This document shows positions 1 to 64,000 of a DNA stretch of 64,000 bases, in pieces. Each line of letters opens with the position of its first letter. Position 1 is the first letter of the stretch. The DNA comes from Noviherbaspirillum massiliense JC206 (GTDB lineage Bacteria; Pseudomonadota; Gammaproteobacteria; Burkholderiales; Burkholderiaceae_D): assembly GCF_000312045.1 (NCBI RefSeq), contig NZ_HE978634.1:2102098-2166097 (forward strand), read 5' to 3'. Both the position numbers and the translations under genes were made by a program. The notes under the pieces were generated by a model. That model worked only from the letters and a program-made list of their open reading frames with translations, did no database searches and was not told the DNA's origin.

Positions 1-1477
1 TGACGACCGGCGCGAGCAGATGAGGAATGCCTTCGTAGACCGACATTTCGAGCATCTTCGGATCGATCAGGATCATTCGCACGTAATTCGGGTCGGACTT
101 GTACAGCAGCGACAGGATGGTCGCATTGATGCCGACCGATTTGCCGGAGCCCGTGGTACCGGCGACCAGCAGGTGCGGCATCTTCGCCAGGTCGGCAACC
201 ACCGGATTGCCGGCGATATCCTTGCCGAGCGCCACTGTGAGGCTGGACGGACTGTCGTTATAGACCTTGGAACCGAGGATTTCCGTCAACCGCACGATCT
301 GCCGCTTCGGATTGGGCAATTCGAGTCCCATGTAATTCTTGCCCGGGATGGTTTCCACCACGCGGATTGACGTCAGGGAGAGAGAGCGGGCAAGGTCGCG
401 CGCAAGATTGACGATCTGGCTGCCCTTCACGCCGGTTGCCGGCTCGATCTCGTAGCGCGTAATCACCGGGCCCGGATAGGCCGCAACCACTTTCGCCTCG
501 ACGCCGAAGTCGGAGAGCTTCTTCTCGATCAGGCGACTGGTGAATTCCAGCGTGTCGACGCTGACGGTTTCCTGGGCCGCCGGCGGCTCATCGAGCAGCG
601 AAAGCGGCGGCAGATTGGTGTCCGGGAGGTCGTTGAACAGAGAAACCTGCTTTTCCTTTTCGACGCGCTCGGATTTCGGCACGGCCACCACCTGGGGCTC
701 GATGCGGATCGGCGGCGCTTCGACGATCTTTGCACGCTCCTGCACCACCACTTCCTCGCGCTTGACCGCAGCGACATGGCCAACCTTGCGATCCTGGCGC
801 TCCACATAAAATTTGCGCATGCGTTCGATGACGCCTTCGATCATCGCACCGATACGCTCCGCAACCGACAACCAGGATATATGGAAAAACAGGCTGAAGC
901 CGACGCCGAACAACATCAGGAACAGGAGCGTGGCGCCATTGAAACCAAATGCAGCCTGTGCCCCATCGCCGAAATACTGGCCAAGCACGCCACCGGGTGC
1001 CCGCGGCAATTGCGCCTTCAAGGTGTACATCCGCGTATGCTCGAGAGCGGTGCTGCCGATGATCAGCAGGACGAATCCGATCGCCCGGATCCATGCCTCG
1101 TGCGGGTGCTCCGGCTCCGGCTCCTTCTGAAACAGGAACCGGTGCGACAGACGTCGGTACCCCTTCCACACGGACCGCAGCAACCATACGCAATACCACC
1201 ATGCCGAAAAGCCGAAGATGTACAGCGTCAGGTCTGCCACCCAGGCCCCGGTAAAACCGCCCCAGTTATTCGGCTTTGATACCACGGCCGACTGTGACCA
1301 GCCGGGGTCGGCCTTGGAATAGGTTGCAAAGATGAGAATTAAATAAATGGTAATGCCGGTCAGCACGAACCAGCGTGCCTCCGATAACAGGCGCACCAGC
1401 CGGTTCGGCAATGGCGCCGCCTCCTGCGTCTTCTGCGCCTTCGCATTGCGCGTATAAGCTTGGGTTGTCCGGGTCAT
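1..1477 (-). CDS. ftsK: DNA translocase FtsK, partial (C-terminus beyond left edge)
   Basis: Septal DNA pump that clears and aligns chromosome termini during division. The frame opens at an ATG at 1477 (M-T-R-T-T-Q-A-Y) and stays open for 492 codons to the window edge, so the rest of the motor and the gamma winged helix are outside. Several hydrophobic segments lie within the first ~200 residues (the FtsK four-TM anchor), followed by a charged linker. The alpha/beta motor starts near residue 320. The Walker A GTTGSGKS is at residues 440-447, and a [16 protein letters not shown]-type stretch follows. It is divergent from trxB across about 236 bases, a neighbourhood common in Burkholderiales. 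Identity is very secure; only completeness is limited by the window. Confidence 0.96.
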
Positions 1478-1692
1478 AAGATGAGAAATGGCATTCGTGA
1501 AATGCTGGAATGCGGCGGGTGTTCGGGCGCTGTCCGAGGGACTGCCGGTGCTCGCAAGGCATGTTCGACTATAATCTTAACCAGTTTTTCGGGCGCAAAA
1601 CCGAATAAGCCGGGATGCAGTTGCAATTTTGCCCTTCGACCCCATATGCAAAGCTCTGCCAAACCGGTATTGGCACCGTGTATCGTCCTTGA

Positions 1693-2670
<978 letters not shown>

Positions 2671-2723
2671 TTACTCTCCGGGCTTTGCAAAGGCTGCCAC
2701 GGCAGCCCGTATCGGAAAGCAGA

Positions 2724-2758
2724 GCCGCCCGCAGCAGTGAAGTGCCCATGCGGGCGGC
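2724..2758. repeat. 10-bp perfect inverted repeat between trxB and smr
   Basis: The arm GCCGCCCGCA (2724-2733) is repeated inverted as TGCGGGCGGC (2749-2758) around a 15-base loop. There is no T-run after it, so it is at best a weak or Rho-assisted terminator for trxB. The hairpin argues against starting smr at the GTG inside it (2737) and favours the ATG codons at 2761 or 2776. Confidence 0.55.
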
Positions 2759-2775
2759 ACATGGACACATTCATC

Positions 2776-3420
2776 ATGTCTGGCATCATCAAGGATCTCA
2801 CGGCTCTCAAGTCACTGCGCGAGCAACTGAAAGCGCAGGAGCAGGCGCGCAAGGAAGCCGAAGCCGAACGCCTGCGGCGGGAGCAGGAAATCCGGCGTGA
2901 AGCCGAATTGTTCCGCCGCAGCATAGGCAATGTTGCGCCCCTTCCTCCTTGCGACAAGGCCCCCTTCTCGACGCCCCGCCCTCTGCCGATCCCGCGCCAG
3001 CATCTTGCCGACGAACAGGCGGCATTGCAGGAGTCCCTGTCCGATGAATTCAATGTCGACACCCTGCTCGACACCGATGAAGCATTGAGCTTTGCCCGCA
3101 ACGGCATCGGTCGGGATGTGCTGCGCAAGCTGCGGCGCGGACACTGGGTCATCCAGGGCCAGCTGGACTTGCACGGCATGCGCCGCGATGAAGCACGCGA
3201 GGCTTTGGCGGAATTCCTGCGCGCTACCGCGAAGCGCGGCTTGCGCTGCGTGCGCGTCATTCACGGCAAGGGCTTAGGCTCCGTCAACAAGGAACCCGTG
3301 TTGAAGAACAAGGTCCGCAGCTGGCTGGTGCAGAAGGAGGAAGTGATCGCCTTCTGCCAGGCCAGGGCCGTGGACGGTGGGGCCGGGGCCCTGATTGTTT
3401 TGCTGAAGGCGCAAGGGTAG
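2776..3420 (+). CDS. Smr-domain protein
   Basis: Small MutS-related (Smr) domain protein of 214 residues. Residues ~10-45 form a highly charged, probably coiled-coil helix rich in Gln, Glu, Lys and Arg. The Smr domain fills the C-terminal half, with the LDLHG motif at 130-134 and HGKG at 163-166. Smr domains are nucleases or RNA/DNA-binding modules; in related stand-alone proteins they act on branched DNA or on mRNA at stalled ribosomes. Which applies here cannot be told from sequence. An upstream ATG at 2761 would add five residues. It lies just downstream of trxB. Confidence 0.88.
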   Translation: MSGIIKDLTALKSLREQLKAQEQARKEAEAERLRREQEIRREAELFRRSIGNVAPLPPCDKAPFSTPRPLPIPRQHLADEQAALQESLSDEFNVDTLLDTDEALSFARNGIGRDVLRKLRRGHWVIQGQLDLHGMRRDEAREALAEFLRATAKRGLRCVRVIHGKGLGSVNKEPVLKNKVRSWLVQKEEVIAFCQARAVDGGAGALIVLLKAQG

Positions 3421-3468
3421 GAAAAAGCCTGAATCCGAATGGAGCCGGGATGGATGCCTTACCGTGGC

Positions 3469-3834
<366 letters not shown>

Positions 3835-3960
3835 TCAAACCCCGGCCCTAGGGTTTCGTACAATGCCCTGCGCAGCAAGCCATTCGACCGGCACTGCAGC
3901 CTCTTCCTGGGGGCAAAGGCACTGAAATGGAAAGTGAACTGTTAAACGCAGGAAAATTTC

Positions 3961-5100
3961 ATGCTGAATTATCGCACGCGAATTGTTTCTTCTCTATCGG
4001 ATATTGGACAAGCGGAATGGGATGCGCTGATTGCAGCCCAGCCGGACCGGAATCCCTTCCTGTCGTACGCCTTCCTGCATGCGCTGCATGAATCCGGCTG
4101 TGCTTCCACGACCACCGGGTGGACGCCGCAATATCTGACGGTATGGCAGGCCAACCGGCTGGAAGCGGCCCTTCCCCTCTATGCAAAAGACCATTCCTAC
4201 GGAGAGTATGTATTCGATTGGGCATGGGCCGACGCCTACCGCAGAAACGGCCTCGATTACTATCCCAAGCTTCTGTCCGCCATTCCCTTCACGCCTGTCA
4301 GCGGCAGCCGCCTGCTGTCCCGCTCCCCTCAGGCACAGGCGGAATTGATCAAGGCACTCTGCGCCCTGCAGGAAGCCAGCGGCACGTCATCGACTCATAT
4401 TCTTTATCCGCCCGAAGAACAGGCAGAGGCGCTGGAAAAAGCAGGCTTCATGTTGCGCGCCGGCGTGCAATTTCACTGGATGAATGGCGGTTACCGCGAC
4501 TTCGACGATTTTCTGGAAACCCTGGAGCAAAAGAAAAGGAAGAATATCAGGCGGGAGCGCCGCATCGTGCAGGAAGCGGGCATTGGCTTTCGCCATGTAC
4601 GCGGCCAGGAAGCCAGCGCGAAAGACTGGCGCTTCTTCAAGCGCTGCTACGACCGCACCTATGCCGAGCACTATTCGACTCCCTATCTCGACCTGAACTT
4701 TTTTCAGCGCATTGGCACCGCGATGCCTGAGAATATCCTGCTGGTGATCGCTGAACGTAAAGGGCATCCGGTAGCATCCTCCCTCCTGATTCATGACAGG
4801 CGTGCCCTGTACGGCCGCTACTGGGGTGCCATCGAATTTGTGCCTTGCCTGCATTTTGAAACGGCGTATTACCAGCCGCTCGAATTCTGCATCGCAAACG
4901 GAATACAGCGTTTCGAAGGCGGCGCGCAGGGGGAGCACAAGATGGCGCGCGGCTTCCTGCCGCAAAAGACCTGGTCAGCTCATTGGCTGGCACATCCCGC
5001 GTTCGCCAATGCGATTGAGCAGTTCCTGCAAAGGGAAACCGGCGGCATCGAAGCCTATATCGATGAATTGAACGAGCGCAGTCCCTTCAAGGCTGGATGA
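3961..5100 (+). CDS. FemAB-like acyltransferase (COG3146 / GNAT superfamily)
   Basis: Protein of 379 residues in the family annotated as peptidogalycan biosynthesis or FemAB-like acyltransferase, a double-GNAT fold. Seen: the N-terminal NPFLSYAFLHALHESGC stretch, which is the family hallmark, and a C-terminal HFETAYYQPLEFCIANGI...GGAQGEHKMARGF segment that is equally characteristic. The substrate of this family is not established, so no reaction is claimed. The frame starts at an ATG right after a weak purine-rich site. It is a single gene between a P-II gene and a kinase gene; there is no sign of transfer. Confidence 0.85.
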   Translation: MLNYRTRIVSSLSDIGQAEWDALIAAQPDRNPFLSYAFLHALHESGCASTTTGWTPQYLTVWQANRLEAALPLYAKDHSYGEYVFDWAWADAYRRNGLDYYPKLLSAIPFTPVSGSRLLSRSPQAQAELIKALCALQEASGTSSTHILYPPEEQAEALEKAGFMLRAGVQFHWMNGGYRDFDDFLETLEQKKRKNIRRERRIVQEAGIGFRHVRGQEASAKDWRFFKRCYDRTYAEHYSTPYLDLNFFQRIGTAMPENILLVIAERKGHPVASSLLIHDRRALYGRYWGAIEFVPCLHFETAYYQPLEFCIANGIQRFEGGAQGEHKMARGFLPQKTWSAHWLAHPAFANAIEQFLQRETGGIEAYIDELNERSPFKAG

Positions 5101-5225
5101 CGCTGCTGCATGATGCGCAGCTATGCGCAATAAACAACACGACATGCAGGTTGGAGCAAAAGTGAACAAGAGCTGTGTTTATAATCTCCAGCGACTAAAC
5201 AGGACCATGAGGAATTTGCCATACG

Positions 5226-6272
5226 ATGACATATCCTGCTGCAGCTCCTGCCAATTCGGACAATTCCTCGATCAGTCGTATCGGCCGCTTCTCCATCACG
5301 CGTGAACTGGGCCGCGGTTCGACAGGCCGCGTCTATCTGGGACATGATCCTGTCATTGCGCGCGACGTCGCCATCAAGACTTTCCATCCAGGCCTTTCCG
5401 GCCCTGACAGAAAGCCGCACGAGCAGCAGCTCATCAATGAAGCGCGTGCCGCCGGGCGCCTGTCTCATCCCAATATCGTGACAATTTACGATGCCTCGAG
5501 CGAAGGCGGAACGACTTACATTGCGATGGAATTGCTGCAGGGCTGCGAACTGCAGAAGATGCTGGATGGCGGAACGCGCTTCAGGCCTGGAGAAGTTGCG
5601 GCCATTGCGTGGAAGCTTGCCGATGCGCTCGACCATATGCACCGGAATGCAGTCATCCACCGCGACATCAAGCCGGCCAACATCTTTATGGTCGAAGACA
5701 AGCAGCCGAAGCTGATGGATTTCGGAATTGCGCGCAGCCCTAATCGGACCTCCGGCATGTTGGCGCAGGATGACGCGCCCTACACCATCTTCCACAATGA
5801 TCTGCTGGGCACGCCCAACTACATGTCGCCGGAGCAGGCATCCGGAATTCCGGTGGACGAGCGCACCGACATTTACTCGCTCGGCACCGTAATGTATGAA
5901 ATGCTGGTCGGGCGCAAGCCCTTCCAGTCGGACGAGACGGACAAACTGCTGCACCAGATCACCCACAAGACACCGCGCACGCCGCACGAGATTGATTCGA
6001 GAATTCCGCCAGCGCTTTCGCAAATCGTGATGAAGGCAATGAGCAAGCGCCCCGAAAAGCGTTACTCGGATGCCGCGAGCATGGCACTCGATATCAAGCG
6101 CTACATCGCGCACCAGAAGCGGGCGCGCCGCGGAAGGCAGATCCGCAAGGCCACGCTGGAAAAGCGCGGACCGCTTGCCGCGCTCCTGCAGCAGGATATC
6201 CTGCACTGGATAGGCTATCTTGGGCTGGCTGGCGCTCTGGCGCTTGCTGCGCTCAGCCTGGTGAGCCGGTGA
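5226..6272 (+). CDS. Hanks-type Ser/Thr protein kinase, tail-anchored
   Basis: Eukaryote-like protein kinase of 348 residues with all key motifs intact: glycine loop GRGSTGRVYLG at 29-39, catalytic Lys51 in VAIK, Glu72 in helix C, HRDIKPAN at 145-152 (Asp147 catalytic), DFG at 165-167, GTPNYMSPEQ at 195-204 and DIYSLG at 215-220. A basic segment (~297-315) is followed by one hydrophobic helix at ~327-346 that ends two residues before the stop. The kinase domain is therefore cytoplasmic with no periplasmic sensor. No PP2C phosphatase or FHA partner is adjacent. A TATAAT hexamer at 5180-5185 is a possible promoter -10. Confidence 0.93.
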   Translation: MTYPAAAPANSDNSSISRIGRFSITRELGRGSTGRVYLGHDPVIARDVAIKTFHPGLSGPDRKPHEQQLINEARAAGRLSHPNIVTIYDASSEGGTTYIAMELLQGCELQKMLDGGTRFRPGEVAAIAWKLADALDHMHRNAVIHRDIKPANIFMVEDKQPKLMDFGIARSPNRTSGMLAQDDAPYTIFHNDLLGTPNYMSPEQASGIPVDERTDIYSLGTVMYEMLVGRKPFQSDETDKLLHQITHKTPRTPHEIDSRIPPALSQIVMKAMSKRPEKRYSDAASMALDIKRYIAHQKRARRGRQIRKATLEKRGPLAALLQQDILHWIGYLGLAGALALAALSLVSR

Positions 6273-6293
6273 TCATTGACCGCAGTCGGCCGG

Positions 6294-7895
6294 CTAGCGC
6301 GATTGCAGCGCGGCGAGGACTTGCCCCTTCAAGGTCTTGATGAGCGCAGTCTCATCCGGCGGCACGCCTTCCGGTGCAGGCTCGGCACGGTCCGCATAAA
6401 ACAGGCCGATCGGTTTTTTGTTCAATACCAGCGGCAGTACGATGAAGCTGCGGGCATCGGGCAACAGATCCGTATGCCATGCCGGAAGCAGATTCCTGAT
6501 CTTCGGAGCACGCGCGTCGGAAATCATCAGGTCCGCATCATTTTCCAGCGCAAGATGAAACAGGTCGCGCGCCGGCGAGCCTGAAAACAAGAATCCCGCC
6601 TGGCGTGTGCCGCTTTGTTCGCCCATCGCAATGCGCGCGCGAAACTGACCGGACTGAAGATCTTTCAGGCAGACGGCACCGAAACGAAAGCCCATGCCGC
6701 CATAGAGCGTTTCCAGCACCAGCAGCAAGAGATCGTTCAGCTTGCAGCGGCTGGACGCCATCATCTGTGTCACATCCTGCACGCCTGCCAGCAACAGGTC
6801 GCGCGCGTTGATCGGCTTGCCGCTCGCATGCCGCGCGCTGCTACCCAGGGCGTCGCCATCGGGTGCACTGAGCAGCAGCTCATCCGGCAATCCTTCCGAA
6901 TCTGCCGTTTCCTCCAAGAGGCCACCGTCTATATCCGCGCTTTTCCCTTCGGGACCGCACTCTAGTTTCGCGAGGCTGGCCAGCAGGCGGGTTTCCTGCG
7001 TCGTCACCGAAAGAAGTTCCTCCAGTTTGGACTGATCGAAGTTCAGGGCCGCACCGAACCGTTCCAGCAATGCCTTGCCCGCGGCTGCATCCCTGTCCGC
7101 ACCTCCATTGGAAATCAACGCGGCCGCCGCGGCGCAGAAAGCAGTAGCCTGCTGCAGCCATTCCTGCCGGCCTTTGGCGGGTTTCAGGACGCCGGCAGCA
7201 GGCGCGGCATGCGCCTTGATGATCGTGTCCGGCATCTTCCATTCCTGCAGTACGGACTCCCCCACCGCCTCCACGCTGCAACCAATCACGTTCACCGCTG
7301 CCTGTGCGGGCGTATGGGTACTCGCGTCGACCAGAGATGTTATCCGTGCATAAAGATCCGGTTCATGCGATGCGAGCAGCACACGCCCAATATTCTTGAA
7401 CAGAGCTGCCACCGACACCTCTTCCGCATCCTTGAAAGGGCTGCGCCGCGCCAGCTCGCGTCCCACGATGCTTGCAGCCAGTGCGCGCATCAGTTCCATA
7501 CGCACACTTTGCGCATGTTTTCCCGACATGCCGTCCACCAGCAGCATCGCCAGCGCAATGGCTCTGACCGAATCGAATCCCAGCAGAAAAATTGCTTTGG
7601 AAATCGTGGCAATCGGCGCACCCGACGCCGTACGGTAACTTACCGTATTGGCCATCCTCAGGATTTTCTGCGTTAGGGCGACATCCGACAAAATGAAATG
7701 CGCGAGATCCCCCACAGCCTCATCATCCGAAGACGCCATCTGGATCACCCGGGACACAGAACTGCCCAATGCCGGCAATTCCGTATCGGCCCGGATCTTC
7801 TGCATCAGCCTCTCACGTGCAGTGCGCGCATCCTCTTCGTCCAAAACGCCGGGTGAAGCTAGTGGCCGGGTTGCCAGGGTGTCGGGAAAAGCCAC
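6294..7895 (-). CDS. HDOD-domain signalling protein with C-terminal GAF-like domain
   Basis: Protein of 533 residues. Residues ~25-235 read as an HDOD domain, the inactivated relative of HD phosphohydrolases: SSVSRVIQMASSDD, FILSDVALTQKILRMANTV and the following helical segments. The middle is a low-conservation linker, and residues ~370-533 resemble a GAF domain (FGAVCLKDLQSGQFRARIAMG, SFIVLPLVLNKKPIGLFYADR). HDOD proteins act in signalling, surface motility and c-di-GMP-linked regulation; the ligand of the GAF part is unknown. It is convergent with the kinase gene, only 21 bases apart. The 280 bases upstream hold only the ppa terminator that I can identify. Confidence 0.85.
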   Translation of the reverse strand: MAFPDTLATRPLASPGVLDEEDARTARERLMQKIRADTELPALGSSVSRVIQMASSDDEAVGDLAHFILSDVALTQKILRMANTVSYRTASGAPIATISKAIFLLGFDSVRAIALAMLLVDGMSGKHAQSVRMELMRALAASIVGRELARRSPFKDAEEVSVAALFKNIGRVLLASHEPDLYARITSLVDASTHTPAQAAVNVIGCSVEAVGESVLQEWKMPDTIIKAHAAPAAGVLKPAKGRQEWLQQATAFCAAAAALISNGGADRDAAAGKALLERFGAALNFDQSKLEELLSVTTQETRLLASLAKLECGPEGKSADIDGGLLEETADSEGLPDELLLSAPDGDALGSSARHASGKPINARDLLLAGVQDVTQMMASSRCKLNDLLLLVLETLYGGMGFRFGAVCLKDLQSGQFRARIAMGEQSGTRQAGFLFSGSPARDLFHLALENDADLMISDARAPKIRNLLPAWHTDLLPDARSFIVLPLVLNKKPIGLFYADRAEPAPEGVPPDETALIKTLKGQVLAALQSR

Positions 7896-8120
7896 TTCTA
7901 TCTGCTCCGGGCGTTGTGGATTAATTTACGCTGCACGATTGATGCAATTCAGTTGAGGGCTGGCTCGTGCAAGGAATGTTGCGTTCCAAGGAGATTGTCA
8001 GTGGCATGCCATGCGCGAGACGCCTGCCTGAATAATGTCGGCAAACCTTTGAAAAACTTTATTCCGGCTGCGGACTTTATTTCATCCCTGGGAGCGCCGG
8101 CGGCCCGGGCATGCCGGGAT

Positions 8121-8150
8121 AAAAAAAAGCGCATCCGAAGATGCGCTTTT
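8121..8150 (-). terminator. Rho-independent terminator of ppa
   Basis: On the minus strand an 11-bp stem (AAAAGCGCATC pairing with GATGCGCTTTT) closes on a UUCG tetraloop with a C-G closing pair and runs into eight T residues. It sits 26 bases past the ppa stop. Confidence 0.93.
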
Positions 8151-8175
8151 CGTGCGGGAAGATAAAGGACCAAGC

Positions 8176-8721
8176 TTACTTGGCGACTGCTTCTTTTTTC
8201 TTGAAGGCCTCGACACTGGCCAGGATTTCCGCCCGTGCTTCATCCGGACCATACCATCCCTCAACCTTTACCCATTTGCCTTTTTCCAGATCCTTGTAGT
8301 GCTCGAAAAAGTGCTGGATCTGCTGCAGACGCAGATCGTTCAGGTCTTCCGGTTTTTGCCAGTGGGTGTAGATGGGCAGTACCTTATCAACCGGCACCGC
8401 CAGCAGTTTCGCATCCTGGCCACCCTCGTCAGACATGCGCAGCAAGCCGATCGGACGGCAGCGCACCACCACACCGGGGATCAAAGGAAAAGGCGTTACG
8501 ACCAGCACGTCGACCGGATCGCCGTCATCGGAAAGAGTTTGCGGAATATAGCCGTAGTTGCACGGGTAATGCATGGCCGTGCCCATGAAGCGGTCTACGA
8601 AAATTGCGCCGGTTTCCTTGTCGACTTCATACTTGATCGGGTCGGCATTCATCGGAATTTCGATGACCACATTGAAATCATTGGGCAGGTCGCGTCCTGC
8701 CGGGACATTATTCAAGCTCAT
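8176..8721 (-). CDS. ppa: Inorganic pyrophosphatase (family I)
   Basis: Soluble Mg-dependent enzyme that hydrolyses pyrophosphate to phosphate and so drives biosynthetic reactions forward. The 181-residue product has family length. Seen: the signature D-D-G-D-P-V-D-V at 65-72 with metal-binding Asp66, Asp68 and Asp71, the [10 protein letters not shown] substrate segment at 29-38, and [12 protein letters not shown] at 51-62. It ends at a strong terminator. Upstream lies hemY on the same strand across 198 bases, so an own promoter is likely. Confidence 0.97.
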
Positions 8722-8919
8722 GATGCAGCCTCACTGGTGATGGGAATTTGTAAAAAACGGTGGATTATAACGACTTTCAATTTGGCCTTGTGCGCCGCAA
8801 CAAGAACGTCTGCGGCAGCTCAAGCGTCAGTCGCTGCTGCCTTTTGGCGGGAAGCAACGGAAAACGGGTAGCGGAAACGCGATCGGTCAATTGGCAGAGG
8901 TCCGGAGTCATTCAGTCTG

Positions 8920-10116
8920 TCACAACATCAGGGTCAAGGCGCACTTTCGGTAATGCGCGGCTGCCTGTTCCCGCTGATTCAGCGCTTCATGCAACTGCGC
9001 CAGCTTGAGGTGTGCTTCGCGTACCGTAGCCGCCTCCGTAGCGTCTGACAAAGCCTGTTCCAGGTGCCGCTGTGCCTTGCCCCAGAGCTTTTGCCTGAAG
9101 CATAGCGTCCCCAGGGTCAACTCCACCTCCGCGTCGCCCGGATGCGCGCGGCACCACTCTTCGCAGCGCTCGATCTGCGCCAGCAACTCCGGTGAGCCTT
9201 CGGGGCCGGCGGATTCGCGATAGGCACGCACCAGCCGGTCGTCCCATTCGGTCTCGACCGCCTTTTCCACGATGACTCGTGCCTCGTCATGCAAGCCATT
9301 GGCATTGAAGGTGCGCGCCGCCCGCAATGCGACGAAGGGGCGGATACGGTCTTCGGCGGGAATGCTGGTCCAGATGCGCTTGATCGAGTCCGCATCATGC
9401 CGGCGCTCCGAAAGCAGATCGTCATACGCGAGTTCACGCAAGCGCCTGGACAGGGCTGGATGGAGAGCCTTGTGCTTGTCCAGCTGGCGCACCAAACGCA
9501 ATACTTCTGGCCAGTTGCCAGCCCGCTGGTTGGCCTTCAATGCCAGCCGCAAGGCGTGAATGTGACGCGTGCCGGTGCTATTCAATTCCCTCATCGTTTC
9601 GAGGGCAGCTTCCGACTGATGATCGTCGACCAGCAACTCCGCAGCGACCAGGAGACGGGCGGAACGCAGTGACGGGTCATCCTGGACCTTGGCAAGCCAG
9701 CTATCCCTGCGATCCGGTTGGCGCAGGCGGTGTGCCGCCCGCGCGCCGATCAGCGCCGCCAGGCCGGCGTTTTCCGGGCTTTCGGCAGCGCGCGAGGCTG
9801 CCTTTTCCGCATGGCCGAAGCGTCCCTCGAACAAGGCTTTCAAGGCATCGCGCAAGGACCGGTTGCCTTCACGTTCACGTTTTTCCCGCCGATAGGCTGC
9901 GACGCGCTGCGGCATCTGGCGCGTGGCCCGGATGGCGCTCAGGATGACGTAGGCCACGATGAAGGCCAGGACAGCCAGCGCCAGAAAAAGATTCAGCGAC
10001 ATGTCCACCCGGTAGGGCGGATAGAACAGCACTACGTTGCCCGGATTGAAGCGGGCGCCGAGGGCCAGGCCGATGGCGGCTGCGAACAGGATGACGATCG
10101 AAAGAAAGATGCGCAT
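8920..10116 (-). CDS. hemY: HemY, membrane-anchored TPR protein of the heme operon
   Basis: Protein of 398 residues with the HemY_N architecture: two hydrophobic helices at ~4-22 and ~42-62, then an all-helical region with tetratricopeptide-like repeats to the C-terminus (for example AEVELTLGTLCFRQKLWGKAQRHLEQAL). This proteobacterial HemY is not the protoporphyrinogen oxidase of the same name in Gram-positives; its role in heme synthesis is not defined biochemically. It starts 12 bases after hemX, at the end of hemC-D-X-Y. Confidence 0.9.
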   Translation of the reverse strand: MRIFLSIVILFAAAIGLALGARFNPGNVVLFYPPYRVDMSLNLFLALAVLAFIVAYVILSAIRATRQMPQRVAAYRREKREREGNRSLRDALKALFEGRFGHAEKAASRAAESPENAGLAALIGARAAHRLRQPDRRDSWLAKVQDDPSLRSARLLVAAELLVDDHQSEAALETMRELNSTGTRHIHALRLALKANQRAGNWPEVLRLVRQLDKHKALHPALSRRLRELAYDDLLSERRHDADSIKRIWTSIPAEDRIRPFVALRAARTFNANGLHDEARVIVEKAVETEWDDRLVRAYRESAGPEGSPELLAQIERCEEWCRAHPGDAEVELTLGTLCFRQKLWGKAQRHLEQALSDATEAATVREAHLKLAQLHEALNQREQAAAHYRKCALTLML

Positions 10117-10128
10117 TGTCCGGAATCC

Positions 10129-11292
10129 TTATGGCTTCGCCTTGTAATTGCGCACCGCTGTAAGGCTGTCGTCCAGGGTCGGCATTTCGATCGACAGGTT
10201 GCCCGACTGCACTTGCTTCAGCAGGGATTGCACGGTCTGTGTCTGTTTCGCATGCGGGTCGAAATATTTGACGATCGCATCCTGCGCCGCGACGATGTCA
10301 TTGCGGAAGGCCGATTCATTGCGCGACAACAGAGCCAGGCGTGCGCTCAACAGACGCAGCTTGAGATTCTCCCGGACGTAATACGCCTGCGCAGGAGACA
10401 GCAGCAAGGCTTCCGGCGTGTCGACATTGCGAACCTGAATCAGCTGCTTGATCTCGGCCCACATTTCGCTGGCCCAGCTGTTCCATTTGTCTTCCAGCCT
10501 GGCGGCCCAGTCCGCAGCCGCACTGGCTTTCGCTGCGGCTACTGTCTGGTCTGGGTCAAGCTTCGGCTGGCGCCGCGAGTTTTTCGGAGGCGTTGGTGCC
10601 ACGGCCGGCTTTTCATCGGACAGCAGCGGCATCTGGTCGATCAGAGTGATCGCACTGTCGAGCCGCAGCGCCATGCCGGGCAGATCGACTGTCGGCAGCG
10701 CTTTCAGCCTTTCGATATCCCGGGCAATCGCCCGGCGAATCCCGATGAACTGCGGCTTGTCCGAATGGGACAGGCGGCTGTCGGCATTCTGCAGGGCGAT
10801 CAGTGCGCCTTGCACATTCCCGGCGAGCTGCAACTGCTGGCTGGCAGTGGACAGCACCTGCTCGATTTCCGCCAGCGCCCAGTCATCGCGGTTCTTGGAC
10901 AAGTCCTGATACAGCTGCTCCAGCGCGAGCTGCTGGCTCTGCGCTTCGGCCTGCTTGCTCTCCAGGACATTCACCTTGGCCTGCAACTCCTTGGTGGCTT
11001 CCTGCACCGACTTGGTCAGGATCTTCGTTTCGGTATTGACGGCATCGCCGGCCGACAGGCGCCGCGCCAGTTCCTGCCGCAGGCCGCGGATTTCCTTGTG
11101 CGTGTTCCACCACAGGCCGGCAAGCAAGAGCGTCAGCACGCCGAGCGCGACATAAATCCACTTGGCCGCGGATACCGCGCGGCGCCCCTTTTCATTCATC
11201 TGGAAGTTGCCGGGTGAAGCGCCCTCCTGCAGAGGAGGATCTGTTGTACCGGCGGCCTGCTGTGATTGGGAAGCGATTGGCATTTCGTTCAT
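10129..11292 (-). CDS. hemX: HemX-family membrane protein
   Basis: Protein of 387 residues often labelled uroporphyrin-III C-methyltransferase from its operon position. The sequence shows no methyltransferase motif, so that reaction should not be assumed. Seen: a ~40-residue N-terminal tail, one membrane helix at ~43-62 (KWIYVALGVLTLLLAGLWW), then a coiled-coil-rich periplasmic region (TKSVQEATKELQAKVNVLE) and a helical C-terminal domain. Its ATG overlaps the hemD stop by four bases (ATGA), indicating translational coupling. Confidence 0.88.
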   Translation of the reverse strand: MNEMPIASQSQQAAGTTDPPLQEGASPGNFQMNEKGRRAVSAAKWIYVALGVLTLLLAGLWWNTHKEIRGLRQELARRLSAGDAVNTETKILTKSVQEATKELQAKVNVLESKQAEAQSQQLALEQLYQDLSKNRDDWALAEIEQVLSTASQQLQLAGNVQGALIALQNADSRLSHSDKPQFIGIRRAIARDIERLKALPTVDLPGMALRLDSAITLIDQMPLLSDEKPAVAPTPPKNSRRQPKLDPDQTVAAAKASAAADWAARLEDKWNSWASEMWAEIKQLIQVRNVDTPEALLLSPAQAYYVRENLKLRLLSARLALLSRNESAFRNDIVAAQDAIVKYFDPHAKQTQTVQSLLKQVQSGNLSIEMPTLDDSLTAVRNYKAKP

Positions 11293-12071
11293 ATGTGGGA
11301 TTGTAACGCGGCAAGCAGCTGTTCGTCGCCTGAACCGGTCAAGGTGATATGTTGAAAACCGAGAATACGCGCCGTTTCTTCGATGCGGATGTGGGGCACG
11401 ATGAGATGCTGTTCTTGCAATTTCCGAATGAGGTCATCCTGGCCGATCTGCCCGGACAACTGAATAAGGTTCCGCAATGCTTCCGAACTGGTAATGATCC
11501 AGTCGCAGGACCCATCGATCAGTTGCTTCAGCAGTGCCGTTTTTTCCTCATTGAGTTCCGGCGCAGCCCGCCGGTAGGCAGCCACCTTCCGGACTTCCAC
11601 GCCGGAGTCCTGCAATGCGTCGGCCAGCAATTCGCGTCCGGATTCGCCGCGGATGATCAAGACGCGCTTGCCACGCAAGGCTTCCACATCCAAGGCCTGC
11701 AACAGTCCCTGCGAATCACTGCGCCGGGGATCAGCCGGGCTGATGATCCTGGCATGCTCCACAGTCACGCCGTGCCGGGCCAGCGCCGCCTTGCTGCCCT
11801 CGCCCACCACTGCAATCGCAGCGTCCTGCGGCCAGTCCTTGATCCAGGCGAATGCGGCATCGATCGCGTTCGGGCTCACAAATGCGACCATTGCATAGTC
11901 ATGCAAATCCGCAAGCGCTTCCTGCAGCGGCCGGGAATCCGGCAAGGGAAGAATGTCCAGCAGCGGGAAAACCACGGGTACGCGCCCGACATCCCGCACC
12001 CGCTGGGCGAGCGGCACGGCCTGTGCAAGCGGTCGTGTGATCACGACAGGATGGGAAGCATTCTTCATCAT
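11289..12071 (-). CDS. hemD: Uroporphyrinogen-III synthase
   Basis: Cyclises hydroxymethylbilane, the HemC product, to uroporphyrinogen III. The 260-residue length fits. HemD sequences diverge strongly; recognisable parts are the N-terminal VVITRPLAQAVPLAQRV, the VVGEGSKAALARHGV segment, VLIIRGESGRELLADAL, and the DWIITSSEALRNLI block, all typical of the two-domain fold. Its position directly behind hemC and its overlap with hemX settle the call. Sixty-six bases separate it from hemC. Confidence 0.93.
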   Translation of the reverse strand: MMKNASHPVVITRPLAQAVPLAQRVRDVGRVPVVFPLLDILPLPDSRPLQEALADLHDYAMVAFVSPNAIDAAFAWIKDWPQDAAIAVVGEGSKAALARHGVTVEHARIISPADPRRSDSQGLLQALDVEALRGKRVLIIRGESGRELLADALQDSGVEVRKVAAYRRAAPELNEEKTALLKQLIDGSCDWIITSSEALRNLIQLSGQIGQDDLIRKLQEQHLIVPHIRIEETARILGFQHITLTGSGDEQLLAALQSHI

Positions 12072-12137
12072 TGGGCAAGGCAGTTGCGCATGGGTTGCGG
12101 GCTGGATCGGCTGGTCTTTTGCTGAAGGCCCAGACTA

Positions 12138-13082
12138 TCAGGCATCCATGGCCTTGCACGCCTCCAGGATTGCATGCGCGCCCTGCTGCTCCAGGTTCTT
12201 TGCAATTTCCCGGCCCAGCACTTCCGGTGCGTTGGCCGGGCCGGACGCTTCGGCGCTGGCAATGCGCCGGCCATCAGGCGTGGCGATCATGGCACGCAGT
12301 CGCATCTTTTCGCCTTCCACCATGCCGAAAGCTGCGAGTGGAATCTGGCAGCTTCCGCCGAAGGTCCTGGATACGGTGCGCTCCGCGCTGACTGCGAGCG
12401 CCGTCGGCTGATGGTTGAGCGGCACGAGAAGGCGCCGCAAGTCTTCGCGGCCGGCGGGAATTTCTATCGCCATCGCCCCCTGGCCAGGCGCAGGCAGGCT
12501 TTGCTCCGGGTCCAGCAGGCCGCGGATGCGCTGCTCCAGTCCCAGGCGCTTCAAGCCTGCGGCAGCCAGGATGATCGCGGCATATTCGCCCCGGTCCAGT
12601 TTCGCCAGGCGCGTGTCGAGATTGCCCCGCAACGGCCGGATGACAAGGTGCGGATAACGGGCGGAGATCAGCGCCTGGCGACGCAGGCTGCTGGTGCCGA
12701 CGACGGCGCCGTCGGGCAAGGCATCCAGCGAAGCGTAGTCGTTGGAAACGAAGGCATCGCGCGGATCTTCGCGCTCCAGCACCGCTCCCAATGCGAAGCC
12801 CTCGGGCAATTCCATCGGCACGTCCTTCAGGCTGTGCACTGCCAGGTCCGCGCGCCCTTCGGCCATGGCCACTTCGAGTTCCTTGACAAACAAGCCCTTG
12901 CCGCCGACTTTGGACAATGTGCGATCGAGGATCTGGTCGCCTCGTGTCGTCATCCCGAGAATGTCGACGGAGCACTGCGGATACAACGCGGAGAGCCTGC
13001 TGCGAACATGCTCGGCTTGCCACATCGCAAGGCGGCTTTCACGAGACGCGATGATGATTTTCGAGGGAGGTAATGCGTTCAA
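12138..13082 (-). CDS. hemC: Porphobilinogen deaminase (hydroxymethylbilane synthase)
   Basis: Polymerises four porphobilinogens to hydroxymethylbilane using a dipyrromethane cofactor. Seen: [18 protein letters not shown] near the N-terminus, [26 protein letters not shown], and the cofactor Cys in [16 protein letters not shown] chose the TTG at 13082, which puts that Cys at 245 (242 in E. coli). An in-frame ATG at 13154 would add 24 poorly conserved residues. That ATG sits next to a TAAAAT hexamer that looks like a -10 box, so the longer form is less likely. It follows algR closely on the same strand, as in pseudomonads. Confidence 0.93.
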
Positions 13083-13164
13083 AACGGGTTCTTTCGAAAA
13101 GCGCGGGCGCGGTTGCGCCACTTCAATCGGAAGCGCAGATTTTATCATGCGCATGCAAGCCTTC

Positions 13165-13953
13165 TTACCGCACCAGCGCCTTCACAACCGGCCATTGCCG
13201 TCTTGAAATGGGGAGCTTTTCATCCACATCGCGCAGGATTACCTGCCAGGATTCCTGCACCTTGTCGCCATCGGCGTCAATGACCTGCGCGCCGCGCTCG
13301 ACACCGATGATCGCACTGCGCGCAACCAGGGCATTGCGATGCACCCGCACGAATGTCGAAGCAAATTCTTCCTCTATCGAAGTCAGCGACTCTTCGATCA
13401 AGTGCTCCTGCGCCCTGGTACGCAGGGTCACGTATTTCAGCTCGGCCTTGAGATACAGAACCTCTGCAACCGGCACCAGCAGCACCCGGTCGCGCTCCTG
13501 CACGGAGAAATGCTGGCGCCTTGCCTGCATGGAAGCGGCCACGGCGCTCACGGCATCCTTCTGCGAGATGGTCTGCGCGCGCAATTCGGACGCGCGCCGG
13601 ATTGCATCGGCAAGGCGCGCGGCGCGTACCGGCTTGAGCAGATAATCCAGCGCATGCACCTCGAACGCTTTCAGCGCGAATTCATCATAGGCCGTGACGA
13701 AAATCACCGCTGGTGCGGTGACTGGATTGCGCGTCAGATGGGAGGCGAGCTCGATGCCGTTCATGCCCGGCATCTGCACATCCAGCAGGACGATGTCGGC
13801 TTGCGCGTTCGCGATCAGCCCCAATGCGCCGAGCGCATTGGCGGTCTCGCCTGCAAGTTCATGCGGGCACTCCTGCGCAATGTCTGCGAGCAGGGTTTTC
13901 AGGCGGCTGCGCGCAGGTGCTTCATCATCCACGATAAAAATTCTTGGCTTCAT
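13165..13953 (-). CDS. algR: LytTR-family response regulator, AlgR-like
   Basis: DNA-binding response regulator of 262 residues. The receiver domain covers ~1-120, with acidic D9-D10, phosphoacceptor Asp58 in [10 protein letters not shown], and Lys in DYLLKP. The LytTR DNA-binding domain covers ~150-250 ([29 protein letters not shown]). In Pseudomonas the orthologue controls alginate, twitching motility and virulence genes and lies in the same algZ-algR-hemC order. Its targets here are unknown. Its ATG overlaps the algZ stop (ATGA). Confidence 0.92.
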
Positions 13954-15014
13954 CCGGGGCTCTTCATGTAGGGAAAACGCAGGCGCACTTCAAAAACTCC
14001 GCGCCCAACCGTCGTGGTCAGCTGTGCCTCCACGTCGTAAAGCAAAGCGAGGCGCTCGCGAATGTTGTTCAAGGCCATGTGATTGCCGGATGCCGCCACG
14101 GACTTGCCCTGATACGGATTGACGACGACCACTTCGATACGGTCGATCGAGCGGCTGACATGCACCTGCACTTCGACTGGACCGCTTGCCGGCTCGACGC
14201 CGTAATGCACGGCATTTTCCAGCAAAGGCTGCAAAAGCAAAACCGGGATTTGCGCTTTGCGCAACACTTCGTCACTGATGCCTTCCATTTCCCATCGTGG
14301 CTGCAGGCGCTCGCCGAGGCGGATCTTTTCAATTGACAGGTATTGGTGACAGAGCTCGATTTCCCTTGCCATGGTCGTCATGCTGTGCGGATCGCTCATC
14401 AGGACCCGGAACAAGTCCGCAAGGTCTTCCAGCGCGGCTTCGGCGCGTTTGGGTTCGGTCCGGATTAACGACAGGACCGCATTCAAGCTGTTGAAAAGAA
14501 AGTGCGGCCGGATGCGCGCCTGCAGCGCCTGCAGCCGTGCTTCAACCAGAACGGGGGAAAACGCGCGCGTGCGCAATTCGAAGTAATGCTGAAACAGGAT
14601 GCCGAGCAGCGCTGCGGTAAGAATGCCCTTCACTGCGGTGAAATGCTCGAAACTGCTCAGGAACCAGTCGAAGGATGTCAAAAAACTCATGATGACGCCG
14701 GTCACCAGCGCCGGCACGAGCACGCACAGCAGTCGCTGCATGGGCGGGGTTACGCCATGCATCAGCCCGGCATGCGTCAGCACGCGCCGCACGCCGCACA
14801 AGGCAAACAGCGACCACAGGCATGCCAGTTCCACCAGCATGGAAGCTTCGACGAATTCCGTCAGCCCCTGCTCCACGCTGTTGGTCTGCAACAGGATGCC
14901 GGTCAGGACAGCGGCATTCACCGCCAGCAGCGCCCGGAATACCACGCCGATATTGCAGCAGTCGGGAATCACGACTTCCATGGGTGCGGCGGCTGGCGTT
15001 GCTGTTGGCGGCAT
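13950..15014 (-). CDS. algZ: LytS-family sensor histidine kinase, AlgZ/FimS-like
   Basis: Membrane sensor of 354 residues. About four hydrophobic segments lie in residues 22-142, followed by a His_kinase (PF06580) domain with the phosphoacceptor His171 in RIRPHFLFNSLNAV. An N-box-like LLLQPLLENAVHYGVEP and a glycine-poor ATP lid follow, as usual for this family. It should signal to the AlgR-like partner encoded just downstream with a 4-base overlap. It is divergent from argH across 76 bases, which must hold both promoters. Confidence 0.92.
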   Translation of the reverse strand: MPPTATPAAAPMEVVIPDCCNIGVVFRALLAVNAAVLTGILLQTNSVEQGLTEFVEASMLVELACLWSLFALCGVRRVLTHAGLMHGVTPPMQRLLCVLVPALVTGVIMSFLTSFDWFLSSFEHFTAVKGILTAALLGILFQHYFELRTRAFSPVLVEARLQALQARIRPHFLFNSLNAVLSLIRTEPKRAEAALEDLADLFRVLMSDPHSMTTMAREIELCHQYLSIEKIRLGERLQPRWEMEGISDEVLRKAQIPVLLLQPLLENAVHYGVEPASGPVEVQVHVSRSIDRIEVVVVNPYQGKSVAASGNHMALNNIRERLALLYDVEAQLTTTVGRGVFEVRLRFPYMKSPG

Positions 15015-15090
15015 AGAATGAACGTATCGGGGGAAGCCCGCAGGACAAGCTGGTGTTTTATAATCGCGTATTCAACGCGGAACCCGAATT

Positions 15091-16485
15091 ATGACAGCAC
15101 AACTCTCCAAAAAAAGCGAGGCCTGGTCGGCGCGCTTCTCCGAACCTGTATCCGATTTGGTAAAGCGCTACACGGCATCGGTTCTCTTCGACAAGCGCCT
15201 TGCGGCAGCCGATATCGAAGGCTCGCTTGCCCACGCCGAAATGCTGGCGCACCAGGGCATCATCAGTGCGCAGGATTATGCGGACATCCAGCGCGGCATG
15301 GCGCAAATCCAGTCCGAAATCGCAGCCGGGAAGTTCGAGTGGCTGCTCGACCTGGAAGACGTGCACCTGAACATCGAAAAGCGGCTGACCGAGCTGGTCG
15401 GTGATGCCGGCAAGCGTCTGCATACCGGCCGCTCGCGCAACGATCAGGTCGCGACCGACATCCGGCTGTACATGCGTTCCGCGATCGACGATATCCTCGG
15501 CCTGCTGCGCGACCTGCGCCTGGCCCTGCTGGACCTGGCCGAACAGCATGCCGACACCATCCTGCCCGGCTTCACCCACATGCAGGTTGCACAGCCGATC
15601 ACCTTCGGCCATCACATGCTCGCCTATGTGGAAATGTTCAACCGGGACGCCGAGCGCATGGCCGATTGCCGCCGGCGTGTCAACCGCCTGCCGCTCGGCG
15701 CAGCCGCGCTGGCCGGCACCACCTTTCCGATCGACCGCGAGCGCGTCGCCAAGACGCTCGGCTTCGAAGACGTCTGCCGCAATTCACTCGATGCGGTATC
15801 GGACCGCGATTTCGCCATCGAATTCTGCGCCGCTGCAGCCCTGGTCATGACGCATATCTCGCGGATGTCGGAAGAACTGGTGATCTGGATGAGCCCGCGC
15901 GTCGGCTTCATCGACATCGCCGATCGCTTCTGCACCGGCTCGTCCATCATGCCGCAGAAGAAGAATCCCGACGTGCCGGAACTCGCGCGCGGCAAAACCG
16001 GGCGGGTCAATGGTCATCTGATCGGCCTGCTGACGCTGATGAAGGGACAGCCGCTGGCCTACAACAAGGACAACCAGGAAGACAAGGAACCGCTGTTCGA
16101 CACCGTCGACACCGTCACCGACACGCTGCGCATTTTTGCCGACATGGCAGGCGGCATCACCGTCAAGCCCGAAGCGATGCGCGCGGCTGCATTGCAGGGC
16201 TATGCAACGGCAACCGACCTTGCCGACTACCTGGTGAAGAAAGGCCTGCCTTTCCGCGACGCGCATGAAGCGGTTGCCCTGGCAGTCCGTACCTGCGTCG
16301 ACCGGGGTTGCGATTTGAGCGACCTGCCGCTGGAAGAGCTGCGCAAGTTTTCATCACTGATCGATGCCGATGTCTTCCAGGTACTGACTCTGGAAGGATC
16401 GGTCGCCGCCCGCAATCACATTGGCGGCACGGCGCCCGCACAAGTCCGGGCTGCCATTGCGCATGCGCGCGCGCAGCTGAGCTGA
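15091..16485 (+). CDS. argH: Argininosuccinate lyase
   Basis: Last step of arginine synthesis: splits argininosuccinate to arginine and fumarate. The 464-residue product has family length. Seen: [13 protein letters not shown] at 111-123, the catalytic His in FTHMQVAQP (His163), and the superfamily signature [11 protein letters not shown] at 283-293 containing catalytic Ser284. A TATAAT hexamer at 15059-15064 lies 27 bases before the ATG and is a likely -10 box, although no good -35 is visible. The argH / algZ divergent arrangement is also found in Pseudomonas. Confidence 0.97.
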
Positions 16486-16500
16486 CTCTTCCGCCATCAC

Positions 16501-16538
16501 GCAAGGGGGCCGGATCTTCGTCGCTCCGGCCCCCTTGC
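16501..16538 (+). terminator. Perfect 14-bp hairpin after argH
   Basis: GCAAGGGGGCCGGA (16501-16514) and its exact inverted copy (16525-16538) enclose a 10-base loop 16 bases past the argH stop. No T-run follows, so termination may be weak or need Rho. Confidence 0.6.
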
Positions 16539-16750
16539 CTTGCGCGCCTGACGCTATGCGTTGCCACGTCGGCCGGCGTTGTCTGAATTGCGTGGCCCGC
16601 GCCTACGCTTTCGGGCAACTACCACGGAGAGGCCACTCCACCCTACGTACTTTCACGTATACAGCAGAGGGGAAAACCGCCGAATATCAAATCAGACAGC
16701 CTTTTTCGTGCAGCCACGCAAAAAACAGGCGCCCCGCGGGAGTAAAGTAC

Positions 16751-16778
16751 TTGCTATCGAATTGAAATGGCATATACT
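16751..16778 (+). promoter_or_regulatory. Probable sigma-70 promoter of dctQM
   Basis: TTGCTA (16751-16756) and TATACT (16773-16778) are separated by 16 bases in an AT-rich stretch. This would start transcription near 16785, about 80 bases before dctQ. The spacer holds TGCTAT and ATGGCA half-sites 9 bases apart. Confidence 0.45.
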
Positions 16779-16864
16779 CCCCAGCCAAAAAGTTTCCCTA
16801 TTGAAAATTAAATGCGATCCCATTCCTTTAAGGATCAGAGGATTTTTGTTACTGGAGACTAACC

Positions 16865-17449
16865 ATGTCGTTTTTACTGTCAATATCGAAGCTCATTGAC
16901 ACGATCAATGAAAAGATAGGAAGCCTCGTCAGCTGGGCCCTTCTGATTTCGGTCCTCATCTGCAGCGGCAACGCCTTCGTCCGCTACCTTTTCAACACCA
17001 GTTCCAACGCCTGGCTGGAAGTCCAGTGGTACCTGTTTTCCGCGATCTTCCTGCTGGCTTCGGCCTACACGCTGAAACGGAACGAACATGTGCGCATCGA
17101 CGTGGTCGCGGGCCGGCTGTCGAAACGCACCCAGGTCTGGATCGACCTGCTTGGCTTCCTGTTCTTCCTCCTGCCCATGTCCCTGATCATCCTGTACTAC
17201 GCGATCCCCTATGCCTGGATCTCGATCCAGAGTCAGGAAATCTCGAGCAATGCGGGCGGCCTGATCGTCTGGCCTGCAAAAATCCTGATCCCGATCGGCT
17301 TTTTGCTGCTGACCTTGCAAGGCGTCTCTGAATTGATCAAGCGCATCGGCTACCTCCAGGGCAAGGTGGATGCAAGCGCGTTTGAAAAGCAGGCCGCTAC
17401 GCCGGAAGAAGAAATCGAGGCGATCAAAGCCGCAAACAAAATCAACTGA
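16865..17449 (+). CDS. dctQ: TRAP transporter small permease DctQ
   Basis: Small membrane subunit of a tripartite ATP-independent periplasmic transporter, 194 residues with four hydrophobic helices (~20-40, 52-70, 90-112, 133-155). The motif NAWLEVQWYLFSAIFLLASAYTLKRNEHVRIDV is characteristic of the subgroup that works with mannitol/chloroaromatic-type DctP proteins. An RBS-like GGAGA precedes the ATG. It lies 18 bases ahead of dctM, so the two form an operon. Its binding proteins are not in this operon but on the opposite strand downstream. Confidence 0.93.
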   Translation: MSFLLSISKLIDTINEKIGSLVSWALLISVLICSGNAFVRYLFNTSSNAWLEVQWYLFSAIFLLASAYTLKRNEHVRIDVVAGRLSKRTQVWIDLLGFLFFLLPMSLIILYYAIPYAWISIQSQEISSNAGGLIVWPAKILIPIGFLLLTLQGVSELIKRIGYLQGKVDASAFEKQAATPEEEIEAIKAANKIN

Positions 17450-17467
17450 GCGCCCGGAGACGAAACA

Positions 17468-19165
17468 ATGGAGCAATTTCTGATTGCAAATATGGCGCCG
17501 ATCATGTTTGGCGCACTGGTGATATTCCTGCTGTCCGGTTTCCCGGTGGCCTTTTCGCTGGCCGCCAACGGTCTGTTCTTCGGTTTGGTAGGCATCGAAC
17601 TTGGGCTGTTGACGCCTGAACTGCTGCAAGCCCTGCCGAACCGGATCTTCGGCATCATGGCCAACGATACCCTGCTCGCGATTCCATTCTTTACCTTCAT
17701 GGGATTGATCCTGGAGCGTTCCGGCATGGCCGAAGACCTGCTCGACACCATCGGCCAGCTGTTCGGCCCTGTTCGGGGCGGCGTGGCTTATGCGGTGATT
17801 TTCGTGGGCGCCCTGCTGGCCGCAACCACCGGCGTGGTCGCGGCTTCCGTGATTTCGATGGGGCTGATCTCGCTGCCGGTGATGCTGCGCTATGGCTATG
17901 ACAAGAGACTGGCGTCCGGCGTCATTGCTGCCTCCGGCACCCTGGCCCAGATCATCCCGCCGTCGCTGGTCCTGATCGTGATGGCCGACCAGCTCGGCCG
18001 CTCGGTAGGCGACATGTACAAGGCCGCATTCGTGCCGGGCCTGCTGCTGACGGCGATGTATGCCGGCTACGTGCTCTCCCTCTCGATCTTCAAGCCCAAT
18101 GCCGTGCCGGCCCTGCCCCTGGAAGCGCGCAACCTGCGCGAGCCGAATGGCAGGAGCGGCGTGCTATCCCTGCTGGTGCTCGTAGTACTGGCCGTCGTAG
18201 GCTCCTACGCCTTCGCCTCTTACTACGGCTCCACCCACCCCAATGCGCCCGGCGACGAGGTCGGCATTTATTCGGCCGGCGTCGGCATTGTCGGAGCCTT
18301 CATCCTTGCCGTCATCAACCGGCAGTTGAAGCTGGGCCTGCTTTCGCGCATGGCGGAAAAAGTGGTGTTCGTCATGATCCCGCCGCTCGCGCTGATCTTC
18401 CTGGTCCTGGGCACGATTTTCGTCGGTATCGCCACACCGACCGAAGGCGGCGGCATGGGTGCATTGGGCGCCCTGATCCTCGCGCTGATGAATCGACGCC
18501 TCTCATGGTCATTGATGAAGCAGGCCATGGATTCAACCACTCGCCTGTCCTGTTTCGTCGTCTTCATCCTGATCGGGTCGAGCGTGTTCAGCCTGGTATT
18601 CCGCGGCGTCAACGGCGACCTGTGGGTCGAGCACCTGCTGACCTCTCTGCCCGGCGGCAGCACCGGCTTCCTGATCGTGGTCAACCTCCTGTTCTTCGGA
18701 CTGGCCTTCTTCCTCGACTTCTTCGAACTGGCCTTCATCCTGGTACCGCTCGTCGGCCCCGTCGCCGAGAAGCTCGGAATCGACCTGATCTGGTTCGGCG
18801 TGCTGCTCGGCGTGAACATGCAAACCTCCTTCATGCACCCGCCCTTTGGCTTCGCGCTATTCTATCTGCGCTCGGTGGCGCCGAAAGAAGTGAAGACGTC
18901 GGACATCTACTGGGGCGCAGTACCCTTCGTACTGATCCAGGTCATCATGGTGGCGCTGATCATCAGCTTCCCCAGCATCGTCTCGGTCGGCAAGAAGACT
19001 GACATGAAAGAGCAGCTCGAACTCCGGATCGATGCACCTTCGATGAACCCGGGCTACAACTATTCGGCGCCCAATTTCTCTACCGAGCCGGACACGAAAA
19101 ATGAGGGCGCGCCGGAAGATGGCGCACCACAGCTGAACTTTTCCACGGACGCAGACAAGAAGTAA
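17468..19165 (+). CDS. dctM: TRAP transporter large permease DctM (long form)
   Basis: Large permease that couples Na+ or H+ gradients to uptake. At 565 residues it is longer than the ~430 of classic DctM. The extra length comes from a central insertion (~225-285, with TM helices and a polar loop) and a ~55-residue hydrophilic, acidic C-terminal tail rich in Asn, Ser, Pro and Asp. Core motifs include NDTLLAIPFFTFMGLILERSGMAEDLL, AATTGVVAASVISMG, and TPTEGGGMGALGAL. Long DctM proteins accompany Tat-exported DctP proteins of the keto-acid/chloroaromatic group, as here. It ends at a strong terminator. Confidence 0.93.
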   Translation: MEQFLIANMAPIMFGALVIFLLSGFPVAFSLAANGLFFGLVGIELGLLTPELLQALPNRIFGIMANDTLLAIPFFTFMGLILERSGMAEDLLDTIGQLFGPVRGGVAYAVIFVGALLAATTGVVAASVISMGLISLPVMLRYGYDKRLASGVIAASGTLAQIIPPSLVLIVMADQLGRSVGDMYKAAFVPGLLLTAMYAGYVLSLSIFKPNAVPALPLEARNLREPNGRSGVLSLLVLVVLAVVGSYAFASYYGSTHPNAPGDEVGIYSAGVGIVGAFILAVINRQLKLGLLSRMAEKVVFVMIPPLALIFLVLGTIFVGIATPTEGGGMGALGALILALMNRRLSWSLMKQAMDSTTRLSCFVVFILIGSSVFSLVFRGVNGDLWVEHLLTSLPGGSTGFLIVVNLLFFGLAFFLDFFELAFILVPLVGPVAEKLGIDLIWFGVLLGVNMQTSFMHPPFGFALFYLRSVAPKEVKTSDIYWGAVPFVLIQVIMVALIISFPSIVSVGKKTDMKEQLELRIDAPSMNPGYNYSAPNFSTEPDTKNEGAPEDGAPQLNFSTDADKK

Positions 19166-19186
19166 TCCTGTTCCAGCGAATCAAGC

Positions 19187-19216
19187 CCCCGCAAGGTGAT
19201 TCTTGCGGGGTTTTTT
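19187..19216 (+). terminator. Rho-independent terminator of dctQM
   Basis: A perfect 9-bp stem CCCCGCAAG / CTTGCGGGG with a 6-base loop is followed by six T residues, 22 bases past the dctM stop. Confidence 0.95.
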
Positions 19217-19256
19217 GTTTTCAGGGAATTCGTCCATTGGCTCTGCCAGGCACAAT

Positions 19257-19288
19257 AAAAAACCCGCAGGGCTTCCGCGCTGCGGGTT
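19257..19288 (-). terminator. Rho-independent terminator of the downstream dctP copy
   Basis: On the minus strand AACCCGCA ... TGCGGGTT forms an 8-bp GC-rich stem that runs into a T-tract. It lies 20 bases past the dctP stop and faces the dctM terminator. Confidence 0.9.
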
Positions 19289-19307
19289 GACGCAAGAGTC
19301 TGTCGGC

Positions 19308-20387
19308 TTACTTGCGATTGATCATGAAGTTCTGCATCGGCGCTTCGGCTACCGAGAACCACTGGTTCTGGTCCCGCTGGAAACGCTTGTACGGTTCGTA
19401 GATCTTCTTGAACTTCGCATTCTTGGAGGCTTCTTCTTCCATGGTGGTGACAGCCGCCTTGTAGCAGGCTTCCATGATCTCCCGAGAGAAGAAGCGCAGT
19501 TTCGCACCGTTCTTGATCAGGCGCGCCAGGGCTGCCGGATTCTTAGAGTCGTATTCGGCCTGCATGGTGACGTGGGCATCATAGGCTGCGGCTTCGACCG
19601 CGTACTGGTATTCCTTCGGCAGTTTTTCCCATTCCTTGATGCCAACATAGAAGGACAACTGCGCACCGGATTCCCACCAGCCCGGCGCGTAGTAGTACGG
19701 CGCAACCTTGTAAAAGCCGAGCTTCTCATCGTCATAAGGCGTAGTCCACTCGACCGCATCCAGCGTGCCTTTTTCCAGCGCCGGGTAGATATCCGCGCCC
19801 GCCAGTTGCTGAGGCACGAGGCCGAGAGGTGCCATGACCTTGCCGGCGAAGGCGCTGATGCGCATCTTCAAGCCCTTGATATCGTTCAGCGTCTTGATCT
19901 CCTTGCGGAACCAGCCGCCCATCTGTGCGCCGGTATTCCCGCCGAGGAAATTGACGATGCCGTAGTCCTTGTAGAACTCGCGCAGCAGCGCCTTGCCGCC
20001 GCCCTGCTCGAACCACGCGGTCTGCTGGCGCGAGCTCATGCCGAAGGGGACGGCGCAGTCGAATGCGAAGGTCGGATCTTTGCCGAAATAGTAGTAAGGC
20101 GCGGTATGGCCCATTTCCACCGTCCCTGCCTGAACCGCGTCCACTACCTGGAGCGCCGGAACGATTTCACCGCCGGCAAATACGCGGATATTGAATTTGC
20201 CGCCGGTCAGCTGCGACACGCGCCTGCTGAACACTTCTGCGGTGCCATAGAGCGTGTCGAGCGATTTCGGGAAGCTCGAGGCGAGGCGCCAGTTGATGGT
20301 GGGCTGGGTTTGTGCCAGCGCCGGTGCGGCAACCGCGCCTGCAGCTGCGCCGGCAGCTGCCTTTTTCAGAAAGGAACGACGTTCCAT
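19308..20387 (-). CDS. dctP: TRAP transporter substrate-binding protein DctP, copy 1
   Basis: Periplasmic binding protein, 359 residues from the ATG at 20387, chosen because M-E-R-R-S-F-L-K-K begins a classical twin-arginine signal ending near APALAQ. Motifs INWRLASSFPKSLDT, GGEIVPALQVVDAVQAGTVEMGH, FEQGGGKALLREFY and QNQWFSVAEAPMQNFMIN place it with COG4663, the group of TakP (2-oxo acids) and FcbT1 (chlorobenzoate). The exact ligand is unknown. It is very similar, without any gap, to the copy directly upstream. It has its own terminator and is convergent with dctQM. Confidence 0.92.
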   Translation of the reverse strand: MERRSFLKKAAAGAAAGAVAAPALAQTQPTINWRLASSFPKSLDTLYGTAEVFSRRVSQLTGGKFNIRVFAGGEIVPALQVVDAVQAGTVEMGHTAPYYYFGKDPTFAFDCAVPFGMSSRQQTAWFEQGGGKALLREFYKDYGIVNFLGGNTGAQMGGWFRKEIKTLNDIKGLKMRISAFAGKVMAPLGLVPQQLAGADIYPALEKGTLDAVEWTTPYDDEKLGFYKVAPYYYAPGWWESGAQLSFYVGIKEWEKLPKEYQYAVEAAAYDAHVTMQAEYDSKNPAALARLIKNGAKLRFFSREIMEACYKAAVTTMEEEASKNAKFKKIYEPYKRFQRDQNQWFSVAEAPMQNFMINRK

Positions 20388-20430
20388 TTTTTCTCCTGCA
20401 GGATTAAACAACATTCAATATGTGCCAGAT

Positions 20431-20463
20431 AAAAAAACCCGCGGAGCCTGCGCACTGCGGGTT
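20431..20463 (-). terminator. Terminator between the two dctP copies
   Basis: On the minus strand AACCCGC ... GCGGGTT is followed by seven T residues, 18 bases past the stop of the upstream dctP. The hairpin resembles that after copy 1, as if the terminator was duplicated with the gene. Confidence 0.85.
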
Positions 20464-20480
20464 GATCGAGCAAGAATGCT

Positions 20481-21560
20481 TTACTTGCCGTTGATCATGA
20501 AGTTCTGCATTGGCGCTTCTGCCACCGAGAACCACTGGTTCTGGTCTTGGCGGAAGCGCTTCCAGGGCTCGTAGATCTTCTTGAACTTGGCATTCTTGGA
20601 TGCTTCCTCTTCCATCACTTCGGTCGCCGACTTGTAGCAGGCCTCCATGATTTCCCTGGAGAGGAAACGTAGCTTCGCGCCGTTCTTGATCAGGCGCGCC
20701 AGAGCTGCCGGATTCTTGGCATCGTATTCAGCCTGCATGGTCACATGCGCCTCGTAGGATGCAGCCTCAATCGCGTACTGGTATTCCTTCGGCAGTTTTT
20801 CCCACTCCTTGATGCCAACATAGAAGGACACCTGCAGGCTCGGCTCCCACCATCCCGGGGTGTAGTAGAACGGTGCGACCTTATTGAAGCCCAGCTTTTC
20901 ATCGTCATAAGGTCCGATCCATTCCGCCGCGTCGATCGTACCTTTCTCAAGCGCAGGATAGATATCGCCGCCGGCAATCTGCTGCGGCACCACGCCAAGG
21001 CGCTGGAGCACGCGGCCACCGAATGCGCTCACGCGCATTTTCAGGCCCTGCAGATCCTTGGCAGTCTTGATCTCCTTGCGGAACCAGCCGGCCATCTGGG
21101 TGCCGGTATTACCGCCCAAGAAATTGATGATGCCGTAATCCTTGTAAAACTCGCGGGTCAGCGCCTTGCCGCCGCCCTGCTCGAACCAGGCGGTCTGCTG
21201 GCGCGAGGTGAGCCCGAACGGCACTGCGCCGTCAAATGCGAAAGTCGGATCCTTGCCGAAATAATAGTAGGACGCGCTATGCCCGATCTCGACGGTGCCG
21301 GCCTGGACAGCATCCAATACCTGCAGCGCAGGGACGATTTCACCGCCGGCAAAGACACGGATGTTGAACTTGCCGCCAGTCAGTTGCGCGACGCGCTTGG
21401 AAAACACTTCCGCTGCGCCGTAAATCGTGTCCAGGGATTTGGGAAAGCTGGATGCCAGACGCCAGTTGATGGTGGGCAGGGTTTGGGCCAGTGCCGGCGC
21501 AGCGATCGCGCCAACCGATGCACCAACAGCCGCCTTCTTGAGAAATGAACGACGTTCCAC
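20481..21560 (-). CDS. dctP: TRAP transporter substrate-binding protein DctP, copy 2
   Basis: Second 359-residue Tat-exported binding protein (MERRSFLKKAAVGASVGA...APALAQ) aligned end to end with copy 1. I judge identity around 85 percent by eye. Differences cluster in the middle (residues ~165-245), where TAKDLQ, GRVLQRLG, AEWIGP and PSLQVS replace the copy-1 sequence. These include positions around the ligand cleft of TakP-like proteins, so ligand preference may differ. An RBS-like GGAGA precedes the start. It is divergent from dctA across 320 bases. Confidence 0.92.
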   Translation of the reverse strand: MERRSFLKKAAVGASVGAIAAPALAQTLPTINWRLASSFPKSLDTIYGAAEVFSKRVAQLTGGKFNIRVFAGGEIVPALQVLDAVQAGTVEIGHSASYYYFGKDPTFAFDGAVPFGLTSRQQTAWFEQGGGKALTREFYKDYGIINFLGGNTGTQMAGWFRKEIKTAKDLQGLKMRVSAFGGRVLQRLGVVPQQIAGGDIYPALEKGTIDAAEWIGPYDDEKLGFNKVAPFYYTPGWWEPSLQVSFYVGIKEWEKLPKEYQYAIEAASYEAHVTMQAEYDAKNPAALARLIKNGAKLRFLSREIMEACYKSATEVMEEEASKNAKFKKIYEPWKRFRQDQNQWFSVAEAPMQNFMINGK

Positions 21561-21880
21561 TTTGTCTCCTTGTTTTGTTACGGAAAATCGGTACTGCGGG
21601 CCTGTATGTTACCCCAATTTCTACTCTTTCTTGATATCTAATTTTTCAGCCGTTCATCGAAATGATGAGCGCAACCGCTCTTCTGCGCAGCCTTGTAGGA
21701 ACAAGTCCGTAGCATGCGCCGGCGGGGCTTCCTACTTCTCATTCCTGCATGGCCGGCGACCAGGCGGAACACACCTCACACCCTGTGGAAATTCCCGCGT
21801 CTTGGCATCAGTCCTGCTTGCTTTTTCAGGATGCGAAACCCCGCAAGGGGAACAGAAGGCCAAATGAAAGGAGACACGCC
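21561..21880. other. Divergent promoter region of dctP copy 2 and dctA
   Basis: 320 bases with no gene. An open frame reading into dctA from 21749 is not credible, because dctA has a good ribosome site at 21866-21873 and conserved N-terminus at 21881. A sigma-54-like element lies at 21803-21818. Confidence 0.7.
21803..21818 (+). promoter_or_regulatory. Candidate sigma-54 promoter of dctA
   Basis: TGGCAT-N5-CTGCT keeps the invariant GG-N10-GC spacing of RpoN promoters, although the -12 element departs from TTGC. Transcription would start near 21829, about 50 bases before the dctA ATG. C4-dicarboxylate carriers are classic RpoN/DctD targets. Confidence 0.35.
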
Positions 21881-23227
21881 ATGAAAGGGAAACCGCTTTA
21901 CAAATCTCTGTACTTTCAGGTGCTGACGGCCATCATCATCGGGGTTCTGCTCGGGCATTTCTATCCGGCGCTCGGTGCGGAAATGAAACCGCTGGGCGAC
22001 GGCTTCATCAAGCTGATCAAGATGATTATTGCGCCCGTCATTTTTTGCACGGTCGTGATTGGGATTGCCGGCATGGAAGACATGAAGAAGGTCGGCAAGA
22101 CCGGGGGCCTGGCCCTGCTCTATTTCGAAGTGGTGAGCACGATCTCGCTGATCGTCGGCCTGATCATAGTCAACCTGGTACAGCCCGGCGGCGGCATGAA
22201 TGTCGATCCGAAATCGCTCGACACGAAGAGCATCGCGGCCTATACCGGCCCGGGGAAAATGCAGTCGACCACTGAATTCCTGCTCAACATCATCCCGAGC
22301 AGCGTGGTGGATGCCTTTGCCAAGGGGGACATCCTCCAGGTCCTGCTGTTCTCGATCCTGTTCGGCTTTGCCCTGCATCGATTTGGGGGCCGCGGCACGT
22401 TGATGTTCGACTTCATCGAAAAGCTGTCGCATGTGCTGTTCGGCATCGTCGGCATCATCATGAAACTCGCACCGCTCGGCGCATTCGGCGCCATGGCATT
22501 CACCATCGGCAAATACGGGGTAGGCAGCCTGGTATCCCTGGGCAAGCTGATGGGCACCTTTTACCTGACCTGCCTGATCTTCATCTTCGGCGTGCTCGGC
22601 ATCATCGCCTTCCTGCACGGCTTCAGCATCTGGAAGTTCGTCAAATACATCAAGGAGGAATTGTTCATCGTGCTCGGCACTTCCTCATCCGAAGCGGCCC
22701 TGCCGCGCATGCTGGCCAAAATGGAGAATCTGGGCGTCAGGAAATCGGTCGTCGGCCTGGTCATTCCCACCGGGTATTCCTTCAACCTGGACGGCACCTC
22801 GATTTACCTCACCATGGCTGCGGTCTTCATTGCCCAGGCGACCAATACGCCCATGACCCTGACCCAGGAGCTGACCCTGCTCGCCGTGCTGATGCTGACA
22901 TCGAAGGGCGCCGCCGGCATCACCGGGAGCGGGTTCATCGTGCTGGCGGCCACCCTGTCCGCGGTCGGCGGCGTGCCGGTTGCCGGCCTTGCGCTCATCC
23001 TCGGCATCGACCGCTTCATGTCTGAAGCGCGGGCGCTGACCAACCTGATCGGCAACGGCGTGGCGACGATCGTGGTCGGCAAATGGACGGGCGATGTCGA
23101 CATGGAGCGGTTGCACGCGCACCTGAACAATGAAACGCCCGACGAAGCCGACGAGCCGGAAGAAGTGCTGGATCACAACGAAGCCCACATGCCCGAAGTC
23201 AAACCGGCTGCGCGCCAGGAAGCATGA
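21881..23227 (+). CDS. dctA: C4-dicarboxylate/proton symporter DctA
   Basis: Inner-membrane carrier for succinate, fumarate and malate (DAACS family), 448 residues from the ATG at 21881 behind an AAAGGAGA ribosome site. Seen: N-terminal [22 protein letters not shown], the serine-rich re-entrant loop [29 protein letters not shown], and [18 protein letters not shown], which together specify DctA rather than GltP. The last ~35 residues are acidic. No dctBD two-component genes are in the window. It is convergent with pmbA. Confidence 0.95.
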
Positions 23228-23285
23228 AATCACAGCCCGGTACTGCCCGCCGACTTCAGGCGCCGGCTGAGTGCTTACGGCCTTG

Positions 23286-24650
23286 TCAATTGCCGGCGAT
23301 CGTCATGCTTTCGATCAGGATGGACCCGGTTTCCTTGGTACCACGAACCAGGGTATCGGTACCGACCGCAACCATCTGGCGGAACATGTCCTTCAGGGTG
23401 CCGGCAATGGTGATCTCTTCCACCGGATACTGGATCACGCCGTTTTCGACCCAGAAGCCGGAAGCGCCGCGCGAATAGTCGCCGGTCACGTAATTGACGC
23501 CCTGCCCCATCAGCTCGGTGACCAGCAGGCCGGTCCCCAGCTTTTTCATCATGGCCTCGAAGTCGTCCGTGGGCGCAGTCAAGGACGAGACCAGGAAGAG
23601 GTTATGCGAGCCGCCGGCATTGCCGGTCGTTTTCATGCCCAGCTTGCGCGCCGAATAGGTGGACAGGAAATAGCCCTGCACCACGCCATCCTTCACCACT
23701 TCGCGCCGGCTGGTCTTGACGCCTTCCTCGTCGAAGGGTGAAGAGCCAACGGCACCGATGATATGCGGGTCTTCGATGATCTGGATATGCGGCGCGAACA
23801 CGTCCTTGCCGAGGGAATCGAGCAGGAAAGTCGACTTGCGGTAAAGGGCCCCTCCGGATACGGCCTGGACGAACGAGCCGAGCAAACCTGCTGCCAGGGG
23901 CGCCTCGAACAGCACAGGACACTTGCGCGTCCCGAGCTTGCGCGCATTCAGACGAGCCAGCGCGCGCTCGGCTGCATAGCGCCCGATCGCTTCCGGCTGC
24001 GCCAGCTTTGCCGGGTCGCGCGCCGAGGAATACCAGTCGTCGCGCTGCATGTTGCCGCCCTTGCCAGCAATGGGCGCCACCGACACGGTATGACGGGAAT
24101 AGGGGTAGCCGCCGATGAAGCCGCAGCTGTTGGCCGACACGAATTGCGACTGCTGGGCATAGACGCTCGCGCCTTCGCTGTTGGTGATGCGCTTGTCGAC
24201 TGCGAAGGCGGCCGCCTCGGCACGCTGCGCAACGTCGACCGCTTCTTCGGTCGAAATCCGCCAAGGATAGCAGAGCTGCAGGTCGCGCGGCTGCATTTCC
24301 AGAGTGTCCGGATCGGGCAATCCCGCACAGTCGTCTTCCGCAGTGAAGCGCGCGATGTTATATGCCGCTTCCACCGTATCCCGCAAGGACTTCTCCGAAA
24401 AATCCGAGGTGCTGGCATTGCCGCGGCGGATGTGGCCTGACTTGCCGAGATAGACCGTAACTCCGATACCCTTGTCCTTGTTCTGTTCGATGGTTTCGAT
24501 CTTGCCCTTGCGCACGGTAACCGCAAGGCCATTGCCTTCACTGATTTCGACTGCGGCATCCGACGCGCCTTTTTCCTGTGCGAAACGAAGGACATCTCTT
24601 GCAAGCTGCCTCAACTGGTCCTGGGTATAGGTGAAAACGGAGTCGCTCAT
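23286..24650 (-). CDS. pmbA: Metalloprotease PmbA (TldE)
   Basis: Partner of TldD in a zinc-dependent protease that matures peptides such as microcins and degrades CcdA. The 454-residue length is typical. Seen: GNGLAVTVRKGKIETIEQNKDKGIGVTVYLG near the N-terminus, the central CPVLFEAPLAAGLLGSF, and C-terminal NYVTGDYSRGASGFWVENG. As in other PmbA proteins there is no HExxH motif; that lies in TldD, which is not in this window. It is divergent from darP across about 80 bases, a conserved pairing. Confidence 0.95.
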   Translation of the reverse strand: MSDSVFTYTQDQLRQLARDVLRFAQEKGASDAAVEISEGNGLAVTVRKGKIETIEQNKDKGIGVTVYLGKSGHIRRGNASTSDFSEKSLRDTVEAAYNIARFTAEDDCAGLPDPDTLEMQPRDLQLCYPWRISTEEAVDVAQRAEAAAFAVDKRITNSEGASVYAQQSQFVSANSCGFIGGYPYSRHTVSVAPIAGKGGNMQRDDWYSSARDPAKLAQPEAIGRYAAERALARLNARKLGTRKCPVLFEAPLAAGLLGSFVQAVSGGALYRKSTFLLDSLGKDVFAPHIQIIEDPHIIGAVGSSPFDEEGVKTSRREVVKDGVVQGYFLSTYSARKLGMKTTGNAGGSHNLFLVSSLTAPTDDFEAMMKKLGTGLLVTELMGQGVNYVTGDYSRGASGFWVENGVIQYPVEEITIAGTLKDMFRQMVAVGTDTLVRGTKETGSILIESMTIAGN

Positions 24651-24733
24651 GGTCTTGTTTTTTTCGCAGTGGATTTAAAACAGTTATCATAGCAGTCGTT
24701 TACAGAACGGCCTTGCGCCACATTGCTTTTACC

Positions 24734-25321
24734 ATGCCGAACTCCAATCGAGGCTCGGTCGGTTTCCGCTCCAACGAGTTTGAACAGGAATACGACCGCC
24801 CTTCCAAATCCCAGTTGAAACGCGAAATGACCGCCCTGCAAGAGCTGGGCGAAGAACTGGTCAATCAGCCCAAGGATCGCGTCATGCGCGTGCCCATGCC
24901 GGAAGATGTGCGCGAAGTCATTCTCGAATGCCAGCGCATCAAGGACCATGAAGGCCGACGCCGCCAGTTGCAGTATGTCGGCAGGAAGATGCGTACGCTG
25001 GAACCCGAGGAAGTCGCGGCCATCCAGAAAGTGCTGGACGGCTGGAAAGGCCAATCCAGGGCGGATACGGCGGCATTGCATGCGCTTGAACGGCGTCGCG
25101 ACAAGCTGCTGGCGGATGACAAGGCCCTGACCGACCTGATGGCCCAGCATCCGGAACTCGATGTCCAGCAATTGCGAACCCTGATACGCAACGCGCGCAA
25201 GGAACAAGCCGAGAACAAGCCGCCCAAGGCTTATCGCGAAATCTTCCAGATCCTGAAGGAATTGCAATCCTCTTCCGCGAAGCAGACGAACGAGCAAGAT
25301 GACCAAGAAAACGAAGAATGA
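24734..25321 (+). CDS. darP: Ribosome biogenesis factor DarP (YjgA, DUF615)
   Basis: Small basic-acidic helical protein (195 residues) that binds late 50S assembly intermediates; the E. coli homologue promotes peptidyl-transferase-centre maturation. Seen: FEQEYDRPSKSQLKREMTALQELGEELV, the family-typical RRQLQYVGRKMRTLEPEEV, and a charged C-terminus. I start at the ATG at 24734 (M-P-N-S-N-R) rather than at the TTG at 24713. Its end overlaps mog by 23 bases. Confidence 0.93.
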   Translation: MPNSNRGSVGFRSNEFEQEYDRPSKSQLKREMTALQELGEELVNQPKDRVMRVPMPEDVREVILECQRIKDHEGRRRQLQYVGRKMRTLEPEEVAAIQKVLDGWKGQSRADTAALHALERRRDKLLADDKALTDLMAQHPELDVQQLRTLIRNARKEQAENKPPKAYREIFQILKELQSSSAKQTNEQDDQENEE

Positions 25322-25916
25322 TCCCGATGAAGTGCTGATTGGCCTGGTGTCGATTTCCGACCGCGCCTCCAGCGGCACCTATGAGGACCAGGGCATCCCC
25401 GCTCTGCGCGATTGGTTTTCCGCCGCACTCGCCAGCCCGTGGCAAATGGAAACCCGGCTGATTCCGGATGAGCGTTCCCTGATTGAAAAGACTTTGATCG
25501 AACTGGTCGACGACCTCGGCTGCGACCTGGTGCTCACGACTGGCGGCACCGGCCCGGCCCGGCGCGATGTAACACCGGAAGCCACACTTGCGGTCGCCAC
25601 CAAGGAAATGCCGGGCTTCGGCGAACAGATGCGGCAGATCAGCCTTAGATTCGTACCGACTGCCATCCTGTCGCGGCAAGTGGCGGTTATTCGCGAAACG
25701 CCGGACCATGCGGCGCTCATCATGAACCTGCCGGGACAGCCGAAGTCGATCAAGGAAACGCTGGAAGGCTTGAAAGACGCGGACGGCAAGCAGATCGTAC
25801 CCGGCATCTTCGCCGCCGTGCCCTACTGCATCGACCTGATCGGCGGACCGTATATCGAAACCCATGAAAGCATCTGCAAGGCATTCCGGCCGAAGTCGGC
25901 GATCCGGCAGCGCTGA
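25299..25916 (+). CDS. mog: Molybdopterin adenylyltransferase Mog
   Basis: Activates molybdopterin with ATP before metal insertion by MoeA, giving molybdenum or tungsten cofactor. The 205-residue product carries the MoCF-binding fold: GLVSISDRASSGTYEDQGIPAL, the TTGGTGPARRDVTPEAT loop, and the ALIMNLPGQPKSIKETL segment. Its cofactor would be required by the formate dehydrogenase encoded further along the window. It overlaps darP by 23 bases, so translation of the two is probably coupled. Confidence 0.94.
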   Translation: MTKKTKNDPDEVLIGLVSISDRASSGTYEDQGIPALRDWFSAALASPWQMETRLIPDERSLIEKTLIELVDDLGCDLVLTTGGTGPARRDVTPEATLAVATKEMPGFGEQMRQISLRFVPTAILSRQVAVIRETPDHAALIMNLPGQPKSIKETLEGLKDADGKQIVPGIFAAVPYCIDLIGGPYIETHESICKAFRPKSAIRQR

Positions 25917-26027
25917 TCCAGCCTGAACATCTGGCCGACCGCACTGAGCCGGGCGGCCTGGCATGTAAGCGGGACCATTTTCCACACTGCCTCTTTTGAT
26001 TACCGCAAGATCCGCTCCATACAGAAC

Positions 26028-26696
26028 ATGACAGACCTGCTTGACTCCATCCAGATAGAAACCGCGCCGAATCCCACCGTCTCCGTGATCTGGCTGCATG
26101 GCCTCGGTGCCGACGGCAATGATTTCGTGCCGATCGTGCATGAGCTCGACCTGAGCGGCTGCCCGCCGATCCGTTTCGTCTTCCCGCATGCACCGACGAT
26201 GCCGGTGACTGTCAACAATGGCTACGTCATGCGCGCCTGGTACGACATTCTCGGAACCGACCTCGCCCGGCGCGAGGATGAAGCCGGCCTGCGCAAATCG
26301 CAGACCCTGGTGGAGCAGTTGATTGCCCGGGAAAAGGCGCGTGGCATTGCTTCGAATCGAATCATCCTCGCGGGCTTTTCGCAGGGTTGCGCAATGACGC
26401 TGCAGACTGGCCTGCGCCATCCGGAAAAACTCGCCGGCCTGCTCTGCCTGTCCGGCTACCTGCCTATCCATACGACGGTCGAAGCGGAACGCCATGCGGC
26501 CAACCATGACACGCCGATTTTCCTCGCGCACGGCCGCAGTGATCCGGTGATTCCGATCGACCGCGCGGAAAAGTCCCGCGACATGCTGAAGAAGCTTGGC
26601 TACCGGGTCGAGTGGCATGAATACATGATGCCGCACTCGGTATGCATGGAAGAGCTGGATGACATCAGCCGCTGGCTGAAGCAGATCCTGGCTTGA
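26028..26696 (+). CDS. Carboxylesterase / lysophospholipase-type alpha/beta hydrolase
   Basis: Cytoplasmic serine hydrolase of 222 residues in the phospholipase/carboxylesterase family (related to YpfH and Pseudomonas EstB). Seen: oxyanion segment WLHGLGADGNDFVP at 22-35 and nucleophile Ser118 in GFSQG. Asp172 in HGRSDPVIP and His203 in MPHSV complete the triad. The natural substrate is unknown. The gene is preceded by 111 bases after mog and followed by a long hairpin that also serves purU from the other side. Confidence 0.92.
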   Translation: MTDLLDSIQIETAPNPTVSVIWLHGLGADGNDFVPIVHELDLSGCPPIRFVFPHAPTMPVTVNNGYVMRAWYDILGTDLARREDEAGLRKSQTLVEQLIAREKARGIASNRIILAGFSQGCAMTLQTGLRHPEKLAGLLCLSGYLPIHTTVEAERHAANHDTPIFLAHGRSDPVIPIDRAEKSRDMLKKLGYRVEWHEYMMPHSVCMEELDDISRWLKQILA

Positions 26697-26701
26697 GGGA
26701 C

Positions 26702-26736
26702 GTCCTGCAACGGCCGGCACGCGGCCGTTGCAGGAC
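26702..26736. terminator. Perfect 15-bp hairpin between convergent genes
   Basis: GTCCTGCAACGGCCG (26702-26716) pairs exactly with 26722-26736 around a 5-base loop, starting six bases after the esterase stop. It lacks a T-run on either strand and probably acts as a bidirectional, U-poor terminator or RNA 3-prime end stabiliser. Confidence 0.65.
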
Positions 26737-26791
26737 ACTCCGATACGTCAAAGCGCCTTCTGCCCGCCGGGCAGAACGGCCGCAAACTTCC

Positions 26792-27658
26792 TTACTTGAA
26801 CACCACCGTCCGATGGCCGTTCAAGAGAATCCGGTGCTCGACGAACCATTTGACGGCACGGGCCAGTACCACGCATTCGACATCGCGTCCGATCGCGGTC
26901 AGAGTGTCCGGGTCCATTGAATGGTCGACCCGCTCCACATCCTGCTCGATGATCGGCCCTTCATCCAGGTCGCTGGTGACGAAGTGCGCCGTGGCGCCGA
27001 TCAGCTTGACGCCGCGCTCATGCGCCTGATAGTAGGGCTTCGCGCCCTTGAAGCTGGGCAGGAAGGAGTGATGGATATTGATGGCGCGGCCGGCCAATGC
27101 CTTGCACATCGCCGGTGACAGAATCTGCATGTATCGCGCCAGCACCACAAGGTCGATATTGTTCGTCTTGACGATTTCGAGCACCCGCTCTTCCTGCGCC
27201 TGCTTGGCTTCCGGTGACGCCCCGGCTGCCAGCGGCAGATGATGGAAAGGAATGTTGTAGCTTGCCGCCAGCTGGTAGAAATCCATGTGATTCGACACGA
27301 TGGCCGGAATCTCCACCGGCAGCAGTCCGCTTCGGTAACGGAACAGCAAGTCGTTCAGGCAGTGGCCGATCTTCGATACCATCAACATGACGCGCGGCTT
27401 CTTGTGCGCATCATGCAATTGCCAGTTCATCCGCATCGCGCCGGCCACCTCGGCAAAATCCTTGCGCAAGGCCGCATCGCTTACTGAAGAATCTTCCGCG
27501 GCAAAATGCACCCGCATGAAAAACAATTGCGACTGGGCGTCGCCAAACTGTGCCGAGTCGATAATGTTGCAGCCATGTTCGGCCAGGAAGCCGGATACGC
27601 GATGAACGATGCCACGCTGGTCGGGGCAGGACAGTGTGAGGATAAATTCGGGATACAT
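26792..27658 (-). CDS. purU: Formyltetrahydrofolate deformylase
   Basis: Hydrolyses 10-formyl-THF to THF and formate, balancing one-carbon pools and supplying formate. I start at the ATG at 27658 (M-Y-P-E-F-I-L-T-L-S-C), giving 288 residues, the family length. Residues ~5-85 are the ACT domain (SCPDQRGIVHRVSGFLAEHGCNI). The rest is the formyltransferase fold, with IPAIVSNHMDF, NIHHSFLPSFKGAKPY and GATAHFVTSDLDEGPIIEQ carrying the catalytic Asn, His and Asp. Its product formate is the substrate of the dehydrogenase encoded about 8 kb away. Confidence 0.96.
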   Translation of the reverse strand: MYPEFILTLSCPDQRGIVHRVSGFLAEHGCNIIDSAQFGDAQSQLFFMRVHFAAEDSSVSDAALRKDFAEVAGAMRMNWQLHDAHKKPRVMLMVSKIGHCLNDLLFRYRSGLLPVEIPAIVSNHMDFYQLAASYNIPFHHLPLAAGASPEAKQAQEERVLEIVKTNNIDLVVLARYMQILSPAMCKALAGRAINIHHSFLPSFKGAKPYYQAHERGVKLIGATAHFVTSDLDEGPIIEQDVERVDHSMDPDTLTAIGRDVECVVLARAVKWFVEHRILLNGHRTVVFK

Positions 27659-27739
27659 GATGTAGGTTATTCGGTGACAGGGCTTGGCAGGGCAGCAAGC
27701 CAAAGGCCGCTATTTTCGCACGCTTGCGCTTCGCAAACA

Positions 27740-27775
27740 AAAACCCGGAAACGCCCAAGGACGCTTCCGGGTTTT
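27740..27775 (-). terminator. Rho-independent terminator of the bactofilin gene
   Basis: AAAACCCGGAA (27740-27750) pairs with TTCCGGGTTTT (27765-27775), an 11-bp stem whose inner bases extend partly. On the minus strand it lies about 90 bases past the bactofilin stop and ends in a T-rich arm. Confidence 0.75.
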
Positions 27776-27865
27776 GCATGGCTTCCCGATGGGCAGCCGT
27801 CGCCTTCCGAGATGGCCTCGCCGGCTTGCATCCGCCGGCGAACCTATAGGAATGGCAGGGGCGGA

Positions 27866-28405
27866 TTAACCGACTTTCGCGACGGTCAGGCCTTTGGTTG
27901 CGGCAGCTGCCGTGCCAACCTGGATATCGCCGGACAACTGGCCACCTTCTTCAATAACTACCTTGCCATAGCGCACTTTGCCGGTAACCTTGCCGGTGGA
28001 ATGAATCACCAGCTTCTGGCGTACGGTCAGGTCGCCTTCGAAATCACCACGGATTTCGGCGATGTCGATTTCAGCGGAACCCTTGAATGCGCCGTTCTGG
28101 GCGATCTGGATCACGCGGGAATCGATGGTCGCTTCGACGCGGCCTTCGACGACCAGGGTGTCGCAGTCGGTGATTTCAACGCCCTTGAGCTTGATGTTCG
28201 GCCCGACGATCAGCTTGCTGCCGCCTTCGTTGGCAGTCGCTACAGGAGTGTCGGTGCTGGGCGCATTTACCGGGCTGCCCAGAGGCGAAGCCGGCTTCGA
28301 AATGCCCGATGCGCCGCTCGAAGCGAAGCCGCCGGCATTATTGTTAAGAGAAGAATTTGGCGTATTGGCGTCGCGCTTGCCAAAAAGCGAATCGGATCGA
28401 AGCAT
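27866..28405 (-). CDS. Bactofilin (polymer-forming cytoskeletal protein)
   Basis: Self-assembling beta-helical cytoskeletal protein of 179 residues (DUF583). A disordered Pro/Ser/Asn-rich N-terminal tail of ~60 residues precedes repeating hydrophobic strands: KLIVGPNIKLKGVEITDCDTLVVEGRVEATIDSRVIQ, GAFKGSAEIDIAEIRGDFEGDLTVRQKLVIHSTGKVTGKVRYG, then the closing GGQLSGDI. Bactofilins scaffold wall-modifying or polar proteins. Their usual partner, an M23 peptidase, is absent here. It stands alone with its own terminator. Confidence 0.93.
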   Translation of the reverse strand: MLRSDSLFGKRDANTPNSSLNNNAGGFASSGASGISKPASPLGSPVNAPSTDTPVATANEGGSKLIVGPNIKLKGVEITDCDTLVVEGRVEATIDSRVIQIAQNGAFKGSAEIDIAEIRGDFEGDLTVRQKLVIHSTGKVTGKVRYGKVVIEEGGQLSGDIQVGTAAAATKGLTVAKVG

Positions 28406-28811
28406 GTGATCTCCTGAAGTAAATACGTGACGAGAAGTTTTTCAATGAATAGGAACGCTTTCAGCTTTCTCCTGTTCGCGGGCGTCTGCATCGTATGCCA
28501 CACCCGCATTTCAGGACACGCGATCCCCATCCCTTGAACCGCGGCAATTTACGGCTCCAGCATTGGTCTGCTTGCCTGATGGAAAGTTCCGTCGCTGTTA
28601 CACTTTTTAATAATTTAATAAAAAAAGAACGACCGTTCCAATTCCGGTATAGTGAGCACCTGTTTCAAGAAAGGCATCTGAAGCATCCGCTTCGGGCCTG
28701 CCCGAACATGCGCGTGCCAAGCTGGCCAACGATGGCTGCAATCCGGATTTCTCGTTTGTCCAGGCTGTCGCAATCGAGCGCACCCCGACATCACCCCTGA
28801 ATGGAGCAAGC
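28406..28811. other. Intergenic region upstream of the MDR reductase
   Basis: 406 bases without a supported gene. The middle is strongly AT-rich (around 28600-28626) and is followed by GAACGACCGTTC at 28627-28638, an imperfect palindrome (10 of 12 positions), and by TATAGT at 28648-28653, a possible -10 box for the reductase gene. The rest shows nothing I can name. Confidence 0.6.
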
Positions 28812-29846
28812 ATGAACACGACGTCTCTCACGAACCGGCAATTTCTCCTCGCCGCCCGCCCGGTCGGCCTGCCCAAGCCCAGCGACTGGAATTTCACTAC
28901 CGAACCGGTCAGGGACATCGGCGACGGGGAAATCCTCGTCAAGCTGCTTTATCTGTCGCTCGATCCCGCGATGCGCGGCTGGATGAATGAAGGCAAATCC
29001 TATATTCGCCCGGTTGGCATCGGCGAAGTGATGCGCGCCGGTGGCATAGGCAAGGTGATCGCTTCAAAGTCGCCGAAATTCGCCGTCGGCGATCATGTAT
29101 CCGGCAGCCTAGGTGTTCAGGAATACTGGGCTGGCCCGGCAGATGACAAAGGCGCAAGCCTGCACAAGGTCGATCCGAAAGTTGCGCCCCTGCCGACTTA
29201 CCTGAACACGCTCGGCATGCCCGGGATGACGGCCTACTTCGGCCTGCTCGAAGTCGGGCAGCCGAAAGCGGGTGACACAGTGGTGGTGTCCGGGGCAGCC
29301 GGGGCGGTAGGTCAGGCAGTAGGCCAGATCGCCAAGCACAAGGGCTGCCGGGCGGTCGGCATTGCCGGCGGCAAGGAGAAGTGCGATTTCGTCGTCAAGG
29401 AACTCGGCTTCGATGCCTGCATCGACTACAAGAGCGGGTCAGTCAAGGAAGGCCTGAAGCAGCATTGTCCCAACGGCGTGGATGTCTATTTCGACAATGT
29501 CGGCGGCGACATCCTCGATGAGGTCCTCACACGCATCAATATGAAGGCGCGGATCGTGATTTGCGGCGCAATCTCGCAGTACAACAACACTACACCGGTC
29601 AAGGGCCCGGCCAACTACCTGTCCCTGCTCGTTAACCGGGCACGCATGGAAGGCATGGTCGTATTCGATTATGCGAACCGCTATCATCTCGGCGTTGCCG
29701 AAATGGCGAAATGGATGAAGGAAGGCAGTTTCAAGTCGCGCGAAGATGTCGTCACCGGGCTGGAGAAATTCCCGGAAGCGCTGCTGATGCTGTTCGAGGG
29801 CAAAAACTTCGGCAAGCTGGTACTGCAGGTGGCGCAGGACGACTGA
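28812..29846 (+). CDS. NADP-dependent MDR-family oxidoreductase (CurA/leukotriene-B4 dehydrogenase type)
   Basis: Zinc-free medium-chain reductase of 344 residues acting on alkenals, enones or similar double bonds; the substrate cannot be named from sequence. Seen: N-terminal NRQFLLAARPVGLPKPSDW, LSLDPAMRGWM, and the AAGAVGQAVGQIAKHKGCRAVGIAGG nucleotide-binding loop. DVYFDNVGGDILDEVLTRIN and GAISQYN are typical of the YncB/CurA branch. Structural zinc cysteines are absent, as expected. It is followed by two hairpins shared with efp. Confidence 0.93.
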   Translation: MNTTSLTNRQFLLAARPVGLPKPSDWNFTTEPVRDIGDGEILVKLLYLSLDPAMRGWMNEGKSYIRPVGIGEVMRAGGIGKVIASKSPKFAVGDHVSGSLGVQEYWAGPADDKGASLHKVDPKVAPLPTYLNTLGMPGMTAYFGLLEVGQPKAGDTVVVSGAAGAVGQAVGQIAKHKGCRAVGIAGGKEKCDFVVKELGFDACIDYKSGSVKEGLKQHCPNGVDVYFDNVGGDILDEVLTRINMKARIVICGAISQYNNTTPVKGPANYLSLLVNRARMEGMVVFDYANRYHLGVAEMAKWMKEGSFKSREDVVTGLEKFPEALLMLFEGKNFGKLVLQVAQDD

Positions 29847-29857
29847 AGACATGCATT

Positions 29858-29882
29858 GCCCCGCTGGATCGGCAAGCGGGGC
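29858..29882. repeat. 8-bp inverted repeat after the MDR gene
   Basis: GCCCCGCT (29858-29865) and AGCGGGGC (29875-29882) form a short GC stem directly in front of the main terminator. Confidence 0.5.
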
Positions 29883-29889
29883 AGGCAAC

Positions 29890-29921
29890 AAAAAAGGCGC
29901 TGCAGATTGCAGCGCCTTTTT
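29890..29921. terminator. Bidirectional Rho-independent terminator (MDR gene / efp)
   Basis: GGCGCTGCA and TGCAGCGCC form a perfect 9-bp stem with a GAT loop, flanked by six A and five T residues. It can therefore terminate the reductase gene on plus and efp on minus. Confidence 0.95.
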
Positions 29922-29945
29922 CTACAAGCCTTTAGACAGAACCGA

Positions 29946-30503
29946 TTACTTGCTGCGGCTCTTGTATTCGCCGGTGCGGGTATCGATTTCGATCTTGTCC
30001 CCGATGTCGACGAATAGGGGAACCGGGATTTCGAAACCGGTCGAGATCTTGGCCGGCTTCAATACCTTGCCGGAAGTATCGCCCTTGACGGCCGGCTCGG
30101 TGTAGGTCACTTCGCGTACGACCGTGGTCGGCAGCTCGACAGAGATCGGCTTGCCATCGTAGAACACGACTTCGCAAGTCATGCCGTCTTCCAGGTAATT
30201 GATCGCGTCGCCCAAGTTCTCGGCTTCGACCTCATACTGGTTGTATTCTTCATCCATAAAGACATACAGCGGATCGGCAAAATACGAGAAGGTCACCGGC
30301 TTTTTGTCGAGCACGACGATGTCGAACTTGTCGTCGCCACGGAATACGTTTTCCAGCGGCGCATTCGTCAGAAGATTTTTCATCTTCCACTTGTAGGTGA
30401 AGCCCGTGCGGCTTGAACCGTTAACGTCGGAACGGAGCACGATGAAAGGCTTGCCGTCGACCATGATGATATTGCCAACACGAATTTCTTTTGCAAATTT
30501 CAT
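29946..30503 (-). CDS. efp: Elongation factor P (Arg32 type)
   Basis: Rescues ribosomes stalled at polyproline. The 185-residue product has the three EF-P beta domains. The loop that reaches the peptidyl-transferase centre carries Arg32 (N28-G-S-S-R32-T) instead of the Lys34 used in E. coli. This marks the EarP-rhamnosylated class of betaproteobacteria and pseudomonads. The earP gene lies 107 bases upstream on the same strand, fitting the modification pathway. Confidence 0.97.
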
Positions 30504-30610
30504 AGAGATTGAACGTAAAAAATGGGTTGCGTAAAAATCATCTCTCGCTCATGGCCAACAGCACTTCCCGCTCACGTCAGATAGAGAGAATCTCAAAGAT
30601 TAACCGCGCA

Positions 30611-31816
30611 TTATACCTTGTTTTCCGTAGTGAATGACCGAATCGAGCCAGCAAACTTCAGCAAGTTGGACGCCAGATCGCCATTCGCCAGGATTTGCTG
30701 CTGCCATTCGGCCGCTCTGCGCGCAATAGCCGGCATATCGGCCGCAAAGCGCGACCACAGCGCAGGCCAGTCGCCCCTCTCTTCTCCACTTCCGACGCGT
30801 GCATCGTTCCAGCGCAGGGAGAAGTTCCTCAGACTTTCAATGTCGGGAGAATAGCGCTGCAAAAACGCGCGCAGTTTCTTGTGATGCAGGTTCTCGTCCT
30901 GAGGATAGATATGCCAGATGAATGGCTGCCCCGCCCACTGGGCACGCACAAAGGAATCCTCCCCGCGCACGAAATTGAGGTCGCACGCCCATAGTAACTT
31001 GTCGTAATCCGGTTGAGCGACAAAAGGCAGCACGCGTACGGTGAGCGCATTGCAGGTACGTGCCGCACCCGGCCTTGCTTCTGTTCCGAGAAATGCCTGA
31101 ATAGCCTCTGTTGCAACCCCTTCCGGGGCGAGGCAGGTTATTGCCTTGTCGCCTCTTTGCCAGACATCGAACAGCGCCGGGACTGGCGCGTGCGGATAAC
31201 AAAACAGGGATGCCTTCAACGATGCCATTTCCTCCGGACTCAGGCCGACTTGCGCAAGAAAGGCCTTGATGGCAGTCTGATCCGATTGAAATTGCCGACG
31301 CTGCTTTTCCAGCGAGGATTCATGCAGCAGGCCGCCGGTTTTATTCGTAAATCCGGGAAAGAAAAAGTATTTCGTTATCGGCAGGCGCGGATGCGGCGAA
31401 GGCAAGGCGTGGCACCCCTCAACCCACTCCTCGGCACTCAAGCCTTCGAGGTTGAGCCATACCGGACGCGGATTGCACTCTGCCATTGCGGCAATGTAGC
31501 CGGGCGGGATATCGCAGCCGAAGAATTCAATGACGATATCGGCAACATCGTCCGTCGAAAACACACCGTCCTGATTGCGCCAGTGGAGCACGGTCACACC
31601 AGCAAGCTCCTGCACTTCCGCGTCGGTCACCACATCCGGACAAATCCGTTGAAAGCTCCGCAGATCATCCACCCACAAGGTGACGCCGATGCCATGTTCA
31701 TGCTGCAGCTGCCGTGCCAGACGCCAGCAGATGCCGATGTCGCCATAGTTGTCGACAACTTTGCAGAATATGGCCAGGGTGGTTGCCTGGATTTTGTTGG
31801 AGTACATTTTTGACAT
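30611..31816 (-). CDS. earP: EF-P arginine rhamnosyltransferase EarP
   Basis: Transfers rhamnose from dTDP-rhamnose onto Arg32 of EF-P, which is needed for EF-P activity. The 401-residue GT-B type protein (DUF2331) shows both catalytic aspartates in the N-terminal FCKVVDNYGDIGICWRLARQL (Asp22 and Asp26) and the conserved R-G-E-D-S motif at 284-288 with Glu286. An internal ATG three codons in is an alternative start. It lies 33 bases after tupA on the same strand, but a separate promoter is likely since its partner is efp. Confidence 0.96.
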   Translation of the reverse strand: MSKMYSNKIQATTLAIFCKVVDNYGDIGICWRLARQLQHEHGIGVTLWVDDLRSFQRICPDVVTDAEVQELAGVTVLHWRNQDGVFSTDDVADIVIEFFGCDIPPGYIAAMAECNPRPVWLNLEGLSAEEWVEGCHALPSPHPRLPITKYFFFPGFTNKTGGLLHESSLEKQRRQFQSDQTAIKAFLAQVGLSPEEMASLKASLFCYPHAPVPALFDVWQRGDKAITCLAPEGVATEAIQAFLGTEARPGAARTCNALTVRVLPFVAQPDYDKLLWACDLNFVRGEDSFVRAQWAGQPFIWHIYPQDENLHHKKLRAFLQRYSPDIESLRNFSLRWNDARVGSGEERGDWPALWSRFAADMPAIARRAAEWQQQILANGDLASNLLKFAGSIRSFTTENKV

Positions 31817-31849
31817 TCACACCGGCAGGCAAATGCCTGCCCTGATTTT

Positions 31850-32689
31850 CTACTTGCCCTGAGCGTTGTCTTTCTTCGCCGAGGGGAAGAATACCTGCTG
31901 GCCTTCCACCCTGAACTGCGCGATCTGCCTTTGCCCCTCGTCCGAGGTGATCCAGTCGATCAGCTGCATCGCTCCCTTGTAATTGATGTCCTTGTACTTG
32001 GCTGGATTGACAGCAATGATCCCGTAGGGATTGAACATGCGCGGATCTCCTTCCACTTCCACCGCCAGCCCCGTCTTCGCCCGATAGGCATTGAAGGTGG
32101 CGCGGTCGGTCAGGGTATATGCCTTCAATTCCGAGGCCATGGTCAGCACCTCGCCCATGCCCATGCCGGCCGAGACGTAGGAGCTGCCCTGTGGTTGGGT
32201 GCCGACCTGCTTCCAGTAATTCTTTTCCATCTGGTCGGTACCGGAATTGTCTCCGCGCGAAATGAATTTCGCCTTGCTGTCGACAATCTTCTTCATGGCG
32301 GCCAGCACATCCTTGCTGCCCTTGATGCCGGCCGGGTCATCAGACGGGCCGACGATGATGAAGTCGTTATACATCACGTCGCGGCGATTGACGCCATGTC
32401 CCTCGGCGACAAACTTGTCTTCCGAAGGCCGCGCATGAACCAGGGTGACATCCACGTCGCCATTTTTTGCCAGCTCCAGCGCCTTGCCGGTACCCACGGC
32501 AATCACCTGCACCCGGCTGCCCGTCTTCGCTTCGAATTTCGGCAACAGGTAATTGAGCAGGCCGGAATTCTCGGTACTGGTCGTGGTCGACATCTTGATG
32601 ACCGATTGTGCTTGCGCCAGAGGCGTGACGAGGGAAATGCAGGCAAGGGCCGACAACCAGAACAGGGAAAGGCGTCGTTTCAATCTCAT
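31850..32689 (-). CDS. tupA: Tungstate-type ABC transporter binding protein TupA
   Basis: Periplasmic oxyanion-binding protein, 279 residues from the ATG at 32689, chosen for the GGAG ribosome site six bases upstream and the Sec signal (RRLSLFWLSALACISLV...AQAQ). The motif TTTSTENSGLLNYLLP right after the signal is typical of TupA-type tungstate proteins and differs from ModA. Later parts such as VGTGKALELAKNGDVDVTLVHARPSEDKFV agree. Affinity for tungstate over molybdate is inferred from family only. It is the last gene of tupBCA, 11 bases after tupC. Confidence 0.92.
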   Translation of the reverse strand: MRLKRRLSLFWLSALACISLVTPLAQAQSVIKMSTTTSTENSGLLNYLLPKFEAKTGSRVQVIAVGTGKALELAKNGDVDVTLVHARPSEDKFVAEGHGVNRRDVMYNDFIIVGPSDDPAGIKGSKDVLAAMKKIVDSKAKFISRGDNSGTDQMEKNYWKQVGTQPQGSSYVSAGMGMGEVLTMASELKAYTLTDRATFNAYRAKTGLAVEVEGDPRMFNPYGIIAVNPAKYKDINYKGAMQLIDWITSDEGQRQIAQFRVEGQQVFFPSAKKDNAQGK

Positions 32690-32700
32690 CGCAATCTCCT

Positions 32701-33387
32701 TCAAAGTTTCGCATTTTTCAAAATCGGCCGTGCGGTACGATATTCAAGGTGGCCGTCTCGCAGCTTCAGGCGCTGCATGCCATGCAAGCCGATCAGGTCG
32801 CGGTCGTGGCAGGCGATGATGATGCTGCTTCCTTCGCCGACCAGCCCCGGAATCAGTTCGATCACCTTCTCCCGCGCCGCGCCATCGAGGTTCGCCGTCG
32901 GCTCGTCCAGCAGCAAGAGTCTTGGTGCCAATACCTTTGCGCGCGCCAGCGCGACACGCTGCTTTTCTCCGCCGGACAGGCTGTCGGGCTTGCTGTCTCG
33001 CAGATGAACGACATCCGCCCATTGCATTGCCTGCTCGACGCGCGTTGCAATCGCCCTTTTCGGCAAGCCGCGCGCCTTCAGGCCATAGCCGATATTGGCA
33101 GCCACACTGGTTGAAAACATCACGGGATGCTGGTGCACATACACCACCGCGTCGCGCATGGCAGCGGCATAGGGATGCCAGCTAACCGGCTGGCCGAGAA
33201 AATGCGCCTGTTCCACCTCGGCGCGCTCAAGACCGGCAAGGATGCGCAACAGAGTGCTCTTGCCGGCACCGTTCCTGCCGGTCAGGACGTAGGCCGTGGC
33301 AGCTTCGATAGCCAGCGCCTCGATGTCGAAAAGAATCCGCTCGCCGAAGCGCTTGCGCAGGCGATGGAGCGTCAGCAGGGAAGTCAT
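32701..33387 (-). CDS. tupC: Tungstate-type ABC transporter ATPase TupC
   Basis: ATPase subunit of 228 residues starting at the ATG at 33387, which overlaps the tupB stop (ATGA); the open frame extends further upstream but that part is antisense to tupB. Seen: Walker A GRNGAGKS at 37-44, Q-loop VHQHPVMF, signature LSGGEKQR, Walker B LLLLDEP and switch His in ACHDRD. It lacks the C-terminal TOBE domain found in ModC, which fits TupC. Confidence 0.92.
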   Translation of the reverse strand: MTSLLTLHRLRKRFGERILFDIEALAIEAATAYVLTGRNGAGKSTLLRILAGLERAEVEQAHFLGQPVSWHPYAAAMRDAVVYVHQHPVMFSTSVAANIGYGLKARGLPKRAIATRVEQAMQWADVVHLRDSKPDSLSGGEKQRVALARAKVLAPRLLLLDEPTANLDGAAREKVIELIPGLVGEGSSIIIACHDRDLIGLHGMQRLKLRDGHLEYRTARPILKNAKL

Positions 33388-34097
33388 GACGCCAGCCTGG
33401 AGATGCGGGTATCGCCCTGCAGCAGTAGCAGGGCGGCATTGATCACCAGCGCGATCGTCATCAGCACTATGCCGAGCGCAAGGCCCTGGGCAAATTCTCC
33501 CTTGCTGGTTTCCAAGGCGATGGCCGTGGTCATGGTCCGGGTTTCTCCCGCTATATTGCCTCCTACCATCAGGGCACACCCGACTTCGGACAGCACGCGG
33601 CCGAAGCCGTTGATCACGGCTGCCATTACACCGAAGCGCACTTCATGCAGCACCGTCGTCATCACGCGCCAGCGCGAAGCGCCATGGGTGAATGCTGTTT
33701 CCGCCAGACGCGGATCGGCAGCCTGCACTGCAGCAAGCACGAAAGCAACCAGCACCGGCAAGGCGATCAAGACCTGCCCGACGACGATGCCCGATTGCGA
33801 AAACAACCAGTGCAGCCCGCCCATCGGCCCCTGCCGCGACAATAATCCGTACAACAGCAGGCCGATCAGTACGGTAGGCAATGCGAGCGCTGCCTGCACC
33901 AGCCAGATTAGGATGCGGCGGCCCGGAAAGGAAGCGGTAGCGAGCACATAGCCTGTGAGCACGGCAATCGGTGCGGCGATGATCAGGGCGACAAGGGAAG
34001 TCTTCAGCGATACCCAGATAATTTGCCATAGCGCAGCATCGCCGGAGAAAAGCAGGACGAATGCATCGCCAGTGGCTTCGAAGAGTTGCATGGGCAA
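33384..34097 (-). CDS. tupB: Tungstate-type ABC transporter permease TupB
   Basis: Inner-membrane permease of 237 residues with about six helices. The binding-protein-dependent loop ...EVGCALMVGGNIAGETRTMTTAIALETSKGEFAQGLALG is characteristic of TupB. The gene follows fdhD by 17 bases and overlaps tupC, so metal uptake and formate dehydrogenase are in one transcription unit by spacing. Confidence 0.92.
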   Translation of the reverse strand: MPMQLFEATGDAFVLLFSGDAALWQIIWVSLKTSLVALIIAAPIAVLTGYVLATASFPGRRILIWLVQAALALPTVLIGLLLYGLLSRQGPMGGLHWLFSQSGIVVGQVLIALPVLVAFVLAAVQAADPRLAETAFTHGASRWRVMTTVLHEVRFGVMAAVINGFGRVLSEVGCALMVGGNIAGETRTMTTAIALETSKGEFAQGLALGIVLMTIALVINAALLLLQGDTRISRLAS

Positions 34098-34114
34098 TCT
34101 ACCAAACGTCGAGT

Positions 34115-34960
34115 TCAGGCGAGCTTGAAGGCCGGATCCAGCACGTCCGGCTCCATGACCAGCCGCTCTTTTCCGGTCAACAATAAAAAATGCTTGCCGG
34201 TGCAGCGCGCAAGAAGAGACATGCCGACTTTTTGCGCAACTGCATGCCCCATTTGCGTCGTGCCGGAACGCGACAGCAAGAACGGGATGCCCATCTGGGC
34301 ACCCTTGATCACCATTTCCGACGTCAGCCGTCCCGTCGTGTAAAAGACCTTGTCAGCGCCGGAAATATCCTCCAGCCACATCTTTCCCGCAATCGCATCC
34401 ACTGCATTGTGACGGCCGACATCTTCGACGAAGTACAGCATCTCGCCGTCGGCATTGAACAGCGCGCAGCCATGTACCGAGCCTGCCTGCTTGTAGATGG
34501 ATTGCTGCGTGCGTATGGTGTCGACAATCCGGTAAAGCGTGGATTGCCTCAGGCGCGCATCCGGCGGCAGGCTGATCGCATCGACCTCATCCATGAGGCC
34601 GCCGAACACCGTACCCTGGCCGCACCCTGTGGTCACGATCCGCTTGGATGTGCGGTCTTCGATATTGCTGATGCCGTTGCGCGTGGTGACTGCCACCGCT
34701 TCCACGCTCCAATCCACCTGCACCGTAGCAATCTCCTCGATCGACCTGATCAGGCGCTGATTACGCAGGTAGCCGAGCGTGAGCGCTTCCGGCGCACCTC
34801 CAAGCGTCATGAGCGTCACCAGCTCGCGCTTGTCGAGATAAATCGTCAGCGGACGCTCGGCGGGGATCGCGATGGTCGACACCCGGCCGCGTTCGTCCAT
34901 GGCTTCAACCGGATGGGTAAGATCGATTGCAGCATTGGACAGGAACGGACGACGCGGCAT
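34115..34960 (-). CDS. fdhD: Formate dehydrogenase sulfurtransferase FdhD
   Basis: Passes sulfur from a cysteine desulfurase to the metal-bis-MGD cofactor, making formate dehydrogenase active. I start at the ATG at 34960 (M-P-R-R-P-F), giving 281 residues; the longer frame runs into fdhA. Seen: LGYLRNQRLI, TTGCGQGTVFGG, HGCALFNADGEMLYFVEDVGRHNAVDAI, FYTTGRLTSEMV, and LSRSGTTQMG. Where E. coli FdhD has a C-x-x-C pair, only one Cys is seen (GCGQG). It lies 10 bases after fdhA. Confidence 0.94.
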   Translation of the reverse strand: MPRRPFLSNAAIDLTHPVEAMDERGRVSTIAIPAERPLTIYLDKRELVTLMTLGGAPEALTLGYLRNQRLIRSIEEIATVQVDWSVEAVAVTTRNGISNIEDRTSKRIVTTGCGQGTVFGGLMDEVDAISLPPDARLRQSTLYRIVDTIRTQQSIYKQAGSVHGCALFNADGEMLYFVEDVGRHNAVDAIAGKMWLEDISGADKVFYTTGRLTSEMVIKGAQMGIPFLLSRSGTTQMGHAVAQKVGMSLLARCTGKHFLLLTGKERLVMEPDVLDPAFKLA

Positions 34961-34970
34961 GATGTTCAGA

Positions 34971-37799
34971 TCAATTGATGCTTGCCAGCAGCTGGCCACC
35001 GCCATAGCTGCTTTGCTGCGGCGCTACTCCTCCAAGCGAAATGCGGATGGCGCAATACTTGAACTCCGGAATTTTGCCGAACGGATCCAATGCAGCATTG
35101 GTCAGTTTGTTGATCGCCGCTTCATAGTAGCAGAAGGCAACGAACACGGCGCCACGCGGTGAGCTCTCGTCGGCACGGGCATACAGCGACACCTTACCGC
35201 GCCGCGACTCGACGGTGATGATGTCGCCCGGCTTGCCGCCGAGGTCCGCCAGGTCCAGCGGATGCACCAGTGCCACCGGATCCGGCTCGATCGCATCCAG
35301 CACACTGGCGCGGCGGGTCATGCTGCCGGTATGCCAGTGTTCCAGCTGACGCCCCGTGATCAGCACCATCGGATAATCCGTATCCGGCCGCTCTGCCGCA
35401 GGAATGATGTCAGCGGGGACAAAGCGCGCGCGGCCGGTCGCCGTCGGGAAGTGCTCGGTGAATACCACCGACTGCCCGGGGTCGCCTTCCTTGGCGCAGG
35501 GGTAGGTCACGCCATGCTCGCGCTCCAGGCGGTCCCAGGTGATGCCGGCAATGCTCGCCATGCTTAGTCGCATCTCGTCAAAGACTTGGGAAACATGGGT
35601 ATATTGCCAATCCAGGCCCAAGCGCTGCGCGATCTGCTGGATGATCCAGAGGTCCTGCTTCGCCTGTCCGGGCGGATCGATCGCCTGCCGCCCGAGCTGG
35701 ACCACGCGATCGGTATTGGTGAAGGTGCCGGTCTTTTCCGGGAAGGCGGATGCCGGCAGGATCACATCGGCAAGATAAGCGGTCTCGGTCAGGAAGATAT
35801 CCTGCACCACCAGATGGTCCAGCGCCGCCAGTGCTTCCCTGGCATGATTGGCATCGGGGTCGGACATGGCCGGGTTCTCGCCCATGATGTACATGCCGCG
35901 CACGGTTCCGGCCTTGATCGCATGCATGATTTCCACCACGGTCAAGCCCGGCTTGTCATCCAGCGGCATGCCCCACAGCTGCTCGAACTTGGCTTTTGCT
36001 GCCGGATTATCGACCCGCTGGTAATCCGGATACATCATCGGAATCAGGCCGGCGTCGGACGCCCCTTGCACATTGTTCTGGCCGCGCAGCGGATGCAGGC
36101 CGGTGCCGGGACGGCCAATCTGGCCTGTCATCAGGGCCAGCGCAATCAAGCAGCGGACATTATCGGTTCCATGCACGTGCTGAGATACGCCCATGCCCCA
36201 GAGGATCATCGACGCTTTCGAAGTGGAATATAGTCTTGCCACATAGCGGATGGTATCGGCATCGATGCCGCAAATCGGCGCCATGGCCTCCGGGCTGTAC
36301 GCTTCGACATTCCGCTTGAGATCTTCATAACCGATGGTACGGCCGTCAATGAAGCTGGGATCGACCAGGTTTTCATGCACGATCACATGCATCATCGCGT
36401 TCAGGAGGGCCACATCGGTATCGGGCTGGAATTGCAGATAACGGTGCGCCATCCGTGCCAGGTCTGAACGTCGGGGATCGCACACGATCAGTTTCGTGCC
36501 ATTCTTGACCGCATTCTTGATCCAGGTAGCGGCAACCGGATGATTCACTGTCGGGTTCGCACCGATTACGATCACCACTTCTGCCTTGGCCACGTCCATG
36601 ACCGGATTGGACACCGCACCCGAGCCTATGCCTTCGAGCAGTGCGGCGACCGAAGAAGCGTGGCACAGACGCGTGCAATGGTCGACGTTGTTGGTGCCAA
36701 AGCCGGTACGCACCAGCTTCTGGAACAGATAGGCTTCTTCATTGCTGCCCTTGGCCGAACCGAAGCCGGCCAGCGCGCGTGGGCCATGCGTGTCGCGGAT
36801 CATGCGCAGCTTGCCGCCGGCCAGCTCCAGAGCCTCTTCCCAGCTCGCTTCACGGAACACCTCAAACAGCTTGTCCGGGTCCATCACCATGTCGGCGCGC
36901 TTGGGCGCATCACTGCGGCGAATCAGAGGTGTTTTCAGGCGCTGGGGATGGTGCGCGTAATCGAAGCCGTAACGGCCCTTGACGCACAGGCGCTTGTGGT
37001 TGGCGGGTCCATCGCGTCCTTCGACATAAAGGATCTTGTTGTCCTTGACGTGATAGGTCAGCTGGCAGCCGACGCCGCAATACGGGCATACCGACTCGAC
37101 CTGTTTGTCCGGCGTGGTCTGGGTGGCGCCATTGCGCACCAGCTGGGCCGGCATCAAAGCGCCCGTGGGACAGGCTTGCACGCATTCGCCGCAGGCCACG
37201 CAAGTCGATGCGCCCATCGGATCATCCATGTCGAACACGATCTTGGCGTCCTCGCCACGGAAGGCGAGCCCGATCACGTCATTGACCTGTTCATCCCGGC
37301 AGGCGCGCAGGCAGCGGGTGCACTGGATGCAGGCATCGAGGTTGACCGCAATCGCGGGATGCGACAAATCCGCCTTGATCTGTTCGCGAGGCGCGAAACG
37401 CGGTGTGCCCACCTGCAGCTTTTCGGCCCACTGGTCGACTTCATTGTGACGGGTGTAATCGGTCTCCGGCATGTCGGATTGCAGCAGCTCCAGTACCATC
37501 TGCTGCGCTTTCACCGCGCGTTCGCTATTCGTGGTAACCGCCATGCCATTGGCAGGATGACGGCAGCAGGAAGGTGCCAACACCCGCTCGCCCTGGATTT
37601 CCACCATGCAGGCGCGGCAATTGCCCGCGGTATCCAACCCCTCCTTGTAGCACAGGTGCGGAATCTCGACGCCTTCGCGCTGCGCCACCTGAATGATCGA
37701 TTCATGCGCGCTGCCACTGACTTCCTTGCCATTCAAGGTGAACGTCACTTGCGTGGCTGCGGCGGCTTGTGCCAGTTCATTACGGGTAATTGCGTTCAT
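34971..37799 (-). CDS. fdhA: NAD-linked formate dehydrogenase, catalytic alpha subunit
   Basis: Cytoplasmic Mo- or W-bis-MGD enzyme subunit (942 residues) that oxidises formate to CO2. Domains in order: plant-type [2Fe-2S] (Cys50, 61, 64, 78), two [4Fe-4S] (Cys157/160/163/167 and Cys200/203/206/210), and [4Fe-4S] Cys238/241/245/272. The molybdopterin domain follows, with metal ligand Cys379 in HCTRLCHASSV (selenocysteine in E. coli FdhF), and then a C-terminal cofactor-binding domain. Size and layout match FdsA and the tungsten enzyme Fdh1A of Methylobacterium. It starts 30 bases after the beta gene. Confidence 0.95.
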   Translation of the reverse strand: MNAITRNELAQAAAATQVTFTLNGKEVSGSAHESIIQVAQREGVEIPHLCYKEGLDTAGNCRACMVEIQGERVLAPSCCRHPANGMAVTTNSERAVKAQQMVLELLQSDMPETDYTRHNEVDQWAEKLQVGTPRFAPREQIKADLSHPAIAVNLDACIQCTRCLRACRDEQVNDVIGLAFRGEDAKIVFDMDDPMGASTCVACGECVQACPTGALMPAQLVRNGATQTTPDKQVESVCPYCGVGCQLTYHVKDNKILYVEGRDGPANHKRLCVKGRYGFDYAHHPQRLKTPLIRRSDAPKRADMVMDPDKLFEVFREASWEEALELAGGKLRMIRDTHGPRALAGFGSAKGSNEEAYLFQKLVRTGFGTNNVDHCTRLCHASSVAALLEGIGSGAVSNPVMDVAKAEVVIVIGANPTVNHPVAATWIKNAVKNGTKLIVCDPRRSDLARMAHRYLQFQPDTDVALLNAMMHVIVHENLVDPSFIDGRTIGYEDLKRNVEAYSPEAMAPICGIDADTIRYVARLYSTSKASMILWGMGVSQHVHGTDNVRCLIALALMTGQIGRPGTGLHPLRGQNNVQGASDAGLIPMMYPDYQRVDNPAAKAKFEQLWGMPLDDKPGLTVVEIMHAIKAGTVRGMYIMGENPAMSDPDANHAREALAALDHLVVQDIFLTETAYLADVILPASAFPEKTGTFTNTDRVVQLGRQAIDPPGQAKQDLWIIQQIAQRLGLDWQYTHVSQVFDEMRLSMASIAGITWDRLEREHGVTYPCAKEGDPGQSVVFTEHFPTATGRARFVPADIIPAAERPDTDYPMVLITGRQLEHWHTGSMTRRASVLDAIEPDPVALVHPLDLADLGGKPGDIITVESRRGKVSLYARADESSPRGAVFVAFCYYEAAINKLTNAALDPFGKIPEFKYCAIRISLGGVAPQQSSYGGGQLLASIN

Positions 37800-37829
37800 G
37801 CTGTCTTTATCCTTGCCTTTCGCTCATCG

Positions 37830-39530
37830 TCACGCCAGCTCTTGCGGAAAGTATTTGATCACGCAGTCGATCGGGTTGGGTGCTGCCTGTCCCAGGCCGC
37901 AGATCGAAGCATCGCGCATCACGGCTGACAGTTCTGCCAGCAAGGTTGTATCCCAGTGAGGCTGTTCAATCAGTTGCAGCGCTTTGGCTGTGCCGACACG
38001 GCAAGGCGTGCACTGCCCGCAGGATTCTTCCTTGAAAAACTGCATCAGGTTGCGCGCGGCAGCCACTGCGCTGTCCTTTTCGGACAGCACGATGATCGCC
38101 GCGGATCCGATGAAGCAGCCATACGGCTGCAAGGTATCGAAATCCAGCGGAATGTTGCTCATGCTTGCGGGCAGGATGCCACCGGACGCGCCGCCCGGCA
38201 GATACGCATACAGGCGGTGGCCGTCCTGCATGCCGCCGCAGTATTCCTCGACCAGTTCCGCCAGCGTAATGCCGGCCGGTGCGAGGTGCACGCCCGGCTT
38301 CTTGACCCGGCCCGATACCGAGAACGAGCGCAAGCCCTTGCGGCCGTTCCTGCCATGCGATGCGAACCAGTCACCGCCCTTTTCCAGCAACTCGCGCACC
38401 CAGTACAGCGTCTCGAAATTGTGCTCCAGCGTTGGGCGCCCGAACAGGCCGACTTGCGCCACGTACGGTGGACGCAGGCGCGGCATGCCACGCTTGCCTT
38501 CAATCGACTCGATCATTGCCGATTCTTCGCCGCAGATATAAGCCCCCGCGCCTCGACGCAAATGAATTTCCGGCAAACCGGACACCGGAGGGGCCGCGCG
38601 CAATCGCGCCAGTTCGGCTTCCAGCATCGCGCGACAGCCATGGTATTCATCGCGCAGGTAAATGTAGATCGCAGAGATTCCCACTGCCCAGGCGGCGATC
38701 AGCATCCCTTCCAGAAAGCGGTGCGGATCGCGCTCCAGATAGGTCCGGTCCTTGAATGTACCCGGTTCGCCCTCGTCGATATTGACTGCCATCAGGCGCG
38801 GCCCCGGTTCATTGCGTACGATGCGCCACTTGCGCCCGGCAGGAAAGCCTGCACCGCCCAGACCGCGCAAGCCCGACGCTTCCATCGTCCGGATCACGTC
38901 TTCCACATCACGCGCGCCGGACATGCATTCTTTCAGCAGGCGATAGCCGCCCTGCTCCTGGTAATCGCCATAATCGATATAGCGCTCTACGGATGGGTTC
39001 ACCGAACCTGCCGCCACTGCGGCCCTGACGGCATCGTTGCTGGCATTCGCGATCGGATTCTGCCCCACCACAGCTACCGGCGCCTGTTCGCAGCGGCCGA
39101 CGCAAGGTGCCGGGATGACGCGCACTTCCTTGCCCAGAATTGCCGGCAGCTTGGCGAGCAATTCGCCGGCTCCGGCCAGTTCGCATGACAGGCTGGCACA
39201 CACCCTGACCGTCAGGCTGACCGGGCTGGCCGCCTCGTCACCTTCCTTGATGACTTCAAAATGATGGTAAAAGGTCGCCACTTCATACACTTCCGCCTGA
39301 GCCATGCGCAGTTCCTGCGCCAGTGCCGCCAGATGCGGGGCCGACAACCGGCCATAGCGGTCGTTGATGAGGTGCAGGTATTCGATCAGCAAATCTCGGC
39401 GGCGCGGAGAGGAAGCCAGCAGGGATTGCACTTGTTCCAGCGCGACTGGGTCGACGCGGCGCCCCTTGGGAGCCTGGCGCTTGCGCTCCTTGCTAACAGC
39501 GGGCGCAATTGGTATGACGGTTCGGTTCAC
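37830..39530 (-). CDS. fdhB: NAD-linked formate dehydrogenase, fused NuoE-NuoF-type beta subunit
   Basis: Diaphorase subunit of 566 residues that passes electrons from the alpha subunit to NAD+. Residues ~25-95 are the NuoE helical bundle, and ~105-170 the thioredoxin-like [2Fe-2S] domain (Cys111, 116, 143, 147). From ~195 on it is NuoF-like: GLRGLGGAGFPAGRKW at 220-235, GAGAYICGEESAMIESIEG at 327-345, and a [4Fe-4S] with Cys504/507/510/544. A separate NuoE/FdsG-like gene is absent, so the domains are fused as in Methylobacterium Fdh1B. It lies 85 bases after the transporter gene. Confidence 0.94.
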   Translation of the reverse strand: MNRTVIPIAPAVSKERKRQAPKGRRVDPVALEQVQSLLASSPRRRDLLIEYLHLINDRYGRLSAPHLAALAQELRMAQAEVYEVATFYHHFEVIKEGDEAASPVSLTVRVCASLSCELAGAGELLAKLPAILGKEVRVIPAPCVGRCEQAPVAVVGQNPIANASNDAVRAAVAAGSVNPSVERYIDYGDYQEQGGYRLLKECMSGARDVEDVIRTMEASGLRGLGGAGFPAGRKWRIVRNEPGPRLMAVNIDEGEPGTFKDRTYLERDPHRFLEGMLIAAWAVGISAIYIYLRDEYHGCRAMLEAELARLRAAPPVSGLPEIHLRRGAGAYICGEESAMIESIEGKRGMPRLRPPYVAQVGLFGRPTLEHNFETLYWVRELLEKGGDWFASHGRNGRKGLRSFSVSGRVKKPGVHLAPAGITLAELVEEYCGGMQDGHRLYAYLPGGASGGILPASMSNIPLDFDTLQPYGCFIGSAAIIVLSEKDSAVAAARNLMQFFKEESCGQCTPCRVGTAKALQLIEQPHWDTTLLAELSAVMRDASICGLGQAAPNPIDCVIKYFPQELA

Positions 39531-39615
39531 GGTGACCTCGGCTTTGGAGAGGCGCAGAATGCCGTGCTGCAGAGTATTTGCTCTGCAGCACGGACAAGCC
39601 GAGCGCCCTTAAGGA

Positions 39616-41292
39616 TTATTTAAACAGGATCACGGCCTTCTGCAAGGTGATCCAGACGCCGACTGCGAGAGGAATGCCCACCGCGAGCCAGGCAAACAAG
39701 GCCAATACTGCACCATTTGCGACAGTCGGAGTAGCGATGGCAACGGCCCCACCGGATGCACCGGCATAGCCAGCCTGAGTCGAGCCAGCATTGCCTGCCG
39801 TCGAACGTTCATGGGCAAGCTTGCGTTCGCGCGCCAGTTCTTCGTCGGTCATGAAATTCTTCTCGGCGACCGGGCGGACAAGCAGGTTGCAGATGAATCC
39901 GAGCACCAGCATGCCGGCAAGGATATACATGGTGATGTCATATGCCTGAGCCTTCGGCACCCCATGCGCAATCTGGTACTCGCGGATGTAATTCACCAGC
40001 ACCGGACCAAGCACGCCTGCGGTCGCCCAGGCAGTCAACAGCCTGCCGTGAATCGCGCCTACCATCTGGGTGCCGAACATGTCAGCAAGATACGCCGGAA
40101 TGGTTGAGAATCCCCCGCCGTACATCGAGAGGATGATGCAGAATGCCAGCACGAACAAGGCCAGGTGGCCGCTCTTGGCCATGGTCGGAATCGACACGTA
40201 CAGGACGAAGCCGAGCGCAAGGAAGACGAAATAAGTCATCTTGCGTCCGATGTAGTCGGAGAACGATGCCCAGACGAAACGTCCGCCGATATTGAACAGG
40301 GAAAGCAGACCGGTGAAACCTGCCGCAATGGCGGCAATCTGCCCCTTCTGGGCCGCAGTCAGGTCATTGAACGGCACATCGAGGCCGATCAGCTTGCCGC
40401 CGAACACTTCCTGCAGCAGCGGAGAAGCCATGCCGAGAATGCCGATACCCGCTGATACGTTCAGGGTCAGCACGGACCAGATCAGCCAGAACTGCGGAGT
40501 CTTCCAGGCAACATTCAGATGAACATGCCTGCTGGTGATCATCGCATTGTTGGCTTGTGTTGCAGGCGGGGTCCAGCCCTCCGGCTTCCAGCCGGTCGGG
40601 GGCACGCGATAGCCCAGTGCGCCCGCCATCATGAATACGAAATAGATGGCCGCCAGCGCCAGGAAGGTTTCCCACACGCCGACCGAGGTTGGTGTTGCAA
40701 AAAACTTCATCAGCATGTCTGCCAGCGGTGCGCCGATCATGGCGCCGCCGCCGAAGCCCATGATTGCCATGCCAGTCGCCATGCCGCGGCGGTCCGGGAA
40801 CCATTTGATCAGGGTCGACACCGGCGAAATGTAGCCCAGGCCGAGACCAATGCCGCCGATGACGCCGGCTCCCAGCCACATGAGCCAGATCTGGTGGACA
40901 TAAATGCCGAATGCCGAAATCACCAGGCCGCCGCACCAGCAGATGGTGGCCACGACACCCGCCTTGCGCGGGCCCGCATGTTCCAGCCAGCCGCCGAACA
41001 GTGCAGCGGCGGCGCCGAGGAACAGGAAGAACAGGGTGAACATCCAGCCCAGCATGGAAATTTTCCAGTCGCAAGTCGTCGCGAAAATCTCCGCGAAGAA
41101 GCTCATGTCCTTCGGACAGGCGATGGATTCCTTGATGCCAATGGCCTTGGACAAGGGCAGCCAGAAGACTGAAAAGCCGTAGGCCATGCCGATGCACAAA
41201 TGAATCGCCAACGCCGCCGGCGGGACCAGCCAGCGGTTGAAGCCAGGCTCCGCGATGGTGCGTTCCTTGGACAGCCAATCTGATAAAGCCAT
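39616..41292 (-). CDS. OFA-family MFS transporter (oxalate/formate antiporter type)
   Basis: Twelve-helix major facilitator protein of 558 residues related to OxlT. Seen: N-terminal HLCIGMAYGFSVFWLPLSKAIG, the GGIGLGLGYISPVSTLIKWFPDRRGMATG block typical of the OFA family, and GGGFSTIPAYLADMFGTQMVGAIHGRLLTAWA. It is longer than the 418-residue Oxalobacter OxlT, with an inserted Cys-containing loop after helix 1 (SIACPKDMSFF...TTCDW) and a Ser/Gly-rich segment before a last helix. Because the formate dehydrogenase follows, formate or oxalate is the likely substrate. No oxc/frc genes are here. Confidence 0.88.
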   Translation of the reverse strand: MALSDWLSKERTIAEPGFNRWLVPPAALAIHLCIGMAYGFSVFWLPLSKAIGIKESIACPKDMSFFAEIFATTCDWKISMLGWMFTLFFLFLGAAAALFGGWLEHAGPRKAGVVATICWCGGLVISAFGIYVHQIWLMWLGAGVIGGIGLGLGYISPVSTLIKWFPDRRGMATGMAIMGFGGGAMIGAPLADMLMKFFATPTSVGVWETFLALAAIYFVFMMAGALGYRVPPTGWKPEGWTPPATQANNAMITSRHVHLNVAWKTPQFWLIWSVLTLNVSAGIGILGMASPLLQEVFGGKLIGLDVPFNDLTAAQKGQIAAIAAGFTGLLSLFNIGGRFVWASFSDYIGRKMTYFVFLALGFVLYVSIPTMAKSGHLALFVLAFCIILSMYGGGFSTIPAYLADMFGTQMVGAIHGRLLTAWATAGVLGPVLVNYIREYQIAHGVPKAQAYDITMYILAGMLVLGFICNLLVRPVAEKNFMTDEELARERKLAHERSTAGNAGSTQAGYAGASGGAVAIATPTVANGAVLALFAWLAVGIPLAVGVWITLQKAVILFK

Positions 41293-41335
41293 TTCTCCTC
41301 CTTGTTTGGGGTCACGAGTCAGGCCGCCATTACCA

Positions 41336-41355
41336 ATATGCTATAAATGGCATAT
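41336..41355. promoter_or_regulatory. Candidate operator between the transporter and regulator genes
   Basis: Twenty-base near-palindrome: ATATGCTAT and ATGGCATAT flank AA, matching at 8 of 9 positions when inverted. It lies between TTACCA (41330-41335) and TATAGT (41353-41358), a possible plus-strand promoter with 17-base spacing, so a bound protein would block regulator transcription. It may equally control the minus-strand operon. Confidence 0.5.
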
Positions 41356-41434
41356 AGTTCCGGCAACATTACTTTTATTGCCACGGGAAAATATCATTGA
41401 TCCAAGGAAGCATCAATAAGCTTTATGTTTCATA

Positions 41435-42520
41435 ATGTTTAAGATCACCATCGACCCTCGTTGGGAAATTGCGCGCGAAGCCCAGCCATGGCTGGATACG
41501 ACTTTCCTGCTGCGCTTATTGCTGTCGATCCAGGAAACCGGATCCATTGCGCAAGCAGCGAATGAAGTCGGACTGTCCTATCGTTACGCATGGGGATTGC
41601 TGCGCGATGGCGAAAAGCTCTTCGGCCATGCACTCATGCATACCGAGCGCGGACGCGGCACCCGGCTTACTACGCTGGCGGAAAAATTGATCTGGGCAGA
41701 CCGCCGCGTCAAGGCGCGCCTGACGCCGATGCTCGAAAGTCTTGCCTCGGAAGTGGAAAACGAACTGGAAAAAGTGTTTGGCGAAAAGCCGGCAGCCATC
41801 CGGCTCGATGCAAGCCACGGCTTTGCCGTTGCCGCCCTGCTCAATCACATGGATGGCAACGGGCTGCCGGTCAATCTGCGCTATCGAAACTGCACGGACG
41901 CGGTCGCCGCCTTGTGGCAGCATGAATGCGACTTGGCTGGCTTTCATGTACCGATCGGCAAATTCGAACGGGCTGCAGTCGACTGGTACGCGAAATGGCT
42001 TGATCCCCGCACCCATTGCCTGCTGCACCTTACGACGCGCAAGCAGGGATTGATCGTCGCACCCGGCAATCCGAAAAACATCGTCGACCTGCGCGACCTC
42101 GTTCGAAGCGATGTGCGTTTTGTTAATCGCCAGGCTGGGTCGGGCACACGGATGCTGCTGGAATTGATGCTCACCAAACAAAAAATCCCGTCAGGTCAGA
42201 TCAACGGATTTGAAAGCGCCGAATTCACCCATTCCGCAGTGGCGGCCTACATCGCAAGCGACATGGCCGATGTGGGGATTGGCGTACAGGCGGCGGCACA
42301 GCGATTCAAGCTGGATTTCGTTCCGCTGCTGCAGGAACGCTACTTCTTCGCGCTGACAACGTCTTCGATCGAGAATCCCCTGATGCAAAAGCTCATCGGG
42401 ATCATGCGGTCGCCTGCATTTCAGAGCAGCGTGAATGGGCTGGCAGGATATGACGCGACCGGCGCCGGAACACTCCTGTCGCTTGACGAGGCATTTGCCA
42501 CGCTTTCGACACCGCAATAA
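41435..42520 (+). CDS. ModE-like HTH regulator with periplasmic-binding-protein-like sensor
   Basis: One-component regulator of 361 residues. The N-terminal winged helix (~20-105) carries a ModE/LysR-type HTH (SIQETGSIAQAANEVGLSYRYAWGLLRDGE, residues 31-60). Residues ~130-350 resemble a type-2 binding-protein domain (PBP_like), with KQGLIVAPGNPKNI, DVRFVNRQAGSGTRMLLELML and HSAVAAYIASDMADVGIGVQAAA. Such domains bind oxyanions or small metabolites. Being divergent from the formate/tungstate operon, it is the prime candidate for its regulator, perhaps sensing molybdate, tungstate or formate (inference). It ends at a bidirectional terminator. Confidence 0.88.
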   Translation: MFKITIDPRWEIAREAQPWLDTTFLLRLLLSIQETGSIAQAANEVGLSYRYAWGLLRDGEKLFGHALMHTERGRGTRLTTLAEKLIWADRRVKARLTPMLESLASEVENELEKVFGEKPAAIRLDASHGFAVAALLNHMDGNGLPVNLRYRNCTDAVAALWQHECDLAGFHVPIGKFERAAVDWYAKWLDPRTHCLLHLTTRKQGLIVAPGNPKNIVDLRDLVRSDVRFVNRQAGSGTRMLLELMLTKQKIPSGQINGFESAEFTHSAVAAYIASDMADVGIGVQAAAQRFKLDFVPLLQERYFFALTTSSIENPLMQKLIGIMRSPAFQSSVNGLAGYDATGAGTLLSLDEAFATLSTPQ

Positions 42521-42559
42521 CGCGAGAAGAAATTGCAGGCCATATTTGGAAAGGGCAAA

Positions 42560-42588
42560 AAAAACGCCACGCAAAGCGTGGCGTTTTT
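42560..42588. terminator. Bidirectional terminator (regulator / tRNA unit)
   Basis: AAAAACGCCACGC and GCGTGGCGTTTTT form a perfect 13-bp stem with an AAA loop, flanked by A and T runs. It serves the regulator on plus and the tRNA unit on minus. Confidence 0.95.
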
Positions 42589-42592
42589 CATT

Positions 42593-42668
42593 TGGCGTCC
42601 CCACGGGGATTCGAACCCCGGTTATCGCCGTGAAAGGGCGGTGTCCTAGGCCTCTAGACGATGGGGAC
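42593..42668 (-). tRNA. tRNA-Glu (TTC)
   Basis: 76 bases on the minus strand, from GTCCCCATCG to an encoded CCA. The acceptor stem GTCCCCA/TGGGGAC pairs, the T-arm GGTTCGAATC is standard, and the anticodon loop CCTTTCACG gives TTC. It lies downstream of gltX, whose enzyme charges it. Confidence 0.97.
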
Positions 42669-42707
42669 AGAAACCTGTCAGTACTACAGCCTATCTTCAC
42701 ATTTTGC

Positions 42708-42783
<76 letters not shown>

Positions 42784-42798
42784 TTGCGAAGAAACGGA

Positions 42799-42828
42799 AT
42801 TATAGCAAAGGTTTTTCTCCAATGTAAA
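42799..42828 (-). promoter_or_regulatory. Sigma-70 promoter of the tRNA-Ala/tRNA-Glu unit
   Basis: On the minus strand TTTACA (42828-42823) and a perfect TATAAT (42804-42799) are 18 bases apart, placing the start about eight bases before tRNA-Ala. The tRNAs thus need not depend on gltX read-through. Confidence 0.8.
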
Positions 42829-42843
42829 TCGTCTTTTGAAAAA

Positions 42844-44238
42844 TTATTTGGAGAATTTCGCGAGGCGTGCCAAAACCGTTTCGCGACCAAGCAATTCGAG
42901 GACTGCGTCGATGGCCGGCGTCTGCAATTGCCCGGTCAGGATCAGGCGCAATGGCATGGCGAGTTGCGGCATTTTCAGCTTGTTTGTTGCAAGCACCTCC
43001 TTCAACAGCGCGGACAAGGCGGCCTTGTTCCACTCGACGGTTTCGCATTGTTTCCCAAATTGCGCGAGCGCCGGCTTCACCGCATCCGTGACATGCTGGG
43101 CAAGCAGAGCCGCATCGGGTGCCGGCTGGCGATAGAACAGCATCGCGGCATCGGCCAGTTCATTGATGGTGCTGGCACGTTCCTTCAGCAAGGCAATGAC
43201 TGCCTGGAGGTCGGGACCGCCTTCGAATTGCGCACCTTCACGCTCCATCACCGGCCGCACCAGTGCTTCAAGGCGTGCGTTGTCGGACTGCTTGATGTAA
43301 TGGTTGTTGAGCCAGGCCAGCTTTTCCGGATTGAACTGCGCCGGCGATTTCGACAAGTGGTCGAGGTCGAACCAGGCACAGAATTGTTCCATCGAAAAAA
43401 TCTCTTCGTCGCCATGGCTCCAGCCGAGGCGAGCCAGGTAATTCAGCATTGCTTCCGGCAAATAGCCCTGCGCCGGATATTCCATCACGCTGACGGCGCC
43501 ATGACGCTTCGACAGTTTCTCGCCGTCGGCACCGAGAATCATCGGCACATGGCCGTACTGCGGCAGCGACGCGCCGAGCGCGCGCAGGATGTTGATCTGG
43601 CGCGGCGTATTGTTGACGTGATCGTCGCCCCGGATTACGTGGGTGATCTGCATGTCCCAGTCATCAACCGACACGCAGAAATTGTAGGTTGGGGTTCCGT
43701 CCGGCCGCGCAATGATCAGATCATCCAGTTCGCGATTGGAAATGGTGATCGGCCCTTTCACCAGGTCATTCCAGGTGACGTCGCCATCGAGCGGGTTCCG
43801 GAAGCGCACCACCGGCTTGCGGCCTTCCGGCACCGGCGGCAAGGTCTTGCCGGGTTCCGGACGCCAGGTGCCGTCGTAGCGCGGCTTTTCGCCGGCCGCG
43901 CGCTGACGCTCGCGCATTGCCTCCACCTCTTCTGGCGTGCAATAGCAGTAATACGCACTGCCCGCTTCCAGCATCTGGCCGACGACTTCGCGGTAGCGGT
44001 CCATCCGCTGCATCTGAAAAAACGGACCTTCGTCATGGTGCAGGCCCAGCCAGTTCATGCCATCGAGGATGGCCTGCACCGCTTCCGGGGTGGACCGTTC
44101 CAGGTCCGTGTCTTCAATGCGGAGGATGAAGGTGCCACCGAAATGGCGGGCATAAGCCCAGGAAAAAAGCGCGGTGCGCGCGCCGCCCAAATGAAGATAG
44201 CCGGTAGGACTGGGAGCGAATCGGGTGCGAACTGTCAT
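42844..44238 (-). CDS. gltX: Glutamyl-tRNA synthetase
   Basis: Class I synthetase of 464 residues that charges tRNA-Glu. Seen: the HIGH-type [19 protein letters not shown] at the N-terminus, [41 protein letters not shown], and the KMSKS-type [10 protein letters not shown]. The C-terminal anticodon-binding part follows. Transcription runs towards tRNA-Ala and its cognate tRNA-Glu, the nearer tRNA starting 60 bases after the stop. Confidence 0.97.
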
Positions 44239-44357
44239 GGCAAGTGCAAATAAAAACGGCCTTGGGTCGCCAAAGCCGTTGTTAAAAAAGAGCCCACATT
44301 TTACCGTGCCGGGGAAAAGAATGGAAACCGCTTCATCCGCCCCGGCACGTTCCGCGG

Positions 44358-45446
44358 CTAGTCATTCTTGATGACGATGCTGGGGAATTTGCTGGTCATG
44401 TCCTTGGCCTTTTCCGCCACCTTGACCGCAACGCGGCGCGCGATGTCCATGTAGATGCTGGCAACCGGGCCATCCGGGTCCGCCACCACCGTAGGCTTGC
44501 CGGAATCGGTCTGCTCGCGGATCGACATCGTCAGCGGCAATGCGCCAAGGAAGTCGACGCCGTATTCCTCGCACATCTTCTCCCCGCCGCCGACGCCGAA
44601 TATCGGCTCGGCATGGCCGCAGTTCGAGCAGATATGCGTGCTCATGTTTTCCACCACGCCGAGAATCGGGATGCCGACCTTTTCAAACATCTTGAGGCCC
44701 TTGCGCGCGTCCAGCAGCGCAATGTCCTGCGGCGTGGTCACGATTACCGCGCCGGTTACCGGCACCTTTTGCGACAGCGTCAACTGGATATCGCCGGTGC
44801 CGGGTGGCATGTCGATGATCAGGTAATCGAGGTCGCGCCAGTTGGTCTGCTCCAGCAGCTGCTGCAGCGCCTGCGTCACCATCGGACCGCGCCAGACCAT
44901 CGGCTGATCAGGATCGATCAGGAAGCCGATGCTCGATACCTGCACGCCATGGTTTTCCAGCGGTTCCATGGTCTTGCCGTCGAGGGATTCCGGGCGACCG
45001 GAAATGCCCATCATCATCGGCTGTGAAGGCCCGTAAATGTCGGCATCCAGAATGCCTACCTGTGCACCTTCGGCGGCCAGTGCCAGCGCCAGATTGACGG
45101 CGGTGGTGGACTTGCCGACGCCGCCCTTGCCGGACGCCACCGCAATGATGTTCTTGACGTTGGACATCAGCTTGACGCCGCGCTGGACCGCATGCGCAAT
45201 GATTTTCGAATGGACATTGACCTTTATATTCCCGACGTCGCCAGCGCCGCGAATGGCGGCAGTGGTCATGTCGCGAATCGTGGCAAGCTGGCTTTTTGCC
45301 GGATAGCCAAGTTCCACGTCCAGCGACACATCCGTGCCGCTCACCTGGATATTCTTTGCAGACTTGCTGGATATCAAATCCTTGCCGGTGTTGGGGTCAA
45401 TCACCTGGGACAGTGCCGCCTTGACGGCGTCGATCGTGATGCTCAT
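44358..45446 (-). CDS. apbC: Iron-sulfur cluster carrier ATPase ApbC (Mrp)
   Basis: P-loop ATPase that binds and transfers Fe-S clusters. I start at the ATG at 45446, preceded by AGGAGAAGCG, giving 362 residues. An N-terminal MIP18-like domain (~1-85) precedes the Mrp ATPase with GKGGVGKST, the [12 protein letters not shown] switch, DMPPGTGD, and the cluster-binding ICSNCG pair. It is divergent from metG across 162 bases, a pairing conserved in many Proteobacteria. Confidence 0.96.
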
Positions 45447-45608
45447 CGCTTCTCCTGAATAGTTACATAAGTCTAAACGAAATCCGCGATGACCTCGTTC
45501 GAGTGAAGTCCGGCGCATGGCAATCGGCACGGGACGGGGCTGTGTGCCAATGCGGCAAGCGCCCCCGGACTGCTAAAATGCCAGTTTTATTCCCATCCGC
45601 ACTGCAAA

Positions 45609-47714
45609 ATGAGTTCCACTACGCTTCGCAAGCTGTTCGTTACCACTGCCCTCCCCTACGCCAACGGCGCTTTCCATATCGGCCACATCATGGAATACAT
45701 CCAGGCCGACATCTGGGTCAGGTTCCAGCGCATGCAAGGCAATGAAGTGCATTTCGTCGGGGCGGACGACGCACACGGTGCGCCGATCATGATCGCCGCG
45801 GAAAAGGCGGGCGTCACGCCGCAGGAGTTCGTCGCCCGGATCGCCGCTGGTCGCAAGCAGTATCTCGACGGCTTCCATATCCAGTTCGACAACTGGAGTT
45901 CTACCGACAGTCCGGAAACGCATGAGCTCTCGAAAGAGATCTACCTCCGCCTGCGGGACGATGCAAAACTGGTCACAACCAAGACCATCGATCAGTTCTT
46001 CGACCCGGTCAAGAACATGTTCCTGCCGGACCGCTACATCAAGGGCGAATGCCCGCGCTGCGGCGCCAAGGACCAATACGGCGACTCCTGTGAAAACTGC
46101 AGCGCCGTCTATTCGCCGACGGAGCTCAAGAATCCGTATTCCACCCTGACCGGCGCCACACCGGTGCTGAAATCATCCGAACATTTCTTTTTCAGACTGT
46201 CCGACCCGCAGTGCGTCGAGTTTTTGCGCGGATGGGCGCTCGACCCGAACCGGTTGCAGCCGGAAGTTGCCAACAAGGCCAAGGAATGGCTGGAGGGCGA
46301 AGGCGGTCTGGGTGACTGGGACATCAGCCGCGATGCGCCCTATTTTGGCATTGAGATTCCGGATGCACCCGGCAAGTATTTCTATGTCTGGCTGGACGCG
46401 CCGATCGGCTATCTCGGCTCGCTGAAAAATTATTTCAACAAGACCGGCCGCGATTTCGACGCCTTCATGGCCGACCCGAACACCGAGCAATACCATTTCA
46501 TCGGGAAGGACATCATTTATTTCCACACGCTGTTCTGGCCGGCAATGCTGCACTTCTCGGGCCGCAAGGTACCGAACAACGTGTTCGTCCATGGCTTCAT
46601 CACCGTCAGCGGCGAAAAGATGTCCAAGTCGCGCGGCACCGGCATTTCTCCGCTGCGCTATCTCGATATCGGCATGAACCCGGAATGGCTGCGCTATTAC
46701 ATCGCCGCCAAGCTGAATGCCAAGGTGGAAGACGTCGATTTCAATCCGGAAGACTTTATCGCCCGGGTGAATGCAGATTTGATCGGCAAGTATGTGAACA
46801 TTGCCAGCCGCTCCTCGAATTTCCTGACGAAATATTTCGACGGCAAGCTGGATTCTGCTACCTCCGAAACATTCCTGAAGGAGCGGGAAGTCGGCGTGGA
46901 AGATGAAGTCGCCCATGCCTACGAGCAGCGCGAGTATGGCAAGGCTTTGCGCATCATCATGGGATATGCCGACACCATCAACCAGTATTTCGATGCCAAC
47001 AAGCCTTGGGAACTGGCAAAGGATGAGAACAAGCGCGCCCAGCTGCATGAAGTCGTCACCAGGTGCATGCTCGGCTTCTACCGCCTGACGATCCTGCTGA
47101 AACCGGTATTGCCGGCGCTTGCCAAACAGGCGGAAGCTTTCCTGCGCGTCGGCGACCTGTCGTGGCAGGACCTGAACCGTGCGCCCGCATCCATCGGCGC
47201 CTATTCTCATTTGATGACGCGCGTGGATGCGAAGATGCTGGACGCCTTGTTTGATATTCCGGTGGCTGCGTCTGGCCAAGCGCCGTCTTCCGGTTCGACC
47301 TCCGCACCCGCATCCCGGCCTTCCCCCTCCGAGGGGGGCGGTGAGAACGGCGCGGCGATCGAGCCGATCGCCGCGGAAATCAAGATCGACGACTTCGCCA
47401 AGATCGATTTGCGCATCGCGAAGATTGTCAATTGCGAAACAGTCGAAGGCTCCGACAAGCTGCTGCGCCTGACGCTCGACGTCGGCGAAGGCCGCATGCG
47501 CAACGTGTTCTCCGGAATCAAGTCCTCCTACAAGCCGGAAGACCTGATCGGCAAGCTGACGGTCATGGTGGCAAACCTTGCACCACGCAAGATGAAGTTC
47601 GGCGTATCTGAAGGCATGGTGCTGGCGGCTTCCGCTGCCGATGAAAAAGCCAATCCCGGCATTTATGTGCTCACCCCCTGGCCTGGTGCCGAGCCGGGCA
47701 TGCGCGTCCGATAA
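45609..47714 (+). CDS. metG: Methionyl-tRNA synthetase
   Basis: Class I synthetase (701 residues) that charges initiator and elongator tRNA-Met. Seen: [19 protein letters not shown] with the HIGH signature, a zinc knuckle [17 protein letters not shown], and [13 protein letters not shown] as KMSKS. A Pro/Ser/Gly linker at ~555-580 precedes the C-terminal EMAP/Trbp111-type tRNA-binding domain ([18 protein letters not shown]). A TAAAAT hexamer at 45574-45579 is a likely -10 box. Confidence 0.97.
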
Positions 47715-47732
47715 GCGGCTCGCTCGACTGCC

Positions 47733-48212
47733 ATGAATCTCCTGGTACGCGAAGCCCATGTCGACGATGCGCAACTGATTGCAGATCTTACGCGCGCGGC
47801 ATGGGCAAACCGGGTTACGCCGACTTCCAGCGGCCATCGCGAAACCGCCGTGCGGGTACGCGAGGATTTGCAGACAGGTGGCGGTTTTCTGCTGCTGGTC
47901 GATGATATTCCCGTCGGCTCGGTGCGCTGGCTGCCGGTCGACACTGAACCGGGCGTATGGGAAATTCTGCGCATGGGTGTGATCCCGGGTTACCGCGGCA
48001 CACACCTGTCGCAACACCTGGTGGAAGCGGTCATCCACCATGCCCTGGCATCCGACGTCGACGAATTGCGCCTTGCGGTCCGCCCGGAGCAGCCGCGGCT
48101 GCTCGACCTGTATGCCGCGCTCGGATTCGAACTGGCGCCGGAACTGGAATACATGCATGCCAATCCGCTCGAACCCGCACCTGTGGTCATGCGCAGAAAG
48201 CTAGACCGATGA
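47733..48212 (+). CDS. GNAT-family N-acetyltransferase
   Basis: Small acetyltransferase of 159 residues with the GNAT core: the strand GGFLLLVDDIPVGSVRWLPV, then EILRMGVIPGYRGTHLSQHLVEAVIHHA holding the acetyl-CoA pyrophosphate loop, and a C-terminal LLDLYAALGFELAPELEYMHANP. The substrate is unknown. It starts 18 bases after metG and is probably cotranscribed with it. Confidence 0.9.
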   Translation: MNLLVREAHVDDAQLIADLTRAAWANRVTPTSSGHRETAVRVREDLQTGGGFLLLVDDIPVGSVRWLPVDTEPGVWEILRMGVIPGYRGTHLSQHLVEAVIHHALASDVDELRLAVRPEQPRLLDLYAALGFELAPELEYMHANPLEPAPVVMRRKLDR

Positions 48213-48300
48213 TTAGCCTGCCCATGCGCCCATTTATTCGCGGCGCCTGCGTCAAGACAAGGTAAAATAACGCCCGGAACATACTGTTATCAGACCAGCC

Positions 48301-48507
48301 ATGAAACTCAGCAAGCAACAGGGATACGAATCAGATTTCACAAAGTTTCTCAAGGATTTGAAGGAAAAGAATCCCGATATCGAGCGCAAGCAGCGCGAAG
48401 GCCGCGCTATCTGGTGGGACAGGCCGCCGCTTGACCTCGACTCCCGCAGGCGTCTCAAGGAATCGTCGGTAAAGCAGCAGGCTTACGTCTACCAGACCAA
48501 AGTGTAA
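48301..48507 (+). CDS. DUF3460 family protein
   Basis: Small charged protein of 68 residues with the conserved YESDFTKFLKDLKEKNP and REGRAIWWDRPPLD motifs of DUF3460, a family found mainly in Burkholderiales next to scpA. Function unknown. No signal or membrane helix is seen. It lies four bases ahead of scpA. A TAAAAT hexamer at 48263-48268 may be its -10 box. Confidence 0.92.
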   Translation: MKLSKQQGYESDFTKFLKDLKEKNPDIERKQREGRAIWWDRPPLDLDSRRRLKESSVKQQAYVYQTKV

Positions 48508-48510
48508 ATC

Positions 48511-51213
<2,703 letters not shown>

Positions 51214-51221
51214 GCCTAGAA

Positions 51222-51731
51222 TCAGTCCGGCATCAGCATCAGGTCGGTAATCCCCGGATCGATGCCAAGCTGCGACAGCAGCGTAGTGACTTGCCCGCGG
51301 TGATGGGTCTGGTGATTGAACAAGTGTGCCACCAGCAGCCAGGCCGGCTTGGTGCGCATCGATTTCGTCGAGCCGCTGTACCAGCTGAAGTCACGCGCCA
51401 GCCAGTCCGCATCCAGCATCGCTGCCCAGGAAAGGATATCGGCGTCCATGGCAACGCGTGCGGATTTCAAGGCATTCCAGTCTTCGTACAGGTCGACCCC
51501 GACGGCGGATTTCGGATAATCCCGAGCGAGGGGCGTGTCCTGCGCAAAGCGCGAGACCCAGACATGGTCGGCCCAGATCACATGATTCAGCGTCGAATGG
51601 ATCGACCTGAAAAACGCACCGCGGTCCGCCTTGCGTTCCTCGTCGGTCAGCCGGTCGCAGGCGGCATAAATGCCTTCATTCATCCAGCGGTTGTAGCGCG
51701 CCATCAGCTGTGCATGTTCCGGTGTGATCAT
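51222..51731 (-). CDS. DinB-family putative metalloenzyme
   Basis: Four-helix-bundle protein of 169 residues from the ATG at 51731. The metal triad of the DinB/YfiT fold is present: His50 in STLNHVIWADH, and His140 and His144 in LFNHQTHHRGQ. Members include thiol transferases and stress proteins; this one's reaction is unknown. It lies 86 bases behind btuD on the same strand, so it may be the tail of the cobalamin operon, or independent. It is convergent with btuF, eight bases apart. Confidence 0.88.
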   Translation of the reverse strand: MITPEHAQLMARYNRWMNEGIYAACDRLTDEERKADRGAFFRSIHSTLNHVIWADHVWVSRFAQDTPLARDYPKSAVGVDLYEDWNALKSARVAMDADILSWAAMLDADWLARDFSWYSGSTKSMRTKPAWLLVAHLFNHQTHHRGQVTTLLSQLGIDPGITDLMLMPD

Positions 51732-51817
51732 GTCTTTCCCTGTTGATGATTGCCCTTGAACGATAGCATCAAATCCGCCCTGACGCCGGCATACCCGAAC
51801 GCTTCCGCAAATGCGCT

Positions 51818-52606
51818 TCAGAGCGGAAAGAACAATCGTCCTTGCGCTGTCTGTACTGCCTCGAAGGTACAGCCGAAGACCTCGTGCAGCAAGGGTGGCA
51901 ACAGCATTTCCTCGGCCGGGCCAAGCCAATGCCGCCCATCCGCCATCATCAGCACATGGGTCGCAAAGCGGGACACGAGATTGATATCGTGGCAGGCGGC
52001 GATGATCGCCTTGCCCCCTTGCCCCGGCGCCAGATTCCGCGCCAGCATCTCCTGCATCAGTCTCATCACCGCAAGCTGGGCTGCCGCGTCCTGGTGCGCA
52101 GTCGGTTCGTCAAGCAGCAGCAGGTCGGGGTCCTGGGCAAGCAAGGTCGCCAGCGCAACCCGCTGGCGCTCGCCGCCGGATAATTTGACAACATCCTTGT
52201 GTGCGGCACCCGCCATACCGACTGCTGCAAGCGCCGAGCGGGCAGCCGTTCTGTCGGCATCGGATTCCCAGCCGAAGCCAGATTGGTAGGGATGGCGACC
52301 GGCCATGACGGTATCGAGCACGCTGCTCGAAAAGGCATCGAACTGCTGCTGCGCCAGCAGACCGCGGCAGCGGGCAAGCGCGATTGCCGAAATGCCGCGG
52401 ATATCCGAGCCGTCGAGGAGGATGCGTCCGTGCTGCGGTTCGCGCAATCCGGCGAGCGTATGCAGCAGCGTGCTCTTGCCTGCGCCGTTCTTGCCGACGA
52501 TGCACCAGAATTCACCCGGATGAACATGCAGGTTCAAGCCGTCGCACAAGAGCTTTTCGCCGGTGCGAATGTGCAAGGATTCGGTGCTGAGCAAGGCGTG
52601 CCTCAT
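51818..52606 (-). CDS. btuD: Cobalamin-type ABC transporter ATPase BtuD
   Basis: ATPase subunit of 262 residues from the ATG at 52606, which overlaps the btuC stop (ATGA). Seen: Walker A GKNGAGKS at 38-45, the Q-loop LLAQQQFDAFS, signature LSGGERQRVALATLLAQ, Walker B LLLLDEP followed by TAHQD, and switch His in ACHDIN. The FepC/BtuD-type sequence fits FecCD permeases; cobalamin specificity comes from the riboswitch and btuB. Confidence 0.93.
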   Translation of the reverse strand: MRHALLSTESLHIRTGEKLLCDGLNLHVHPGEFWCIVGKNGAGKSTLLHTLAGLREPQHGRILLDGSDIRGISAIALARCRGLLAQQQFDAFSSSVLDTVMAGRHPYQSGFGWESDADRTAARSALAAVGMAGAAHKDVVKLSGGERQRVALATLLAQDPDLLLLDEPTAHQDAAAQLAVMRLMQEMLARNLAPGQGGKAIIAACHDINLVSRFATHVLMMADGRHWLGPAEEMLLPPLLHEVFGCTFEAVQTAQGRLFFPL

Positions 52607-53577
52607 GCCCGGCTCCTCGACAGCAACCACAGGAACAGCGGCACGCCGACCAGGGCGGTAATTACGCCGACCGGCAATTGCGTGGGCGCCACGGCGGTAC
52701 GGGCCAAAAGATCAGCGATAGTCAGGAAACTGCCTCCGGCAAGCACGCTGGCCGGCAGCAGGATGCGCTGGTCGTTGCTGAACACCAGCCTGATCGCATG
52801 CGGCACCACCAGGCCGACGAAGCCGATGGTGCCGGCAGCCGTCACTGCGGCAGCCGTCGCAAGGGATGCCGCGCACAGCACCATGATGCGCAGGCGCACC
52901 ACCGGCACGCCGAGCAACTGGGCAAAGCTTTCTCCCCGCGACAGCAGGTTCAGGGACTTCGCATTGAGAATGGACCAGACAGCGCCTGCTGTCAGCACGA
53001 TCCATGCCGGCAGAAGGAAGGCGCTGCCTTCGAGATCGCCCAAAAGCCAGAAGATCATGCCGCGCAATTGCGCATCCGGCGCGAGGCTCAGCGCCAGCGT
53101 GACGAGGGCGCCGGATCCGGATGCGATCATCACGCCAGTCAGAATCAGCCGGTGCCCGGCGGCGAAGGGCGTATCCGGCAGGTGGCGCAGCGAACGGTGC
53201 GCCAGTCCGAACAGCAGCAGCACCGTAGCGGCGGCGCCCAGAGCCGCGCCGACGCCTGCCGAATGCTGCACCGAGATGCCGACATGGATGGCGAACAGCA
53301 TTGCCATCAGCGCTCCTGCTGCCGCGCCGCCAGAAAGGCCGAGCACATAGGGGTCGGCCAGCGGATTGCGCAGCAAAACCTGCATCAATGCCCCGGCGAG
53401 CGCGAGCAGGCCGCCTACCGCGAATGCCGCGAGCACGCGCGGCGCCCGCAGTTGCCAGATCATCTCGTTCACATCAGGCACAGGCATGCAGCCAGTGCTG
53501 CCGCACAGGGAGGACACGGCGAGCACAAGCACCGCCAGCACAGACAAGCTAACCAGGATGACGATGGCACGCCGCAT
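52603..53577 (-). CDS. btuC: Cobalamin-type ABC transporter permease BtuC
   Basis: FecCD-family permease of 324 residues with about ten membrane helices. Seen: LRAPRVLAAFAVGGLLALAGALMQVLLRNPLADPYVLGLSGGAAAGA near the N-terminus and the cytoplasmic coupling segment AAGTIGFVGLVVPHAIRLVF before the last helices. It starts 14 bases after btuB and overlaps btuD, so the three are one operon. Confidence 0.95.
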   Translation of the reverse strand: MRRAIVILVSLSVLAVLVLAVSSLCGSTGCMPVPDVNEMIWQLRAPRVLAAFAVGGLLALAGALMQVLLRNPLADPYVLGLSGGAAAGALMAMLFAIHVGISVQHSAGVGAALGAAATVLLLFGLAHRSLRHLPDTPFAAGHRLILTGVMIASGSGALVTLALSLAPDAQLRGMIFWLLGDLEGSAFLLPAWIVLTAGAVWSILNAKSLNLLSRGESFAQLLGVPVVRLRIMVLCAASLATAAAVTAAGTIGFVGLVVPHAIRLVFSNDQRILLPASVLAGGSFLTIADLLARTAVAPTQLPVGVITALVGVPLFLWLLSRSRA

Positions 53578-53591
53578 CGCTTTTCGCCTTC

Positions 53592-55454
53592 TCAGGATTT
53601 CCAGTTGACGCCCACGAACACGCCGCGCGGTGGCTGGTTGTACCCGTAGGCAGTCTGGTAATCGCGGTCGAACAGGTTTTCGATCCGACCAAACACGGAA
53701 AAAGCCTTGCTGACTGCATATCGCGCATTCAGGTTTGCCACCCAGTACGCGCCCAGCCAGCTTGCACCGTCCGGCCGGCTGCCGCTGTAATCCACGTTGC
53801 CACCGATCTCCCAGCGTTGGATCGCCCTGCTTGCCGACACCGATGCCAGGGTGCGCGCACGACGGCGCAGTCGCTCGTCGGTCACATCATCGCGCGGGTC
53901 CTGGAGAGTGAGGCTGCCGCGCAAACTCGTATCGAACCATTTTCCACTGGCGCTCAATTCCAGTCCTTTGTTGCGGGTGCGGGCGATGTTCTCGAAGCGG
54001 TTGCTCACCGGGTCGTACTGCAACTCATCCCGGGTGCGGGTGGCGAACACCACGGCGCGCAAGAGCACGTCCTGCAACGCGTATTGCAGGCCGGTTTCGA
54101 CCGAACGTGCATGCTCCGGCTTCAGGTCGGGATTGCCGAATCCCGGCGCATAGAGATAGCCGAGGGGCGGTGCGCTGAAGCCTGTCGATACACTGGCCGT
54201 CGCCTTGAGCGCCTCGGTCAGGCTGTATCCATATCCGAGATATCCGGTGGTGGCGGAATCGACCCGGTCGAGCTGGTCATGCCGCACGTTGAACTGCCAC
54301 TGGTGCGCCCCGGACTTGCCCTGCAGGCCGGCATAGACGCTGTCCGCATTGCGGTTGACATCGAAAACCGTACCGTAGCCGTCATCGCTGTCAAGCATCT
54401 GCCACTGGCGTTCGACGCCGGCGATCACGGCCCAGGCTGCGTTCAGCGCGATCTCGTTGTTCCATTGCAGCGCACGCGTCCTGGTCCGGAAACTGTCTTC
54501 GGTCACGCCAAATGCGCTTTCGTAGCGGTTCTCATTCTTGTCACGAAATTCGGAATACGAGAGCTGCGACGACCAGTTCGCGGCAAGGCGGTTCCGGGCG
54601 AACAGGCTGAACATGCCGAGATCGGTCTTGCTAGTCTGGACATCTTCAGGCGCCCCGAAATTCTGGTCGAAATCAGCTTTCCCCCGTGTTCCAAGAAAGC
54701 GCAGGCCGAACTCCTGCCCTTTCGCCCACTCCTGCGAAATCGTGCCGCTGGCGCTGGTATTGCGATAGCCGTCATGGTCCGGATTGGCACTCGGAATCTG
54801 CGCCGGGTTGAGCGCGGAGAAGCCGCCCGTGTGGAAATTCGATGCGGAAAGCGAATAATGCAGGCCCTCGGAGGAACCGCTTATGCCGGCCGACACACGG
54901 TTGGTATCGCGCGATCCGGCTTCGGCGCTGACGCTGGCCTGCGGCGGGCCTTCCCCGCGCTTCGTGAAGATCTGGATCACGCCGCCGACTGCGCTCGAGC
55001 CATAAATGCTGGAGACATTGCCGCGCACGACTTCGATGTGATCGATCTGGTCGAGCATCAGATGCTCGATGCTCACCGTTCCGGTCGCATCCTGTTTCGT
55101 CATCGGCACACCGTCGATCAGAACCAGGGTTTGCCGTGTTTGTGCTCCCCGCAGGAACAGTCCGCTGGCTTCGCCATACCCGCCATTCTGCGTGAACTGG
55201 ATGCCGGCTTCATGCTTGAGCAGCGACGGCAGGTCGACAGCCTGGGAATTGCGGATTTCTTCCGGCCCGATGACCGTGGTATGCGGCAAGGCGTCGGTCT
55301 GGGATTGCTCGATGCGCGAAGCGGTGACAACGACCGGCGCAAGCGTGCGCTCATTGTCGGTTTGTGCCGATGCGGATGAACAGGCAAGGATGAACAAGGC
55401 AGGCAGCAGCGGATGCATTGCTGCGCCACCGGTGCGGGGTGTGAAACGGTTCAT
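53592..55454 (-). CDS. btuB: TonB-dependent vitamin B12 receptor BtuB
   Basis: Outer-membrane receptor, ~620 residues. A signal region (LLPALFILACSSASAQ) is followed by a TonB box-like TLAPVVVTASR, the plug (LPSLLKHEAGIQFTQNGGYGEASGLFLRGAQTRQTLVLIDGVPM), and a beta-barrel. The barrel includes KPEHARSVETGLQYA and ends in an aromatic-poor WKS terminus. I use the ATG at 55454; ATGs at 55475 and 55418 are alternatives. BtuB rather than a siderophore receptor is indicated by the cobalamin riboswitch upstream and btuCD downstream. Confidence 0.93.
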   Translation of the reverse strand: MNRFTPRTGGAAMHPLLPALFILACSSASAQTDNERTLAPVVVTASRIEQSQTDALPHTTVIGPEEIRNSQAVDLPSLLKHEAGIQFTQNGGYGEASGLFLRGAQTRQTLVLIDGVPMTKQDATGTVSIEHLMLDQIDHIEVVRGNVSSIYGSSAVGGVIQIFTKRGEGPPQASVSAEAGSRDTNRVSAGISGSSEGLHYSLSASNFHTGGFSALNPAQIPSANPDHDGYRNTSASGTISQEWAKGQEFGLRFLGTRGKADFDQNFGAPEDVQTSKTDLGMFSLFARNRLAANWSSQLSYSEFRDKNENRYESAFGVTEDSFRTRTRALQWNNEIALNAAWAVIAGVERQWQMLDSDDGYGTVFDVNRNADSVYAGLQGKSGAHQWQFNVRHDQLDRVDSATTGYLGYGYSLTEALKATASVSTGFSAPPLGYLYAPGFGNPDLKPEHARSVETGLQYALQDVLLRAVVFATRTRDELQYDPVSNRFENIARTRNKGLELSASGKWFDTSLRGSLTLQDPRDDVTDERLRRRARTLASVSASRAIQRWEIGGNVDYSGSRPDGASWLGAYWVANLNARYAVSKAFSVFGRIENLFDRDYQTAYGYNQPPRGVFVGVNWKS

Positions 55455-55482
55455 GTAGTTGATTTTCGATAGCAAGCTTCCA

Positions 55483-55500
55483 GCCTGCTTCCCCGCAGGC
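55483..55500 (-). repeat. 6-bp hairpin in the btuB leader
   Basis: GCCTGC and GCAGGC enclose TTCCCC (plus-strand view), 29 bases before the btuB start. It could form the expression-platform hairpin that responds to the riboswitch, but no ribosome site is clearly inside it. Confidence 0.35.
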
Positions 55501-55627
55501 CGGATTCAACGGAAGGCGCAACAGGGCTGTCGAAAACGAATGAACATAGTCTGCGCATGGCTGCCCAGGCGGGACCGATCGATTCGTGTTTGCGAAAACC
55601 CCCGTCCGCAGCACTTCCCCCTGTCCT

Positions 55628-55829
55628 GGCCGGTATCCGGGCTAACAAGTCGGGCAAGCTGCCTTCCCATGCAGACTGCACAGTGGCTCGAAGGCTTGCC
55701 GGTCACGATGAGGCGGTGACGCTTGTTTTACCGTTGCGGGGGCAGCACACGTTGGCTGTGTCATGCACAGCGCCGTGTTTCCCGTTTAACTGCACGCATG
55801 GACATGCGCGCGGGCACCAGAACCCGGCC
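55628..55829 (-). promoter_or_regulatory. Cobalamin riboswitch
   Basis: The minus strand shows, in order, GGCCGG (closing stem), GGTGCCC, GTTAAACGGGAA, GCTGCCCCCGCAACGGTAA, then GCCACTGTG and GGGAAGGC. This last pair is the B12-box core. GCCCGGATACCGGCC closes stem P1. Spacing and sequence fit the AdoCbl-type aptamer closely. It should repress btuBCD when B12 is plentiful. Confidence 0.95.
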
Positions 55830-55897
55830 ATTGTAAGCTTGTCAGCATTTGCCCGCAAATTTCATTGGAAAAATCTGCATCTGCCACGACAGCAAAC

Positions 55898-55925
55898 AAA
55901 AAGGGCGCCACGATGTGGCGCCCCT
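55898..55925 (-). terminator. Rho-independent terminator of the ABC binding-protein gene
   Basis: GGGCGCCAC and GTGGCGCCC form a perfect 9-bp stem with a 3-base loop, running into T residues on the minus strand. It lies 48 bases past the stop at 55973. Confidence 0.92.
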
Positions 55926-55972
55926 TGTCCGGCGGCTCGCCCGAAGCAAGCCGTCTCCCGGTTCCTGCAACT

Positions 55973-57124
55973 TCAGTTGATGAATTTTTCGTTCTTGGTG
56001 ATGGCCGTCATGTCGACAAATGTCGATCCGTTGTGACTGCTTGCGGAGAAATTCACCGGGAAGCCGATGTCGTAGTTCGACAGGTTGATGGTTTCGAGTG
56101 CCTTGATGAATTTGTCGCGTGTCAGGTCAGGACCGGCACGGCGCAAGCCTTCGACAAAAACTTTCGCGGCAATGAAACCTTCCAGGCTGGAAAAGTTCAG
56201 GTTGTCGATGCCGGCCTTCTTCATTGCCTTGGTGTATTCGTTGACTATCGGATTGGCCTGGCGCCACGGAAATGGCACCACCTGGGAAACACCCACGCCT
56301 ACGCCGTCATTACCAAGGGCACGGGCAAGTGCCTGGCTTCCCACGAAGGAAACATTGTGGAACTGGCCGGTGTAGCCGCCCTTCTTCATCTCCTTGATGA
56401 AGGCTGCACATGAAGCATAGGCGCTGATCTGGATGATGGCGTCCGGGCGCTTCGGCAGGAGTTTCGCAACGGCGCTGGAGACATCGGTGCTGTTGCGCTC
56501 GACGGTGGCCGTGCCGACGACCGAGAGGTTGCGTTTCTTCAGTGCGCGCTGAACGCCATCCAGACCAGTCAGGCCGTAGGCATCGTTCTGGTAAAACACG
56601 GCGATATCGTTGATGCCGAGCTTGACGAGCTGGTCTACCAGATGTTCCGTCTCTTCAAAATAGCCGGCGCGGACATTGAAGATGTAGCGATTGAATGGCT
56701 CGCGCAGAGATTGCGCGCCGCTGAAAGGAGCGAAAAATACCATTTTCGCCTGGCTGAAAATCGGAACCACGGCATTGCTGGTCGGGGTTCCCACATAGCC
56801 GAACAGGGCGAACACCGAACCGCTCTCAATGAAGCGCTTGGTATTGGCCACCGCAAGCTGCGGCTCGTACTTGTCGTCGGCTGTCTGGATCGAGATCTTT
56901 CTGCCATGGACGCCCCCTTCCTCGTTCACCATGTCGAAGTAGGCTTTGGCGCCGGCATGCAGTTGAATGCCCAGTTCGGCGGCGGGACCGGAAAACGCCG
57001 CCGACTCGCCCAAGGTAATGCTGTTCGGGGTAACGCCCACCTCTGCCAGACACGTACCGGCCGACATCGCCAGCATGACAAGGCTGCCGCCCACCCATTT
57101 ACCCAAGCGCATCCACATCTGCAA
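55973..57124 (-). CDS. Branched-chain amino acid-type ABC transporter binding protein (LivK-like), orphan
   Basis: Periplasmic binding protein of 383 residues with a Sec signal (SLVMLAMSAGTCLA). The type-1 fold of the Leu/Ile/Val family is visible: VTPNSITLGESAAFSGPAAELG, KISIQTADDKYEPQLAVANTKRFIE, VFALFGYVGTPTSNAVVPIF, and AVFYQNDAYGLTGLDGVQRAL. No livHMGF permease or ATPase genes are adjacent, so it either serves a transporter encoded elsewhere or acts as a sensor. Its ligand is unknown. It has its own terminator. Confidence 0.92.
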   Translation of the reverse strand: MQMWMRLGKWVGGSLVMLAMSAGTCLAEVGVTPNSITLGESAAFSGPAAELGIQLHAGAKAYFDMVNEEGGVHGRKISIQTADDKYEPQLAVANTKRFIESGSVFALFGYVGTPTSNAVVPIFSQAKMVFFAPFSGAQSLREPFNRYIFNVRAGYFEETEHLVDQLVKLGINDIAVFYQNDAYGLTGLDGVQRALKKRNLSVVGTATVERNSTDVSSAVAKLLPKRPDAIIQISAYASCAAFIKEMKKGGYTGQFHNVSFVGSQALARALGNDGVGVGVSQVVPFPWRQANPIVNEYTKAMKKAGIDNLNFSSLEGFIAAKVFVEGLRRAGPDLTRDKFIKALETINLSNYDIGFPVNFSASSHNGSTFVDMTAITKNEKFIN

Positions 57125-57503
57125 CCACTCCTTATCAATTGGTCAACTACCTGACCTTGCAAAACCACGGATTTGTGAGCAATGAATCATCAACGATTCT
57201 TTTCTCGCAATTTTCGGACCCAGAAATGTAAGGCCAAGTTGCTATATGGCAAAAATTTGATACGATTTGTTTCAATTTATGGATGCGCAATGATGCGGAA
57301 AGGCAGGACCTTGTCGGACGGGCTTGTGGCGGTTGCCCTTTTGCTTGCCAACCGGTCAACGCTGCTGCAGTTGCGCCTCACCAGAGTCCCTTCAATTTGC
57401 AGATCTGCTTGCGATTTCTCCTTCATTTTTGCGAACCGGGCCGCAGGTCCAACACCTACCATTGCATTGCACCGGCAGTTTCCCCCTGCCGGCAACTAGA
57501 AAC
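57125..57503. other. Divergent intergenic region (binding protein / hydrolase)
   Basis: 379 bases with an AT-rich centre. TTGCTA (57239-57244) and TACGAT (57261-57266), 16 bases apart, form a possible plus-strand promoter. TGCTATATGGCA at 57240-57251 is an imperfect palindrome within it. The open frame leading into the hydrolase gene from 57324 has no family support. Confidence 0.55.
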
Positions 57504-58352
57504 ATGAACACTTCCGCGGAATACTACGACCGGCAATTCAATGTGCGCGCCCACGTCAGGGACCATGCGTACGTCTATACCAGGTGGATGAAGGAATCGG
57601 CGCGGGTGCGCCGCATGCATGCGGCCATCCTCGATGTCGCCTTTGGCGAGGCGAGCGGCGAGCGTCTGGACTTCTTCCCGGCCAATCGCGGCGGCGGTCC
57701 GCTCCTGGTCTTCATCCATGGCGGCTGGTGGCGCTCGCTCGACAAATCGGATTTTTCCTTTATTGCGCCCGCCTACACTCAAGTTGGCTTCAATGTTGCC
57801 GTTACTAACTACACGCTCGCTCCGGCGGCATCGGTTGCAGAAATCACAAGGCAGCAATTGCGCGCAATCGCATGGCTGTATCGCAACGCGGATCAGTACG
57901 ACTTCGATCCGAATCGCATCGTGGTTTGCGGCCATTCTGCAGGAGCGCACCTGACCGCGATGATGCTGGCGGCGATATGGCCAGAGTGGGGAAAGGATCT
58001 GCCGCCGGACCTGGTGAAGGGAGCAATCCTGCTGTCCGGCGTCTATGACCTGGAACCGGTACAGCGGTCCGACTTCCTGAATGCCGACCTGAAACTGGGG
58101 CCGGAAGAAGTCGGCCTGCTGTCGCCGGCACGCCTGCCCCACGCAGGAAAGACGCCTTTCATCACCGCGGTCGGAGGATTGGAATCGGATGAATTCAAGC
58201 GGCAAAACATGCTGATCGGGGAAGCCTGGAAAGCGAACCATGCAGGGGACATCCCCCTGCCCGAAGCAAATCATTTGACGATTTGCGACGCCTTCGCGAC
58301 CCCGGGGCATCCCCTGCATCAGGCAGGCGCCAAACTTGTTTCCAGGATGTGA
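57504..58352 (+). CDS. Alpha/beta hydrolase with HGGW motif (kynurenine-formamidase-like)
   Basis: Serine hydrolase of 282 residues from the ATG at 57504. The oxyanion motif H72-G-G-W-W and nucleophile Ser145 in GHSAGAH are seen, with DFDPNRIVVCG before it. A late ...LPEANHLTICDAF supplies the catalytic His. The HGGxW signature and length resemble eukaryote-type arylformamidases and related esterases, but no other tryptophan-catabolism gene is nearby, so the substrate is open. It lies 29 bases before cheZ. Confidence 0.88.
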   Translation: MNTSAEYYDRQFNVRAHVRDHAYVYTRWMKESARVRRMHAAILDVAFGEASGERLDFFPANRGGGPLLVFIHGGWWRSLDKSDFSFIAPAYTQVGFNVAVTNYTLAPAASVAEITRQQLRAIAWLYRNADQYDFDPNRIVVCGHSAGAHLTAMMLAAIWPEWGKDLPPDLVKGAILLSGVYDLEPVQRSDFLNADLKLGPEEVGLLSPARLPHAGKTPFITAVGGLESDEFKRQNMLIGEAWKANHAGDIPLPEANHLTICDAFATPGHPLHQAGAKLVSRM

Positions 58353-58381
58353 GCCAGACAACGTAGAACTGAAAGACCGAC

Positions 58382-59149
58382 ATGACCGACGCAGCAGATG
58401 ATCTAGAAGCACTGTTTGAACAAGTAGCCGCTCAGCGCACCCAGGAGGCGGCGGCCGAACCGGCCCCGGCCCAGCCTGCCGGGCAGTCCGCCGGCGAACA
58501 ATCCGATGCGGCCGCGCAACTGGCAATGGATGACGACCAGTCCGCCAATCCCATGTATGAACGCCTCGGCGGCATCGTCCGGCTGCTGCACGATTCGCTG
58601 CGCGAGCTCGGCTATGACCGTTCGCTGGCGAATGTGGCCACGCAGATCAACGATGCGCAGGACCGGCTCGGCTATATTGCTTCGCTCACTGAGCAGGCGG
58701 CGAACAAGGTACTGAATGCGGTCGATGTCGGCATGCCGGCGCAGGAAGCGCTGCAGAAGCAGGCGAAGGACATGGACAGCCGCTGGGCCCAGCTGTTCGA
58801 GGGCAAGATGAGCATCGAGGAATTCAAGGCGCTCGCTGGCGATTCAAAGCAGTTCGCTGCGGTGGTGATGGAAGCAACTGACGCGGAAAAGGCGCGCCTG
58901 CTGGAAATCATGATGGCCCAGGATTTCCAGGACATTACCGGCCAGCTGATCAAGAAAATCGTGGCCATCGCCAATGCCGCGGAACGGGAACTCGCGCAGC
59001 TGCTGCGCGACTATGCACCGCCCGAAGTGAAGACTGCGATGGCGGCGGCAGATAACAAGCCGGCCGAGCTGATGAACGGCCCTTCCACGCCGAACGCGGC
59101 GATGGCCCAGAATGACGTCGACAGCCTCCTTGCCGAACTGGGGTTCTGA
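58382..59149 (+). CDS. cheZ: CheY-P phosphatase CheZ
   Basis: Accelerates dephosphorylation of CheY. The 255-residue protein has a low-complexity Ala/Gln/Glu N-terminus (~20-55), a long helical hairpin, and the catalytic motif AQDFQDITGQ at 179-188, with Asp184 and Gln188 matching E. coli Asp143 and Gln147. The C-terminal tail ends in DVDSLLAELGF, the CheY-docking helix. It overlaps the next gene by one base (TGATG) and forms a two-gene unit with the CheA-like kinase. Confidence 0.95.
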   Translation: MTDAADDLEALFEQVAAQRTQEAAAEPAPAQPAGQSAGEQSDAAAQLAMDDDQSANPMYERLGGIVRLLHDSLRELGYDRSLANVATQINDAQDRLGYIASLTEQAANKVLNAVDVGMPAQEALQKQAKDMDSRWAQLFEGKMSIEEFKALAGDSKQFAAVVMEATDAEKARLLEIMMAQDFQDITGQLIKKIVAIANAAERELAQLLRDYAPPEVKTAMAAADNKPAELMNGPSTPNAAMAQNDVDSLLAELGF

Positions 59150-60930
59150 TGGACGACATGCTCAAGGAATTCGTCGTCGAGGCGCTCGAGCTCGCCAACA
59201 ATGTGGAAGAGCACCTGCTCTCCCTGGAGCGCCGCCCCGACGACAGCGATACGCTGAACGCGCTGTTCCGCTCCTTCCACACCATCAAGGGCGGCGCGGG
59301 TTTCATGAACCTGCCGGCGATCGTCTCGGCCTGCCATTTGACCGAAAACCTGTTCGATGCGCTGCGAACCGGACAGGTACCGGTTACGCCGGCGGCGATC
59401 GAGGCCGGATTGCAGGCGAGCGGCTTCGTCGCCGACCAGCTTTCTCAGCTTGCCAATGGCGCCGCGCCTGAAAGCCTTCCCGCCATGCCGGCGGTGCTGG
59501 AAGAATTGCTGACCAGCGCCATCAACGGCAAGGCTGATGCGAGCAAGAAGACAGTGGCGGCTGCCGAAGGCGCCGCTGCAGCGAGCTCCACGCAAGTTCA
59601 AGTTTCTGCAGCGGACGGCGTCGACTGGGAAGCCCTCTACCGCGCAGTCGTGCCGGGCCATGACGCGCCCGCGTTCGCGCATCCTGCGCCGGCAGCGAAG
59701 GCCGCGACGGAAGATCCGGGATTCAAGCCGATCACCGCAGCGGTCAAGGAAGACAGCATCCGCATCGACGCGGTCAAGCTGGACGCCTTGCTGGAAGTGG
59801 CAGGCGAATCGGTGCAGGCAGCCAACCAGGCCAGCGTGCTTCTTGAGAAACTCGCGCAGTTCAAGTTCGAAGGCCAGGCCGCGGCCCTGATGGCAGCACT
59901 CGCCGAAACTCTCGGCCGCGCCTCGCGCTATTCCACTGAGTTGCAACGTGCCACGCTGGCGACCCGGATGCAGCCGGTCGGCCGCCTGTTCCAGAAATTC
60001 CCCCGCCTGGTGCGCGAACTCGCGAAAGACCTCGGCAAGGATGTGGAACTGGTGATCGAGGGCGCCGAAACCGAAGTGGACCGTGTCGTTGTCGACAGCC
60101 TGTACGACCCGCTGGTGCACATGCTGCGCAATGCGCTCGACCATGGCGTCGAGGAAGCGCAGGAGCGCGCGGCCGCAGGAAAGTCTGCCAGGGCGACTAT
60201 CTCGCTGAAAGCCTGGCAGGAAGGCAATAGCGTGATGATCGAACTGGCCGACGACGGCCGCGGCATGGATGCCCAGAAGCTGCGCGCCAAAGCGATTGCC
60301 AAGGGACTCATCGGCGAATCAGCGGCGGCCACGGCTGAAGAAGCCTATCAACTGGTGTTCCTGCCCGGCTTTTCGACCAAGGAAGTGGCTTCCAGCGTTT
60401 CCGGCCGAGGCGTCGGCATGGATGTGGTGAAAACCGCGGTGGAAAAGCATCGCGGCGCAATCCGCATCGATTCGACCCTGGGCAAAGGCACCCGCTTCAC
60501 CATCCGCCTGCCGATCGAATTGTCGATCGTGCCGACGCTGCTGGTGCGCGCCTCGGGTGCCGCACTCGCGATGCCGATGGCAGTCGTGCAGCGGGTGGTC
60601 GAGTTGCCGGAAACCTTCATGGAAGTGGGAGGCGAGCCGGTCCTGCGCGACCAGGGGCGCCCGCTTGCGGTGCGTTCTCTGGCCGGCATCCTCGGTTATG
60701 AAGCCAGCAGGGAAAAGGTCGGCATCGTCATCGCCGCGCCGCAGCCCTATATCCTCGCAGTCGCCGCAGTCGACGGTACCGCCGACCTGGTGATCAAGCC
60801 GCTGACGGCGATGGCCGTCCCCGGCATCAATGGCACGGCCCGCTCGGCGGAGGGTGAACTGGTGCTGGTCATCAGCCTGTCTTTCCTGCTGGACGGCTGC
60901 AAGACCAACACGCTGCGGCTGGCCGCATAA
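59149..60930 (+). CDS. cheA: CheA-type chemotaxis histidine kinase (P2-less)
   Basis: Histidine kinase of 593 residues. Domain P1 (~1-105) carries phosphoacceptor His44 in LFRSFHTIKGGAGFM. A linker of Ala-rich, low-complexity sequence (~125-200) stands where the CheY-binding P2 would be. P3 is DSIRIDAVKLDALLEVAGE. P4 includes the N-box HMLRNALDHGVE, DDGRGMD, FLPGFSTKE, GRGVGMDVVK and GKGTRFTIRLP. P5 is CheW-like and ends the protein. All catalytic motifs are intact. No cheW, cheY, cheB or mcp gene is near, only cheZ in front. Confidence 0.93.
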   Translation: MDDMLKEFVVEALELANNVEEHLLSLERRPDDSDTLNALFRSFHTIKGGAGFMNLPAIVSACHLTENLFDALRTGQVPVTPAAIEAGLQASGFVADQLSQLANGAAPESLPAMPAVLEELLTSAINGKADASKKTVAAAEGAAAASSTQVQVSAADGVDWEALYRAVVPGHDAPAFAHPAPAAKAATEDPGFKPITAAVKEDSIRIDAVKLDALLEVAGESVQAANQASVLLEKLAQFKFEGQAAALMAALAETLGRASRYSTELQRATLATRMQPVGRLFQKFPRLVRELAKDLGKDVELVIEGAETEVDRVVVDSLYDPLVHMLRNALDHGVEEAQERAAAGKSARATISLKAWQEGNSVMIELADDGRGMDAQKLRAKAIAKGLIGESAAATAEEAYQLVFLPGFSTKEVASSVSGRGVGMDVVKTAVEKHRGAIRIDSTLGKGTRFTIRLPIELSIVPTLLVRASGAALAMPMAVVQRVVELPETFMEVGGEPVLRDQGRPLAVRSLAGILGYEASREKVGIVIAAPQPYILAVAAVDGTADLVIKPLTAMAVPGINGTARSAEGELVLVISLSFLLDGCKTNTLRLAA

Positions 60931-60934
60931 GATT

Positions 60935-60971
60935 CCTCGCGCACGGACGGTGCATCCGTCCGTGCGCGAGG
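60935..60971. terminator. Perfect 16-bp hairpin between cheA and gdx
   Basis: CCTCGCGCACGGACGG (60935-60950) pairs exactly with 60956-60971 around TGCAT. It begins five bases after the cheA stop and ends six bases before the gdx stop. There is no T-run; it is probably a shared U-poor terminator. Confidence 0.7.
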
Positions 60972-60976
60972 CCCGA

Positions 60977-61294
60977 TCAGGGATTGGTGAGCTTGAGTCC
61001 GACGATGCCGCCGATGATCAGGCAGACGCACAGGATCCGCCCGGCCGTGGCCGGCTCGTTGAACAGCATGATTCCCAATATCACCGTGCCGACTGCGCCG
61101 ATGCCGGTCCAGACAGCATAAGCCGTACCCACCGGCAGGCTGCGCATCGCAAGGCTCAACAAGACTACGCTCGCCACCATGGAAACACCGGTGGCGAGCG
61201 ATGGCCACAGCCTGGTAAATCCGTTGGTGTATTTCAATCCGATTGCCCAGCCGATCTCGAACAGACCGGCAATGAAAAGCACTACCCAAGTCAT
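60977..61294 (-). CDS. gdx: Guanidinium exporter Gdx (SugE, SMR family)
   Basis: Small four-helix proton-coupled exporter of 105 residues. The central Glu13 in [15 protein letters not shown] and the [17 protein letters not shown] motif place it in the Gdx/SugE branch rather than EmrE-type drug exporters. Proven members export guanidinium. A guanidine-II riboswitch directly upstream supports that role strongly. The ATG at 61294 follows ACAGGAG. It is convergent with cheA. Confidence 0.96.
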
Positions 61295-61312
61295 GCAACA
61301 ACTCCTGTGAAG

Positions 61313-61356
61313 CGGGGCCGTCCCCGGTTATCGATGCAGGAAGGGGTCGTCCCCTC
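61313..61356 (-). promoter_or_regulatory. Guanidine-II (mini-ykkC) riboswitch
   Basis: Two small hairpins on the minus strand, GGGG-ACGA-CCCC (61354-61343) and GGGG-ACGG-CCCC (61325-61314), each extended by one further pair and separated by 17 bases. They lie just before the gdx ribosome site. Paired hairpins with ACGR loops are the defining feature of this class, which turns expression on when guanidine binds. Confidence 0.93.
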
Positions 61357-61394
61357 CCCGACAAGGGGCACGCTCCCGCAACAGGAATGCCGCC

Positions 61395-61958
61395 TTATTC
61401 CTTGTCCGCCAGCCGTGCCGCTTTTTCCTTCGACCAGGCGGCGACTTTGTCATGGATGCCCTTCTGTTCGCTGAACATCTGGGAATTGGAAGCGAGCTGC
61501 GCGCACAACTCCAGCCGGATGCCGTTCGGGTCGAAAAAGTAGATGGACTTGAACACCCGATGGTCGGTCACGCCCAGCACTTCGATGCCATGCGACTGCA
61601 GTCGCGCCTTCATCGTTTCCAGCTGCTCCACGGTGTCGACGCGCAGGGCAATGTGGTTGACCCAGGCCGGCGTGTTTCCCGAGGGCGCAGGCGCGACATT
61701 ATCGCCGAGATCGAAAAACGCGAGGCAGGAACCGTCAGTCATGCGGAAGAAGATGTGGACGTAGGGGCAATATTCGCCGGTCGAGGGCACGATATCGGAA
61801 CGGATGAAGTGAAACAGCGGCAAACCGAGAATATCTTCATAGAAATGCCGGGTTTCTTCCGCATCGCGGCAGCGATAGGCGAAATGGTGCAAGCCATGGA
61901 TGGGAACTGCAGCCAGGGCGGCAGCCTGGCCGATGGCGGTGCTGGCAAGCGTATTCAT
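61395..61958 (-). CDS. VOC-family protein (glyoxalase/dioxygenase fold)
   Basis: Protein of 187 residues with a vicinal-oxygen-chelate fold: GLHHFAYRCRDAEETRHFYEDILGLPLFHF, then CLAFFDLGDN, WVNHIALRVDTVEQLETMKARLQSHGIEVLGV and the closing YFFDPNGIRLELCAQ. Metal ligands are likely His and Glu in HHFAYR, NHIALRV and RLELC. The substrate is unknown; glyoxalase, extradiol dioxygenase and fosfomycin-type enzymes share this fold. It is upstream of the gdx riboswitch on the same strand. Confidence 0.88.
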   Translation of the reverse strand: MNTLASTAIGQAAALAAVPIHGLHHFAYRCRDAEETRHFYEDILGLPLFHFIRSDIVPSTGEYCPYVHIFFRMTDGSCLAFFDLGDNVAPAPSGNTPAWVNHIALRVDTVEQLETMKARLQSHGIEVLGVTDHRVFKSIYFFDPNGIRLELCAQLASNSQMFSEQKGIHDKVAAWSKEKAARLADKE

Positions 61959-62080
61959 GGAGACCTCCTGCGATTCGGCATGTCCGGGCGCTTTCCATGA
62001 GAAGAAAGCGTCATCCCGTGGAAACCCGGCCCTTCGGTACAGTCATTCATATCGGAAGGACCATCTAAATCAGGGGCAGT

Positions 62081-63094
62081 TCATGGAGCGGATTTGTGCG
62101 CAGTCCTGTCCGCTGCATATTGCGCGACGCGCTGCTCGATCGCCCCGAAAATCGACTTGCCTTGGGCGTCCAGCATTTCGATGCGGATGGTATCGCCAAA
62201 CTTCATGAACGGCGTCTTCGCTTCGCCATGTTCAATCATTTCCAGGCAGCGCTTTTCCGCGATACAGGTATACCCCTTGGCAGCGTCCTTGTTGGACACC
62301 GTGCCGGAACCGACGATCGTGCCGGCACGCGCATTGCGGGTTTTCGCCAGATGGGCAATCAGCTGCGGAAAGCTGAATACCATGTCGACGCCCGCATTCG
62401 GCTGTCCGACCAGCGTGCCATTCCATGTGGCGCGCAGCGGCAGGTGTACCTTGCCGTCCTGCCAAGCCGACCCGAGCTCATCCGGCGTGACGGCCACCGG
62501 CGAAAAGCTGGATGCCGGCTTGGACTGGAAAAAGCCGAAGCCTTTCGCGAGTTCGGCTGGAATCAGGTTGCGCAGGGAAACATCATTGACCAGCATCAGC
62601 AGCTTGATATGCGTGGCAACCTGTTCCGGCCGGGTACCCATCGGCACGTCATCCGTGATGACGGCGACTTCGCCTTCGAAATCGATGCCCCATTCTTCCG
62701 AACCCACCAGGACGTCGTCACAGGGCCCCAGAAAATCGTCGGAGCCGCCCTGGTACATCAACGGCTCATGCCAGAAGGATTCCGGCATCTCGGCATTGCG
62801 CGCCTTGCGTACCAGCTCGACATGGTTGACGTAGGCGGAGCCGTCGGCCCACTGGAACGCCCGTGGCAAAGGCGCCATGCAGCGCTTCGGATCGAAGGCG
62901 AAGGGCCGCGCGGCCTTGCCGTCGTTCAACTGGTCATACAGTGCCTGAAGCTGCGGCGCCATGAAATTCCAGTCATCCAGCGCACGCTGCAGGGTCGGAG
63001 CGATGCCATCGGCAATATGGGCGGTCTTCAGGTCGCGTGCCACGACGGCCAGTTGGCCATCGCGGGTACCATCTTTAAGGGTGGCAAGTTTCAT
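62081..63094 (-). CDS. Fumarylacetoacetate hydrolase-family protein
   Basis: Hydrolase of 337 residues of the FAH/MhpD-like fold (COG0179). Metal-binding acidic residues lie in WGIDFEGEVAVITDD, and other typical segments are LLMLVNDVSLRNLIPAELAKGFGFFQSKPASSFSPVAVTPDELG, GSGTVSNKDAAKGYTCIAEKR and KFGDTIRIEMLDAQGKSIFGAIEQ. Members cleave C-C bonds of acylpyruvates in aromatic degradation. No dioxygenase of such a pathway is near, so the substrate is not assigned. It lies 37 bases after the regulator gene on the same strand. Confidence 0.92.
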   Translation of the reverse strand: MKLATLKDGTRDGQLAVVARDLKTAHIADGIAPTLQRALDDWNFMAPQLQALYDQLNDGKAARPFAFDPKRCMAPLPRAFQWADGSAYVNHVELVRKARNAEMPESFWHEPLMYQGGSDDFLGPCDDVLVGSEEWGIDFEGEVAVITDDVPMGTRPEQVATHIKLLMLVNDVSLRNLIPAELAKGFGFFQSKPASSFSPVAVTPDELGSAWQDGKVHLPLRATWNGTLVGQPNAGVDMVFSFPQLIAHLAKTRNARAGTIVGSGTVSNKDAAKGYTCIAEKRCLEMIEHGEAKTPFMKFGDTIRIEMLDAQGKSIFGAIEQRVAQYAADRTAHKSAP

Positions 63095-63131
63095 GCAGTT
63101 CCCTCACGCAATTGATCCGAAATACGGATCG

Positions 63132-64000
63132 TCAGAGCTCGTAGGACTCTCGCTCGCCGCTCATGATCTGTTCGACCAGTTTGCGGTTCAGAGTCGGCGA
63201 CAGCAATTCAATGAAACTGTATACATAACTGCGCAGGTATCCGCCCTGCTTCAGCGCAACCCTGGATACATTCGTGCCAAACAAATGTCCCACTGGAATT
63301 GCCCGCAAACCCTTGTCGCGCTCGGAATCGAAGGCCATGCCGGCAATGATGCCCACGCCTAGGCCAAGCTCTACATAAGTCTTGATCACATCGGCATCGA
63401 TAGCTTCCAGCAGGACATCCGGCTTCAGATGCCTGACCGAAAAGGCGTGGTCAATCTTGGCCCTGCCGGTAAAGGCACTGTCATAGGTAATTAGCGGGTA
63501 AGCGGCGATTTCCTCCAGCGTCACGCTCTTGGATTTCAGCAAGGGATGCTCGGGCGGCACCACGACCACATGTTCCCACTGGTAGCAGGGCAGGGAAATC
63601 AGTCCATCGATATCGGCAATGGATTCGGTTGCCAAGGCGAGGTCGGCCTGGTCCTTCAGAACCATGTCGGCCACCTGCCTGGGATTGCCTTGCAATAATG
63701 ACAGCCTCACTTTCGGATATTTCTGGGTGAAGGCATGCACGACCTTGGGCAGGGCATAGCGTGCCTGTGTATGGGTGGTCGCGATAGTAAAACTGCCACT
63801 GTCCTGAGCCGCGAATTCCTTTCCGATCTGCTTGAGTCCATCGATTTCCTGCATGATCAGCTCGACGGATTTCAGGACCGCCCTGCCCGGCTCGGTCAAG
63901 CCGCGGATACGTTTTCCGTGCCGCGTGAAGATGTCGATGCCAAGCTCCTCCTCCAGTTCGATGATTGCCTTGGAAACGCCAGGCTGCGAAGTGTAAAGCG
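63132..64000 (-). CDS. LysR-family regulator, CysB-like, partial (N-terminus beyond right edge)
   Basis: Transcription regulator read on the minus strand; about 288 codons are visible and the first ~35 are outside. The HTH part LYTSQPGVSKAIIELEEELG and the following FTRHGKRIRGLTEPG match CysB/Cbl closely. The effector domain (FTIATTHTQARYALPKVVHAF, TYDSAFTGRAKID, GLGVGIIAGMAF) also fits, including the Thr-rich TTHTQARY stretch that binds sulfate or acetylserine in CysB. It probably controls sulfur assimilation genes elsewhere. Confidence 0.92.
   Translation of the reverse strand, partial: LYTSQPGVSKAIIELEEELGIDIFTRHGKRIRGLTEPGRAVLKSVELIMQEIDGLKQIGKEFAAQDSGSFTIATTHTQARYALPKVVHAFTQKYPKVRLSLLQGNPRQVADMVLKDQADLALATESIADIDGLISLPCYQWEHVVVVPPEHPLLKSKSVTLEEIAAYPLITYDSAFTGRAKIDHAFSVRHLKPDVLLEAIDADVIKTYVELGLGVGIIAGMAFDSERDKGLRAIPVGHLFGTNVSRVALKQGGYLRSYVYSFIELLSPTLNRKLVEQIMSGERESYEL

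Follow-up and report, generated by a model that had tools for sequence, protein, structure and literature searches.

The tungsten-containing formate dehydrogenase Fdh1AB (MeFDH1) of Methylorubrum/Methylobacterium shares its alpha/beta architecture and its tupBCA gene order with the cluster described here. Extracts of PMC13197769 report that wild-type MeFDH1 contains tungsten with molybdenum undetectable, that M. extorquens has a moeA1-mobB-tupBCA cluster, that MobB is essential for MeFDH1 in this species, and that an Arg/Ala "tungsten pocket" pair in MoeA is linked to tungstate preference. In M. radiotolerans pMRAD01, moeA (glp), mobB, fdhBA and tupBCA-like ABC genes lie within approximately 14 kb. 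Among betaproteobacteria, C. necator has a soluble formate dehydrogenase encoded by two genes, fdwAB, and its fdw mutants showed no fitness effect on formate, where fds carried the load (extracts of PMC11540253). C. necator FdwAB would fall in the same clade as the present enzyme, judging by what it is called and by the FdhA of C. campinensis (80%). The molybdenum-type fdsR-fdsGBACD operon has a divergent regulator of the same type as that found here and, in many genomes, the same operator, whereas its FdsA is only 34–39% identical to the present FdhA and tup genes were not seen beside fds. Induction by formate is described for FdsR (extracts of PMC7057948).

We analyzed a 64-kb stretch of Noviherbaspirillum massiliense JC206 DNA (the window). 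Unlike the MeFDH1 genes, tupBCA lies here downstream of fdhD inside the putative fdh operon, which is accompanied by an OFA transporter and an FdsR-like regulator; moeA is located elsewhere and mobB was not found in the genome. The features are as follows.

31824..31841, no strand: GC-rich hairpin between tupA and earP, without a T run on the operon strand
31850..32689, minus: TupA, periplasmic tungstate-binding protein (3lr1, 281 bits; 5my5, 212 bits)
32701..33387, minus: TupC ATPase (ABC_tran, 3.1e-29), 4-base overlap with tupB
33384..34097, minus: TupB permease (NF038017, 205.8 bits, above cut-off)
34115..34960, minus: FdhD sulfurtransferase (PF02634, 2.7e-77)
34971..37799, minus: FdhA catalytic subunit, 942 aa, with NuoG-like N-terminus (Fe-S) and bis-MGD domain
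37830..39530, minus: FdhB, fused NuoE-NuoF-like NAD/FMN subunit, 566 aa, GTG start
39616..41292, minus: OFA-family MFS transporter (MFS_1, 2.8e-35)
41336..41355, no strand: probable operator of sequence ATATGC-N8-GCATAT, between the regulator and transporter genes
41435..42520, plus: divergent regulator, called ModEP (HTH_1, 3.3e-7; PBP_like, PF12727, 2.4e-59; tree)

When the ORFs were called again, the seven minus-strand genes of the earlier note were recovered with the same coordinates and with spacings of 85, 30, 10, 17, -4 and 11 bases. Domain scans backed the gene names overall, with several NCBIfam cut-offs missed; the scan of TupC was started at the ORF start, 33399. The regulator and its probable operator constitute an eighth gene and an element that the earlier note had missed. 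It also omitted earP-efp, located downstream of tupA on the same strand after a 33-base gap. Base composition in 1-kb steps gave no sign of recent import, and this explanation was dropped because the GC content across 31–42 kb (0.55–0.63) is similar to that of the flanks (0.53–0.62).

The order and strand of fdhB-fdhA-fdhD-tupB-tupC(-tupA) were conserved at 5 of 80 named FdhA loci, these being the best 80 of at least 594 matches and including 59 with at least 6 kb of sequence downstream of fdhA. As judged from sequence comparison, the recurrence of this order exceeds chance, and co-transcription of the seven genes, as proposed in the earlier note, is likely on the basis of the order conserved in relatives. 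The five operons, from the Massilia/Duganella group (L124, L126 and L132–L134), are 62–81% identical to the present one over the six genes. Only that of Massilia sp. Mn16-1_5 has the transporter and the regulator, and tupA was not found after its tupC.

FdhA and FdhB have the alpha/beta domain architecture of Fdh1/FdwAB. FdhA scored 773 bits on TIGR01591, above the cut-off, and 1291 bits against the M. extorquens tungsten enzyme (7vw6/7e5z) versus 603 bits against FdsA (6tg9). FdhB scored 756 bits against 7e5z_B ("Tungsten-containing formate dehydrogenase beta subunit") versus 251.5 bits against 6tg9_B. An M. radiotolerans protein reached 2102 bits to 7vw6, and the FdsA of one genome (G006) reached 1471 bits to 6tg9 and 577 bits to 7vw6. 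In a tree of FdhA against Fdh1A and FdsA, FdhA shared a fork with Methylobacterium Fdh1A and the FdsA rows formed a separate outgroup with full support; this was a quick tree with a long-branch warning at the Methylobacterium rows. Bit scores and tree agree with the view of the earlier note that FdhA and FdhB resemble Fdh1AB rather than FdsGBACD, and by sequence the enzyme is of the Fdh1/FdwAB type. FdhD scored below its NCBIfam cut-offs (142.7 of 269 bits and 122.8 of 140.9 bits), and an alternative ATG upstream, at 35005, would make fdhD overlap fdhA. PF02634 was matched once in the genome, by this FdhD, which would therefore also serve a second formate dehydrogenase-like protein, which has a Tat signal.

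TupA and TupB fell below NCBIfam cut-offs (239 of 400 bits, and 185 of 320 bits on NF041773, respectively), which are annotation thresholds and reflect no biochemical feature. Aligned to 5my5, TupA retained the ligand residues TTTS, His59, Arg118, Thr124 and Asp170, the His being read off the alignment with its position uncounted. The tungstate-site residues used are named in extracts of PMC5517513, and 5my5 was taken as D. alaskensis TupA because primers given there encode its stretch. By these retained residues TupA classifies as a tungstate-type binding protein, which upholds the earlier assignment.

Among 200 genomes of the order, TupA was present in 44 of the 48 with an Fdh1-type enzyme versus 9 of the 152 others (Fisher, 1.7e-30, kinship ignored), and in 2 of the 61 with FdsA. 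Within eight families containing both Fdh1-positive and Fdh1-negative members, TupA was found in all 18 Fdh1-positive genomes compared and was absent from 23 of 26 Fdh1-negative ones. The exceptions are thus four Fdh1 genomes without TupA, three of which also carry FdsA, and nine TupA genomes without Fdh1. AOR was rejected as the user of tungstate, the genome having no PF01314 match. The pocket of MoeA was rejected as a tungsten marker. The genome encodes two MoeAs, one with the Arg/Ala pair and one of the canonical K/S type, and the pair was dropped as evidence because control genomes without TupA carry the same residues: the class-A MoeAs had Arg in 20/20 and Ala in 15/20 of the TupA-less genomes (three of them Fdh1-positive), versus 20/20 and 9/20 where both Fdh1 and TupA were present (60 stretches from a larger match list, the remaining 20 being mixed).

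Whether FdhAB uses tungsten has to be weighed against a metal-tolerant enzyme that works mainly with molybdenum in this host, with tupBCA as a co-transcribed extra scavenger. Tungsten in FdhAB is likely, given the TupA site residues and the co-occurrence, and is weakened by the MobB that was not found, by the presence of modABC, through which tungstate can also enter (extracts of PMC13396061), and by the 4 of 48 Fdh1 genomes without TupA. These same points, the FdsA in three of those four genomes and the K/S-type MoeA speak for molybdenum. However, the co-occurrence of Fdh1 and TupA is tight, TupA is rare beside FdsA, and molybdenum was undetectable in wild-type MeFDH1, so that the molybdenum reading appears improbable; in E. 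coli without ModABC, TupBCA restored active Me-FDH1 (extracts of PMC13396061). It is more improbable still that tupBCA is a separate transcription unit and a mere neighbor of fdhD. In Massilia glaciei, fdhD and tupB are separated by approximately 3 kb that contain an ORF of 902 aa with a PKD domain, and in other genomes tup is mostly unlinked to fdh1 (close linkage in 3 of the 44 having both), but here the two genes are only 17 bases apart, they adjoin in L124, L132, L133 and L134, and the window contains no second exact operator.

The substrate of the transporter, which carries an NF047966 "small subunit" tail fused at its C-terminus (residues 529–558), is probably a monocarboxylate, with formate as the predicted one. 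If it carried another (lactate or oxalate), there would be no formate-uptake module, and FdhAB would act on internally made formate, reduce CO2 or serve as an NADH valve. The transporter scored lower on oxalate/formate models than on the L-lactate model SfMCT (OFA, 133 bits; SfMCT, 302 of 320 bits; both below cut-off), yet the same transporter precedes the fds genes in three genomes of the same family and fdh1 in Noviherbaspirillum galbum and Massilia sp. Mn16-1_5, and we regard transport of another monocarboxylate as unlikely. The formate-module reading is itself weakened by the nine TupA genomes without Fdh1, by the missed TupA and TupB cut-offs and by the lack of a fitness effect in the C. 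necator fdw mutants.

The regulator joins a ModE/LysR-type HTH to a PBP_like anion-binding-type domain, and its AlphaFold model (pLDDT 92) has a LysR-type layout. ModE consists of an HTH with C-terminal TOBE/Mop domains. A true ModE was rejected: the Pfam scan gave no TOBE match, PBP_like stood in its place, and the TIGR00637 cut-off was missed (53 of 98.5 bits). Of 36 genomes having both FdsA and a homologue of the regulator, 33 had the two no more than 10 kb apart. The homologues were divergent from the fds genes at five loci (L219–L222 and L224), and the same regulator and transporter precede fds in three of four FdsA-bearing genomes sampled from the family of Noviherbaspirillum. By this position the protein would correspond to FdsR, on which Oh and Bowien reportedly published a study in 1999. 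His171, Arg232 and Thr238 are invariant in 22/22 homologues and align with the TupA ligand residues.

ATATGC-N8-GCATAT occurs once as an exact copy in the 4.19-Mb genome. The 58 upstream regions of homologues contained 12 exact and 15 one-mismatch copies (shuffles, 0 and 0.08), 21 of 40 held-out upstream regions had it with at most one mismatch, and all five exact copies in 2.19 Mb of sampled loci lay at starts of regulator homologues. The element is the probable operator of the regulator, which is predicted to bind it. The link between regulator and operon is weakened by L124, L126, L132 and L133, four of the five related operons: the regulator and the transporter are both missing ahead of their genes, and no copy of the site with at most one mismatch was found there. 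A literature search found no description of this operon or operator, although the operator may still be in print, and nothing on Duganella with tungstate and formate dehydrogenase. We suggest, tentatively, that a single regulator family with one operator code acts on fds operons of the molybdenum type in some genomes and on tungstate importers in other genomes, that here a tungsten enzyme and its importer stand behind the front end used by relatives for the molybdenum enzyme, and that the regulator domain reads an oxyanion (or formate) in the cell.

As a whole, we consider it quite likely that the eight genes form a formate module in which a divergent one-component regulator controls a single transcript for uptake, an NAD-linked tungsten-type formate dehydrogenase, FdhD and TupBCA. 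The regulator would bind the operator in the shared promoter and control this transcript. Formate would enter through the OFA-type transporter, and tungstate would be captured by TupA and imported by TupBC. The W-bis-MGD cofactor would be made by the general pterin pathway encoded elsewhere, then sulfurated and handed over by FdhD. FdhA would oxidize formate, with Fe-S clusters relaying the electrons to the FMN and NAD of FdhB; the two proteins would form a soluble two-subunit enzyme. With the importer inside the enzyme operon, metal supply would be tied to enzyme synthesis.

The earlier note had called the module self-contained and the enzyme unusual in an aerobic betaproteobacterium. The former was overstated because cofactor genes (moaA-mobA-moeA and moeA-moaD-moaE), as well as modABC, are encoded elsewhere in the genome; the latter is not supported because the Fdh1 type is present in 48 of the 200 genomes compared in the order, and fdwAB of C. 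necator had already been published (extracts of PMC11540253). The components are known, and their combination behind one regulatory switch is uncommon; most of what formate uptake and oxidation need, including the tungsten pump, appears to lie in one gene cluster. Enzymes of this kind are sought for CO2 reduction, and tungsten uptake was required for active enzyme in E. coli (extracts of PMC13396061). A tungsten-type enzyme coupled to an importer of its own, with a front end that in close relatives precedes the molybdenum type, would offer a natural paired comparison and a defined operator for studying how aerobic bacteria select between tungsten and molybdenum in look-alike enzymes. In this order, the joint presence of Fdh1 and TupA may mark out genomes that probably use tungsten.

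The gene cluster is confirmed as observed: seven minus-strand genes (OFA transporter, fdhB, fdhA, fdhD, tupB, tupC and tupA; 31850-41292) are arranged as the earlier note described, and the gaps of 85, 30, 10, 17, -4 and 11 bases were reproduced from the open reading frames. The gene names were backed by Pfam and NCBIfam scans, in which several curated NCBIfam cut-offs were not reached. The transporter is an OFA/MCT-type MFS protein, for which sequence matches make formate only a probable substrate, because the top curated NCBIfam model is a lactate transporter and a "small subunit" tail is fused to the protein. An eighth gene, absent from the earlier note, lies directly upstream in divergent orientation.

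39616-39705, C-terminal "MFS transporter small subunit" tail fused to the transporter (NF047966)
41435-42520, plus strand, regulator with a ModE/LysR-type HTH and a PBP_like domain (Pfam)

On the other flank, earP-efp follows tupA on the same strand, 33 bases on (31816-31850), with a GC hairpin at 31824-31841 that lacks a T run on the tupA strand; transcription running past tupA into the EF-P genes is possible. In the operon loci of the Massilia/Duganella group, no EarP match passed the threshold. A Mog-type molybdopterin adenylyltransferase gene (25299-25916, plus strand) lies about 6 kb past tupA. Beyond the regulator by about 2-3 kb are apbC and metG (44358-47714), with gltX and two tRNAs between; metG-apbC also adjoins fdhBA in eight Comamonadaceae loci (L163, L168, L170, L174, L176, L190, L193 and L196). 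The label "self-contained" for the module was not upheld.

The likening of FdhAB to Fdh1AB proved right, as judged from bit scores and a tree. FdhA scored 1291 bits against the structures of the M. extorquens tungsten FDH (7e5z, 7vw6) versus 603 against the FdsA of 6tg9, and FdhB scored 756 bits against the tungsten FDH beta subunit versus 251.5 against its 6tg9 counterpart. In a 102-row FdhA tree built by a quick method, with long branches flagged at the Methylobacterium rows, FdhA fell in a 19-row betaproteobacterial group (support 95) with many Oxalobacteraceae, its nearest relative being that of Noviherbaspirillum galbum (85% identity). This group lay, together with Methylobacterium Fdh1A, inside a 30-row fork (support 85), and five FdsA rows were the outgroup with full support. 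The genome carries a second FDH-like protein of 955 aa (contig C2, L025:7061-9928; TIGR01591, 490.7 of 666 bits) with a Tat-type signal judged by eye, which would depend on the same sole FdhD.

The expectation that such an enzyme would be unusual in an aerobic betaproteobacterium did not hold. Among the matches listed (at least 63% identity), Fdh1-type FdhA occurs in 48 of the 200 genomes sampled from the order, a few with fragmentary or split FdhA, and is therefore common there; fdwAB of C. necator has already been published, and fdw mutants there showed no fitness effect on formate (PMC11540253). The FdsA type, near full length at 35-39% identity, formed a clearly separate group among the listed matches, in 61 of the 200. 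Within the window's own family (seven genomes sampled), Fdh1 was present in the window's genome only and FdsA in four.

Tungsten in this enzyme is probable, with evidence on both sides. The TupA of the window is most similar to TupA proteins of known structure; aligned to 5my5, it retains TTTS as well as the His, Arg, Thr and Asp given as tungstate-site residues in PMC5517513. TupA was present in 44 of 48 Fdh1 genomes versus 9 of 152 others (Fisher 1.7e-30, kinship ignored) and in 2 of the 61 FdsA genomes; in eight families with both states, all 18 Fdh1-positive members tallied had TupA, which was absent from 23 of 26 Fdh1-negative ones. At least one of the nine Tup-only genomes, G194 of the window's family, has a lone TupA-like gene (L199:8585-9547, 71% identity) adjoining an XDH-type [2Fe-2S] subunit, and neither TupB nor TupC was matched above threshold in the surrounding 19 kb; TupA alone therefore overcounts importers. 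Against tungsten, MobB was searched for in the window's genome and not found, and modA, modB and modC are all present (modC below its cut-off). PMC13396061 reports active Me-FDH1 in E. coli enabled by ModABC or by TupBCA alike, which backs a role of tup, though not as sole route.

The MoeA pocket signature was uninformative as a tungsten marker: Arg/Ala, which PMC13197769 ties to tungsten in M. extorquens, is widespread among relatives that lack a TupA match. MoeA comes in two types in the genome, at two loci: one (RPGRP/GNPVA) is next to moaA-mobA and the other (KPGKP/GNPVS) next to moaD-moaE.

L022:5889-7172, moeA
L023:6988-8217, moeA

Linkage of fdh to tup is rare in the order, yet not unique. 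Of 44 genomes with both genes, 3, the window's included, have fdhA no more than 20 kb from tupA; draft contig breaks may conceal some linked pairs. Among the best 80 of 594 listed FdhA loci, 59 with at least 6 kb downstream of fdhA, tup genes stand behind fdhD in five: contiguously in Massilia frigida, Duganella sp. Root1480D1 and Pseudoduganella violaceinigra; after an insertion of about 3 kb in M. glaciei; and in Massilia sp. Mn16-1_5, where the regulator and transporter genes precede the operon and no tupA was detected 3' of tupC. A 902-aa PKD-domain ORF lies between fdhD and tupB in M. glaciei (L126:13812-16520). In M. radiotolerans, moeA, mobB, fdhBA and tupBCA-like genes form one cluster, and M. 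extorquens has a moeA1-mobB-tupBCA cluster according to PMC13197769.

With E up to 1e-20, homologues of the regulator were found in 68 of the 200 genomes. Of 36 genomes with both a homologue and FdsA, 33 have the two no more than 10 kb apart; by the same measure the counts are 30 of 34 for TupA and 2 of 32 for Fdh1 (the window's genome and G048). A 22-row regulator tree placed all nine FDH-linked rows, with L226 and L229, in an 11-row clade (99/98) containing zero tup-linked regulators. The window's regulator was sister to the Massilia sp. Mn16-1_5 protein (97/94), and these two formed a six-row group (96/93) with the own-family fds-linked regulators and the G048 protein. Regulator, OFA transporter and fds genes follow in that order in genomes G006, whose FdsA scored 1471 bits against 6tg9 versus 577 against 7vw6, and G164; G132 (L220) has the same order with an apbC-like gene between transporter and fds genes, and G055 has the regulator in front of fds and no transporter match, FdsA in G164, G132 and G055 being typed solely by 35-39% identity. 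Either enzyme type can thus stand behind the regulator-transporter front end: fds in G006, G164 and G132, fdh1 in the window.

A probable operator, ATATGC-N8-GCATAT, lies 43 bases from the transporter start (41336-41355), the only exact copy in the window's genome, which has four one-mismatch sites elsewhere. It was present in 4 of the first 18 intergenic regions of regulator homologues, and 40 regions fetched afterwards held 8 exact sites and 13 with one mismatch. All 58 regions, not fully independent because some share a genus or genome, gave 12 exact and 15 one-mismatch sites, whereas dinucleotide shuffles gave 0 and 0.08. At least three mismatches were present in 16 of the regions. All five exact sites in 2.19 Mb of fetched neighbourhoods were at regulator-homologue gene starts, and no site within one mismatch was found in L124, L126, L132 and L133, operon relatives without a nearby regulator gene. 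The shared regulatory front end and its probable operator, which the earlier note missed, make the better story.
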